This document shows, piece by piece, positions 1-44,391 of a DNA stretch of 44,391 nt. Location of the stretch: positions 1-44,391 of the forward strand of contig JAGXFZ010000124.1 of the NCBI GenBank assembly GCA_024637055.1, in the 5' to 3' direction. Both the position numbers and the translations under genes were made by a program. Origin of the DNA: Gracilibacter sp. (GTDB taxonomy: Bacteria > Bacillota > Desulfitobacteriia > Desulfitobacteriales > Syntrophobotulaceae). Below the pieces are notes generated by a model. That model worked only from the letters and a program-made list of their open reading frames with translations. It was not told where the DNA came from and made no database searches. Position 1 is the first letter of the stretch, and every line of letters begins with the position of its first letter.

Positions 1-201
1 AGGATAACGAAATCCGATTCTGTCAGACACCCTGCCTGCATAAACAGCAAAAAACATTGGGAAAAAAGCAGCTAAAGCAACGATAATTCCTATCTGCAAT
101 GTGCTTGCCTGTAAATCAATGGCATATAAAGTTGTTAGAACTGCATTCCCACGTAAACTAGTTTGAACAAACAAGAAGACAAGAACAATTAAATAAACCA
201 T
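1..201 (-). CDS. MFS transporter, N-terminal fragment (runs off the left edge)
   Basis: This gene is absent from the ORF track because it is cut by the window edge. Read on the minus strand from an ATG at base 201 it stays open to base 1 (67 codons). The peptide begins with one hydrophobic helix (MVYLIVLVFLFVQ), a second follows (IGIIVALAAFFPMFFAVYAG), and then AGRVSDRIGFR, which matches the loop 2-3 signature of major facilitator transporters (GxxxDRxGR). An AAGGTG sequence lies about 9 bases before the ATG. The substrate cannot be told from this fragment. It lies downstream of mdh in the same direction and may be co-transcribed or have its own promoter in the 56-base gap. Confidence 0.8.
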   Translation of the reverse strand, partial: MVYLIVLVFLFVQTSLRGNAVLTTLYAIDLQASTLQIGIIVALAAFFPMFFAVYAGRVSDRIGFRYP

Positions 202-257
202 TCAAATTAACACCTTAAAATGTAATGCTAATTGTATAATATCAGAACTTTAAAACA

Positions 258-1232
258 TTAAATATAACCAAGTTGCTTCAAATCTTCCTTGAGTTTAACT
301 ACAACATCTACCGAAGCTAAGAATAGTTCTCGTTCTTTTTTATCAAGATCAATTTCTAAGACTCTCTCAACGCCATCTCGTCCTAAGACTACAGGAACTC
401 CAGCATAATAACCTTCTATTCCATACTCACCCTCAAGCATAGCACAGGCAGGGACAACGCGTTTTTTATCATATATAATCGCTTCAGCCATCATATATGC
501 GGATGATGCTGGAGAGAAGTATGCCGAACCGTTACCTAGTAGTTTTACTATTTCTTCCCCTGCTTTTTTCGTTCTTTCTACTATGTCATGCATAACTTGG
601 TCAGCTTTTTCGCGATTACCATACTTTCGATACAGAAGCTCCTGTACAGGAATACCATTTACATTTGCGTGTCGTATTAAAGGTACCATCATATCGCCAT
701 GACTACCTAACACCAAGGCATTCACATCTTGGACTGATACACCTAATTCGGTGGCAATAAAAGTAGCAAATCTAGAGGAATCGAGTACTCCTGCTTGGCC
801 GAGGACCCGGTTCTTTGGAAAACCTGTTGTTGCTTGCATTAGAGTTACCATAGCATCAAGAGGGTTTGTAATTACAATTATATAGGAGTCAGGTGCATAT
901 AACTTTATATTCTCGCCAATTGTTTTAATAATCTTAGCGTTAGCCACTAACAGATCTTCTCTGTTCATCCCTGGTTTTCTAGGAAGGCCAGCAGTTACAA
1001 TACAAAGATCTGCATTTTCAATGCTCTGGTATTCATGATCACCTGTTACATTAACATTAAACTGTTCGGTTCGTGAGGCTTCGGCGATATCTAAGGCTAC
1101 TCCTTTAGTAAAATTAGCAGTGATATCAAACAAAACTGTATCCCCTAGTTGCCGGTAGGAACACATTTGTGCGAGAAGGCTACCTATTTTTCCTCCGCCG
1201 ATAAGGGCTATCTTAGGACGTTTAAAAATCAT
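258..1232 (-). CDS. mdh: NAD-dependent malate dehydrogenase
   Basis: Cytoplasmic enzyme interconverting malate and oxaloacetate with NAD, of the LDH-like MDH type (324 residues). Visible features are the Rossmann glycine motif (IGGGKIGS), an Asp after the second beta strand (VLFDI) suited to NAD, the substrate loop GLPRKPGMNREDLL with the arginines typical of malate rather than lactate enzymes, NPLD, and the catalytic histidine in GSHGDMMVP. The ORF track starts 14 codons too early; the ATG at 1232 is preceded by AGGAGA and gives the family's usual N-terminus (MIFKRPKIALIGGG). It stands alone, divergent from the LysR gene. Lactate dehydrogenase is the alternative, but the active-site loop argues against it. 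Confidence 0.93.
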   Translation of the reverse strand: MIFKRPKIALIGGGKIGSLLAQMCSYRQLGDTVLFDITANFTKGVALDIAEASRTEQFNVNVTGDHEYQSIENADLCIVTAGLPRKPGMNREDLLVANAKIIKTIGENIKLYAPDSYIIVITNPLDAMVTLMQATTGFPKNRVLGQAGVLDSSRFATFIATELGVSVQDVNALVLGSHGDMMVPLIRHANVNGIPVQELLYRKYGNREKADQVMHDIVERTKKAGEEIVKLLGNGSAYFSPASSAYMMAEAIIYDKKRVVPACAMLEGEYGIEGYYAGVPVVLGRDGVERVLEIDLDKKERELFLASVDVVVKLKEDLKQLGYI

Positions 1233-1273
1233 AATACTTTCTCCTAGTTTATTATTATTATATATCTTAAACA

Positions 1274-1300
1274 ATTGTATTCATGATATTGTATACACAA
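1274..1300. promoter_or_regulatory. Possible operator upstream of mdh
   Basis: About 45 bases upstream of the mdh start there are two direct copies of ATTGTAT with a 14-base period (1274 and 1288), and the second overlaps TTGTATACACAA, an imperfect palindrome (TTGT-4-ACAA) resembling GntR/FadR-class operators. The similarity is only by shape. No regulator can be assigned. Confidence 0.3.
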
Positions 1301-1345
1301 GATATGTTCTAATTCACGCTTGTTCTATATTGATTAAAATAAATA

Positions 1346-1394
1346 TACTGGTTTTTTATTTCTAATAATTCAACTAAATAATAAAAAACCAGTA
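1346..1394. repeat. Inverted repeat with T6/A6 stem in the mdh-LysR intergenic region
   Basis: Two perfect 15-base arms (TACTGGTTTTTTATT and its complement) are separated by 19 bases. It lies in the 431-base region between two divergent genes, so it cannot terminate either of them. A smaller hairpin (TATCAC/GTGATA, 1496-1513) lies further right. The remainder of the gap is A/T-rich with no convincing gene; the 66-codon ORF at 1431-1631 is low complexity and rejected. Confidence 0.6.
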
Positions 1395-1663
1395 CTAAAA
1401 AAAGGGGAGGACTGAAATAAAAAACAAAATTTATCTAAACTCTCTTTTCCCTCTCCTCTTTCTTCTCCTTAGGTTTCGAGATAGTGTCAAGCACTTATCA
1501 CTTTTTGGTGATAGATAATGAAGGGGAAAAGAGCATCTGCTATTCGATTTTTCGACCAGCCTATATAATCCTTTGAAACGGGAAGACCGAAATCTTTTTT
1601 TTGAGATAAGAAATCTATGATATAATAACAAAAAAATAGTAAAAAGAGGAAATGGGGGGTTCC

Positions 1664-2578
1664 ATGAAAATCACCCAGTTACAATATTTTCAGGCTGTCT
1701 GCTACTACAATAGCGTCACCAAAGCAGCAAATGCCCTCCATGTGGCTCAACCGAGCATCTCTGCCGCTATCCGGGACCTGGAGCAGGAGTTCGGTGTCAA
1801 TCTATTTTTGCGAGTAAAACAGAGGCTAATTCTAACCAATGAGGGGACCTTTTTTCTCCAGAACGTCAACGAGATACTCGAACGAACAAGTCGTCTGGAG
1901 CAAAAAATGCTGGATCTTGGGCAGGATCACAAGCAGATCCGAATCGCGGTACCGCCTCTAAGCGCAACCTTCGCTTTTAATCCGCTTTATCTCGCCTATC
2001 GCCACGCATATCCCGACGCACGGATGAAGATTATTGAATCGGGGTCAAGCAAAAATATCCTCGCCGTAGCCGATGAATCGGTCGACGTTGCGCTCGCAAC
2101 CATCGGCGTCATCGTCAATGAACAACTTAATGTCCTGCCGCTAAAAAAGGTGCAGGTTAAATTCTGTGTCTCACCTTCTCATCGTCTGGCGAAGGCGTCT
2201 CAAATTACATTCGATATGCTCGAAAATGAGCCTCTGATTCTGTTCAAAAGCGGTTCCCGACATAATGAGGTCATTAAGCAACGCTTTGCGGGCTTTGGTA
2301 TCAAGCCAAATGTGATTCTATATTCCAGCCAAATCCACACCGTGCGTGAGTTTGTCGCGAGCGGCTACGCTGGTGCATTTATTTTCGATGGCGTAATCGA
2401 CCTGTTCGACAACCTCGTAAAGATTTCGGTTTCCGACCTTCCTAGCCAGACCGTGGACCTCGTGTGGAAGAAGGAAGAGTATCTCAACAACCGCCAACGC
2501 TATCTCTCCCGTGAAGTTGCACAGTTTGTTTCTTTCGCACGTTCCTATGTCGCCCAGGAGGAGAATAAAAACTACTGA
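1664..2578 (+). CDS. LysR-family transcriptional regulator
   Basis: A typical LysR regulator of 304 residues. The N-terminal winged helix-turn-helix is clear (MKITQLQYFQAVC, then SVTKAANALHVAQPSISAAIRDLEQEFGVNLF), followed by the linker helix and a periplasmic-binding-like effector domain from about residue 90. I prefer the ATG at 1664, preceded by a run of six G, over the ORF-track ATG at 1652; both have possible ribosome sites. It is convergent with tctA and probably controls the tct/dehydratase operon, although LysR genes more often lie divergent to their targets, so this is inference. The effector is unknown, perhaps the carboxylate imported by TctABC. Confidence 0.88.
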   Translation: MKITQLQYFQAVCYYNSVTKAANALHVAQPSISAAIRDLEQEFGVNLFLRVKQRLILTNEGTFFLQNVNEILERTSRLEQKMLDLGQDHKQIRIAVPPLSATFAFNPLYLAYRHAYPDARMKIIESGSSKNILAVADESVDVALATIGVIVNEQLNVLPLKKVQVKFCVSPSHRLAKASQITFDMLENEPLILFKSGSRHNEVIKQRFAGFGIKPNVILYSSQIHTVREFVASGYAGAFIFDGVIDLFDNLVKISVSDLPSQTVDLVWKKEEYLNNRQRYLSREVAQFVSFARSYVAQEENKNY

Positions 2579-2610
2579 AATATGTAGTTGATTGGCTTAT
2601 AATAAATTAG

Positions 2611-2640
2611 TGACGGGTGCTTTTCGCACCCGTCATTTAA
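2611..2640. terminator. Bidirectional terminator between LysR gene and tctA
   Basis: A perfect 10-base-pair hairpin (TGACGGGTGC, loop TTTTC, GCACCCGTCA) followed by TTTAA on the plus strand. It sits between two convergent stop codons, 32 bases after the LysR stop and immediately beyond the tctA stop, so it probably serves both transcripts. Confidence 0.8.
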
Positions 2641-4145
2641 ATTGCCTTAGGCTGCTTCAGCCGTTTTATGATCCATCGGAACACTGGCGAGGCGAAGATT
2701 AGGATGTTGAAAACCAGTAGGACGACGAACAACGGACGATCCAGCAAGATGTGGTAACGATCACTGTAAAGTGCCACCGTTCGGGCGAACTGTGCGTCGG
2801 CTAAGCCTCCCAAAATGAAGCCCAGCACCAACGGGAGCACTGGATAGTCGGCCATCCGAAGCAAGTAAGCAAACAGTGCAAAAATATAAAGCACCAGGAC
2901 GTCAAGGTAGAGGTAGCGCACCCCGTAGGCTCCAATAACAGCTAATACGGTAATAACGGTAGCAAGGATTTGGGTCGGGATGTAAATGACCTTGCAAAAG
3001 TAGCGGATAAAAACCAACCCTACTGCTATTATCAGGACAGCACTTATGATGTTGCCCCATACAACCGCGTAGGCTACGTCCATGTTCTCCCGTACCATAT
3101 ACGGACCAGGGATGTAGCCGGCAATCATGAAGGCAGCCATAATCATGGCAGTAACACCCGAGCCAGGAATACCAAATGCCATCATAGTAGCCATCGAGCC
3201 GCCTTCACAGGAGCTGTTAGCCGACTCAGCGCAGACAACCCCAGATGGTTCTCCGTTGCCGAAGTTTTTGCGGTTTTTGGAGTGAGTCTGTGCGAATCCG
3301 TAGGAGAGGGTAGCTGCGATGCTTGATCCTGCCGCTGGTAGCAGGCCTATTATTACGCCTATTATTCCCGATATAAGGACGTTAAGCTTATCCCGCAAGG
3401 GATAAAGTAAGCCCTTGGTGATGTCGGAAAATTTGTTCTGTTTCTCGCTATCACTATGGACGATAGAATCTTGGCCAACTAAAACGATAATCATAGAAAT
3501 TGCCAGCGTTCCTATAGTGACTGGAGCAAGCGGGAGGCCTTCGACCAGCAAAATGTTGCCGAAAGTGCCTCGCGGCACACCATATGCTGAAGCACCTACT
3601 GTTCCTAGCAGCAGTCCTATAACTCCCATAAATAGTGCCTTAGAGATTTCTCCCTTAAGCAATCCAATAATGGAGATCGCAAACAGGGTAAGCATCAGCA
3701 TCTCTCCGGGACCAAACTTGAGCACCACTTTTCCGATGGACTGGATGGCGAAAAGGACGAACAGCCAACCAACTAAGGCACCTGCTGCTGAACTGAGCAA
3801 TCCTATACCCAGTGCCTCGTTCTGTCTACCGTTTTTCGTCATCTCATAACCATCGAATACCGTAGCGATTGCACCCGAGTTACCAGGCATACCCATCAAG
3901 ATTGCGAGGATCCCGCCACCGTAGTTTGAGCCAGTGAAGACTGAAGAAAGAAACATAATGCTGACGATTGGATCAAAATAGTAGACGAACGGCAGCATGA
4001 TTGCAATCGCGGTCGAGCCCTTAATTCCAGGCATCGCCCCAAATGTGACACCGAGCACCAGGCCAAAGAATATTGAGAGTAAAACCTGTGGCATCAAGAT
4101 TATGCTCAGCCCGTCCATCATTGCAGAATAGTTAAACAGTTCCAA
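2637..4145 (-). CDS. tctA: Tripartite tricarboxylate transporter, large membrane subunit TctA
   Basis: A 502-residue polytopic membrane protein matching the TctA family: N-terminal glycine-rich segment (GLVLGVTFGAMPGIKGSTAIAIMLPFVYY), repeated later (GIIGVIIGLLPAAGSSIAATLSYGFAQ) as expected from the internal duplication of this family, and SSCEGGSMATMMAFGIPGSG. About a dozen membrane helices are visible. It forms the large subunit of a TTT secondary transporter with TctB, fed by the binding protein TctC. It is last in the dehydratase-tctC-tctB-tctA operon, 42 bases after tctB, and is followed by a strong hairpin. TTT systems carry tricarboxylates, dicarboxylates and many other acids, so the substrate is open. 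Confidence 0.92.
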   Translation of the reverse strand: MELFNYSAMMDGLSIILMPQVLLSIFFGLVLGVTFGAMPGIKGSTAIAIMLPFVYYFDPIVSIMFLSSVFTGSNYGGGILAILMGMPGNSGAIATVFDGYEMTKNGRQNEALGIGLLSSAAGALVGWLFVLFAIQSIGKVVLKFGPGEMLMLTLFAISIIGLLKGEISKALFMGVIGLLLGTVGASAYGVPRGTFGNILLVEGLPLAPVTIGTLAISMIIVLVGQDSIVHSDSEKQNKFSDITKGLLYPLRDKLNVLISGIIGVIIGLLPAAGSSIAATLSYGFAQTHSKNRKNFGNGEPSGVVCAESANSSCEGGSMATMMAFGIPGSGVTAMIMAAFMIAGYIPGPYMVRENMDVAYAVVWGNIISAVLIIAVGLVFIRYFCKVIYIPTQILATVITVLAVIGAYGVRYLYLDVLVLYIFALFAYLLRMADYPVLPLVLGFILGGLADAQFARTVALYSDRYHILLDRPLFVVLLVFNILIFASPVFRWIIKRLKQPKAI

Positions 4146-4187
4146 AAAACTACCTCCTTTTTCGGATCAAAAACTCTCTTTACGTTG

Positions 4188-4664
4188 TTAGAAAAGTATC
4201 CCACTTGGGAGCTTGATATTAAACACTGACCCGAACAGGAGATAGGCAAACAGTACTAGACCTGCCGGAATGGCGAACAGCTTGAGTTTTCCCCGGATGC
4301 CAAGCAAGTAGTTGGCGACCAGTACGTAGATAAACGAGGAAACAAAGAAGCCAATCTTTGGGAACAGAGCGACATACAGTGCCGTAGCGATCAGAAAGGT
4401 GACCTCCTTAGTTCGAAGGACACGTCTAGCCGCTGTCTGAAATGATTCGCCCTTCTCCCCGGACTCACGGCGCTGAGCAAGAAATCGGGAAAAGTTGATA
4501 ATCGTCGCCACCGTCCTGAACAACAGGGCGACGGCGAGAAACACGAGTAAAATTTCGACTATCAACTTATCCTGATGTGCAAGATGCATGATGTCGGAGT
4601 AATACGCAAGTCCAAATACCAGCGTGATCAGTAAAACAGAGAAACTAGCAATATAACCGGCCAT
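4188..4664 (-). CDS. tctB: Tripartite tricarboxylate transporter, small membrane subunit TctB
   Basis: A 158-residue hydrophobic protein with four or five predicted membrane helices (GYIASFSVLLITLVFGLAYY; IVEILLVFLAVALLFRTVATI; VTFLIATALYVALFPKIGFF; LLGIRGKLKLFAIPAGLVLFAYLLFG) and the size of TctB. Sequence conservation of TctB is low, so the call rests mainly on position between tctC and tctA. The ORF track starts at 4694; I prefer the ATG at 4664 because an AGGAGGG lies 9 bases upstream and falls inside the longer version. The first 16 bases of the gene are duplicated just upstream (see the repeat entry). Confidence 0.82.
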   Translation of the reverse strand: MAGYIASFSVLLITLVFGLAYYSDIMHLAHQDKLIVEILLVFLAVALLFRTVATIINFSRFLAQRRESGEKGESFQTAARRVLRTKEVTFLIATALYVALFPKIGFFVSSFIYVLVANYLLGIRGKLKLFAIPAGLVLFAYLLFGSVFNIKLPSGILF

Positions 4665-4721
4665 GACATAAACCCTCCTATCATTAGAACCCATCTTGTT
4701 TTAAACAATATAACCGGCCAT
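4649..4721 (-). repeat. 16-base direct repeat duplicating the tctB start, with a 6-codon minigene
   Basis: CAATATAACCGGCCAT (plus strand) occurs at 4649-4664, covering the tctB start codon, and again at 4706-4721. On the minus strand the upstream copy reads ATG GCC GGT TAT ATT GTT TAA, that is MAGYIV-stop, whereas tctB begins MAGYI. The upstream copy has no good Shine-Dalgarno sequence. It may be a remnant of a small duplication, or may influence translation of tctB. Confidence 0.75.
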
Positions 4722-4737
4722 AACAAAATTTTATTTT

Positions 4738-5748
4738 CTAGAACGCATCTTTGTATTGGAGGACGCTTTCATAAAGATCATAGAAGATTGGTTCCACTTC
4801 CGCAGGGGGCTTGGGATCAAAAACGTAACCCGCTTTCTTCATCGTTGCGGTAAACTCAGGATTTTTTGCTGCTTCCATGAGTTTCTCACTCAGGAATTCG
4901 AAACGTTCAGGATAATTCTGCTTAAACTCACTCTTAGCCTGGAAGTATCTTGGAGTGGCCATGTTCGGGAAGGTATCGTAGCCGAGTTCCTTCATCACGT
5001 CATTGGCAATTGTAAACTCAGGATATGGTGATTCGTCGGAAAGCACCGCCAGCACCCTGTATTCCTCAGGAGCGAAGATTGCAACATTACTCTCATAGTC
5101 ACTGATATAGAAGTCGATATCGCCTGCCATAAACATAACGCGATCATCACTGCCGCCATCAACAGGCACGGCACGGGTGATTAAGCCTTCACTTTGTAGT
5201 ATGATGTCAAACACCTTACTCCAACCGGCACCTACAGGTTGGGAATACTCATTCGGATTAGCCTTAACCAGCTCGAGGAACTCTTTAAAGTCCTTGATAT
5301 CGTTGTACTTAGGATTGACCATTATCACTGGGTGACCAGTTGACATGCTACCGAGTGCATCAAATTCGTCGTATTCGTACTCACCGGCGACTACTTGTTT
5401 ACTGAAGGAAGTGTGGTGACCGAAGAGGACATAGGATCCGTCGTCGGGATCATTGTCTTTGTGAGAATGGTACCCAACCGTAGTACCACCACCACCACGG
5501 TTCTCTATTTCTATCGGCACACCCAATACCTTCTCAATATAGGGAGCCAGAGCACGAGCCTGACGGTCGTTAGTACCGCCTGCATTATATGGCACTACGA
5601 CAGTTAGCTTCTCATGAGGGAACTCTTCCACAGAAGCTTCGGGTGCAGCAGGAGCAGCGGGAGCAGCTGGACTCTGTCCGCATCCAGTGATTGTCACTGT
5701 TAAAACCAGAACAGTAATGATAATAATACTCAATAGACTTTTTTTCAT
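4738..5748 (-). CDS. tctC: Tripartite tricarboxylate transporter substrate-binding lipoprotein TctC
   Basis: A 336-residue extracytoplasmic solute receptor of the Bug/TctC family. It has a lipoprotein signal (MKKSLLSIIIITVLVLTVTITGC, lipid-modified Cys 23), as expected in a Gram-positive, then an Ala/Pro-rich linker (APAAPAAPEAS) holding the domain off the membrane. The mature part starts with the family pattern FPHEKLTVVVPYNAGGTNDRQAR and contains ENRGGGGTTVGY, corresponding to the usual N-x-GGAGGxxG ligand loop. It captures the acid substrate for TctAB. It lies 76 bases after the dehydratase gene and 73 before tctB, consistent with one operon. Bug-type receptors bind many carboxylates, and the ligand is unknown. 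Confidence 0.92.
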   Translation of the reverse strand: MKKSLLSIIIITVLVLTVTITGCGQSPAAPAAPAAPEASVEEFPHEKLTVVVPYNAGGTNDRQARALAPYIEKVLGVPIEIENRGGGGTTVGYHSHKDNDPDDGSYVLFGHHTSFSKQVVAGEYEYDEFDALGSMSTGHPVIMVNPKYNDIKDFKEFLELVKANPNEYSQPVGAGWSKVFDIILQSEGLITRAVPVDGGSDDRVMFMAGDIDFYISDYESNVAIFAPEEYRVLAVLSDESPYPEFTIANDVMKELGYDTFPNMATPRYFQAKSEFKQNYPERFEFLSEKLMEAAKNPEFTATMKKAGYVFDPKPPAEVEPIFYDLYESVLQYKDAF

Positions 5749-5824
5749 TTCTTTAATCTCCTCTTCCTAATATTTTTTTATATGAAGATCGGTCTCACCC
5801 TCCGCGGGGGGCTAAACGAAACTC

Positions 5825-6985
5825 CTAGCGGTTGGTACAAGATCCGTCGTCCATAATGATTGCCTGCGCACTCCGCAGGGTATGAGCGTACTGGGGATTG
5901 TCGATTACGTCATCGTTAATGGTAGCACCGATGCCAGGAGTTTCGGGTATTATCAGATATCCTTTTTCCAGTCTGACGTCGCTTATTACGATCTCCTTCT
6001 TTGGTGAACAGTACTCGTCATGAGGAAGCTCCATAATTCCGAAATTAGGGATTGCGGCGCAGAGTTGGAGGCAGGCTGCTGTGCTAATTGGGCTCAAGTT
6101 GCCCGGATTATGTGGTGCCACCTTAACACCGAAGCCCTCGGCCATGGCTGCTATCTTTTTGGCTGGGGTTAGACCGCCAACTGCGCAGACCGACACCCTC
6201 GCGTATCGCATAGCATCGCGGGCAAACAGCATGGCAAATTCCTGGATGTTAAGTAACCTCTCTCCTGTCGCTATGGGCAACGATATTTGTCTAGCAAGAT
6301 TGCCCATCGAATCTAGATTTTCGGGCTTGATCGGGTCTTCGTAGAATAAGGGGTGATAAGCCTCAATACCCTTTGCTAGGGTAACGGCCTCGGCAAGGTC
6401 TAGCCTACGATGGATCTCTAGGCAGAGATCTACTTCGTTGCCTGCGGCCTCCCTGAAACGCGCGACGTTTTCTATTGCTGTTCCAATCTTTTGGGCATAG
6501 GATACGGACTTCCCAATCGCGTCCCTAGGTGGATCGAGGAAGGGATTTATATGCCCCACAGCGGTAAAGCCCTGCTCCTTCGCCTCCTTAATTAGGCGTA
6601 CGTGTTCCTCAACGGAAGGAGATTTAACATGATAATAGGTTCGGACCTTATCCCTGCATCGTTCTCCACCGCCTAGTAACCGGTAGACCGGAACGCCGTA
6701 ATACTTTCCAGCAATATCCCACAACGCAACGTCGATGGCACTCAGGGCTCCCATAATAGCCGCGCCTCGGAAGCAGAAGCTTTGATACAAATACTGCCAG
6801 TGGTGCTCGATGCGCAAAGGGTCTTTACCAATAAGATATTCCCGAAACACATCTACGACGGCGGCTGAAGCCTCTAAAAACCCCCACGCTCCAGATTCGC
6901 CGTACCCGATGATGCCGTTGTCAGTCTCTATCCTGACATACAAGTACTTTCCTACAAAGATTGGTTTGACTTCTACAATTTTAAT
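5825..6985 (-). CDS. Enolase-superfamily (mandelate racemase-like) acid-sugar dehydratase, apparent ATT start
   Basis: A mandelate racemase/muconate lactonizing-type enzyme, probably a dehydratase of a sugar acid. Visible are the capping-domain strand, the first barrel motifs GALSAIDVALWDIAGKYYGVPVYRLLGG, the metal/acid-base motif LCLEIHRRLD, the second metal ligand in FYEDPI, a third in TGERLL, and the catalytic His region APHNPGNLSPIS. The track starts at a TTG (6943) that lacks the first strand. Fourteen further codons (IKIVEVKPIFVGKY) match the usual family N-terminus and begin at an ATT with AGAGGTG six or seven bases upstream; an in-frame TGA precedes it and no ATG, GTG or other TTG exists. 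I therefore annotate an AUU start (386 residues). It is first in an operon with tctCBA. The exact substrate (galactonate, gluconate or another acid) cannot be told. Confidence 0.85.
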   Translation of the reverse strand: MKIVEVKPIFVGKYLYVRIETDNGIIGYGESGAWGFLEASAAVVDVFREYLIGKDPLRIEHHWQYLYQSFCFRGAAIMGALSAIDVALWDIAGKYYGVPVYRLLGGGERCRDKVRTYYHVKSPSVEEHVRLIKEAKEQGFTAVGHINPFLDPPRDAIGKSVSYAQKIGTAIENVARFREAAGNEVDLCLEIHRRLDLAEAVTLAKGIEAYHPLFYEDPIKPENLDSMGNLARQISLPIATGERLLNIQEFAMLFARDAMRYARVSVCAVGGLTPAKKIAAMAEGFGVKVAPHNPGNLSPISTAACLQLCAAIPNFGIMELPHDEYCSPKKEIVISDVRLEKGYLIIPETPGIGATINDDVIDNPQYAHTLRSAQAIIMDDGSCTNR

Positions 6986-7117
6986 AAATAATCACCTCTT
7001 ACATACATATCATTTCTTTTGAAAATGCTATAACAATTCCAGATAATTAGAGCGAAAGAGTATTCTCACTATTCTAATTATATTTGAGTCATACATATTC
7101 GTAAAATATATGATTCC

Positions 7118-7150
7118 AATGAGTTAATAGGAAATTCCTATTAACTCATT
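7118..7150 (+). repeat. Perfect inverted repeat in the GntR/ABC leader region
   Basis: Two perfect 16-base arms (AATGAGTTAATAGGAA and complement) around a single A, followed on the plus strand by TTCTGTACTC and a run of seven T. It resembles a terminator, but no gene reads into it from the left because the dehydratase gene points away. It lies about 105 bases before the predicted promoter of the GntR gene. Confidence 0.7.
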
Positions 7151-7190
7151 TTCTGTACTCTTTTTTTGTCCAAACACCCTCCAGAAAAGA

Positions 7191-7236
7191 AATAGTCCAT
7201 TTCACTGATTACTGTCTGTCAGTTAAATGGACTATT
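7191..7236 (+). repeat. Second inverted repeat upstream of the GntR gene
   Basis: Arms AATAGTCCATTT and AAATGGACTATT (12 perfect pairs), extended by one mismatch and five more pairs (ACTGA/TCAGT). TTCCTAT-like motifs occur near both hairpins (7135, around 7235 and 7251). This and the preceding repeat account for most of the 349-base region between the two divergent genes; no ORF is convincing there. Confidence 0.65.
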
Positions 7237-7254
7237 CCTATCAATATTTTCCTA

Positions 7255-7283
7255 TTGCTTTTTTAGATAGTTTGTTATATAGT
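7255..7283 (+). promoter_or_regulatory. Predicted sigma-A promoter of the GntR-ABC operon
   Basis: TTGCTT and TATAGT are separated by 17 bases, 52 bases before the GntR ATG. The downstream AT-rich stretch (AGTTAATTACATAAG) could hold the autoregulatory operator expected for YtrA-type regulators, but no clear palindrome is present. Confidence 0.5.
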
Positions 7284-7334
7284 TAATTACATAAGCAACT
7301 AACTAATTAGGTGTCGATAGCTAGGAGTGAAAAA

Positions 7335-7712
7335 ATGTTATTATCAAACGAAAGTCCGAAACCAATATACCAGCAAATTGCTGAAGGTATTGAGGACGAC
7401 ATTCTTACCAGACGACTCAAGGAAGGCGAACAAGCCTATTCGACTAATCACATAGCTAAAGTATACCAAATCAATCCTGCAACGGCCGGAAAGGGGATAA
7501 ATATGTTAGTAGATGAAGAAATATTATTTAAACGTCGAGGATTAGGTATGTTTGTAGCGGATGGAGCCGTCAAGAGAATACGCCAAAAACGTAAGCAATC
7601 ATTTTATAATGACTACCTGATTAAGGCCTTGTTAGAGGCAAAAAAAATAGGTATTGGGTCCAATGAAATCATAGAGATGATTGCTAAATACGAGAAAGGA
7701 GAGAGACCATAA
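7335..7712 (+). CDS. GntR-family regulator, YtrA subfamily
   Basis: A 125-residue regulator consisting of a GntR winged helix domain (PIYQQIAEGIEDDILTRRLKEGEQAYSTNHIAKVYQINPATAGKGINMLVDEEILFKRRGLGMFV) and a short helical C-terminal tail, the size of YtrA-type repressors rather than FadR or HutC types. Such proteins usually repress the ABC transporter operon in which they lie and respond to cell-envelope-active compounds. The ATG at 7335 is preceded by TAGGAGTG; the track's earlier start at 7311 is rejected. It is followed two bases later by the ATPase gene, so all three genes form one operon. Confidence 0.88.
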   Translation: MLLSNESPKPIYQQIAEGIEDDILTRRLKEGEQAYSTNHIAKVYQINPATAGKGINMLVDEEILFKRRGLGMFVADGAVKRIRQKRKQSFYNDYLIKALLEAKKIGIGSNEIIEMIAKYEKGERP

Positions 7713-7714
7713 CC

Positions 7715-8608
7715 ATGAAGAATGCTATAGAAATATATAATCTTACGAAAGAATATGGAAATACTATCGCTTTAGAAAATGTCACTATATCATGTGCCCA
7801 TAATAAAATATACGGTCTATTAGGACGAAACGGTGCCGGCAAAACAACCCTGATGCATCTATTAGCTGGTCAATTACTTCCGACAGAGGGATCGATTCAT
7901 ATATATGGAGAAAATGTGTATGAAAATCACGAAGCGCTAGCAAAGATTTGCTATATAGGGCCTTTTAGTAATATTAACAACTATGTTAAAGCATATAGAG
8001 TCCGAGATTTTTTCAAAACTGCTTCCCTGTTCTATCCTAATTGGGACCAAGACTTTGCAGACAAACTTATAAGATTATTCTCTTTAGACATTAAGAAGCA
8101 CTACCGAAATCTCTCTTCAGGTATGCTATCTATGGTTTCTATAGTCATCAGCTTAGCCAGCCGTGCTCCTCTCACCTTGCTTGACGAACCATATACTGGC
8201 TTAGATGCTGCAGCTAGACAAGAATTCTACGATGTTCTAGCAGAAGATTACAGCAACCATCCTCGCACAATAATTTTCTCCACTCATCTTATAGATGAGG
8301 CCAGCAAATTATTTGAAGATGTGATTCTATTACATCAAGGGCAGATACTCTTACAAAAGTCTTTAGAAACCTTAGAGGAATCATCTTTTGTTATTACCGG
8401 AGATGAAGAGATACTCAAATCTGTGCTAAGTAATAAGAATATAATTAGGATAGAGAATATGGGTCGTAGAGCAGCTTATTCTCTGTATGATACACTGTCT
8501 GAACAGGAAAAACCTGTCTTAACACAAGCTGGCTTGGAAGTACGTAGTCTGACTTTACAACAACTGTTTGTCTATCTGACAGCCAACAAGGAGGGATTAA
8601 GATGTTAA
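7715..8608 (+). CDS. ABC transporter ATP-binding protein (YtrB-like)
   Basis: A 297-residue ATPase with Walker A GRNGAGKT (37-44), signature LSSGM (133-137), Walker B LTLLDEP (153-159) and H-loop His 191. The Q-loop region (KICYIGPFSN, about 77-86) lacks the usual Gln. The C-terminal 80 residues form an accessory domain. A GGAGAGAG sequence supports the ATG. With the next gene it would form an exporter or sensor transporter controlled by the upstream GntR protein. Base composition looks more AT-rich than in the neighbouring tct and arg operons. The substrate is unknown; by analogy with ytr genes it may concern cell-wall antibiotics. Confidence 0.87.
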   Translation: MKNAIEIYNLTKEYGNTIALENVTISCAHNKIYGLLGRNGAGKTTLMHLLAGQLLPTEGSIHIYGENVYENHEALAKICYIGPFSNINNYVKAYRVRDFFKTASLFYPNWDQDFADKLIRLFSLDIKKHYRNLSSGMLSMVSIVISLASRAPLTLLDEPYTGLDAAARQEFYDVLAEDYSNHPRTIIFSTHLIDEASKLFEDVILLHQGQILLQKSLETLEESSFVITGDEEILKSVLSNKNIIRIENMGRRAAYSLYDTLSEQEKPVLTQAGLEVRSLTLQQLFVYLTANKEGLRC

Positions 8609-9684
8609 ACCCTACTGTTATTAAAGCTCATTTAGGGGTATATTGGAGAACTCAAAAAATCCTATTTCTAATTTTCTTTACTATACTGATTGTGAACTTA
8701 AGCTTACAGACTTTTATTGTAACCATTATCAATGCTTCTCCCCAAAGTTTTAATATTGCTACATTATTGCCCACTCTAATAGGTGTTCTAATCGGAATGC
8801 TCGTTGCAATCCCGATCATACAGGTAACCTCCATACCCTATTTATTAACTTTAGGTAGTCGTAGAAAAGACATATTGTTCTCATCAACAGTAAACAATGC
8901 TCTGTATACTACTGGAATTACTGCCATCTTATCTACATTACTCGGTATCTATGCAACTACCAGCAATGATCTAGCAGCAATCTATATGGGAACATTCTTA
9001 ACTGGTTGGAGTAGTATCTTACCGATTAGTCTTTTTAACCTCTTTCTATTCTTTCTGGTTACTAATATCATTTTCTTCATCGGCGCTACCTTCCAGCGTT
9101 GGGGTTTAATGTGGGGATTAGGATCATTGTTATTGATACTTTCTTTTTCCGTTATATTTTTAAAGGAGTTCTACCATTTCTATTTATGGGGGGAATCGTA
9201 CCTCTTCGCACATTTGGTCATAATTCTTATTAGCGTTTTCTTCGTATCACTGAGTACATTGACACTATCTAAGATTGAAGTTCGTTCCTACCGTCCGAGA
9301 ATTACTTTCCCAAGTTTCATCTTCTTCGTTGGAATGTTAATTATTTTGATATCTTCCTCTTATCATGGTGTGGATCGACTTAGTTCCGATACGAGTACAA
9401 TCAATATTAACGACCGTTTCGTTTCTTATGATCAGGGAGTACGTGAAAATAGCTTTTATAGTGCAGGGAATCAAAATCTACATCTATCTTGGAGATCACA
9501 CATAAAAGAAGGCGACTTAGTTATCACCCTCAAATCTCCTACCCATGAGATTGCCTACACTGCTTCAGGGTCTACTAACGAAATGGTAACCATACCCTTA
9601 ACCGAAGGTGAATGGAACTACTCTGTTACCGTTAAGAATGCTTTTGATGGCCGTTATTCGTTCAGGGGTCTAATAAAAAAGTAG
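8602..9684 (+). CDS. ABC transporter membrane protein with an extracytoplasmic C-terminal domain
   Basis: A 360-residue membrane protein overlapping the ATPase gene by 7 bases, so translationally coupled. There are about six or seven hydrophobic helices over the first 260 residues (for example ILFLIFFTILIVNLSLQTFIV and FIFFVGMLIILISSSY), then roughly 95 residues without membrane segments that begin YHGVDRLSSDTSTININDRF and look beta-rich. That tail is predicted outside the cell and could sense or bind a ligand. It is the permease partner of the preceding ATPase. No specific family beyond ABC-2-like permeases was recognised. Confidence 0.78.
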   Translation: MLNPTVIKAHLGVYWRTQKILFLIFFTILIVNLSLQTFIVTIINASPQSFNIATLLPTLIGVLIGMLVAIPIIQVTSIPYLLTLGSRRKDILFSSTVNNALYTTGITAILSTLLGIYATTSNDLAAIYMGTFLTGWSSILPISLFNLFLFFLVTNIIFFIGATFQRWGLMWGLGSLLLILSFSVIFLKEFYHFYLWGESYLFAHLVIILISVFFVSLSTLTLSKIEVRSYRPRITFPSFIFFVGMLIILISSSYHGVDRLSSDTSTININDRFVSYDQGVRENSFYSAGNQNLHLSWRSHIKEGDLVITLKSPTHEIAYTASGSTNEMVTIPLTEGEWNYSVTVKNAFDGRYSFRGLIKK

Positions 9685-9694
9685 TTGCAAAACA

Positions 9695-9760
9695 GATGGA
9701 GGGACGGGACAGGGACTCGTCTGGTTCATTTGGCACCATACAAGTCCCTGCCCCTCCGTC
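9695..9760. repeat. GC-rich REP-like imperfect palindrome, probably a dual terminator
   Basis: Left arm GATGGAGGGACGGGACAGGG, continuing ACTCGT, pairs with right arm ACAAGTCCCTGCCCCTCCGTC with a small bulge; the loop contains CTGGTTCATTTGGCACC, whose ends (GGT/ACC) can pair again. It lies between the convergent permease gene and carB, with T-rich sequence following it in both directions. Its GC-rich nested shape differs from its surroundings and resembles REP or MITE-type elements. Confidence 0.55.
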
Positions 9761-9770
9761 TTAGAACCTT

Positions 9771-12700
9771 TTATTTAGCTAAACGCTTTTGTGGACTCAC
9801 CATCCCAAGGTATTCCTGCAAAGTCATATTTTCTGGTTTCGTAGCTGTCCTCATCTTCTGAAGTGCCCTGATAACAGCCTTAGCTGTATCCATAGATGTA
9901 AAACAAGGAACCCTATGTTCAGCAGCCAAGCGACGAAGGAGATAACTGGTTCTTTCTGTTGATTTTCCTTTAGCTGGAGTGCTTAGTATAAAGGCAAATT
10001 CTTTCTTCCTAATCGCATCTTTAAGACTATCACTGGCTTCATCTACTTCTTCAGCTTCTATCCCACAAAGGGAAAGCGCTTTAAACGAATCTCCGGTTGC
10101 TTTAATCTTGAATCCGAGCTTAAAGAATTCCCGTGTTATTCCTAAAGCTTCGGGTAGTTCCTTAGGACCAACCGACACTAATATATAACCCTCTTCTGGA
10201 AGGTTAATCTGAGCGCCAGCCAGAGCTTTAGCCAGCGCGTAGGCAAAACAAGTATCCATTCCTAGTACTTCACCGGTAGATTTCATCTCCGGCCCCAAGG
10301 AAGTTTCTACTTTTGTCAGTTTCTCAAACGAGAAGACTGGTGCTTTGACAACAACATACGGTACCTCTGGAATAAGACCACTCTCGTAACCGAGATCAGC
10401 CAATTTATTGCCTATGGCTACTTGGACTGCCAAGTTAACCATAGGTATTCCTGTGACTTTAGAGAGGATAGGGACTGTACGGCTGGCTCGGGGGTTAACC
10501 TCAAGCACATATACCCAGCCATTAACCACAACAAATTGAATATTTATAAGTCCTTTAATATCTAGTTTTTTGGCAATCCTGCATGTTATATTCTCAATCT
10601 GTTTTATCTCACCCATTGTTAAACTTTGGGGAGGATAGACAGCTAAACTATCTCCTGAATGAGCCCCAGCTCTTTCAATATGTTCCATAACTCCAGGTAT
10701 AACTGTTGTTTCTCCATCTGAGATAGCATCTACTTCTACTTCCTTACCCTCTAGATATTTGTCTACAAGGATAGGATGTTCAGGAGAAAGATGAATAGCC
10801 TGTCTCAGATAAGATTCCAGCTCTTCTAGGCTGTACACAACCTGCATAGCCCGTCCTCCAATTACATAAGACGGACGAACCAATACTGGAAAGCCTAGTT
10901 CCTCAGCTATCTGCTTCGCAGCAGAGACATTGGTAGCTGTCCTGCCTTCTGACTGAAGTATCCCTAACTCATTAAGGACTGCCGCAAACCTTTCCCGGTC
11001 TTCAGCGATATCTATAGCATCAAATGATGTTCCCAGAATCTTCACACCTGCTTTGCTTAGAGGTTCAGCTAAGTTGATGGCCGTCTGGCCCCCGAACTGA
11101 ACCAGGACACCATCAGCTTTTTCTTTCTTCACCACATGAAGAACATCCTCTGTAGTAAGAGGTTCGAAGTAAAGTTTATCCCCTGTATCAAAATCAGTAG
11201 ATACTGTTTCTGGATTATTGTTTATCATTATGGATTGAATTCCGGCCTGCTGTAAAGCCCAAAGAGCGTGAACTGAACAATAGTCAAACTCAATTCCCTG
11301 GCCAATCCTGATGGGACCTGAGCCCAAGACAATTATTTTAGGTACATCATTTACTTCAACTTCGTCTTCTTCCTCATAGGTAGAGTAGTAATAAGGGGTG
11401 ACTGAGAGAAATTCTGCCGCACAAGTATCCACCATTTTATATACCGGCATTATTCCTTGGCTTAGTCTTTGCTGTCGGATGTTTTCTTCAGTGTTACCTG
11501 TTAGCTTAGCTATAGCTAAATCAGAAAAACCTTTAACCTTGGCTTCTCTGAGAAGGCTGAAAGCTAAAGAATCCTTCTGTAACCTTCTCTCTAAAGAAAC
11601 TAAATCTTTGATTTTAGTTAGAAAAAATCTATCTATTTTGGTTCTTTGCTCTACTTCAGTAATGGTCCAATCTCTTCGAAAAGCTTCTACGATAGCAAAA
11701 AGTCTTTCATGGTCTGTATAAATCAATTTGTCTTCTATCTCTATTTCTGTCCAGCTTCCAGCTTCAGGTATGGTTAAGCCAATGGCTCCAATCTCCAGAG
11801 AACGGATCGCTTTAAGCAAGGCTCCTTCCAGACTTCTTTCCAGTGCCATTACTTCTCCTGTAGCTTTCATCTGCGTCCCAAGCTTATTATCTGCAGCAGG
11901 AAACTTGTCAAAAGGCCACCTTGGGAACTTAACCACTACGTAGTCTAAAGCTGGTTCAAAGCAGGCACTTGTGTGGCCCGTAACAGGGTTGGTGAGTTCA
12001 GGAAGGGTATAACCAACAGCCAATAGGGCCGCTATCTTGGCAATGGGGTAACCCGTAGCCTTGGAAGCCAAAGCGCTGGAGCGGCTTACCCTTGGATTAA
12101 CTTCTATAACCACATATTCACGACTTTTAGGATTGAGAGCATACTGCACATTGCAGCCACCATTTACTTTTAGTTCCCTGATTATCTTCAAAGAAGCCGC
12201 TCTGAGCATCTGATACTCAACGTCAGATAGCGTCTGAGATGGGGCTACAACTATACTATCCCCTGTATGAATTCCAACAGGGTCAATGTTTTCCATGTTA
12301 CAGACAGTTATGCAGTTATCCTTTGCATCCCGCATAACCTCATATTCAATCTCTTTCCACCCAGCTACACTTTTTTCAAGTAGGCACTGAGATATAGGGC
12401 TAGCCTGTAGGCCTCTTTGCATTACCTCAGCTAGCTCTTTGTTATTGTGGACGATTCCGCCCCCAGTGCCACCCAAAGTGTAGGCAGGACGGATAATAAG
12501 TGGAAATCCAGCCTCTTGGGCAAAGATATTTCCCTCTTCCAAGGTACTTACTATTGCACTTTGAGCGATGGGTTCATTTATTTCTAACATCATCTGTTTG
12601 AATGCTTCACGATCTTCAGCTTTGTAGATAGTTTCTGCATTGCAGCCGATAAGTTCTACTTCATATTTTTGGAGTATTCCTCTTTTCTCTAGTTCCATCG

Positions 12701-12995
12701 CTAAGTTCAGTCCAGTCTGACCGCCAAGAGAAGGGAGAAGAGCATCCGGGCGTTCTTTCTGAATGATTTCTTCCAGTCTTTCTGGTAGAAGAGGCTCCAG
12801 ATAAGTCTTATCAGCCATTTGAACATCTGTCATTATGGTAGCGGGATTACTATTTACTAATATTACTTCGAGCCCTATCTCCTTAAGTGCTTTACAGGCT
12901 TGAGTTCCAGCATAGTCAAACTCAGCAGCCTGGCCAATTATTATGGGACCCGAACCAATAACTAATATTTTTTTCAACATAGGATTATTTGGCAT
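9771..12995 (-). CDS. carB: Carbamoyl-phosphate synthase large subunit
   Basis: A 1074-residue synthase that makes carbamoyl phosphate from bicarbonate, ammonia delivered by CarA and two ATP. The two homologous halves are visible: each starts with a glycine-rich nucleotide motif ([42 protein letters not shown]) and carries an ATP-grasp domain with [15 protein letters not shown] or [15 protein letters not shown]. The C-terminal ~130 residues are the MGS-like allosteric domain ([13 protein letters not shown]). The ATG at 12995 has GGGGGA upstream and is preferred to the TTG at 13010. It ends the arg operon. Its product is shared by arginine and pyrimidine synthesis unless a second synthase exists elsewhere. 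Confidence 0.97.
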
Positions 12996-13045
12996 ACATT
13001 TTTCCCCCAACTGCTTATTAGGCTAACTGTACCACGCGGTTACTT

Positions 13046-14140
13046 TTAGCAAAACTCTTCCATTAAAGTCGCGAACTGATCAAATAAATATAGTGAATCA
13101 TTAGGTCCTGGCCCGGCTTCTGGATGATACTGCACAGAAAAAATAGGAAGCTTAGTATGAGCAAGCCCTTCAACGGTTTTGTCATTAAGATTAATATGGG
13201 TTACCTCTAAAGGTAGTCCTTCCAGGGACTTCTGTTCTACAGCATATCCGTGATTCTGAGAAGTGATATTTACTTTCTGTGTTTTTATATCCTGCACCGG
13301 TTGGTTCCCACCCCGATGCCCAAATTTTAGTTTGTAAGTATCTCCTCCAAGAGCAAGGGTAAGGAGTTGGTGGCCAAGACAAATTCCGAATATGGGTCGC
13401 TTTCCTGCAAGTTCACCAATCGTTGTTATTCCTTCGCGAACAACTTTAGGATCTCCTGGGCCGTTAGACAAGAAGATACCATCCGGATTTAGTGCTAGAA
13501 TCTCTTGAGCGGATGTCCGATAAGGTACCACAGTAATCCTAAATCCTTTTTTCTGCATGGCGTGCAGGATATTCTTCTTAATCCCAAAATCAATAGCTAC
13601 TACGTGGTATTCCTTCCTTAATCCATTATTTGATAGCAGCGCTGGGAGAGAGTAAGTCTCAGGTGTACTTACGGCAAAGACAATATTCTCTTCACCTTGC
13701 CAATTAATAATTTCTTCCTTTAATACATCGATGTTATCGAGGTCACAGGTTATTATACCTTTTAGGACACCATACTCTCTTATATGTCTAGTCAACGCTC
13801 TGGTATCTATACCTTTAATTCCTGCGATATTGGCTCTAGTAAGCTTATCGGCAAGGGTATTCTCGGACTGCCAGTGATTAGGGTCAACTGCAGCTTCCTT
13901 GACGATAAAGCCTCGAACCTGGATTCTTTCCGATTGTTCATCATTGGAGTTGATTCCGTAGTTACCAACTAAGGGATAGGTCATGCAAACTATCTGATCA
14001 GCATAAGAAGGGTCTGTCAGTACTTCTTGATAGCCTGTCATACCGGTATTGAATACAACTTCCCCTCTGGCTTCAACTTGAGCTCCAAATGATTCACCTA
14101 TAAAAACTTTTCCTGTTTCCAGTACAAGTGCACACTGCAA
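13046..14140 (-). CDS. carA: Carbamoyl-phosphate synthase small (glutaminase) subunit
   Basis: A 364-residue class I glutamine amidotransferase that hydrolyses glutamine and passes ammonia to CarB. The N-terminal domain contains FNTGMTGYQEVLTDPSY; the glutaminase domain has the nucleophile in FGICLGHQLL and the His-Glu pair in QYHPEAGPGP. I prefer a TTG start at 14140: it has GGAGGG seven bases upstream and yields MQCALVLETGKVF, the family's usual N-terminus. The ATG at 14155 used by the track is followed by that ribosome site and so is unlikely. It lies 50 bases before carB. Confidence 0.95.
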   Translation of the reverse strand: MQCALVLETGKVFIGESFGAQVEARGEVVFNTGMTGYQEVLTDPSYADQIVCMTYPLVGNYGINSNDEQSERIQVRGFIVKEAAVDPNHWQSENTLADKLTRANIAGIKGIDTRALTRHIREYGVLKGIITCDLDNIDVLKEEIINWQGEENIVFAVSTPETYSLPALLSNNGLRKEYHVVAIDFGIKKNILHAMQKKGFRITVVPYRTSAQEILALNPDGIFLSNGPGDPKVVREGITTIGELAGKRPIFGICLGHQLLTLALGGDTYKLKFGHRGGNQPVQDIKTQKVNITSQNHGYAVEQKSLEGLPLEVTHINLNDKTVEGLAHTKLPIFSVQYHPEAGPGPNDSLYLFDQFATLMEEFC

Positions 14141-14209
14141 ATTTCTGCCCTCCATTGCCTAGTTATAAGGATCTTTCTAGTCTAAAAACGAGTTATTGTT
14201 CTAGTAAAA

Positions 14210-15415
14210 TTATTTGTTTTGGAGTTTTTCTTTAAACGCCTGCTCCAAAATAGCCAGGGCCTCATCTATTTCCTTCATAGATACTGTGAGCGGTGGCAAG
14301 AAACGTAAAGTAGTACCACCCACACAGTTAATCAGTAGTCCTTTATCAGAACAATATTGGACAATCTCCGGTCCTTTTTCTTGGACAGGTAGTCCCAGCA
14401 TGAATCCTAAACCTCTGACTGTGCCTTCAAGCTTATACTTATCAGCTAATTCCTGAAGCTTATCTCTAAAATATGAACTTTTCGTCTCTACTTCGGCAAG
14501 GAATCCTTCACCAGTCATTATTTCCATCACTTTACAGCCTACAGCCGTAGATAAGTGATTCCCACCAAAAGTAGATGCATGATCGCCTGGTTGGAAAGTA
14601 TCGGCTACTTTAGCAGAAGCAAGGATAGCACCTATGGGAACACCATTTGCTAAAGCCTTGGCCACCGTCATGATATCGGGAGTTACATCAAGCCACTCAT
14701 AAGCAAATAGCTTTCCGGTTCTGCCCAAACCACACTGTACTTCATCAAATATCAGGAGTGCTCCGTGTTTTTCACATAATTGTTTGGTGCTGAGCAAGAA
14801 CTCTTTGGTGATGGGGTGCACACCTCCTTCACCTTGAATGGGTTCAATTATTACGGCGGCAGTATTCTGATCTACTGCTTGTTGAAGTTCAATCAGGTTT
14901 TCAGCTTCAATATGAGAAAACCCAATAGGTAATGGTTCAAAACCCTGATGGTATTTGAACTGTCCAGTGGCACTTAACGCAGCTAAAGTCCGGCCATGGA
15001 AAGAGTTCTTGAGTGAAACAATTTTATACTTATCTTCACCATAGTTCTTTTTAGCGTATTTCCGGACAAGTTTGATGGCACCCTCATTTGCTTCAGCTCC
15101 GCTATTACAGAAGAAAACTTTATCGGCAAAGGAATTATCTGTTAACAGCTTAGCCAATCTAACTTGATTTGGTATCCAGTATAGATTCGATGTATGCAAA
15201 ATTTCTGAAGCTTGTTCCTTAATGGTTTCCACAATAGCTGGATGAGAGTGTCCGAGGGAAGTAACTGCTAAACCTGTGACGAAATCCAAGTAGCTCCTGC
15301 CTTCACTATCCCATACTCTTGTACCAACACCTTTTATCAAGGCCATAGGTAGCCGGCCGTAGGTGTTCATCACATTTTCTTTGCCCAAATTTATAATCTG
15401 TTCTGTATTATTCAT
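14210..15415 (-). CDS. argD: Acetylornithine aminotransferase
   Basis: A 401-residue class III PLP aminotransferase converting N-acetylglutamate semialdehyde to N-acetylornithine with glutamate. Visible are the PLP phosphate region FCNSGAEANEGAIKLVRKYA, the pyridine-contact aspartate in LLIFDEVQCGLGRTG, the lysine in VAKALANGVPIGA and THR-type loop STFGGNHLSTAVG. Position between argB and carA supports ArgD over ornithine or GABA aminotransferases. A 131-base gap separates it from argB, larger than elsewhere in the operon, and contains TGCAT/ATGTA-rich sequence that may be regulatory. Confidence 0.95.
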   Translation of the reverse strand: MNNTEQIINLGKENVMNTYGRLPMALIKGVGTRVWDSEGRSYLDFVTGLAVTSLGHSHPAIVETIKEQASEILHTSNLYWIPNQVRLAKLLTDNSFADKVFFCNSGAEANEGAIKLVRKYAKKNYGEDKYKIVSLKNSFHGRTLAALSATGQFKYHQGFEPLPIGFSHIEAENLIELQQAVDQNTAAVIIEPIQGEGGVHPITKEFLLSTKQLCEKHGALLIFDEVQCGLGRTGKLFAYEWLDVTPDIMTVAKALANGVPIGAILASAKVADTFQPGDHASTFGGNHLSTAVGCKVMEIMTGEGFLAEVETKSSYFRDKLQELADKYKLEGTVRGLGFMLGLPVQEKGPEIVQYCSDKGLLINCVGGTTLRFLPPLTVSMKEIDEALAILEQAFKEKLQNK

Positions 15416-15546
15416 CTAATCCAGACACCTTTCATTCAGTTTCTTTTCGGTTCTTTTACATTCTCGTTTATTTTAAGCATTACATGTATTAATGCATGTA
15501 TATTTGCACTATTTTTTAGCACTATTAATCTTCATTTTCAAAGATT

Positions 15547-16458
15547 TTATCGTATCATAGTACCTATACCACCGTCTGTGAATATTTCCAGAAGAATAGC
15601 ATGAGATTGTCGGCCATCGATGATATGAATCGAACCGACGCCCTGTTCCAATGCATTAACAGCACACTCTACCTTCGGAATCATCCCTCCCTGAAGGATT
15701 CCCTCAGAAAGCATTGATAGCACCCTATCCCTCTCTATGACAGAGATTAGCGATTCAGGGTTCTTCAGATCTTCCATAACCCCTTTGACATCTGTCAGAA
15801 GTAAGAGTTTATCGGCATCCAAAGCTCCGGCAATCATTCCTGCAGCTGTATCAGCATTAATATTATAATTATCACCGTTTTTTCCTCCGGCAACAGGTGA
15901 GATTACGGGAATGTATCCTTGATCTAGAAGGCTTGTAATAATACCGGGGGATACTTTCGTAATCTGCCCTACATATCCCAGATCAATATCTTCCATTAAC
16001 CCATCTTCGTTTTCCATCTTCATAGGCTTTTTATCGGCTTGTAGAAGCTCAGCGTCCTGCCCGCTTAAGCCCACTGCCTTCCCACCATAGGCATTGAGCA
16101 TAGAGACTATTTCCTTGTTAAGCTTGCCTACCAGAACCATAGCGGCTATCTCCATGGTTTCCTTATCAGTTACCCTTAAACCTTGGACAAAAGTGCTTTC
16201 CTTACCAACTCTTTTAAGCATGGTATTAATTTCAGGCCCACCACCGTGAATTATCACAGGTCTTATTCCTACTGAATGCAAAAGTAGGATATCCAGCATG
16301 ACCTTTTCCTTCAGATGTTTATCTATCATAGCATGACCACCATATTTAATTACTACGGTAGTTCCAGCGAATTTTTGGATATAAGGCAATGCTTCGATTA
16401 AGATATCCGCTTTATCTAAATTGCTTATATTTCTTCCACTATTTATTTTCTCTTCCAT
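15547..16458 (-). CDS. argB: N-acetylglutamate kinase
   Basis: A 303-residue amino-acid kinase phosphorylating N-acetylglutamate. Motifs are [30 protein letters not shown] and [16 protein letters not shown] start at the ATG 16458 (AGAGGA about 9 bases upstream) rather than 16509. The N-terminal extension before the kinase core, with [14 protein letters not shown], resembles the mobile N-helix of hexameric NAGKs that are feedback-inhibited by arginine, so control of the pathway at this step is likely. This fits the presence of ArgJ, which recycles acetyl groups. Confidence 0.95.
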
Positions 16459-16527
16459 ACTAATATTCCTCTTTTCGTTTCCCTCTATGAGTACAGTGCC
16501 CTTAATCATCTTAACTGTGTCGACGTA

Positions 16528-17778
16528 TCATGTTCTGTAGTCGGCATTGATATCTACATATTTATGTGTTAGGTCACATCCCCAAGCTGTTGCTGTGGTA
16601 TTACCGTCTTGTAAACTGATTAGAATAACAATATCTTTTTCCTTCAGTCTGACAGATGCTTCTACTTCGGAAAATTCCAGGCCTTGACCATTCTTCGCCA
16701 CTTGCAGACCATTCAGAAAGATATCTGCTTTATGGGGATTGAAATCTGCTCCAGAATAACCTGCTGCAGCGAGGATCCTTCCCCAATTGGCATCTTCTCC
16801 GTAAAACGCTGATTTCACCAGACTAGAAGAAGTAACGCTTCGGGCTATCTTTCTGGCATCACCTAAAGTCTTAGCTCCTGTAACTCTAGCTTCCAAGAAT
16901 TTACTTGCACCTTCTCCATCTCTTGCTATGGCTTTAGCCATCTCGCAACAGGCTCCCCTAACCATCTTCGAGAATGCTTTCCAGTCATCTCCTTTAGGCT
17001 CCACCCCTGAAGCCCCATTAGCTAAGATGACTACCATATCATTCGTACTGGTATCACCATCAACTGTTATCATGTTAAAACTTTCATCCGTAGCTTCTTG
17101 CAATAGTTCTTTAAGTTTCCCTGCTTCAACCTTAGCATCAGTCGTGATAAAACAGAGCATAGTACCCATATTAGGATGAATCATTCCCGACCCTTTAGCC
17201 ATGATACCTAGCTTCACTGTTCCGCCCGTACATTTTAGTTCCATAGCCAGTTCTTTAGGGACTAGATCGGTGGTCATGATTGCCAAAGCTGCATTATGGG
17301 CCTGTTCTTCTTTTGTTTGTCCATCACCAAGTTTCTCAAGATGGTTTATCTCCCGAACAGCCAACTCTATGCCGGGAAGTACTCTCTCCATTGGCATGGC
17401 CTGCCCAATAACACCAGTTGAGGATACTAAAATATCCTGTGGGGAAATATCCGTCTGCTGCGCTGTCTCCTCAGCCATCTGCCAAGCTGCACTATCTCCG
17501 ATCTCCCCCATACAGGCATTCGCATTGCCACTGTTAATAATCACAGCCTGAGCCTTACCGTCCATAAGATGTTTCTCGGTAAGCACCAAAGGATGAGCCT
17601 TCACCAGATTACGGGTGAACATCCCGGCAGCTGTTGCTGGAGACTTAGATTTAAGAAGCGCTATATCATATTTTTCTTTATACTTGATTCCAGCTTTTAC
17701 TCCAACGGCATAAAAATCCCTTGGTGCTGAAATTCCTCCGTTAATTATCTTCCAGGTTTGATTCTGGGTGTTCATCAT
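16528..17778 (-). CDS. argJ: Glutamate N-acetyltransferase / amino-acid acetyltransferase (bifunctional ArgJ)
   Basis: A 416-residue ornithine acetyltransferase that moves the acetyl group from N-acetylornithine back to glutamate, making the acetyl cycle; bacillar-type enzymes can also use acetyl-CoA. The self-processing site is visible in KGSGMIHPNMGTMLCF: the Thr of GTML is the expected nucleophile that becomes the beta-subunit N-terminus, with Gly where Ala is usual before it. Other motifs are AVIINSGNANAC and VDGDTSTNDMV. There are two adjacent ATG codons (17778, 17775), with AAGGG upstream. It lies between argC and argB in the Bacillus-type order. Confidence 0.95.
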   Translation of the reverse strand: MMNTQNQTWKIINGGISAPRDFYAVGVKAGIKYKEKYDIALLKSKSPATAAGMFTRNLVKAHPLVLTEKHLMDGKAQAVIINSGNANACMGEIGDSAAWQMAEETAQQTDISPQDILVSSTGVIGQAMPMERVLPGIELAVREINHLEKLGDGQTKEEQAHNAALAIMTTDLVPKELAMELKCTGGTVKLGIMAKGSGMIHPNMGTMLCFITTDAKVEAGKLKELLQEATDESFNMITVDGDTSTNDMVVILANGASGVEPKGDDWKAFSKMVRGACCEMAKAIARDGEGASKFLEARVTGAKTLGDARKIARSVTSSSLVKSAFYGEDANWGRILAAAGYSGADFNPHKADIFLNGLQVAKNGQGLEFSEVEASVRLKEKDIVILISLQDGNTTATAWGCDLTHKYVDINADYRT

Positions 17779-17840
17779 CTTGCCCTTTCTTTAAATATAT
17801 TTATCCTATACATATCCTTATCGTATTGTATCCTTATTTT

Positions 17841-18866
17841 CTAGGGCCATAATCCTGTGGTCACCAAGCCTGTAGTCTCTGGTAATCCGAACATAAGGTT
17901 CATATTCTGGATAGCCTGACCAGATGCACCCTTTACAAGGTTATCTATAACTCCTACCAAAACAGCCTTACCTGTCCTTGGCTCATATTTCAATTGAAGA
18001 AAAGCATGATTGCTCCCATAGCTATATTTGGTCTGAGGCCATACTCCTTCAGGAAGGAGATGGACGAAAGGTTCTCCTGCATAGTAATCCTGCCAACAGC
18101 TTCGTAGTTCTTTCTCACTTACCTTTCCATTGACATCGGCATAGATAGTTACCAATATTCCTCTGGTCATAGGTACTAGATGAGGGGTAAAGTTGATGAT
18201 AACGGAACTGCCTACAGCTAGACCTAATTGTTGCTCGATCTCCGGAGTATGCCTGTGTTCACCTACTGCGTATGCTTTAAAGTTTTCATTAACTTCTGCG
18301 AAGTGTACTGCTTGGTTCACTCCCCGTCCTGCACCAGATACTCCTGATTTGGCATCGATGACTATACCTTCTTTTTGCACTAGTCCTGCTTGCAATAAAG
18401 GTACAAGTGAGAGAAGTGATGCGGTCGGATAACATCCCGGGTTGGCAATAAGACTCCTATCCTTAATTTCTTCTCTATATAATTCTGGCAGCCCATACAC
18501 TGCTTCGTTTAGTATTTGAGGGTTAGGATGATTTAACTTATACCACTCTTCATAAATTTCAGGTCGTTGAAGACGAAAGTCTGCTCCAAGATCGATAATT
18601 TTAATTCCTCTAGCCAATAATTCATCTGCCCTAGATGCAGCTATTCCATGAGGGAGAGCCATAAACAGCACGTCGACATCAGGCACTTCCTCTTTTTCTA
18701 AAATTAACATATTACTATCTGTAAGATGAGGATATATTTCAGCTATTTTTTTATCTGCTGACGTAGATGAGCCTATATATACTATCTCTGCTTCAGAATG
18801 TGTTTTCAATATTCGTAGTAGTTCCTGCCCTGTATATCCTGTGGCTCCTAAAATCCCGACTTTCAA
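17841..18866 (-). CDS. argC: N-acetyl-gamma-glutamyl-phosphate reductase
   Basis: A 341-residue NADPH-dependent reductase forming N-acetylglutamate semialdehyde. The nucleotide fold is at the N-terminus (MKVGILGATGYTGQELLRIL) and the catalytic cysteine is in NPGCYPTASLL, followed by DAKSGVSGAGRG. It starts at a TTG with AGAGGAGG upstream and is the first gene of argCJBD-carAB. Transcription probably starts about 26 bases before it from the ArgR-controlled promoter described separately. Confidence 0.96.
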   Translation of the reverse strand: MKVGILGATGYTGQELLRILKTHSEAEIVYIGSSTSADKKIAEIYPHLTDSNMLILEKEEVPDVDVLFMALPHGIAASRADELLARGIKIIDLGADFRLQRPEIYEEWYKLNHPNPQILNEAVYGLPELYREEIKDRSLIANPGCYPTASLLSLVPLLQAGLVQKEGIVIDAKSGVSGAGRGVNQAVHFAEVNENFKAYAVGEHRHTPEIEQQLGLAVGSSVIINFTPHLVPMTRGILVTIYADVNGKVSEKELRSCWQDYYAGEPFVHLLPEGVWPQTKYSYGSNHAFLQLKYEPRTGKAVLVGVIDNLVKGASGQAIQNMNLMFGLPETTGLVTTGLWP

Positions 18867-18892
18867 AAGACAAACCTCCTCTAAACTACTTA

Positions 18893-18927
18893 ATTATAAT
18901 TATACATTCCAATGTATAATTATTCAA
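18893..18927 (-). promoter_or_regulatory. Promoter of the arg operon overlapped by two ARG boxes
   Basis: On the minus strand TTGAAT (18927-18922) and TATAAT (18904-18899) are separated by exactly 17 bases. TGAATAATTATACA (18926-18913) matches the ArgR/AhrC consensus TGNATWWWWATNCA at every defined position. A weaker copy, TGTATAATTATAAT (18906-18893), lies 20 bases centre-to-centre from it. The two boxes cover the -35 and -10 hexamers, as expected for repression by arginine-bound ArgR. Confidence 0.85.
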
Positions 18928-18944
18928 TAACTTTTTTTATCATA

Positions 18945-18992
18945 TTATTAAAGTGTCTAAAACTAAGGCCTTAGTTTTAGACACTTTAATAA
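18945..18992. repeat. Perfect 48-base palindrome without a loop
   Basis: TTATTAAAGTGTCTAAAACT followed by AAGG, then its exact complement from CCTT onward, centred between 18968 and 18969. It lies between the response regulator stop and the arg promoter, both on the minus strand. It can act as a terminator hairpin for the upstream operon, but no clean U-tract follows on the minus strand (ATATGATAAAAAAAG), so its role is uncertain. Confidence 0.8.
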
Positions 18993-19036
18993 ATCGCATT
19001 ATATTTTTTCCCTTTATAATTATAATATCCTTATAG

Positions 19037-19072
19037 TTACACATGACCATATATGCATATGTTCATGTGTAA
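19037..19072. repeat. 36-base near-perfect palindrome just after the response-regulator stop
   Basis: TTACACATGA and TCATGTGTAA flank CATATATGCATATG, itself nearly symmetric, with a single C/T mismatch in the stem. It begins 7 bases after the stop codon of the two-component operon and may be its terminator or mRNA 3' end, although a U-tract is lacking. Confidence 0.65.
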
Positions 19073-19078
19073 TAAGTC

Positions 19079-19783
19079 TCACACTCTAAATCTATACCCA
19101 GCACCCCATACGGTTTCAATATACTGAGGATTAGATGGGTCTGTCTCAATCTTCTCCCTTATCCTTGCTATATGTACGGTAATGGTAGCAGAGTCTCCTA
19201 ACGCTTCTAAGCCCCATACACGTTCAAATAATTCTTCCCGTCCAAAAACTCTATTGGGGTTCTGAGTTAGATACATAAGTAAGTCAAATTCTTTCTGAGC
19301 TAGATTCACTTCTGTGTCATGAATAAAAACTCGGCGAGCATCCTTTTCGATTTTTAAACCGCGAATTATTAAGGTATTGCTCCCTTTTAAATCATCCCTG
19401 AACTTAAGTCTTAATCTTTCATAATTAACTATATTAGCTTTTACTCTAGCAACCATCTCTCCTGGGCTGAACGGCTTGGTTATATAGTCATCAGCACCCA
19501 GACTCAACCCTTTGATCTTATCTATTTCTTCCTTTTTAGCAGATACCAGAAGTACAGGTATATCTTTTTCGTCTTTTATCTTACACAGTATCTCCAACCC
19601 ATCCATGCCAGGAAGCATGATATCCAGGATGAGTAGATCAAAATTTTTCTGTCTCAACATATCTAACCCATCCGAGCCATTAGAGCATACCTCAACTTGG
19701 AATTCTGCTACTTCCAAATAGTCTTTCTGTAACTCGGAAATACTCTTATCGTCTTCAATAATTAGAATCCTTTTCATATTCAT
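19079..19783 (-). CDS. OmpR/PhoB-family response regulator
   Basis: A 234-residue regulator. The receiver domain (1-120) contains the acidic pair IEDD, the phospho-acceptor Asp 54 (LLILDIMLPGMDG), VSAKKEE and DDYITKPFSPGE; the winged-helix DNA-binding domain (about 135-234) ends with RIREKIETDPSNPQYIETVWGAGYRF. Its ATG overlaps the kinase stop codon in an ATGA arrangement, so the two are coupled. It is the last gene of the secreted protein-ABC-kinase-regulator operon. The 11-bp-period TGTTTA repeats upstream of that operon are its likely binding site. Confidence 0.93.
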   Translation of the reverse strand: MNMKRILIIEDDKSISELQKDYLEVAEFQVEVCSNGSDGLDMLRQKNFDLLILDIMLPGMDGLEILCKIKDEKDIPVLLVSAKKEEIDKIKGLSLGADDYITKPFSPGEMVARVKANIVNYERLRLKFRDDLKGSNTLIIRGLKIEKDARRVFIHDTEVNLAQKEFDLLMYLTQNPNRVFGREELFERVWGLEALGDSATITVHIARIREKIETDPSNPQYIETVWGAGYRFRV

Positions 19784-21222
19784 TCCCTCATTTGCGATTT
19801 ACTTAGTGAAATCATTATCCCGGTACCCTCATTGCCATGGGAAAGGGCCCATACCTTGCCTCCATGACCCTCGATGATATGTTTGGCTATAGCCAACCCT
19901 AAACCGCTTCCTTTGACCTCACCTCTCGCTATATCTGAACGATAGAAGCGGTCAAAAATGTGTGGGAGATCTTTTTCTTTTATTCCTATGCCGTTATCTC
20001 TAATCTCAATAATTATGCTAGTACTCGTTTCTCGTAGAAATATTTTTATCTCGCCTTGATTCTTATCCATATATTTGAGGGAATTATCGAGTATATTCAT
20101 AATTACTCTTCTCATTCTTTCTTGATCGAGCAAGACATGATATTTCTCTTTCAAGTCGTTTATTAGGGATAATTTAATGTTATGCCTTTCCAGCTCGGGC
20201 TCACTTTCCTCGATACATCTCAGGATATAGTTTTCTACCTCAGTCCTTTCAAAATTAAAGGGAATTTGATTGAGATCCAACTTGGCATAGAGCAAGAGGT
20301 CATCTATCATTTCATCTACCTGCTGGGCTTTTGTATAGATAGTTTTTAGATATCTATCTGTTTTCTCCGGTGAGTTGGCAATTCCATCGAGTATGCCTTC
20401 GACATAGCCTTTGATAGAAGTTACCGGAGTCTTCAGATCATGAGATATACTGGATATAAGCATTTTGCGATTATCTTCAAGTTTTAATTGTTCATTAACT
20501 GAATTCTTTAGTTTTATCCTCATGAGTTCTAAATCCCGACATAATTCCTGAATCTCTTTATCACCTTCCTCAACTATCTCGTAATTAAGATTCCCTCCGC
20601 TGATCTCCGAAGCAGCCTTCTGTAGATTATTAAGAGGACTTAAGATGGTCCTGGAAAACTGACGCGATACATAGATATTCATAAACGCAAAGGATAAGCC
20701 AAATGAAACTGCTATTAAGATGAGGAAGCCTGCTAGTCCGTTTACTCCCTTCTCCAAAGGTGCCATTAACACTATCCTTCCTTGGGAACCGTTCATTAAA
20801 TCAACTTCTATCGTTTGGACTGTATAAGATATACTATCGAGGAGAACAGGTTCTTTTCTACTATCCATCTGTCCCATATCTAAAACTTTAGCTATGTCTA
20901 TTTTGCTAAATGAACTGGTGGAAAATACTAACCTTTCATCCTTTAGTATAAATAGTTCTCCATCTATTCCCGCTATTCTTTCCTGTAGGTATGTTTGAAA
21001 GCTTTTCTCTTCAAGTATTTCAGGTGTCTGTTGTAAATTGCTTTTCTCACTCAATAATTCCAATTTTATTTGATTTAACTTCTGATAATTATCAAATGAT
21101 AAATTAGTATTTGTTACTTTGCTATAGATAAAAAGATAAGCTAACACAAGCAAAGCAGTAATAATTATTGGAATTATTACTGTTGCAGCATTAGCAAAGA
21201 TTACACGTCTATTAAGATTCAT
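19780..21222 (-). CDS. Membrane sensor histidine kinase
   Basis: A 480-residue kinase: membrane helix about 9-34, extracytoplasmic sensor about 35-160, second helix about 163-184, HAMP linker (SPLNNLQKAASEISGGNLNYEI), HisKA domain with phospho-acceptor His 261 (SSISHDLKTPVTSIKGY), and an ATPase domain with N box NILDNSLKYM, G1 RDNGIGI, F box FDRFYRSD and G2 GSGLGLAIAKHI. The sensor resembles no ligand-binding fold I can name. It lies 8 bases after the ABC permease and overlaps the regulator gene, so transporter and two-component system probably work as a unit, for example in response to envelope stress or a peptide; that role is inference. Confidence 0.92.
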   Translation of the reverse strand: MNLNRRVIFANAATVIIPIIITALLVLAYLFIYSKVTNTNLSFDNYQKLNQIKLELLSEKSNLQQTPEILEEKSFQTYLQERIAGIDGELFILKDERLVFSTSSFSKIDIAKVLDMGQMDSRKEPVLLDSISYTVQTIEVDLMNGSQGRIVLMAPLEKGVNGLAGFLILIAVSFGLSFAFMNIYVSRQFSRTILSPLNNLQKAASEISGGNLNYEIVEEGDKEIQELCRDLELMRIKLKNSVNEQLKLEDNRKMLISSISHDLKTPVTSIKGYVEGILDGIANSPEKTDRYLKTIYTKAQQVDEMIDDLLLYAKLDLNQIPFNFERTEVENYILRCIEESEPELERHNIKLSLINDLKEKYHVLLDQERMRRVIMNILDNSLKYMDKNQGEIKIFLRETSTSIIIEIRDNGIGIKEKDLPHIFDRFYRSDIARGEVKGSGLGLAIAKHIIEGHGGKVWALSHGNEGTGIMISLSKSQMRE

Positions 21223-21230
21223 CTTCCCAC

Positions 21231-21983
21231 CTAATACTCTTTTTTATCAAATAGGTAATAACCTGCTGTGAAAAACATTATACCATATCCCAGCATTATC
21301 AGAAGCTGATGTCCAATTCTACTAAAGGGGAATGAACTTGCCAGCCATAAATTGTACCAATCAAGCTGGGAGGTTATGAATAAGCTGGAATATTGAGAAA
21401 AGAGCACCGCTCCAGCTTTGAGAATAAGAAATCCCAAAATCGACACAAAGAATACCGATGTACCGTTTTTAAATATGTTGGCTAAAAAGACTATTCCTAA
21501 AGCCAATACTATCATTGGTATTAGACTTACACTATACGACAAGACAATCTTGAAAAATCCGGCTACCGTAGCTGAATTGGCGTTGAATAAAAAACCTGCT
21601 AGCAAAGAAAACGCGAAAAGAACAAACAAGTTAAATAGGATAAAGATAACAATAGTAGTTACTTTCGCAGTAAAAATCTTGAATCTGCTAACCGGCCTTG
21701 TTAAGGTAACTCTCATCATATTGTTGGAGAATTCACTCGAGAAACAATCGATAGCTACTAAGGCTGTTAAAAGTGGTAGGATGGTGTTGACTACTACCGA
21801 TAAGACGAGGATAGGGAATTCAACGCTACCTACCCCTCTAAGCCCAAATCCAGTTCTCATCCCCACGATGATAAGCTGTCCAACAACTATGACAGCGAGG
21901 GAAATAAAAATGGCTACCATTACTTTTTTCTTTTTATATAATTTCTCTATTTCATTGATTAGTGCTGCTTGGAACACGGCCAT
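21231..21983 (-). CDS. ABC-2-type transporter permease
   Basis: A 250-residue membrane protein with about six helices (VMVAIFISLAVIVVGQLIIVG; FPILVLSVVVNTILPLLTALVAI; IVIFILFNLFVLFAFSLLAGF; and others), starting with a short cytoplasmic amphipathic stretch (FQAALINEIEKLYKKKK) common in ABC-2 exporters of the BcrB/NatB type. I choose the ATG at 21983, preceded by AGGTGGAG, rather than 21998. The start lies inside the end of the ATPase gene (32-base overlap). It is the membrane partner of that ATPase. Confidence 0.85.
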   Translation of the reverse strand: MAVFQAALINEIEKLYKKKKVMVAIFISLAVIVVGQLIIVGMRTGFGLRGVGSVEFPILVLSVVVNTILPLLTALVAIDCFSSEFSNNMMRVTLTRPVSRFKIFTAKVTTIVIFILFNLFVLFAFSLLAGFLFNANSATVAGFFKIVLSYSVSLIPMIVLALGIVFLANIFKNGTSVFFVSILGFLILKAGAVLFSQYSSLFITSQLDWYNLWLASSFPFSRIGHQLLIMLGYGIMFFTAGYYLFDKKEY

Positions 21984-22695
21984 TTCTCTCCACCTCACTT
22001 ACAAAGTAATTCTCCAAAGTAGCATAGTTTTGAAGTATGTTATCCGTACGGTCAACATTAAGCATTTTACCGTTATAAATGACCCCGATGCGGTCACAAG
22101 TTAATTCTACGTCATGTATTAAATGGCTGGAGATAAAAAATGTCGTCTTCTCTTTTTCCGCTAGAAGCATGATAAGTTTACGAATATCGATCATTCCTTC
22201 GACATCTAAGCCATTAAGGGGTTCATCAAGAATCAGAATCTTTGGTCTGGAAATTATAGCAGCAGCCAAGCCTAAGCGTTGCTTCATCCCTAACGAAAAC
22301 TTTCTAGGTTTTTCATGTTTAAACTTAATCATCCCTGTAATTTCCAGAACCTCATCTATTCTTTGATCATCTACTCCTGGGTAATAACGGGAAAACTGTT
22401 TCAAATTTTCATAGGCACTAAGGAACGGAAAAGAATCTGCTACTTCTATGATACACCCAACTTCCGCCATGGCCTTTTCATATTCTTCCGTGATACTATG
22501 TCCAAAAATCCTGACATCTCCGCTATCGGCGCTGATAAGGCCTGTCATGATTTTCATGGCTGTTGTTTTCCCCGCACCGTTAGGGCCAAGAAAACCAAAA
22601 ATATCTCCTTCATAGATATCGAGGTTGATATCTAAAATCCCGCGGCCGTTTGGATATACCTTAGTTAAATCTTTTATTTCAATGACTTTATTCAT
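21952..22695 (-). CDS. ABC transporter ATP-binding protein (BcrA-like)
   Basis: A 247-residue ATPase with Walker A GPNGAGKT (37-44), signature FSLGMKQRLGLA (from 133), Walker B ILILDEP (153-159) and H-loop SSHLIHDVE. The Q-loop position reads CIIEVADSFPFLSAYENL, with Glu in place of Gln, as is common in the bacitracin-exporter (BcrA) branch. It is translated with the overlapping permease gene. It probably energises export or release of an envelope-active molecule; the substrate is unknown. Confidence 0.9.
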   Translation of the reverse strand: MNKVIEIKDLTKVYPNGRGILDINLDIYEGDIFGFLGPNGAGKTTAMKIMTGLISADSGDVRIFGHSITEEYEKAMAEVGCIIEVADSFPFLSAYENLKQFSRYYPGVDDQRIDEVLEITGMIKFKHEKPRKFSLGMKQRLGLAAAIISRPKILILDEPLNGLDVEGMIDIRKLIMLLAEKEKTTFFISSHLIHDVELTCDRIGVIYNGKMLNVDRTDNILQNYATLENYFVSEVERNGRVPSSTNQ

Positions 22696-22722
22696 ATACT
22701 TTCCTCCAGAGAATGAACGATA

Positions 22723-22746
22723 GCTGCCGGGAATAACCCCGGCAGC
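22723..22746 (-). promoter_or_regulatory. Intercistronic hairpin between secreted-protein and ABC genes
   Basis: GCTGCCGGG pairs perfectly with CCCGGCAGC across a six-base loop, between the secreted protein stop and the ATPase ribosome site. The minus strand has no U-tract after it, so it is more likely a processing, stabilising or partial attenuation site that sets the ratio of the abundant secreted protein to the transporter. Confidence 0.55.
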
Positions 22747-22787
22747 AAACCTTTTTTAGATTAAGAGCTGTTTCTAATAGATGATTA

Positions 22788-24026
22788 TTAGTCAAACACT
22801 CTACTGAACATAGAATCGTAAAGCACATTCCCACTATCCTGATTGATATGGAAGTTTACTTTTCCTAAATACTCATCAAGGTAGATGTTTACATTTGTTG
22901 TGTTTCCCGCTTCAGTAGAGTATTCAAAATTGGCTTGACGTTTGTCATTCTCAAAGTTGGCATCAAATTTAAACTCTTGAGATATAGCTGCATATTGTTC
23001 ATAATCAGTTCTATATTCCTCATAGTATCTACCTACAATAGAGCTATCATCAATATTCGTAATTTCTACAAACCGCTCGCCAATTTTAACGTATTTTCCG
23101 TCCTTCTCAATGAGAATATCATTTTTGAATAGTCCTTGAAATTTTTCGGGATTATTGATTTCTGGTCCATAGCCTGGTCTTTCAACGTCGTTTACGACCT
23201 TCTTGCCAGTTAAGTCGGGTTTCATCACTTCAGTGTTATTGATATCGCTCATCTTCATTAAGACTTCAAAACTAAGCTCATGTGTCTGCCCTTGTTTATC
23301 TTTACCGGAAAGTATTGCTGTTCCAAGCATGCTCTCCATTAGACCATCTGAGTTTATTAATGATTTACCACTGACTTCTTTGACGAAAATATCTTGGGTC
23401 AAGTGAGGTAAAGCAGACTGTCTACCATTGAATTCTTGTTTCAGCTGAAAAGATGACACCGCATTTATCAAGGCAGGTATCTGCATTTCAGACAAGGAGC
23501 CTGATATTTCTTTACTCCCATCTGGATTTTCCTTAACCATAACATGATCTTTCAGGCTTCCCACTACTGCATCCATAATTCTTTCAACATCTTCGGCACC
23601 TTGTTCATCGAAAGGATTCACAAAGTTAGTTGGGGAAGATTCACTGATAAGCTCCGTTACATAGTAGGTGTCTTGATCTTCGTTCCACCTAATTCTCACC
23701 TTGTCATCTGAATAATTATAGGAATTATAATTATCACCATTAATACTTTTCTGATTTGAGAGACTTTCTTGAGTATTATTGTCTCTATCGATTTTGCTAA
23801 CATCGTTGCTGGACATAAGTGTTTCACCGTTATTCTTAACTTCCATCGAAATGTCTATTGTGAAACTATCCAGCTCCTCGCTACATTTCTCCGCAGTTGT
23901 CTTTAGCCCATCTTTAAGCTGTTCGTAGCCGCTCTTACTAACAATATCAGCCAGGGCCGTAGACGCAAACAGTAAGGCACCGATAGAAAAACTTATCAGC
24001 ATTACTGTTTTCTTCTTCAACTTCAT
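22788..24026 (-). CDS. Secreted protein of unknown function, first gene of the ABC/two-component operon
   Basis: A 412-residue protein that I do not recognise. It has a classical signal peptide (basic MKLKKK, hydrophobic VMLISFSIGALLFAS, cleavage probably after ALA at residue 26) and no lipobox, so it is predicted released or loosely surface-bound. The mature part is acidic, rich in Asn, Ser and Asp, has one Cys (48) and reads as beta-rich segments (SFTIDISMEVKNNGETLMSS; VRIRWNEDQDTYYVTELI). The alternation recalls LolA/LppX-like lipid-binding folds, but this is only an impression. AAGGAG precedes the ATG. Its place before the ABC, kinase and regulator genes suggests it is the output or the sensory partner of that system. 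Confidence 0.8.
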   Translation of the reverse strand: MKLKKKTVMLISFSIGALLFASTALADIVSKSGYEQLKDGLKTTAEKCSEELDSFTIDISMEVKNNGETLMSSNDVSKIDRDNNTQESLSNQKSINGDNYNSYNYSDDKVRIRWNEDQDTYYVTELISESSPTNFVNPFDEQGAEDVERIMDAVVGSLKDHVMVKENPDGSKEISGSLSEMQIPALINAVSSFQLKQEFNGRQSALPHLTQDIFVKEVSGKSLINSDGLMESMLGTAILSGKDKQGQTHELSFEVLMKMSDINNTEVMKPDLTGKKVVNDVERPGYGPEINNPEKFQGLFKNDILIEKDGKYVKIGERFVEITNIDDSSIVGRYYEEYRTDYEQYAAISQEFKFDANFENDKRQANFEYSTEAGNTTNVNIYLDEYLGKVNFHINQDSGNVLYDSMFSRVFD

Positions 24027-24100
24027 ATGCTCAACTCCTTAAGTAATATATTTTTTAGAAGCTCCTGACTATATTCTAACCCGTAGGTCTTGATAATCTG

Positions 24101-24128
24101 TAAACAGATTCTAAACAAATTATAAACA
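24101..24128 (-). promoter_or_regulatory. Three 11-bp-spaced TGTTTA repeats, likely response-regulator box
   Basis: TAAACA on the plus strand (TGTTTA on the minus) starts at 24101, 24112 and 24123, exactly 11 bases apart. OmpR/PhoB-family regulators bind such phased direct repeats (known examples are PhoP and WalR boxes with N5 spacers). A possible -10 (TAGAAT) lies about 16 bases beyond a weak -35 area that adjoins the repeats, as in activated promoters. The repeats lie 75-102 bases before the secreted protein ATG and abut the stop of the M20 gene. Confidence 0.65.
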
Positions 24129-24129
24129 A

Positions 24130-25314
24130 TTACAGCCTTCCCAACCAATGCTTGCCTTTTCTGAGTTCTCTTTGCATTCCCTCCAGAAGTTTTTGATCTG
24201 ATAGTATGTCCCATCCAGTTAGCGCTAAGGCTTTTACTGCCAGTGAAAGTACTCCCTTCCCATCATCTGAGAGTGCGGCTTTCATGAACTCTAATGTATG
24301 AGGCAACTCTTGTCCTTTACCCATCTTAAGATAGGGATGGATAGTCGGGACAACATGACTGATATTTCCCATATCGACTGATCCCATCATCGTCTGTGGA
24401 GGTTCAATATCATCAATGCCCAATTCTTGTAAGTTATCTCTAAAACGTCCAGCAAGAACACTGTTACTTTTCATCTCATGATAGGAGTTTTCATAGTATT
24501 TCCAGGACATCTGTGCTCCGACTCTACCGGCTGCTTTACTTGCTAAGTCTAGAAACTTCTGCCGGTTTCTGTTCAAGACGTCCCTAGTTGCAGCTCTTAA
24601 ATAGAATCTAGCTACTGCCTTATCGGGAACTATATTTGGTACTTTTCCACCTTCTACAATAATACCGTCTATTCTTTCTGAATTAGACAATTTGCGTTTT
24701 AACTTCGATAGCATTTCAAAAAGTATAAGCATAGCATCAAGAGCATTTACTCCTGAACTCTCTGAGATAGCCATATGCCCAGCTTTTCCATAGAAAGTTA
24801 TCTCCAGAGCATCAAGAGCCAAGCTGGATATCTCGGGCACATTGCAGCTTCCAGGGTGGAACATCAGAGCCGCATCCATATCTTTAAAAACTCCCTGCTC
24901 TACCAATACAACTTTCGCGCCACTCGATTCTTCTGCAGGGCTACCTACGACTACTACCTCTCCGACAAGATTGGAGATACTACTTAGGACGACTGCTGCT
25001 CCAACGCTGGCTGCTCCAATCAAGTTATGCCCACACCCATGTCCAATCTCAGGTAATGCATCATATTCTGCCAATAAAGCTATCTTTGGTCCTTTATACT
25101 TCCCTTGGAAGCTAGCTAGGAAAGAAGTCTCAATATCAGCCAACGGTTTCTCTATTATAAATCCTCTATTACCCAAGAAATCGGTAAGTATCTTCTGAGC
25201 AAAATACTCTTTATACCCTTCTTCTGGGTTATTGCCTATTTCGGAAGCAAGTTCCCATATCTCTTCTTGGAGAGAGTGAGCTATTTCTATCATTTTACTT
25301 TTATGTTCTTCCAT
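24130..25314 (-). CDS. M20-family amidohydrolase/peptidase
   Basis: A 394-residue metal hydrolase of the M20D type (aminoacylase, p-aminobenzoyl-glutamate hydrolase or Xaa-Arg dipeptidase relatives). Metal-site motifs are LLAEYDALPEIGHGCGHN, PAEESSGAK and MFHPGSC; the dimerisation lid is inserted from about residue 165 (FYGKAGHMAISESSGVNALDAML). It probably hydrolyses an N-acyl amino acid or a dipeptide in the cytoplasm, as no signal peptide is present. The start is uncertain: the track uses a TTG at 25374 without a ribosome site; I prefer the ATG at 25314, after GGGTGTGG. It is monocistronic or weakly linked to cwlD, 158 bases upstream. Confidence 0.85.
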   Translation of the reverse strand: MEEHKSKMIEIAHSLQEEIWELASEIGNNPEEGYKEYFAQKILTDFLGNRGFIIEKPLADIETSFLASFQGKYKGPKIALLAEYDALPEIGHGCGHNLIGAASVGAAVVLSSISNLVGEVVVVGSPAEESSGAKVVLVEQGVFKDMDAALMFHPGSCNVPEISSLALDALEITFYGKAGHMAISESSGVNALDAMLILFEMLSKLKRKLSNSERIDGIIVEGGKVPNIVPDKAVARFYLRAATRDVLNRNRQKFLDLASKAAGRVGAQMSWKYYENSYHEMKSNSVLAGRFRDNLQELGIDDIEPPQTMMGSVDMGNISHVVPTIHPYLKMGKGQELPHTLEFMKAALSDDGKGVLSLAVKALALTGWDILSDQKLLEGMQRELRKGKHWLGRL

Positions 25315-25472
25315 GCCACACCCGCTTTTTATATTTTGTTGTTTATAAAAATAATCCCGAAATTCACTATGCAAATGTAGTTCAGAACCAGAAGGTTCCT
25401 GAATCCATTTCTAGTAAATATTCGAGATTAGTACATTTTTCCCTTTTATTTAATGAATAATGTTAGTATTCC

Positions 25473-26228
25473 TTATTCATATTTCTTCGTTAAATAGCCG
25501 CCTAATCCTTCAAATATTGCCATTGCTAATCTTTGTTGATGATCAGCTTGATTGAGTTTTATCTCTTCTTCGGGGTTAGTAAGAAATCCTAACTCTACAG
25601 TAACAGCTACCATACCCGTGTTTTTCAAAATAAAGTAACTTTGATTAGCCTTTGCTGATCTTTCCTTTTCACTCAGTATATTAAGCCTTTCTTGAATGCT
25701 CACAGCTAAATTTTCTCCCTCGGGTGAATTAGGGTGATAAAACACCTGGGGTCCAAACTGCCCAGGATCAGGAAAGCTATTAGCATGGATACTCAAATAT
25801 ATATCTGCTTCAGTTTCTACGGCTGCCTTAATCCGGAAAGCTAAATCTTCTCTTTTCCTCTGCATAAGTTTATTAGAGCTACCAAAGTCTCGGTCTTCTT
25901 CTCGAAGCATTACAACGTTACAACCGGCTTGCTCAAGAAGCAAATGAATTCTTTTGGCGACTTCTAGATTAACATCTTTCTCCAACGTATTGTTATACCC
26001 AACAGCCCCTGGATCAACTCCTCCATGACCTGCATCTATAAATATTGTTTTACCCCCAAGAACCCAGGACCATCCTGGAACTTCATTATTTACCTTAGTA
26101 GCTTTCTGGAGTATTAAACTCCCTCCTGCTATAACTATAAAAAGGCCTATAACAATACCAATCATTATTCTACGGTTAAACAAATTCAATCTGTTTCTCT
26201 TTTTAAAAGAGTTCACTTGTTTATACAT
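25473..26228 (-). CDS. cwlD: N-acetylmuramoyl-L-alanine amidase CwlD (spore cortex)
   Basis: A 251-residue Amidase_3 enzyme. After a basic segment there is one membrane helix (IMIGIVIGLFIVIAGGSLIL, about 22-41), then the catalytic domain: IFIDAGHGGVDPGAVG with the first zinc His, the Glu in LEKDVNLEVAKRI, the second His in SIHANSF and the catalytic Glu in VTVELGFLTNPEE. In spore-formers CwlD removes peptide side chains as the first step towards muramic-delta-lactam in the cortex. Its place after rpsI is usual in clostridia and supports the assignment over a vegetative amidase. It implies the organism sporulates. Confidence 0.9.
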   Translation of the reverse strand: MYKQVNSFKKRNRLNLFNRRIMIGIVIGLFIVIAGGSLILQKATKVNNEVPGWSWVLGGKTIFIDAGHGGVDPGAVGYNNTLEKDVNLEVAKRIHLLLEQAGCNVVMLREEDRDFGSSNKLMQRKREDLAFRIKAAVETEADIYLSIHANSFPDPGQFGPQVFYHPNSPEGENLAVSIQERLNILSEKERSAKANQSYFILKNTGMVAVTVELGFLTNPEEEIKLNQADHQQRLAMAIFEGLGGYLTKKYE

Positions 26229-26304
26229 CCCTCATCCCCCCTCACATATATTTATGGGGGAAAAGCTTTTATTATTCGATGTAGCTCAAAAAGTATTTAT
26301 GGCT

Positions 26305-26337
26305 AAAAAAAAGAGTGTCCTCTGTGGACACCCTCTT
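26305..26337 (-). terminator. Rho-independent terminator after rpsI
   Basis: On the minus strand AGAGGGTGTCC, loop ACAGA, GGACACTCT (one bulged base) is followed by eight T. It lies 23 bases beyond the rpsI stop and closes the ribosomal cluster before cwlD. Confidence 0.9.
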
Positions 26338-26359
26338 GATATTTCGATAAAATCCGATA

Positions 26360-26755
26360 TTAACGTTTTGAGAATTGAGGAGCTTTACGGGCTTTTTTCA
26401 GTCCGTATTTACGACGCTCTTTCATACGAGGATCACGAGTTAGGAATCCTGCTCTTTTCAAGGTAGGACGAAGACTTTCGTCAACTTTCAGGAGAGCTCT
26501 GGCGATACCCATTCTTAGTGCTCCAGCTTGACCAGTTGTTCCGCCACCATGTACGCGAGCAAAAACATCATATTTGCCAAGGGTCTCAGTGATTTCCAAC
26601 GGCTGTTGAACAATCATTTCTAAAGTTTTCTTGCCAAAATACTCGCTTAAACCTCTATCATTAATACTATATTTACCATCACCGGCAAGAAGTCTAACCC
26701 GGGCTACCGCATTTTTTCTTCTTCCGGTTCCTAAATGTTGAAGTTGTGCTGCCAT
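26360..26755 (-). CDS. rpsI: 30S ribosomal protein S9 (uS9)
   Basis: 131 residues. The core motifs [14 protein letters not shown] and [24 protein letters not shown] are present, and the basic tail ends in FSKR, which in ribosome structures contacts the P-site tRNA. The ATG follows AAGGAGG. It forms a pair with rplM, 19 bases upstream, the standard S9-L13 unit, and is followed by a strong terminator. Confidence 0.98.
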
Positions 26756-26774
26756 GCTTTAACCTCCTTCCAAC

Positions 26775-27206
26775 CTATTTAATGGACCATATTTCAGCTT
26801 TTTGTGCTGAATGTGGATGTTCAGAACCTTTATAAACTTTAAGCTTTTTATACATCTGTGCTCCAAGTTTGTTATGAGGAAGCATTCCTTTTACAGCATG
26901 TTCCATAGCTCTTTCCGGCGCTTTATTCATCAGGACTCTATAAGTCATTTCTTTAAGTCCACCTGGATATCCAGAATGCCAGCGATACTTTTTGTCATCA
27001 AGTTTTTTTCCAGTTAGTACGATCTTCTCAGCATTAATTACTATAACAAAATCACCCGTATCGACGTTAGGAGTAAATATGGGCTTATGTTTACCTCTAA
27101 GCAAGCGAGCGACTTCTGTCGCAACTCGTCCGAGAGGAATACCTGCTGCATCAATGACGTACCATTTACGTTCCACCTCATGCGCTTTCGCAAACTGAGT
27201 GGTCAT
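26775..27206 (-). CDS. rplM: 50S ribosomal protein L13 (uL13)
   Basis: 143 residues with the family motifs [30 protein letters not shown] and [33 protein letters not shown]13 acts early in large-subunit assembly. The ORF track adds 29 residues; the ATG at 27206 with GGAGGG upstream gives the usual length. It follows truA after a gap of about 220 bases that holds a REP-like element and probably its own promoter. Confidence 0.98.
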
Positions 27207-27353
27207 AGCGTTCCCTCCATTTGTTCGTATCTGAAATTTTTCTGGTATTATACATGTTGTTATATTATCACCAAGAACGTGGGGCTCAATCACGATCCAG
27301 TAAAATAATCACTTCTTAAAATTTTATCTAAAATTGCCTTTAAAGTCAATACT

Positions 27354-27425
27354 AATCGCTGTAAGCGATTGGGGGACATTCCTGTACCGAGAGTCTACCA
27401 CTTGCTTCAGCAGGTGTGTCCCCAT
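27354..27425. repeat. Nested hairpin element between truA and rplM (REP-like)
   Basis: It consists of a hairpin (AATCGC-TGTAA-GCGATT, 27354-27370) directly followed by an outer pair GGGGACA/TGTCCCC that encloses CACTTGC-TTCA-GCAGGTG (one wobble pair). Such a GGGGACA...TGTCCCC outline differs from the AT-rich surroundings and is typical of intergenic repeats. It could also terminate truA transcription. Confidence 0.55.
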
Positions 27426-27429
27426 TCTT

Positions 27430-28233
27430 CTATATCAACTCTTCAAATTCGTTCTCTTCGATATCAGCAAAGATACTACTCGGTTTCTGCCCATCGTAAT
27501 TTACGGTGGTAAGCGTTAATCCCGAGGCTGAAACCGTCTTTCCCGCCCGAATTCGTTCCTGAGATGCGATAACCTCTGGAATATCCTCCGGCCGAATTCT
27601 CCCTTTGCCAACATATACAAGAGTCCCTGCGATAATTCTAACCATGTTGTATAGAAAACCATTTCCTATACAGGTAACAAGAATTTCTCTTCCTGTCTGT
27701 CTAGCCTCGCAGTGGTAAAGTGTCCGGACAAAACTTTTGGCCGAAGATCCGGTAGCTGCAAAAGCCCTAAAATCATGTATTCCTTCTATGAGGGAAGCTG
27801 CCTGTTGCATTTTAACTATATCTAGTGGTACTGGTTCATGAAGGGTATACAGTCGGGTAAAGATATTAGGGATCCGTCCGTTATCTATCCTGTAATCATA
27901 TCTCTTCCATTTGGCACCTAAGCGAGCATTGAAGTCTTCAGATGTATCCTGAGCCTCCAAAACCCTGATATCAAAAGGCAGGATACTATTTAAAGCTTTA
28001 GGAATTTTCTCCTGAGGTATACTAACTTTTGAGTTAAAATTAGTAACTTGGCCCGCGGCGTGTACCCCAGTATCTGTCCTACCTGCTGTGGTAACCTTAA
28101 TTTCTTCGACAAAAAGTTTCTTCCAGGCCTTTTCCAATTCCCCTTGGATAGTCAGCCCATGTTCTGCAGGCTGACGCTGGAATCCGTGGTAGTTCGTACC
28201 ATCATAGGCTAGTCGCAGAAGGATATTTCGCAT
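27430..28233 (-). CDS. truA: tRNA pseudouridine(38-40) synthase
   Basis: 267 residues. TruA isomerises uridines 38-40 in the anticodon arm. The catalytic Asp is in AGRTDTGVHAAGQVTNF; other motifs are LAYDGTNYHGFQRQP and FLYNMVRIIAGTLVYVG. The ATG at 28233 (GGGAG upstream) is preferred to the TTG at 28245. In many Firmicutes truA follows the ECF transporter genes ecfA1-ecfA2-ecfT after rplQ; here those genes are absent. Confidence 0.96.
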   Translation of the reverse strand: MRNILLRLAYDGTNYHGFQRQPAEHGLTIQGELEKAWKKLFVEEIKVTTAGRTDTGVHAAGQVTNFNSKVSIPQEKIPKALNSILPFDIRVLEAQDTSEDFNARLGAKWKRYDYRIDNGRIPNIFTRLYTLHEPVPLDIVKMQQAASLIEGIHDFRAFAATGSSAKSFVRTLYHCEARQTGREILVTCIGNGFLYNMVRIIAGTLVYVGKGRIRPEDIPEVIASQERIRAGKTVSASGLTLTTVNYDGQKPSSIFADIEENEFEELI

Positions 28234-28251
28234 GTGCTCTCCCAAGTAAAT

Positions 28252-28431
28252 TGACCGCTGTGCTAGCTACCTTGGAACTGTACCGCAGTATTTGCGTCAA
28301 GCGGAGCAAGGATGCGGAGCGCGGCAGTTAGCGACAGGAGGTCGCTATTGCCGAAAAGCATTACTGCGGTGCAGTTCCGTGCACCAGCTCCAAGGTCAGG
28401 TTACTTTGACTCAGTAACCTGACCGCTATGC
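28252..28431. repeat. Structured ~180-base element with nested inverted repeats, flanked by 12-base direct repeats
   Basis: The space between rplQ and truA holds several strong stems. The outer arms are ACCTTGGA (28269-28276) with TCCAAGGT (28389-28396). Next come GGAACTGTACCGCAGTA (28274-28290) with TACTGCGGTGCAGTTCC (28362-28378), one mismatch, and the inner hairpin CGGCAGTTAGCGAC-AGGAG-GTCGCTATTGCCG (28322-28353). A separate perfect hairpin is GTCAGGTTAC/GTAACCTGAC (28395-28423). TGACCGCTGTGC (28252) and TGACCGCTATGC (28420) bracket the element as near-identical direct repeats. It has no plausible ORF and is GC-richer than the neighbours. It looks like a small non-autonomous mobile element or a structured RNA rather than a simple terminator. 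Confidence 0.65.
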
Positions 28432-28434
28432 AGT

Positions 28435-28776
28435 TCAGTCAACAAGTTCAACCAAGACCATTTGAGCAGCATCTCCACGACGGAAGCCTGTTCTTACAAT
28501 CCTGGTATAGCCCCCCTGCCTGTCGGCATATTTAGGACCGATATTATCGAACAATTCCTTGACTACAGTTTCGTCAAGTAAGAATTCCATTGCTTGCCTT
28601 CTAGCAGCAAGATCACCTCGTTTACCGAGAGTAATCATCTTTTCAGCTAGAGAGTGCATTTCTTTGGCTCTTGCTTCAGTAGTCTCGATTCGTCCATGTT
28701 TCAGAAATGAAGTTACAATATTTCTTAACAGAGCTTTTCTTTGACTCATGTTAATTCCTAGCTTACGATATGCCAA
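28435..28776 (-). CDS. rplQ: 50S ribosomal protein L17 (bL17)
   Basis: 113 residues with the bacterial L17 core ([37 protein letters not shown]). It lines the outer surface near the exit tunnel. It starts at a TTG preceded by a strong AGGGGGG ribosome site. It ends the alpha operon directly after rpoA (21-base gap), and the structured element follows its stop. Confidence 0.97.
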
Positions 28777-28797
28777 CTGTGATCCCCCCTTTAAGCT

Positions 28798-29745
28798 TTA
28801 CTCTTCCGGAGTACGGAATCCCAGTCCTAGTTCTCTGAGTTTATTTTCAACTTCCTCGAGAGATTTACGTCCAAGATTGCGCACTTTAATCATGTCTTCT
28901 TCTGTTCTTTGGGTCAGTTCTTCAACGCTGTTAATACCTGCTCGTTTAAGGCAGTTATAGGATCTTACGGACAAATCTAGTTCCTCAATGGTCATCTCCA
29001 GTATCTTGTCCTTCGCTTCTTCTTCTTTTTCTACCATAATCTCAACATTGCCGAGGTTATCGGTAAGCCCTATGAATAAGCGTAAGTGTTCACTCAATAT
29101 CTTGGCAGCTAAACTAGTAGCCTCTTCTGGAGTTATACTACCATTCGAGTATACCTCCAAAGTAAGTCTGTCAAAGTCGGTCATCATACCTACACGTGTA
29201 TCTTCTACAGCATAGTTAACTTTATAGATAGGTGCGAATATCGAATCTACAGGAATAACACCTATAGCATGATCATTCTTCTTGTTCTTCTCAGCAGGTA
29301 CATATCCACGTGAACGGTCCACATTCATTTCCATGAAGAGTCGTCCATCTTTGTCTAGCGTAGCAATTTTTAAATCAGGGTTAAGAATTTCAATATCAGG
29401 ACCTGTGATAATATCACTGCCTGTGACAACTCTCTCACCTTCACATTCCAAACGAAGAACTCTTGGTTCATCCGTATGGCCTTTAAGCGCCAAGGATTTT
29501 ATATTGAGGATTATTTCTGTTACGTCTTCCAAGACTCCTGGAATGGTTGAGAATTCGTGAAGTACTCCTTCTATTTTGACCGAACTAACCGCCGACCCTG
29601 GTAAGGAAGAAAGTAGAATGCGACGTAAGGAATTCCCTAGTGTTATCCCATATCCTCTTTCCAACGGTTCGATTACGAATTTGGCATAGGTATTGTCTTC
29701 TGATCGCTCAACGCACTCGATATTGGGCTTCTCGATTTCAAGCAT
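28798..29745 (-). CDS. rpoA: DNA-directed RNA polymerase alpha subunit
   Basis: 315 residues, the family's usual length. The N-terminal assembly domain ([28 protein letters not shown]) dimerises and binds beta and beta'. The linker is acidic (about 225-245), and the C-terminal domain has the helix-hairpin-helix that contacts UP elements and activators ([40 protein letters not shown]). The ATG at 29745 with AAGGTG six bases upstream is preferred to the GTG at 29754. It lies between rpsD and rplQ. Confidence 0.98.
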
Positions 29746-29772
29746 CGGATGCACCTTCTTTCTCGGAAAAGT

Positions 29773-30402
29773 TTAACGTGAATACTTCTCAACAATTAGA
29801 TGTTCCTCAATAGGAATCTGGATATCTTCACGTGCTGGTAAGTTAATCACTGTACCAGTTAGATTGTTAACATCTAAACTGAGCCAAGCTGGAACTGCAC
29901 GATCCTTGAGTATCTCTGCCATTTCCTTGATTCTGTTGATATCTCTGCTCTTTTCTTTGATGGAGATTAACTCTCCTGTGTTAACAAGATAAGAGGCGAT
30001 ATCTACACGCCTACCATTTACTGTGATATGACCATGATTAACAAACTGACGAGCTTCCGCTCTGGAAGCCGCGAATCCTAGTCTGTATACAACGTTATCT
30101 AGACGACGCTCAAGTAAACGCAGGAGGTTCTCCCCTGCCATTCCTTTTTGGCGATTACCTATCACAAAGTATTTGTGGAATTGTTTCTCCAAGACACCAT
30201 AAATTCTACGAACTTTTTGCTTTTCTCTCAGCTGAATGCTGAAATCGCTAGGCTTTTTACCTCTACTCTGTCCATGCATTCCTGGGGCATATTGACGACG
30301 GTCAATAGCGCATTTGCTTGAGTAGCAACGGTCACCTTTGAGAAACAGTTTCTGTCCTTCACGCCTGCACAAACGGCAGACTGAATCTGTATATTTTGCC
30401 AT
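29773..30402 (-). CDS. rpsD: 30S ribosomal protein S4 (uS4), zinc-binding form
   Basis: 209 residues. The N-terminal zinc site Cys 9, 12, 26 and 31 (VCRLC ... RCYSSKC) is intact, so this is the C+ paralogue. The RNA-binding S4 domain follows ([34 protein letters not shown]). S4 nucleates small-subunit assembly and in many bacteria represses its own operon. Confidence 0.97.
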
Positions 30403-30417
30403 ATTTGCTTACACCCC

Positions 30418-30807
30418 CTATACTCTTCTGCGTTTGGGTGCGCGACACCCGTTATGCGGAATTGGTGTTACGTCTCTTATAAGGTTGACTTCCAATCCTG
30501 CTGCTTGCAAGGCTCTTATCGCTGCTTCCCTGCCAGCGCCCGGGCCTTTAACTAAACATTCAACACTTTTTAATCCATGTTCCATCGCTGCTTTAGCAGC
30601 AGTATCAGCGGCCATTTGAGCAGCAAAAGGAGTGCTTTTGCGTGACCCCCTGAATCCTAATGATCCGGAACTTGACCAGGAAACAGCGTTTCCAGTAGGA
30701 TCAGTGATGGTGACGATAGTATTGTTAAAAGTTGATTTGATATGCGCTACGCCACTTTCGATGTTCTTGCGTTCTCTTCTTCTCGTACGAGCAACTTTCC
30801 GTGCCAT
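30418..30807 (-). CDS. rpsK: 30S ribosomal protein S11 (uS11)
   Basis: 129 residues. Typical motifs are [22 protein letters not shown] and [19 protein letters not shown], ending [13 protein letters not shown]. It forms part of the platform near the 3' end of 16S rRNA. It follows rpsM by 16 bases in the usual rpsM-rpsK-rpsD-rpoA order. Confidence 0.98.
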
Positions 30808-30823
30808 GCTTCAATGCCCTCCT

Positions 30824-31195
30824 TTACTTTTTCTTCTTACCGCCGATTGCTCTAGCAGGTCCTTTGCGTGTACGGGCATTGGTTTTGGTCCTTTGACCAC
30901 GTACAGGTAGTCCTCGTCTATGACGGATTCCACGATAACAGCCTATTTCCATCAATCTTTTAATGTTGAGAGATACTTCACGACGAAGATCTCCTTCAAC
31001 CTTAAATCCTTTATCAATAGCTTCCCTGATTTTTGCTATTTCGTCATCTGTGAGATCCTTAACCCTGGTATCTGGGCTAACCTGAGCTTGGGTCAGGATT
31101 TTTTTTGATTGAGAGTCTCCTATTCCATAAATGTAAGTCAGAGATATCTCAACACGTTTGTCTCGAGGTAAATCAACCCCTGCGATACGTGCCAT
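30824..31195 (-). CDS. rpsM: 30S ribosomal protein S13 (uS13)
   Basis: 123 residues. The N-terminal [26 protein letters not shown] and the late [23 protein letters not shown] identify S13; its basic tail (GGKKKK) reaches tRNA in the small-subunit head. It is preceded by rpmJ with a 131-base gap, larger than others in the cluster, which may hold an internal promoter. No other gene is seen in that gap. Confidence 0.98.
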
Positions 31196-31326
31196 CTAGA
31201 TGTCACACCCCCATTTTCTATTTGGTTCTTTGTAATAGTATTCAATAACATTTTGTCTTAAGTTTTTTATGACCAAGACATTTAATTTTAGCAGAAATTC
31301 GGTATGGAAGCAATTATCTTCTGAGT

Positions 31327-31440
31327 TTAGCCTTGGCGCTGCTTATGCTTTGGGTTTTCGCATATTACCATGACTTTTCCGTGCCGTTTAATTATTTTGC
31401 ACTTTTCACAAATCGGTTTCACAGAAGGCCTTACTTTCAT
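31327..31440 (-). CDS. rpmJ: 50S ribosomal protein L36 (bL36), zinc-binding form
   Basis: This 37-residue gene is too short for the ORF track. It reads [20 protein letters not shown] followed by [17 protein letters not shown] and a TAA stop. Cys 11, 14, 27 and His 32 form the zinc site, so it is the zinc-dependent C+ form. AAGGGGGGATTACCA precedes the ATG. Its position between infA and rpsM is standard. Confidence 0.97.
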
Positions 31441-31461
31441 TGGTAATCCCCCCTTAATCCT

Positions 31462-31680
31462 TTACTTAAATCTATATACAATGCGTCCTCTGGTCAGGTC
31501 ATAAGGAGAAAGCTCCACTGTGACCCGATCTCCTGGAAGAATCTTAATGAAATGCATGCGGATTTTTCCTGATACATGTGCGAGTACCTTGTGTCCATTA
31601 TTCAGTTCCACCCTGAACATTGCGTTCGGTAGTGGTTCAAGAACTTTACCTTCTACTTCAATAACATCTTCTTTGGACAT
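31462..31680 (-). CDS. infA: Translation initiation factor IF-1
   Basis: 72 residues with the single S1-like OB fold ([60 protein letters not shown]). IF-1 occupies the ribosomal A site during initiation. The second ATG (31680), nine bases after GGAGG, is preferred to 31686. In many clostridia a short KOW-domain gene lies between map and infA; here only 38 bases separate them. Confidence 0.97.
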
Positions 31681-31718
31681 AAGCATTTTCCTCCTTTGAC
31701 TTTTTATCCCTCTAGAGA

Positions 31719-32465
31719 CTAGGTTCGAGTTAGTATTTCAGGCCCATTTTCCGTGATAGCTATTGTATGCTCGAAATGTGCCGAGGCTCGGCGATCTTTG
31801 GTTACTACTGTCCATTCGTCCTTAAGAGTTTCTACATTATATCCTCCTAAGTTCACCATGGGCTCTATCGCCAGGGCCATTCCTACCTCGAGTCTCGGCC
31901 CCCTGCCGGGTTTGCCAAAGTTGGGCAGCTGTGGTTCCTCGTGCATTTTTGTCCCGATTCCGTGACCTACATAATCACGTACAACCGACATACCGTTTCT
32001 TTCGACATAGGACTGAATAGCATAAGAGATATCAAAAAGACGATTCCCTTTCCAGGCTTGGGCAATCCCCAACTTCAGTGATTCATCGCACACTGTAAGA
32101 AGTCTTTTGTTATCTTCTGAGATATCCCCTACGGGTAGCGTTATGGCTGAATCACCATAATACCCATGATATAACGCTCCACAATCGATACTGATAATAT
32201 CTCCATTTTTCAGAGCTCTTAAACTAGGAATCCCATGAACAACCTCTTCATTGATTGAAGTACATAAAGTAGCGGGAAAACCATTATATCCTTTAAAAGC
32301 TGGAACTGCGCCATAGCTACGGATATGTTCTTCAGCTGCCTTATCAAGTTCTTCGGTAGATACTCCCGGCTTAACCATCTCTTTCATGATCTCCAACACT
32401 TCAGCTACGATTCGGCCGGCACTACGCATGCGGTCAAGTTGTTCTTTATTCTTCACTTCAATCAT
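31719..32465 (-). CDS. map: Type I methionine aminopeptidase
   Basis: A 248-residue enzyme removing the initiator methionine. The five metal ligands lie in [16 protein letters not shown] (two Asp), [12 protein letters not shown] (His), LAIEPMV (Glu) and [16 protein letters not shown] (Glu). There is no N-terminal SH3-binding extension. Its ATG is 3 bases after the adk stop, so the two genes are coupled. Confidence 0.97.
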
Positions 32466-32468
32466 ACG

Positions 32469-34419
<1,951 letters not shown>

Positions 34420-34420
34420 T

Positions 34421-34864
34421 TTATTCCACCTCTACTTTTCCACCTGCAGCGGTTATTTTTTCTGCTGCTGTTTTGCTCACTTTATTTACTTTTATTGTAA
34501 GTGCCTTGGTCAGCTCACCGTCGCCCAATACTTTAACACCATCTTGAATTTTGTTAATCAATCCGACAGCAAAGAGAGCTTCAACAGTGACTTCGGCTCC
34601 TTGTTCAAATCGTTCCTCTAAATCGGAAACGTTTACAACTGTGTATTCTTTACGAAATATATTATGAAACCCTCGTTTAGGAAGTCTACGGGTCATTGGC
34701 ATTTGTCCACCCTCAAAACCAGGACGGACTCCTCCTCCTGATCGAGCGTTTTGACCATTATGACCTCTACCGGCTGTATTTCCCAAACCAGATCCGGTAC
34801 CACGTCCCAAACGTTTACGTGTTTTAGTTGACCCTTTGGCAGGTTTGAGTTCATGGAGTTTCAA
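34421..34864 (-). CDS. rplO: 50S ribosomal protein L15 (uL15)
   Basis: 147 residues. The glycine- and arginine-rich N-terminus ([41 protein letters not shown]) threads into 23S rRNA. It starts at a TTG preceded by AAGGAGGTG. The gene normally following rpmD directly follows rpsE here: the 42-base gap has no room for L30. Confidence 0.97.
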
Positions 34865-34906
34865 ATACGGACACCTCCTTACTTTTTGCAGTTCTATCAG
34901 TATCTT

Positions 34907-35410
34907 TTAGCTGATTATCTCTTCCACTGTCTTGCCACGCAACTTGGCTACTTCGCTTTCACGCTTCAATCCTTGAAGGCCAGCCATAGTAGCATTAACT
35001 ACGTTGTGGGCATTAGAAGTTCCTAATGATTTGGTGAGTATATCTTTAACCCCTGCTACTTCAAGTACAGCACGGACCGGTCCACCAGCAATAACTCCAG
35101 TACCTTTAGCTGCCGGCTTTAACATAACCTGACCAGCTCCATACTTGCCAATTATTGGATGGGGAATCGTAGTTCCTTTGAGAGGTATTGAAACCAGGTT
35201 TTTCTTAGCATCTTCTATTCCTTTGCGAATAGCTTCAGGAACTTCTCCAGCTTTACCTAAACCTGCGCCAATAATACCGTTTCCGTCTCCCACTACAACC
35301 AAAGCACTAAAGCTAAATCGTCTTCCGCCTTTAACAACTTTGGCTACGCGAGCAATATGCACAATCTTTTCAGTAAGCTCAAGTTTGTTAGGATCGATAT
35401 TTGATGACAA
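34907..35410 (-). CDS. rpsE: 30S ribosomal protein S5 (uS5)
   Basis: 167 residues. The double-stranded-RNA-like N-terminal domain ([51 protein letters not shown]) and the C-terminal domain ([32 protein letters not shown]) are intact. S5 contributes to decoding fidelity. It starts at a TTG after AAGGAGGG. Confidence 0.97.
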
Positions 35411-35435
35411 TTATTTTCCCTCCTTTACATTAGTT

Positions 35436-35804
35436 TTAGAAGCTAAGACCTGCTTCTCTCGCACCCTCTGCTAAGGCTGCTATTCTACCATGGTAAAGAC
35501 TCCCACCACGGTCATAGACAACTTTGGTGATCCCTTTTTCATGTGCTTTCTTGGCAATGAGTTCTCCTACCTTTTTAGCACCTTCTATATTGCCACCTGA
35601 CATCCCGGCTTCCTTGAAAACTAAATCAAGGGATGAGGCTGCAGCAAGTGTTACAGCAAGATCATCATTTATAATCTGAGCATAAATATGATTTAAGCTC
35701 CTAAATACTGCTAGACGTGGTCTTTCTGCAGTACCATGGATTTTATTACGAACACTTTTATGCTTCTTTTTTAGAATCTCTCTGCGGTCAGTCCGCTTTA
35801 TCAA
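35436..35804 (-). CDS. rplR: 50S ribosomal protein L18 (uL18)
   Basis: 122 residues; binds 5S rRNA. Motifs are [36 protein letters not shown] (track sequence begins [10 protein letters not shown]-like) and [28 protein letters not shown]. It starts at a TTG with GGAAAGGG some distance upstream. It lies between rplF and rpsE as expected. Confidence 0.97.
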
Positions 35805-35844
35805 AGTTTTTCACCCTTTCCTAGTAAGAGATTTTGCCCTTACC

Positions 35845-36387
35845 TTATTTCTTGGCGCCGGTCTTTCCTTCTTTACGGCGAACAACTTCTTTTTCATATC
35901 TAATACCTTTGCCTTTATAAGGCTCAGGAGGACGTTGTTCACGGACATTAGCAGCAAAGATTCCCACTTTTTCCTTATCGATTCCTTTAATGGTAATCTT
36001 AGTTGGTGCGGGAACCTCTATCTCTATACCTTCCCACGGCTCCATCTCAACAGGATGTGATTTACCCACTGTCAAGGCAAGTTTTTTTCCTTTTAGAGCC
36101 GCACGGTAACCTACACCAACCATCTCTAGATTTTTACTATACCCATTGGTTACTCCTTCGATCATATTAAAAAGAAGTGAACGGGTTAATCCATGGTAGG
36201 AACGGTGTAACGGTTTATCGCTAGAGCGTGTGAGATTAATTGTGTTTTCTTCGATACTAATATTTATTTCAGGTCTTAGTTCTTTAGTAAGTGTTCCCTT
36301 AGGACCCTTAACTGTGTAAACGTGACCTTCTTGTATTACTTCTACTCCGCTTGGAATAGTAATAGCTTTTCTACCAATTCGAGACAT
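35845..36387 (-). CDS. rplF: 50S ribosomal protein L6 (uL6)
   Basis: 180 residues. It begins [17 protein letters not shown], and the conserved C-terminal signature [24 protein letters not shown] is present. L6 lies near the sarcin-ricin loop. An ATG preceded by GGAGGTG is the start. Confidence 0.98.
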
Positions 36388-36405
36388 ATTCTACACCTCC
36401 ATCCT

Positions 36406-36807
36406 TTACCAAATGTAGCAAATGACTTCTCCACCTAAACCTTCATTGCGAGCCTGTCTGTCAGGCATGATGCCTTTGGAGGTAGATATTATAGCAACTC
36501 CTAGACCGCTTAGAACTCTGGGAATATTATCTTTCTTGGCATAAACGCGTAAACCAGGACGGCTAATACGCTTAAGACCAGATATAACTCTTTCCCGATT
36601 AGGACCGTATTTAAGGTAGAGCCTTAAGACACCCTGTTTGCTATCTGCAATATATTCGTAGTCCTTAATATAGCCTTCTTGTTTAAGGACTTCAGCAAGA
36701 TCTTTTTTCATGTTTGATGCCGGAATTTCAACTTTTTCATGGTAAACCATGCCCGCATTACGAATACGTGTTAAGAAATCGGCAATTGGATCTGATGATA
36801 TTGACAC
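36406..36807 (-). CDS. rpsH: 30S ribosomal protein S8 (uS8)
   Basis: 133 residues. Motifs are [16 protein letters not shown] near the N-terminus and [26 protein letters not shown] at the end. S8 binds helix 21 of 16S rRNA and can regulate the spc operon. It starts at a GTG with GGGGGAAG upstream. Confidence 0.97.
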
Positions 36808-36839
36808 TTAGTCTTCCCCCTTTCTCCAATAGTCGGTGC

Positions 36840-37025
36840 TTACCAACTAGCTTTGGTGATACCAGGTAATTCTCCATTATGAGCTAGTTCTCTAAAGCAT
36901 ATCCTACATATTCCGAATTTGCGCATATAAGCGTGTGGGCGACCGCATACTTTACAGCGATTGTGCCAGCGTACAGAATATTTCGGTTTGCGCGATTGAC
37001 GAACTATCATTGACGTTTTGGCCAT
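36840..37025 (-). CDS. rpsN: 30S ribosomal protein S14 (uS14), zinc-binding short form
   Basis: 61 residues, type Z. Cys 24, 27, 40 and 43 ([22 protein letters not shown]) form the zinc site, so this is the zinc-containing form. It is located between rplE and rpsH in the usual order. Confidence 0.98.
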
Positions 37026-37045
37026 AATTTATGCCTCCTTAAATT

Positions 37046-37585
37046 CTAGTCACGAAACGGCATTCCGAATCCTTTTAGAAGCTCTTTTGCTTCTTCATCG
37101 GTATTAGCTGTAGTTACAAAAACTATATCCATACCCCTGATTTTATCTACTTTATCATAGTTAATCTCAGGAAATATTAGCTGCTCTTTAATGCCTAAAG
37201 TATAGTTACCTCTACCATCGAAAGCCTTCGCAGACACACCTTGAAAGTCACGGACACGTGGAAGAGCTACATTCAGAAGTCTATCAACGAATTCATACAT
37301 CCGCTTGCCTCTTAATGTTACTTTCACACCTATTGGCATCCCAGCACGTAGCTTAAACGCAGCGATTGATTTCTTAGCACGGGTGACAACAGGTTTCTGT
37401 CCTGCAATAGTCATGATATCTTCTACTGCTGAATCGATAGTTTTAGGATTTTGAACTGCTTCTCCTAATCCGACGTTGATTACAACTTTGTTTAACTTAG
37501 GAGTTTGCATAATGTTAGTGTAGTTGAACTTCTTCTGAAGATTCGGGGTTATTTCATTTTTATAAAATTCTATTAAGCGAGCCAC
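37046..37585 (-). CDS. rplE: 50S ribosomal protein L5 (uL5)
   Basis: 179 residues; binds 5S rRNA and contacts P-site tRNA. Motifs are [20 protein letters not shown] and [29 protein letters not shown], ending in [15 protein letters not shown]. It follows rplX by 21 bases. Confidence 0.98.
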
Positions 37586-37606
37586 CAGAGTACCTCCCTC
37601 CTGGAA

Positions 37607-37951
37607 TTACTTCTTTTCTTTATCAGGTAAGTTATGTCCACATTTTTTGCAGACTCTCACCTTTCCTTCTCCGGTAATCTTCATACTCCTTCTAGTCACA
37701 GAATTACATTCTGAGCAGAAAAGCATAACATTGGAAACGTTAATTGGAGCTTCCTGATCCATAATTCCACCCTGAGGTATACTCTTGGTTGGTTTCTGGT
37801 GTTTCTTAACAATGTTGGTCTTTTCAACCACAATTCTATTCTTGCTAGGGATTACTTCCAATACTTTACCTTTTTTTCCAGCATCTTTACCGGAGATCAC
37901 CATTACCGTATCGCCTTTTCTGACGTTTAGTTTATTCTTTTCGGTGGTCAT
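37607..37951 (-). CDS. rplX: 50S ribosomal protein L24 (uL24)
   Basis: 114 residues. The KOW motif (VRKGDTVMVISGKDAGKKGKVLEVIPSKNRIVVEKTN) is at the N-terminus. The C-terminal half carries two CxxC pairs (LFCSECNS and VCKKCGHN), a potential zinc site found in many Firmicute L24 proteins. L24 initiates large-subunit assembly. Confidence 0.97.
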   Translation of the reverse strand: MTTEKNKLNVRKGDTVMVISGKDAGKKGKVLEVIPSKNRIVVEKTNIVKKHQKPTKSIPQGGIMDQEAPINVSNVMLFCSECNSVTRRSMKITGEGKVRVCKKCGHNLPDKEKK

Positions 37952-37975
37952 ATTTCTTCACCTCCATCCGGCATC

Positions 37976-38344
37976 TTATAATACTTCCGGTGCCAGCGAA
38001 ACAATTTTCATATAGTCTCTTTCCCTGAGTTCACGGGCAACTGGTCCAAAAATACGTGTTCCTTTTGGGCTTTTATCATCCTTGATGATTACTGCAGCAT
38101 TTTCGCTGAACTTAATATATGAACCATCAGGCCTTTTAATCTCTTTAGTTGTGCGGACTATAACCGCTTTTACAACTTCACCTTTTTTGACAACGCCGCC
38201 TGGTGTTGCCTCTTTAACAGAAGCAATGATTACATCACCAATTGATGCGTAGCGGCGTCTAGTGCCACCCAGAACACGGATGCATAATAGTTTCTTTGCT
38301 CCGGTATTGTCCCCCACCTTTAGGGTTGATTCTTGCTGAATCAT
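37976..38344 (-). CDS. rplN: 50S ribosomal protein L14 (uL14)
   Basis: 122 residues. It reads [20 protein letters not shown] at the start and ends with [18 protein letters not shown], both characteristic. It contributes to inter-subunit bridges. An AAGGAGGTACC sequence precedes the ATG. Confidence 0.98.
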
Positions 38345-38385
38345 TGGGCGGTACCTCCTTTCTGGCTGCTTCTTTTTCTCTCAGA

Positions 38386-38646
38386 CTAGAGAACAATTGC
38401 TTTTTCTACAACCTTAACCAGTCTCCAGCATTTATCTTTGCTTAGAGGTCTTGTCTCCATTATTAAGACGATATCACCTATTTTAGCTTCGCTGTTCTCA
38501 TCATGCGCCTTATATTTCTTAGTAACTCTTATGGTCTTTTTATACACAGGATGCTTCATAGTAGTTTCAACAGATACTACTATGGTTTTATCCATCTTAT
38601 CACTGACTACTTTACCGAACTTATTCCTACGGTTCGTTCTTTCCAA
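38386..38646 (-). CDS. rpsQ: 30S ribosomal protein S17 (uS17)
   Basis: 86 residues from a TTG start. The track begins at 38694, inside rpmC, but AAGGAGG lies 8 bases before the TTG at 38646, giving (M)[20 protein letters not shown], the family N-terminus. The remainder ([46 protein letters not shown]) is standard. S17 binds the 5' domain of 16S rRNA. Confidence 0.96.
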
Positions 38647-38668
38647 TGTTACTGCCTCCTTTCCTGCC

Positions 38669-38869
38669 TTAAGCACGCTTGAGTTCGCGCTCACGGAGAA
38701 TGGTCTTACCTCGGGCTATTCCTTTACGAACTTCTCTAATCCGCATATGATTATCGAGCTGTCCAGTAGCTAGTTGAAAACGCAAATTGAATAGTTCCGT
38801 CTTAAACTGGTCAATCTGTTTACCCAGTTCTTCATCTGTCATATCACGGAAATTCTTATTCTTGGCCAT
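38669..38869 (-). CDS. rpmC: 50S ribosomal protein L29 (uL29)
   Basis: 66 residues ([20 protein letters not shown], then [33 protein letters not shown]). L29 lies by the tunnel exit and helps dock SRP and trigger factor. The track start at 38965 is 32 codons too early; the ATG at 38869 has GGAGGTGACG upstream and overlaps the rplP end by 14 bases. Confidence 0.97.
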
Positions 38870-39308
38870 TTGCGTCACCTCCAACCTCTTCATCAACCTG
38901 ATCTTCTTTACGGACAAACTTACATTTAACAGAAAGTTTGTGTGCTGCCAGACGCAACGCCTCACGGGCTACTTCCTCAGAAACTCCAGCAAGTTCAAAC
39001 ATTATTCTCTTAGGCTTAACAACCGCGACCCAGTATTCAGGGGTACCTTTACCACTTCCCATACGGGTTTCAGCAGGTTTTGCAGTAATCGGCCTGTCTG
39101 GGAAGATATCTATCCAAACCTTACCACCACGCTTGATATAACGTGTCATGGCGATACGGGCCGCCTCAATCTGGCGATTAGTAATCCAACCATTTTCCAG
39201 TGCCATCAAACCATACTCGCCATAAACGATTTTAGTGCCTCTTTGAGCTACACCTTTGAGGCTGGGACGATGCTGTTTACGACGTTTTACTCGGGTAGGT
39301 ACTAGCAT
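38856..39308 (-). CDS. rplP: 50S ribosomal protein L16 (uL16)
   Basis: 150 residues. It starts [20 protein letters not shown] with GGAGGAG upstream; the 9 residues before this in the track are not coding. The motif [35 protein letters not shown] is present. The C-terminus ([17 protein letters not shown]) is an acidic extension of a few residues beyond the common length. L16 supports A-site tRNA placement. Confidence 0.97.
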
Positions 39309-39309
39309 C

Positions 39310-39969
39310 TTATACTCCTCCTTCCTCCTGAGCAACCTTCTTGGTAGGAAGAATTTCTCCGCGATAAATCCAAACTTTTATACCGATTTTGCCGTAGGTT
39401 GTATTCGCTTCAGCAAATCCATAATCGATATCTGCACGTAGGGTATGAAGGGGTACTTTTCCTTCGTTATACCATTCTGTGCGAGCAATTTCCGCTCCAC
39501 CAAGACGACCACCACATGAAATTTTAATGCCTTGGGCACCGACACGCATTGTGCGGCCCACTGTTTGTTTCATAGCTCTACGGAAGGAAACACGTTTCTC
39601 GAGCTGCTGGGCCACACCTTCGGCAACCAGCTGAGCATCAAGTTCTGGTTTCTTAATCTCCACGATATTAACAGCTACCTGCTTACCTGTCATTGCTTCG
39701 AGTGTTTTACGCAGGTTTTCTACTTCAGTTCCACCACGTCCGATAACTATTCCAGGTTTAGCAGCATGTATGGATATCTTTACTCTGTTAGCTGCTCTTT
39801 CTATTTCAACCTTAGGAACTCCAGCTTGATGGAGTTTCTTTAGGATGAACTTACGGATTTTGAGATCTTCGTGAAGGAGCTCCTCGTAGTTTCTATCAGC
39901 ATACCAACGGCCTTCCCAGGTACGGATAATTCCCATTCGAAGACCTTTGGGGTTTACTTTTTGACCCAT
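39310..39969 (-). CDS. rpsC: 30S ribosomal protein S3 (uS3)
   Basis: 219 residues. It begins [25 protein letters not shown], and the KH domain motif ([25 protein letters not shown]) is intact. S3 lines the mRNA entry channel. The track adds 11 residues that overlap rplV; the ATG at 39969 follows GGAGGAATAGG. Confidence 0.98.
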
Positions 39970-39976
39970 GCTTTGC

Positions 39977-40318
39977 CTATTCCTCCTTCTTATCACCGAC
40001 AACTACGGTTATGTGGCTGGTCCGTTTACGGATCTTATCAGCTCGTCCCATAGCGCGGGGCATAATTCGCTTTAGCGTAGGTCCCTGATCTACATAAATA
40101 CAAGTTACATACAGATCATCAGGACTTAATTCCAAGTTGTGTTCAGCGTTAGCAACAGCTGAATTTAATACTTTACTCACCGGGTCTGTGGATACCTTAG
40201 GTGTAAACTTTAGAATAGCTAAGGCTTCATCCACTTTCTTTCCACGAATTAAGTTAACAACTTGGCGCACTTTGCGAGGAGAGATACGAATATATTTGGC
40301 AGTCGCTTTTGTTTCCAT
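39977..40318 (-). CDS. rplV: 50S ribosomal protein L22 (uL22)
   Basis: 113 residues. The core ([30 protein letters not shown]) and the tunnel loop ([29 protein letters not shown]) are complete, with no insertion in the macrolide-contact loop. It lies 19 bases after rpsS. Confidence 0.98.
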
Positions 40319-40337
40319 CTTGTTTACCTCCTCTCAA

Positions 40338-40619
40338 CTAGCGTAAGCCACTAGACTTTTCGCTTCCGGCATGTCCTTTAAATGTTCTTGTTAGCGAAAA
40401 TTCACCAAGTTTGTGTCCCACCATATCTTCGGTTACATAAACAGGTACATGTTTGCGCCCGTCATGAACTGCAATTGTATGACCTACCATCTGAGGAAAA
40501 ATGGTTGACCTTCTAGACCAGGTCTTTAAAACTTTCTTTTCCCCAGCTTTATTCATTTCTTCTACCCGTTTTAAGAGGCGATCACTAATATACGGTCCTT
40601 TTTTAACAGATCTGCCCAT
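40338..40619 (-). CDS. rpsS: 30S ribosomal protein S19 (uS19)
   Basis: 93 residues ([20 protein letters not shown], then [51 protein letters not shown]). It is in the head of the small subunit with S13. Standard length and place between rplB and rplV. Confidence 0.98.
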
Positions 40620-40636
40620 TTAAAGTCTCCTTTCGC

Positions 40637-41467
40637 TTACTTCTTGCCTCTACGCTTGACAATGAATTTATTGCTTTGATTCTTCTTTTTACGTGTTTTT
40701 GCGCCTAGAGCAGGTTTGCCCCATGGAGTAACTGGATTACGTCCGAGCGGATTACGACCCTCACCACCACCATGTGGATGGTCTACAGGATTCATAACTT
40801 TACCACGTACTGTCGGGCGTTTTCCTAGCCAGCGATTTCTCCCAGCCTTACCTATTCTAACATTTTCATAATCCACATTACCTACTTGGCCAATAGTAGC
40901 GCGACACTCTAGAAGGATCATTCTCATTTCGCCTGAAGGCAACCTGAAAGTTGCATATCTTCCTTCTTTAGCCATTAACTGAGCTGAACCACCAGCAGAG
41001 CGAACAAGTTGTCCACCTTTGCCAGGCTTCATCTCAATATTATGCACTAGCGTGCCTACTGGGATGTTTTTGATGGGCATGGTGTTCCCAACTTTGATAT
41101 CAGCTCCAGAACCAGTAATAACTTCCTGACCTACTTTTATACCGTTCGGTGCAATAATATAGGTTTTTAAACCATCAGCGTAGTTTAGAAGTGCGATATT
41201 AGCTGAGCGATTAGGGTCATACTCGATACTTGCTACCTTGGCAACGATTCCATCCTTATTACGTTTAAAATCAATAATACGGTAACGCCTTTTATGACCG
41301 CCACCCTGGTGACGTATGGTCAAGCGACCTTGATTATTTCTTCCTGCTCTTTTGCGCAGGGGAGCGAGCAGCGAACGTTCAGGGTCAACCCTGGTAATCT
41401 CTTCAAAAGTAAGCACTGACATTTTTCTGCGTCCCGGTGATGTTGGCTTATATACTCTTGTTGGCAT
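40637..41467 (-). CDS. rplB: 50S ribosomal protein L2 (uL2)
   Basis: 276 residues. L2 is needed for subunit association and peptidyl transfer. Key stretches are [20 protein letters not shown] and [18 protein letters not shown], with the conserved His-rich loop intact. An AGGGAGG-like site precedes the ATG. Confidence 0.98.
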
Positions 41468-41495
41468 ATTTTTTCCCTCCTTTGCCTAGGTTATT

Positions 41496-41783
41496 TTACA
41501 GACCTGCAAATCCTTCAATTTTGTTTCCAGGCTCAAGGGTTACTATGGCTTTCTTTTTGGTTGTTGTCTTACCTACATAGCGACCCATGCGTTTTTCTTT
41601 GGGCTTGACTGTTAGAGTATGAACATTATCTACCTTAACCTTGAACATTTTCTCAACAGCTTTTTTAATCTCAATCTTGTTCGAGTTAACATCGACATAG
41701 AAGGTGTATTTACTATCTCCAATCATCCCTACCGATTTCTCAGAAACTACAGGGCGGATAAGGACATCACGTGCGTCACGCAT
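41496..41783 (-). CDS. rplW: 50S ribosomal protein L23 (uL23)
   Basis: 95 residues (DVLIRPVVSEKSVGMIGDSKYTFYVDVNSNKIEIKKAVEKMFKVKVDNVHTL). L23 forms the docking site for trigger factor and SRP at the tunnel exit. Its ATG lies inside the end of rplD (8-base overlap), so translation is coupled. Confidence 0.98.
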   Translation of the reverse strand: MRDARDVLIRPVVSEKSVGMIGDSKYTFYVDVNSNKIEIKKAVEKMFKVKVDNVHTLTVKPKEKRMGRYVGKTTTKKKAIVTLEPGNKIEGFAGL

Positions 41784-42405
41784 TGCTTAACACCTCCTCT
41801 GTTCTTGTAACAGCCGCTTTGGTAAAGATAACAACATCGTGTTTCAATAAATCAACTATATTTAAGCCATCAGCTCTTGCTGTAATTACACCTTGGATAT
41901 TACGAGCGGAGATTTGAATGTTGTTATCATTGCTCTCCAGTACCAACAATGCTTTTTTGTTTACCTTAAGAGCTTCTAAAAATTTAATCATGTCTTTAGT
42001 CTTAGGCTTTTCAAAGCTCATCTGATCAACAACGATAAAACTATTTTCTTTTACTTTACTAGAAAGTGCAGAGCAAAGGGCCAACCGCTTCACTTTCTTA
42101 GGCAAATTTTGTCTATAATCTCTAGGCTTAGGGCCAAATATAATACCGCCGCCTCTCCAAAGTGGAGAACGAATAGTCCCTACTCTAGCGCGACCTGTAC
42201 CTTTTTGTCTCCATGGCTTACGTCCGCCACCTCTAACTTCACTACGACCAAGTGTTGAATGCGTACCAACTCTGGCATTAGCCTGTTGAGCTACAACAGC
42301 CGAGTGCATTACATGGACATTAGGTTCAATTCCAAATATCCGATCATTCAATTCCAACTCTCCAACCGGAGATCCTTGCATATCTACTACCTGTACCTTA
42401 GGCAT
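41776..42405 (-). CDS. rplD: 50S ribosomal protein L4 (uL4)
   Basis: 209 residues. The tunnel loop region (RGGGRKPWRQKGTGRARVGTIRSPLWRGGGIIFGP) is intact. L4 lines the exit tunnel and in some bacteria also regulates the S10 operon. It follows rplC by 24 bases. Confidence 0.98.
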   Translation of the reverse strand: MPKVQVVDMQGSPVGELELNDRIFGIEPNVHVMHSAVVAQQANARVGTHSTLGRSEVRGGGRKPWRQKGTGRARVGTIRSPLWRGGGIIFGPKPRDYRQNLPKKVKRLALCSALSSKVKENSFIVVDQMSFEKPKTKDMIKFLEALKVNKKALLVLESNDNNIQISARNIQGVITARADGLNIVDLLKHDVVIFTKAAVTRTEEVLSNA

Positions 42406-42429
42406 TGTGTATCCTCCTTTCCTCCCGGA

Positions 42430-43059
42430 TTACTGAGCTTTTACCGAATTATTCAGTATAAGCAGGCTTTTCTTAGCACCAGGTACACATCCTTTGACAA
42501 GGATGACATTTTTATCAACATCAACCCTAATGACTTCCAGGTTTTGAACAGTAACTCTTTCGCCACCCTTACGTCCAGGCAAGTTTCTTCCTTTGAAAAC
42601 ACGAGCTGGGCCCATCGCGCCCATGGAACCTGTACGCTTGTGATATTTCGATCCATGACTCTTTGGTCCGCGAGCGCTACCATGACGCTTGTGCATTCCT
42701 GTAAATCCTTTTCCTCTGGAAACTCCTACAACATCAATTTTGTCTCCGGCTGCGAAAATATCAGCTTTAATTTCCTGTCCAACTTCAAAATTTTCCACTT
42801 CGTTGGTTCTGAACTCTCTGATAAAGCGCAATATTTTACTACCGGCTTTTTTCAAATGTCCTTTTTCAGGTTTGTTAGCGAGACTTTCTCTTTTCTCATC
42901 AAAACCAACCTGAATAGCATTGTAACCATCAGAGGCTTCATTTTTTTTCTGCAGAACATAACATGGTCCCGCTTGGACTACTGTTACCGGAATTACTTTT
43001 CCATCTTCAGAAAAGATTTGAGTCATTCCTACTTTTCTTCCCAGAATTCCTTTAGACAC
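42430..43059 (-). CDS. rplC: 50S ribosomal protein L3 (uL3)
   Basis: 209 residues ([20 protein letters not shown]; later [31 protein letters not shown]). It starts at a GTG with TAGGAGGTGG upstream. L3 reaches to the peptidyl-transferase centre. A 178-base spacer separates it from rpsJ, unusually long for this operon. Confidence 0.98.
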
Positions 43060-43237
43060 GACGCCACCTCCTATACACTTTGAAGTGCACCTAGCTTACG
43101 CTGGAGCACGAAAGTGTGTTTAAAATAAATATTTATTTTGATCGGCGAAATACTTAGTAGGTGTTCCACACCCCCGTGTGTTTCGCGTAGCAAACATGAA
43201 TATAGTACCACATTCTTGAACAGAATGCCAGTATTAT
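43060..43237 (-). promoter_or_regulatory. Long rpsJ-rplC spacer with small hairpins
   Basis: No gene fits this 178-base spacer. On the minus strand it contains ACACACGGGGGTGTG, a hairpin with an all-G loop, directly followed by GGTGT-GGA-ACACC, then an AT palindrome (AATAAATATTTATT) and the rplC ribosome site. GTGTGTTT occurs twice on the plus strand. It may hold an internal promoter or a translational control element; neither is demonstrated. Confidence 0.35.
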
Positions 43238-43543
43238 TTATAGTTTTATCTCGATATCCACACCAGAAGGTAAATCCAGCCTCATCAGCGCATCTACTGT
43301 TTTAGATGTAGGGTCTATGATATCGATTAAACGTTTATGAGTCCTCATCTCGAATTGTTCACGAGAGTCCTTATTGACGTGGGGAGAACGCAAAATTGTA
43401 TAAATGCTTTTCTCTGTCGGAAGGGGTATTGGACCATTAACACTGGCTCCAGTCCTTTTAGCAGTTTCAACTATTCTTTCAGCTGATTGGTCAAGAGTCT
43501 TATGATCAAACGCTTTAAGTCTTATTCTAATTTTCTGGTTCAT
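43238..43543 (-). CDS. rpsJ: 30S ribosomal protein S10 (uS10)
   Basis: 101 residues ([72 protein letters not shown]). S10 is in the head of the small subunit and is also the NusE partner in antitermination. It is the first gene of the S10 operon, with TAGGAGG upstream of the ATG. Confidence 0.98.
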
Positions 43544-43659
43544 ATTTATCCTCCTATTTTTTGTCTGTTGATCAGACTTATTCCATGTGAAAATTCCCTG
43601 TCTTCGGACGGAGTCACCCTACAACAGCAACCTCTCACAGGTTTTACAGTGCTACAGAA

Positions 43660-43691
43660 GGGAAGCTGCGTTTGTTTGTTCGCAGCTTCCC
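43660..43691 (-). terminator. Hairpin after tuf
   Basis: GGGAAGCTGCG pairs perfectly (11 bases) with CGCAGCTTCCC around a ten-base loop, 22 bases after the tuf stop. The minus strand continues TTCTGTAGC, so the U-tract is weak; it may terminate only part of the transcripts and let the rest read into rpsJ. Between it and rpsJ no gene is seen. Confidence 0.6.
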
Positions 43692-43713
43692 AGAGCTTTA
43701 ATCGCATTAACAA

Positions 43714-44372
43714 TTATTCAATAACCTCGGCAACAACACCAGAACCAACTGTACGTCCACCTTCACGGATAGCAAAACGAAGTCCTTCTTCCATGGCGAT
43801 AGGAGTAATTAGTTCACACTCAATAGCAATGTTATCTCCAGGCATAATCATCTCAACACCTTCTGGTAATTGGATGACGCCAGTAACGTCAGTAGTACGG
43901 AAATAGAACTGTGGACGATAATTATTGAAGAACGGAGTATGACGTCCACCCTCTTCTTTGCTCAGAACATAAATCTGACCTTTGAATTTGGTATGAGGTT
44001 TAATACTACCTGGCTTAGCCAGAACCTGGCCACGTTCGATATCCTTACGCTCAACACCACGGAGCAGTGCTCCGATGTTATCGCCAGCTTGGGCGAAATC
44101 CAGAAGTTTACGGAACATCTCTACGCCAGTGCAAACAGTTTTACGTGGTTTTTCACTTAGACCGACAATTTCAAGCTCTTCGCCAACTTTAATCTGACCA
44201 CGTTCCACACGTCCAGTGGCAACAGTACCACGACCGGTAATGGTGAACACGTCCTCAACTGGCATTAGGAAAGGCTTATCAACTGCACGCTCAGGATCTG
44301 GAATGAAGGAGTCAACAGCATCCATAAGCTTCCAGATAGGACCACAAGCTTCACACTCTCTAGTTCCACAAC
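43714..44372 (-). CDS. tuf: Elongation factor Tu, C-terminal part, with cysteine-rich insert
   Basis: The gene runs off the right end. Visible are the end of the GTPase domain, domain 2 ([27 protein letters not shown]) and domain 3 ([25 protein letters not shown], ending [10 protein letters not shown]). The track starts at an internal Met; the frame is open further upstream and reads [21 protein letters not shown]. This stretch has three Cys and replaces the short linker before LDSYIPEPER in E. coli EF-Tu. I recall similar Cys-containing inserts in EF-Tu of Peptococcaceae and relatives. EF-Tu delivers aminoacyl-tRNA to the ribosome. Bases after 44372 are adapter, not gene. Confidence 0.96.
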
Positions 44373-44391
44373 CTGTCTCTTATACACATCT
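44373..44391. other. Sequencing adapter (Nextera transposase mosaic end), not genomic
   Basis: The final 19 bases, CTGTCTCTTATACACATCT, are the reverse complement of the Tn5 mosaic end used in Nextera libraries. The tuf reading frame stops matching EF-Tu here. The contig end was left untrimmed and these bases should be removed. Confidence 0.97.

Follow-up and report, generated by a model that had tools for sequence, protein, structure and literature searches.

The window analysed here is a 44,391-nt stretch of DNA from the 2.58-Mb genome of a Gracilibacter species, and it carries on its minus strand an operon of five genes, which is preceded by an M20 peptidase gene (24130-25374) and a 103-bp intergenic region. 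The first gene (22788-24026) encodes a secreted protein of 412 aa. It is followed by genes for a BcrA/LanF-like ABC ATPase (21952-22695), an ABC-2 type permease (PF12730; 21231-21983), a sensor histidine kinase with HAMP, HisKA and HATPase_c domains (19780-21222) and a response regulator of the OmpR/VanR/YycF type (19079-19783), all on the same strand, in agreement with an earlier note on this sequence, and in an order that is conserved among relatives. The best model for the ATPase is the lantibiotic-protection model TIGR03740 (NCBIfam), matched with 198 bits (E 1.6e-58) and thus below the cutoff of 309.75. The single permease encoded between the ATPase and kinase genes comprises 250 aa and lacks a large extracytoplasmic domain; its gene overlaps that of the ATPase and most likely starts at ATG 21983 rather than at GTG 21998, where the longest open reading frame begins, because relatives carry a stop codon just upstream. 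The adjoining kinase has two hydrophobic segments, at about residues 14-32 and 167-185, with an extracytoplasmic loop of about 130 residues between them, and its gene shares a 4-nt overlap with that of the OmpR-type regulator. BceAB-type modules combine a 10-TM permease containing a large extracytoplasmic domain with a kinase that has no extracytoplasmic sensor. We rejected an assignment to this type, given the short permease without a large hydrophilic insert and the long segment between the hydrophobic regions of the kinase.

The secreted protein has a signal peptide (residues 1-26) with a hydrophobic segment (residues 8-26) and a cleavage-like site (TALA|D). A lipobox is absent from the window copy and from all of the 39 family members examined. 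A search of Pfam returned no match to the window protein and that of NCBIfam nothing meaningful, bearing out the view that it belongs to no recognised family. All homologues share an N-domain (about residues 28-285) with the motifs GYxxxKxALK, DNG, DG and SGxDxxGxxH, which is followed in the order-level members and in two more distant loci (L112 and L117) by a C-domain (about residues 286-412). The family is mostly acidic, with a median net charge of -18, a value of about -30 for the window copy and values near 0 in two members, a property that would suit cationic peptides. The closest named relative found, Gracilibacter sp. BRH_c7a, has a copy that is 77% identical to that of the window.

Lipid carriers of the LolA/LppX type fold into an incomplete beta-barrel covered by a helical lid. 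Such a ligand-carrier fold, envisaged in the earlier note for the secreted protein, found no support. When the secreted protein was compared by hhalign with a DUF6612 alignment made from the fetched genomes, the sole lipid-carrier family included in these profile comparisons, the probability was 0.4% and the score fell within the range of unrelated controls; moreover, none of the Pfam carrier families was detected in the homologues at E<0.01. DUF7537 matched 4 of 27 members, with a best E of 8.6e-5 (Pfam), a similarity of uncertain relevance. A profile search of solved structures with a deep alignment of the family yielded nothing (best E 0.29). AlphaFold2 models of the window and L032 sequences reached mean pLDDT values of only 38 and 42, with a helix and three subsequent long strands as the only parts to attain about 60-73, a confidence too low to support a fold, and Foldseek searches with these models gave no match at E<0.001 and a list that is not meaningful. 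No relatives were found in the viral contigs or the plasmids searched. A true DUF6612 protein is encoded elsewhere in the window's genome (G000:C99:13313-14068).

Homologues of the secreted protein are present in 41 of 61 relative genomes, representing 14 of 21 genera, and permease orthologues (at least 59% identity) have an identical distribution over these 41 genomes. Each of the 35 order-level loci with sufficient sequence (the window and 34 other genomes) keeps the five genes in the same order, with the regulator gene placed after a 931-bp gap in L053. The M20 peptidase and amidase genes located 5' of the window operon have counterparts at this position in just a few of the compared loci, indicating that the five-gene block is a unit in its own right and not just part of a larger syntenic region. 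Outside the order, the family is sparse and was detected in 8 further genomes out of 399 from the phylum, plus one marginal case. Five of these eight loci (L112, L114, L115, L117 and L119) show the five-gene arrangement, with two secreted proteins in L117 and with the ATPase in L112 and L114 read from a gap of matching size 5' of the permease gene, as overlapping frames had been filtered. Two others (L113 and L118) contain the ABC pair and lack an adjacent kinase of the operon's type. The ABC pair thus adjoins the distant homologues in seven of the eight loci, the exception being L116, where the secreted protein stands alone, so that the survey of linkage came out mostly in favour of the self-contained module that had been proposed. 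The envelope role suggested for it in the earlier note is likewise supported. In three genomes of a single genus (L061-L063), a second, shorter paralogue of the secreted protein is accompanied by the ABC pair without a kinase. The secreted proteins are an undescribed family in a nearly exclusive partnership with one ABC pump, and a literature search retrieved no paper on this operon. The marginal homologue (L234:6247-8783; E 4e-4), seen in a single genome out of 399, has no obvious signal peptide and lies directly before a kinase and a regulator gene, without an ABC pair.

Upstream of the operon, three TGTTTA repeats (24123-24128, 24112-24117 and 24101-24106, minus strand) make up an operator (24101-24128), whose first base is 24128, so that the earlier note had placed the end of its interval correctly. 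The exact 11-bp period reported there was reproduced, with a score of 18 out of 18 as compared to at most 14 when this 160-bp region was shuffled 200 times (first order). Among the 34 five-gene loci, all but one (33/34) score at least 13 of 18. The mean best score is 15.6/18 at the 11-bp spacing versus 10.4-11.7 at spacings of 7-10 and 12-15, and 23 of the 34 loci reach at least 15 at 11 bp, a level that no locus attains at the remaining spacings between 7 and 15. Many orthologues carry TGTTAA as the middle repeat. In a genome-wide scan of 83 genomes, we obtained about 70 matches versus 1 for a reversed-pattern control, with one site per genome in most cases and with the site of the operon itself as the only one in the window's genome. 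Judged by these comparisons, the three phased repeats constitute a genuine phylogenetic footprint. Outside the order, the scores of the five-gene loci differ (17 in L112, 13 in L114, L115 and L119, and 11 in L117), and the association of the operator with the two-component genes is therefore firm only within the order and in L112. The paralogues in L061-L063, which lack the two-component system, score 9-10, the level of shuffled sequences.

A probable -10 box (TAGAAT, 24073-24078, minus strand) is located 22 nt past the last repeat and conserved as TAgAATA in an anchored alignment of 29 loci, in which the upstream regions share the promoter pattern AtagTTTATAaTTTGTTtAtAatcTGTTTAg.GAAA.TCAAGAcc....ggtTAgAATA. 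A Sigma-H promoter was considered and rejected, as its -35 element is not conserved. Since the operator lies just upstream of the promoter and a good -35 element at 17 bp from the -10 box is absent, the site would suit an activator, and its position and co-occurrence with the operon suggest that it is bound by the operon's own regulator. In about 20 of the 29 operon promoters, the palindrome GGAAGCTTCC or a close variant follows just 3' of the -10 box, with equivalents in L032-L060 and a degenerate one at about 24055-24066 of the window; it is perhaps a second operator, and its exact 10-mer occurs twice in the genome from which the window derives.

A second conserved element, the stem-loop GCTGCCGGGG-TTAT-TCCCGGCAGC (22723-22746, minus strand), is situated between the genes of the secreted protein and the ABC pair and lacks a U-tract in gene direction. 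Nearly all loci have a strong hairpin in this gap, mostly of the form CTGCCGGG...CCCGGCAG, with a median z of -4.3 relative to shuffles and values below -3 in 29 of 34 loci; in L060, no hairpin was found between the secreted-protein and ATPase genes. The stem sequences are unrelated in L039, L046, L048, L051 and L059, indicating that the structure is kept rather than the sequence. A reading of 22723-22746 as a plus-strand terminator was set aside, because the hairpin is conserved in gene direction without a U-tract that follows it consistently across loci. The presence of a strong hairpin after the first gene suggests that the secreted protein is made in excess, and the simplest inference is that transcript processing or attenuation at this site would raise the level of the first product above those of the pump and the sensor. 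The idea that the secreted protein represents the main output, put forward in the earlier note, is made plausible in this way.

The operator had been taken to be the operon's own. It is indeed present 5' of the operon but not private to it in all genomes, as it recurs in one genus (g12) at two further conserved places. One of them precedes an operon for an ATPase, an HlyD protein and a MacB/FtsX exporter (MacB/LolCE-like; L146, L147, L203, L205, L206 and L207), with a gene for UppP/BacA located 3' of the exporter operon in several of these loci. The other precedes a gene for a 44-aa membrane peptide (MEGLDFLLTAICFSVLGYGLCYMTLSVNHKS...; L142-L145, L204, L208, L211, L212, L215 and L218). In addition, the L061-L063 loci contain, on one strand, a gene for an UptA-like undecaprenyl phosphate transporter, the genes for the secreted protein, the ATPase and the permease, and a gene similar to those for PAP2 undecaprenyl-diphosphatases, with UptA-like and PAP2 family scores (NCBIfam) below the curated equivalog cutoffs; this layout is reminiscent of BcrABC with an added carrier flippase. 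Together, the UptA and PAP2 neighbours, the UppP gene behind the exporter operon and the lantibiotic-protection-like ATPase point to peptides acting on the lipid II cycle as the target of the system. These data provide the operon with a defined operator together with a small regulon, and they suggest a link to the protection of the undecaprenyl carrier in a little-studied order of anaerobes, which is probably the Desulfitobacteriales, to judge by the one relative with a name.

No system of exactly this composition was found, as the earlier note had stated, but a related one has been described, namely the CprABC-RK operon of Clostridioides difficile with its adjacent lipoprotein CD1348 (PMC5786555). 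CprABC-CprRK and related LanFEG resistance operons, which are characterised by induction by lantibiotics and resistance to them, comprise a LanF/BcrA-class pump, which the pump of the window resembles, and likewise a short permease, a co-encoded kinase with an extracytoplasmic domain and an OmpR-type regulator, and the gene arrangement is also similar in that an additional extracytoplasmic protein is encoded next to the pump. However, there are two different 6-TM permeases (LanE/LanG type) in the Cpr system and only one here, so that the operon does not strictly qualify as a Cpr operon. Furthermore, the additional protein is devoid of a lipobox and encoded by the first gene of the operon, placed behind the operator, whereas CD1348 is a lipoprotein and was reported as not induced. 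BcrABC, which together with BacRS mediates bacitracin resistance, consists of one ATPase, one short permease and a phosphatase. The window operon has the same ATPase and permease complement, and a PAP2 undecaprenyl-diphosphatase-like gene follows in the paralogous loci without two-component system, but BcrABC includes no secreted protein and the window operon no phosphatase gene. LanI proteins act alongside LanFEG in lantibiotic immunity, again combining an extracytoplasmic protein with a LanF-like pump and a two-component system. By contrast, no biosynthesis genes are seen adjoining the window operon, the secreted protein lacks a lipobox, and the LanI models in Pfam and NCBIfam show no family match to it. 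In NosDFY, finally, the gene for a secreted protein is followed by those for an ABC-2 type ATPase and permease, a likeness in gene order that does not extend to the copper/nitrous oxide context, which is missing in the window operon.

The operon most likely resembles Cpr/Bcr-type envelope-defence operons in its action and would work by positive autoregulation. For the more specific reading, an autoregulated defence module against peptides attacking the lipid II cycle that is comparable to the Cpr and Bcr operons but possesses a new extracytoplasmic partner, we see an even chance. The kinase may sense an antimicrobial peptide, or the resulting stress in the lipid II/undecaprenyl carrier cycle, through its extracytoplasmic domain, and the phosphorylated regulator could then bind the three repeats side by side and activate the promoter. 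The BcrAB/LanFEG-like pump would clear the peptide from the membrane, while stabilisation or truncation of the first-gene transcript by the hairpin would provide the secreted protein in excess. This protein would function outside the cell alongside the pump as its partner in envelope defence, most likely by binding the peptide or a lipid-bound complex and either barring it from the target or passing it on, a role that may be likened to that of LanI next to LanFEG. Counterpoints are that the additional operator targets are confined to one genus, with a single site in the window's genome, that the NCBIfam scores of the ATPase, UptA-like and PAP2 proteins fall short of the curated cutoffs, that two family members have a net charge near 0, and that the distant homologue in L116 lacks an ABC neighbour.

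The constancy of the secreted protein, ATPase and permease as a core, with or without two-component genes (L061-L063, L113 and L118), also fits a different view, in which the transporter would depend on the secreted protein as a mechanical partner or as a shuttle, in the way that NosFY depends on NosD. The pump would then either act on this protein or pass an endogenous lipid or peptide to it, leaving only the expression level to the two-component system. Among bacterial ATPases with a solved structure, NosF is indeed one of the closest, but the exporter that shares the operator, UppP and the neighbouring UptA/PAP2 genes rather indicate defence and carrier recycling, and we regard this alternative as rather unlikely. 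Similarly doubtful is the notion that the three proteins make up an ABC machine of a separate class, in which an obligate extracytoplasmic partner that is free to diffuse acts on undecaprenyl-linked intermediates or on peptides bound to them, and to which the two-component system and the small membrane peptide contribute add-on control.

The secreted protein could instead serve mainly as a co-sensor, capturing a ligand extracellularly for presentation to the kinase, in the manner of RseB- or LiaX-type accessory proteins. In most loci it is encoded in the same operon as the kinase, and the marginal homologue in L234 immediately precedes a kinase-regulator pair without any ABC genes. However, this match is weak and seemingly devoid of a signal peptide, and several homologues (L061-L063 and L118) have the ABC pair without an adjacent kinase of the operon's type. 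The kinase therefore cannot be the general partner of the family, making a primary co-sensor function unlikely. Even less probable is a scenario in which WalR or another general regulator uses the operator, while the regulator encoded in the operon has its sites in other places. The WalR consensus, one of the OmpR-family boxes and quoted as TGTWAH-N5-TGTWAH (PMC9210968), has the same 11-bp period and a similar half-site, from which TGTTTA departs at position 5, and the TGTTAA middle repeat of many orthologues adds to this resemblance. Yet the site is rare in the genomes scanned, lies at the promoter of the very operon to which the regulator gene belongs and is missing 5' of the paralogues without two-component genes.

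Further observations concern the operator sites outside intact operons. At L201:674-824, we identified a relic in which the operator, the promoter and the first codons of the secreted-protein gene are kept and the rest of the operon is gone. Searches of Rfam gave no match for the L142-L145 leaders and no credible match for the operon and the operator targets. Transcripts that start at the operator would contain a long hairpin, invariant in its AGACGUG loop (e.g. GAGCGGTAAGCCCAGACGTGGGTATTGCCGCTC), which forms the leader of the 44-aa peptide gene in L142-L145, L204, L208 and L215 and apparently occurs without this gene in L210 (near 6089) and L216 (near 2961). The hairpin in L210 has a T-run on its 3' side and may, for this reason, correspond to a free small RNA. 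In the same genome, the operator is located directly 5' of an agmatine deiminase gene (L210:2087-3130), and an agmatine deiminase gene follows the 44-aa peptide gene in several other genomes, suggesting a possible link of the operator to polyamine metabolism.
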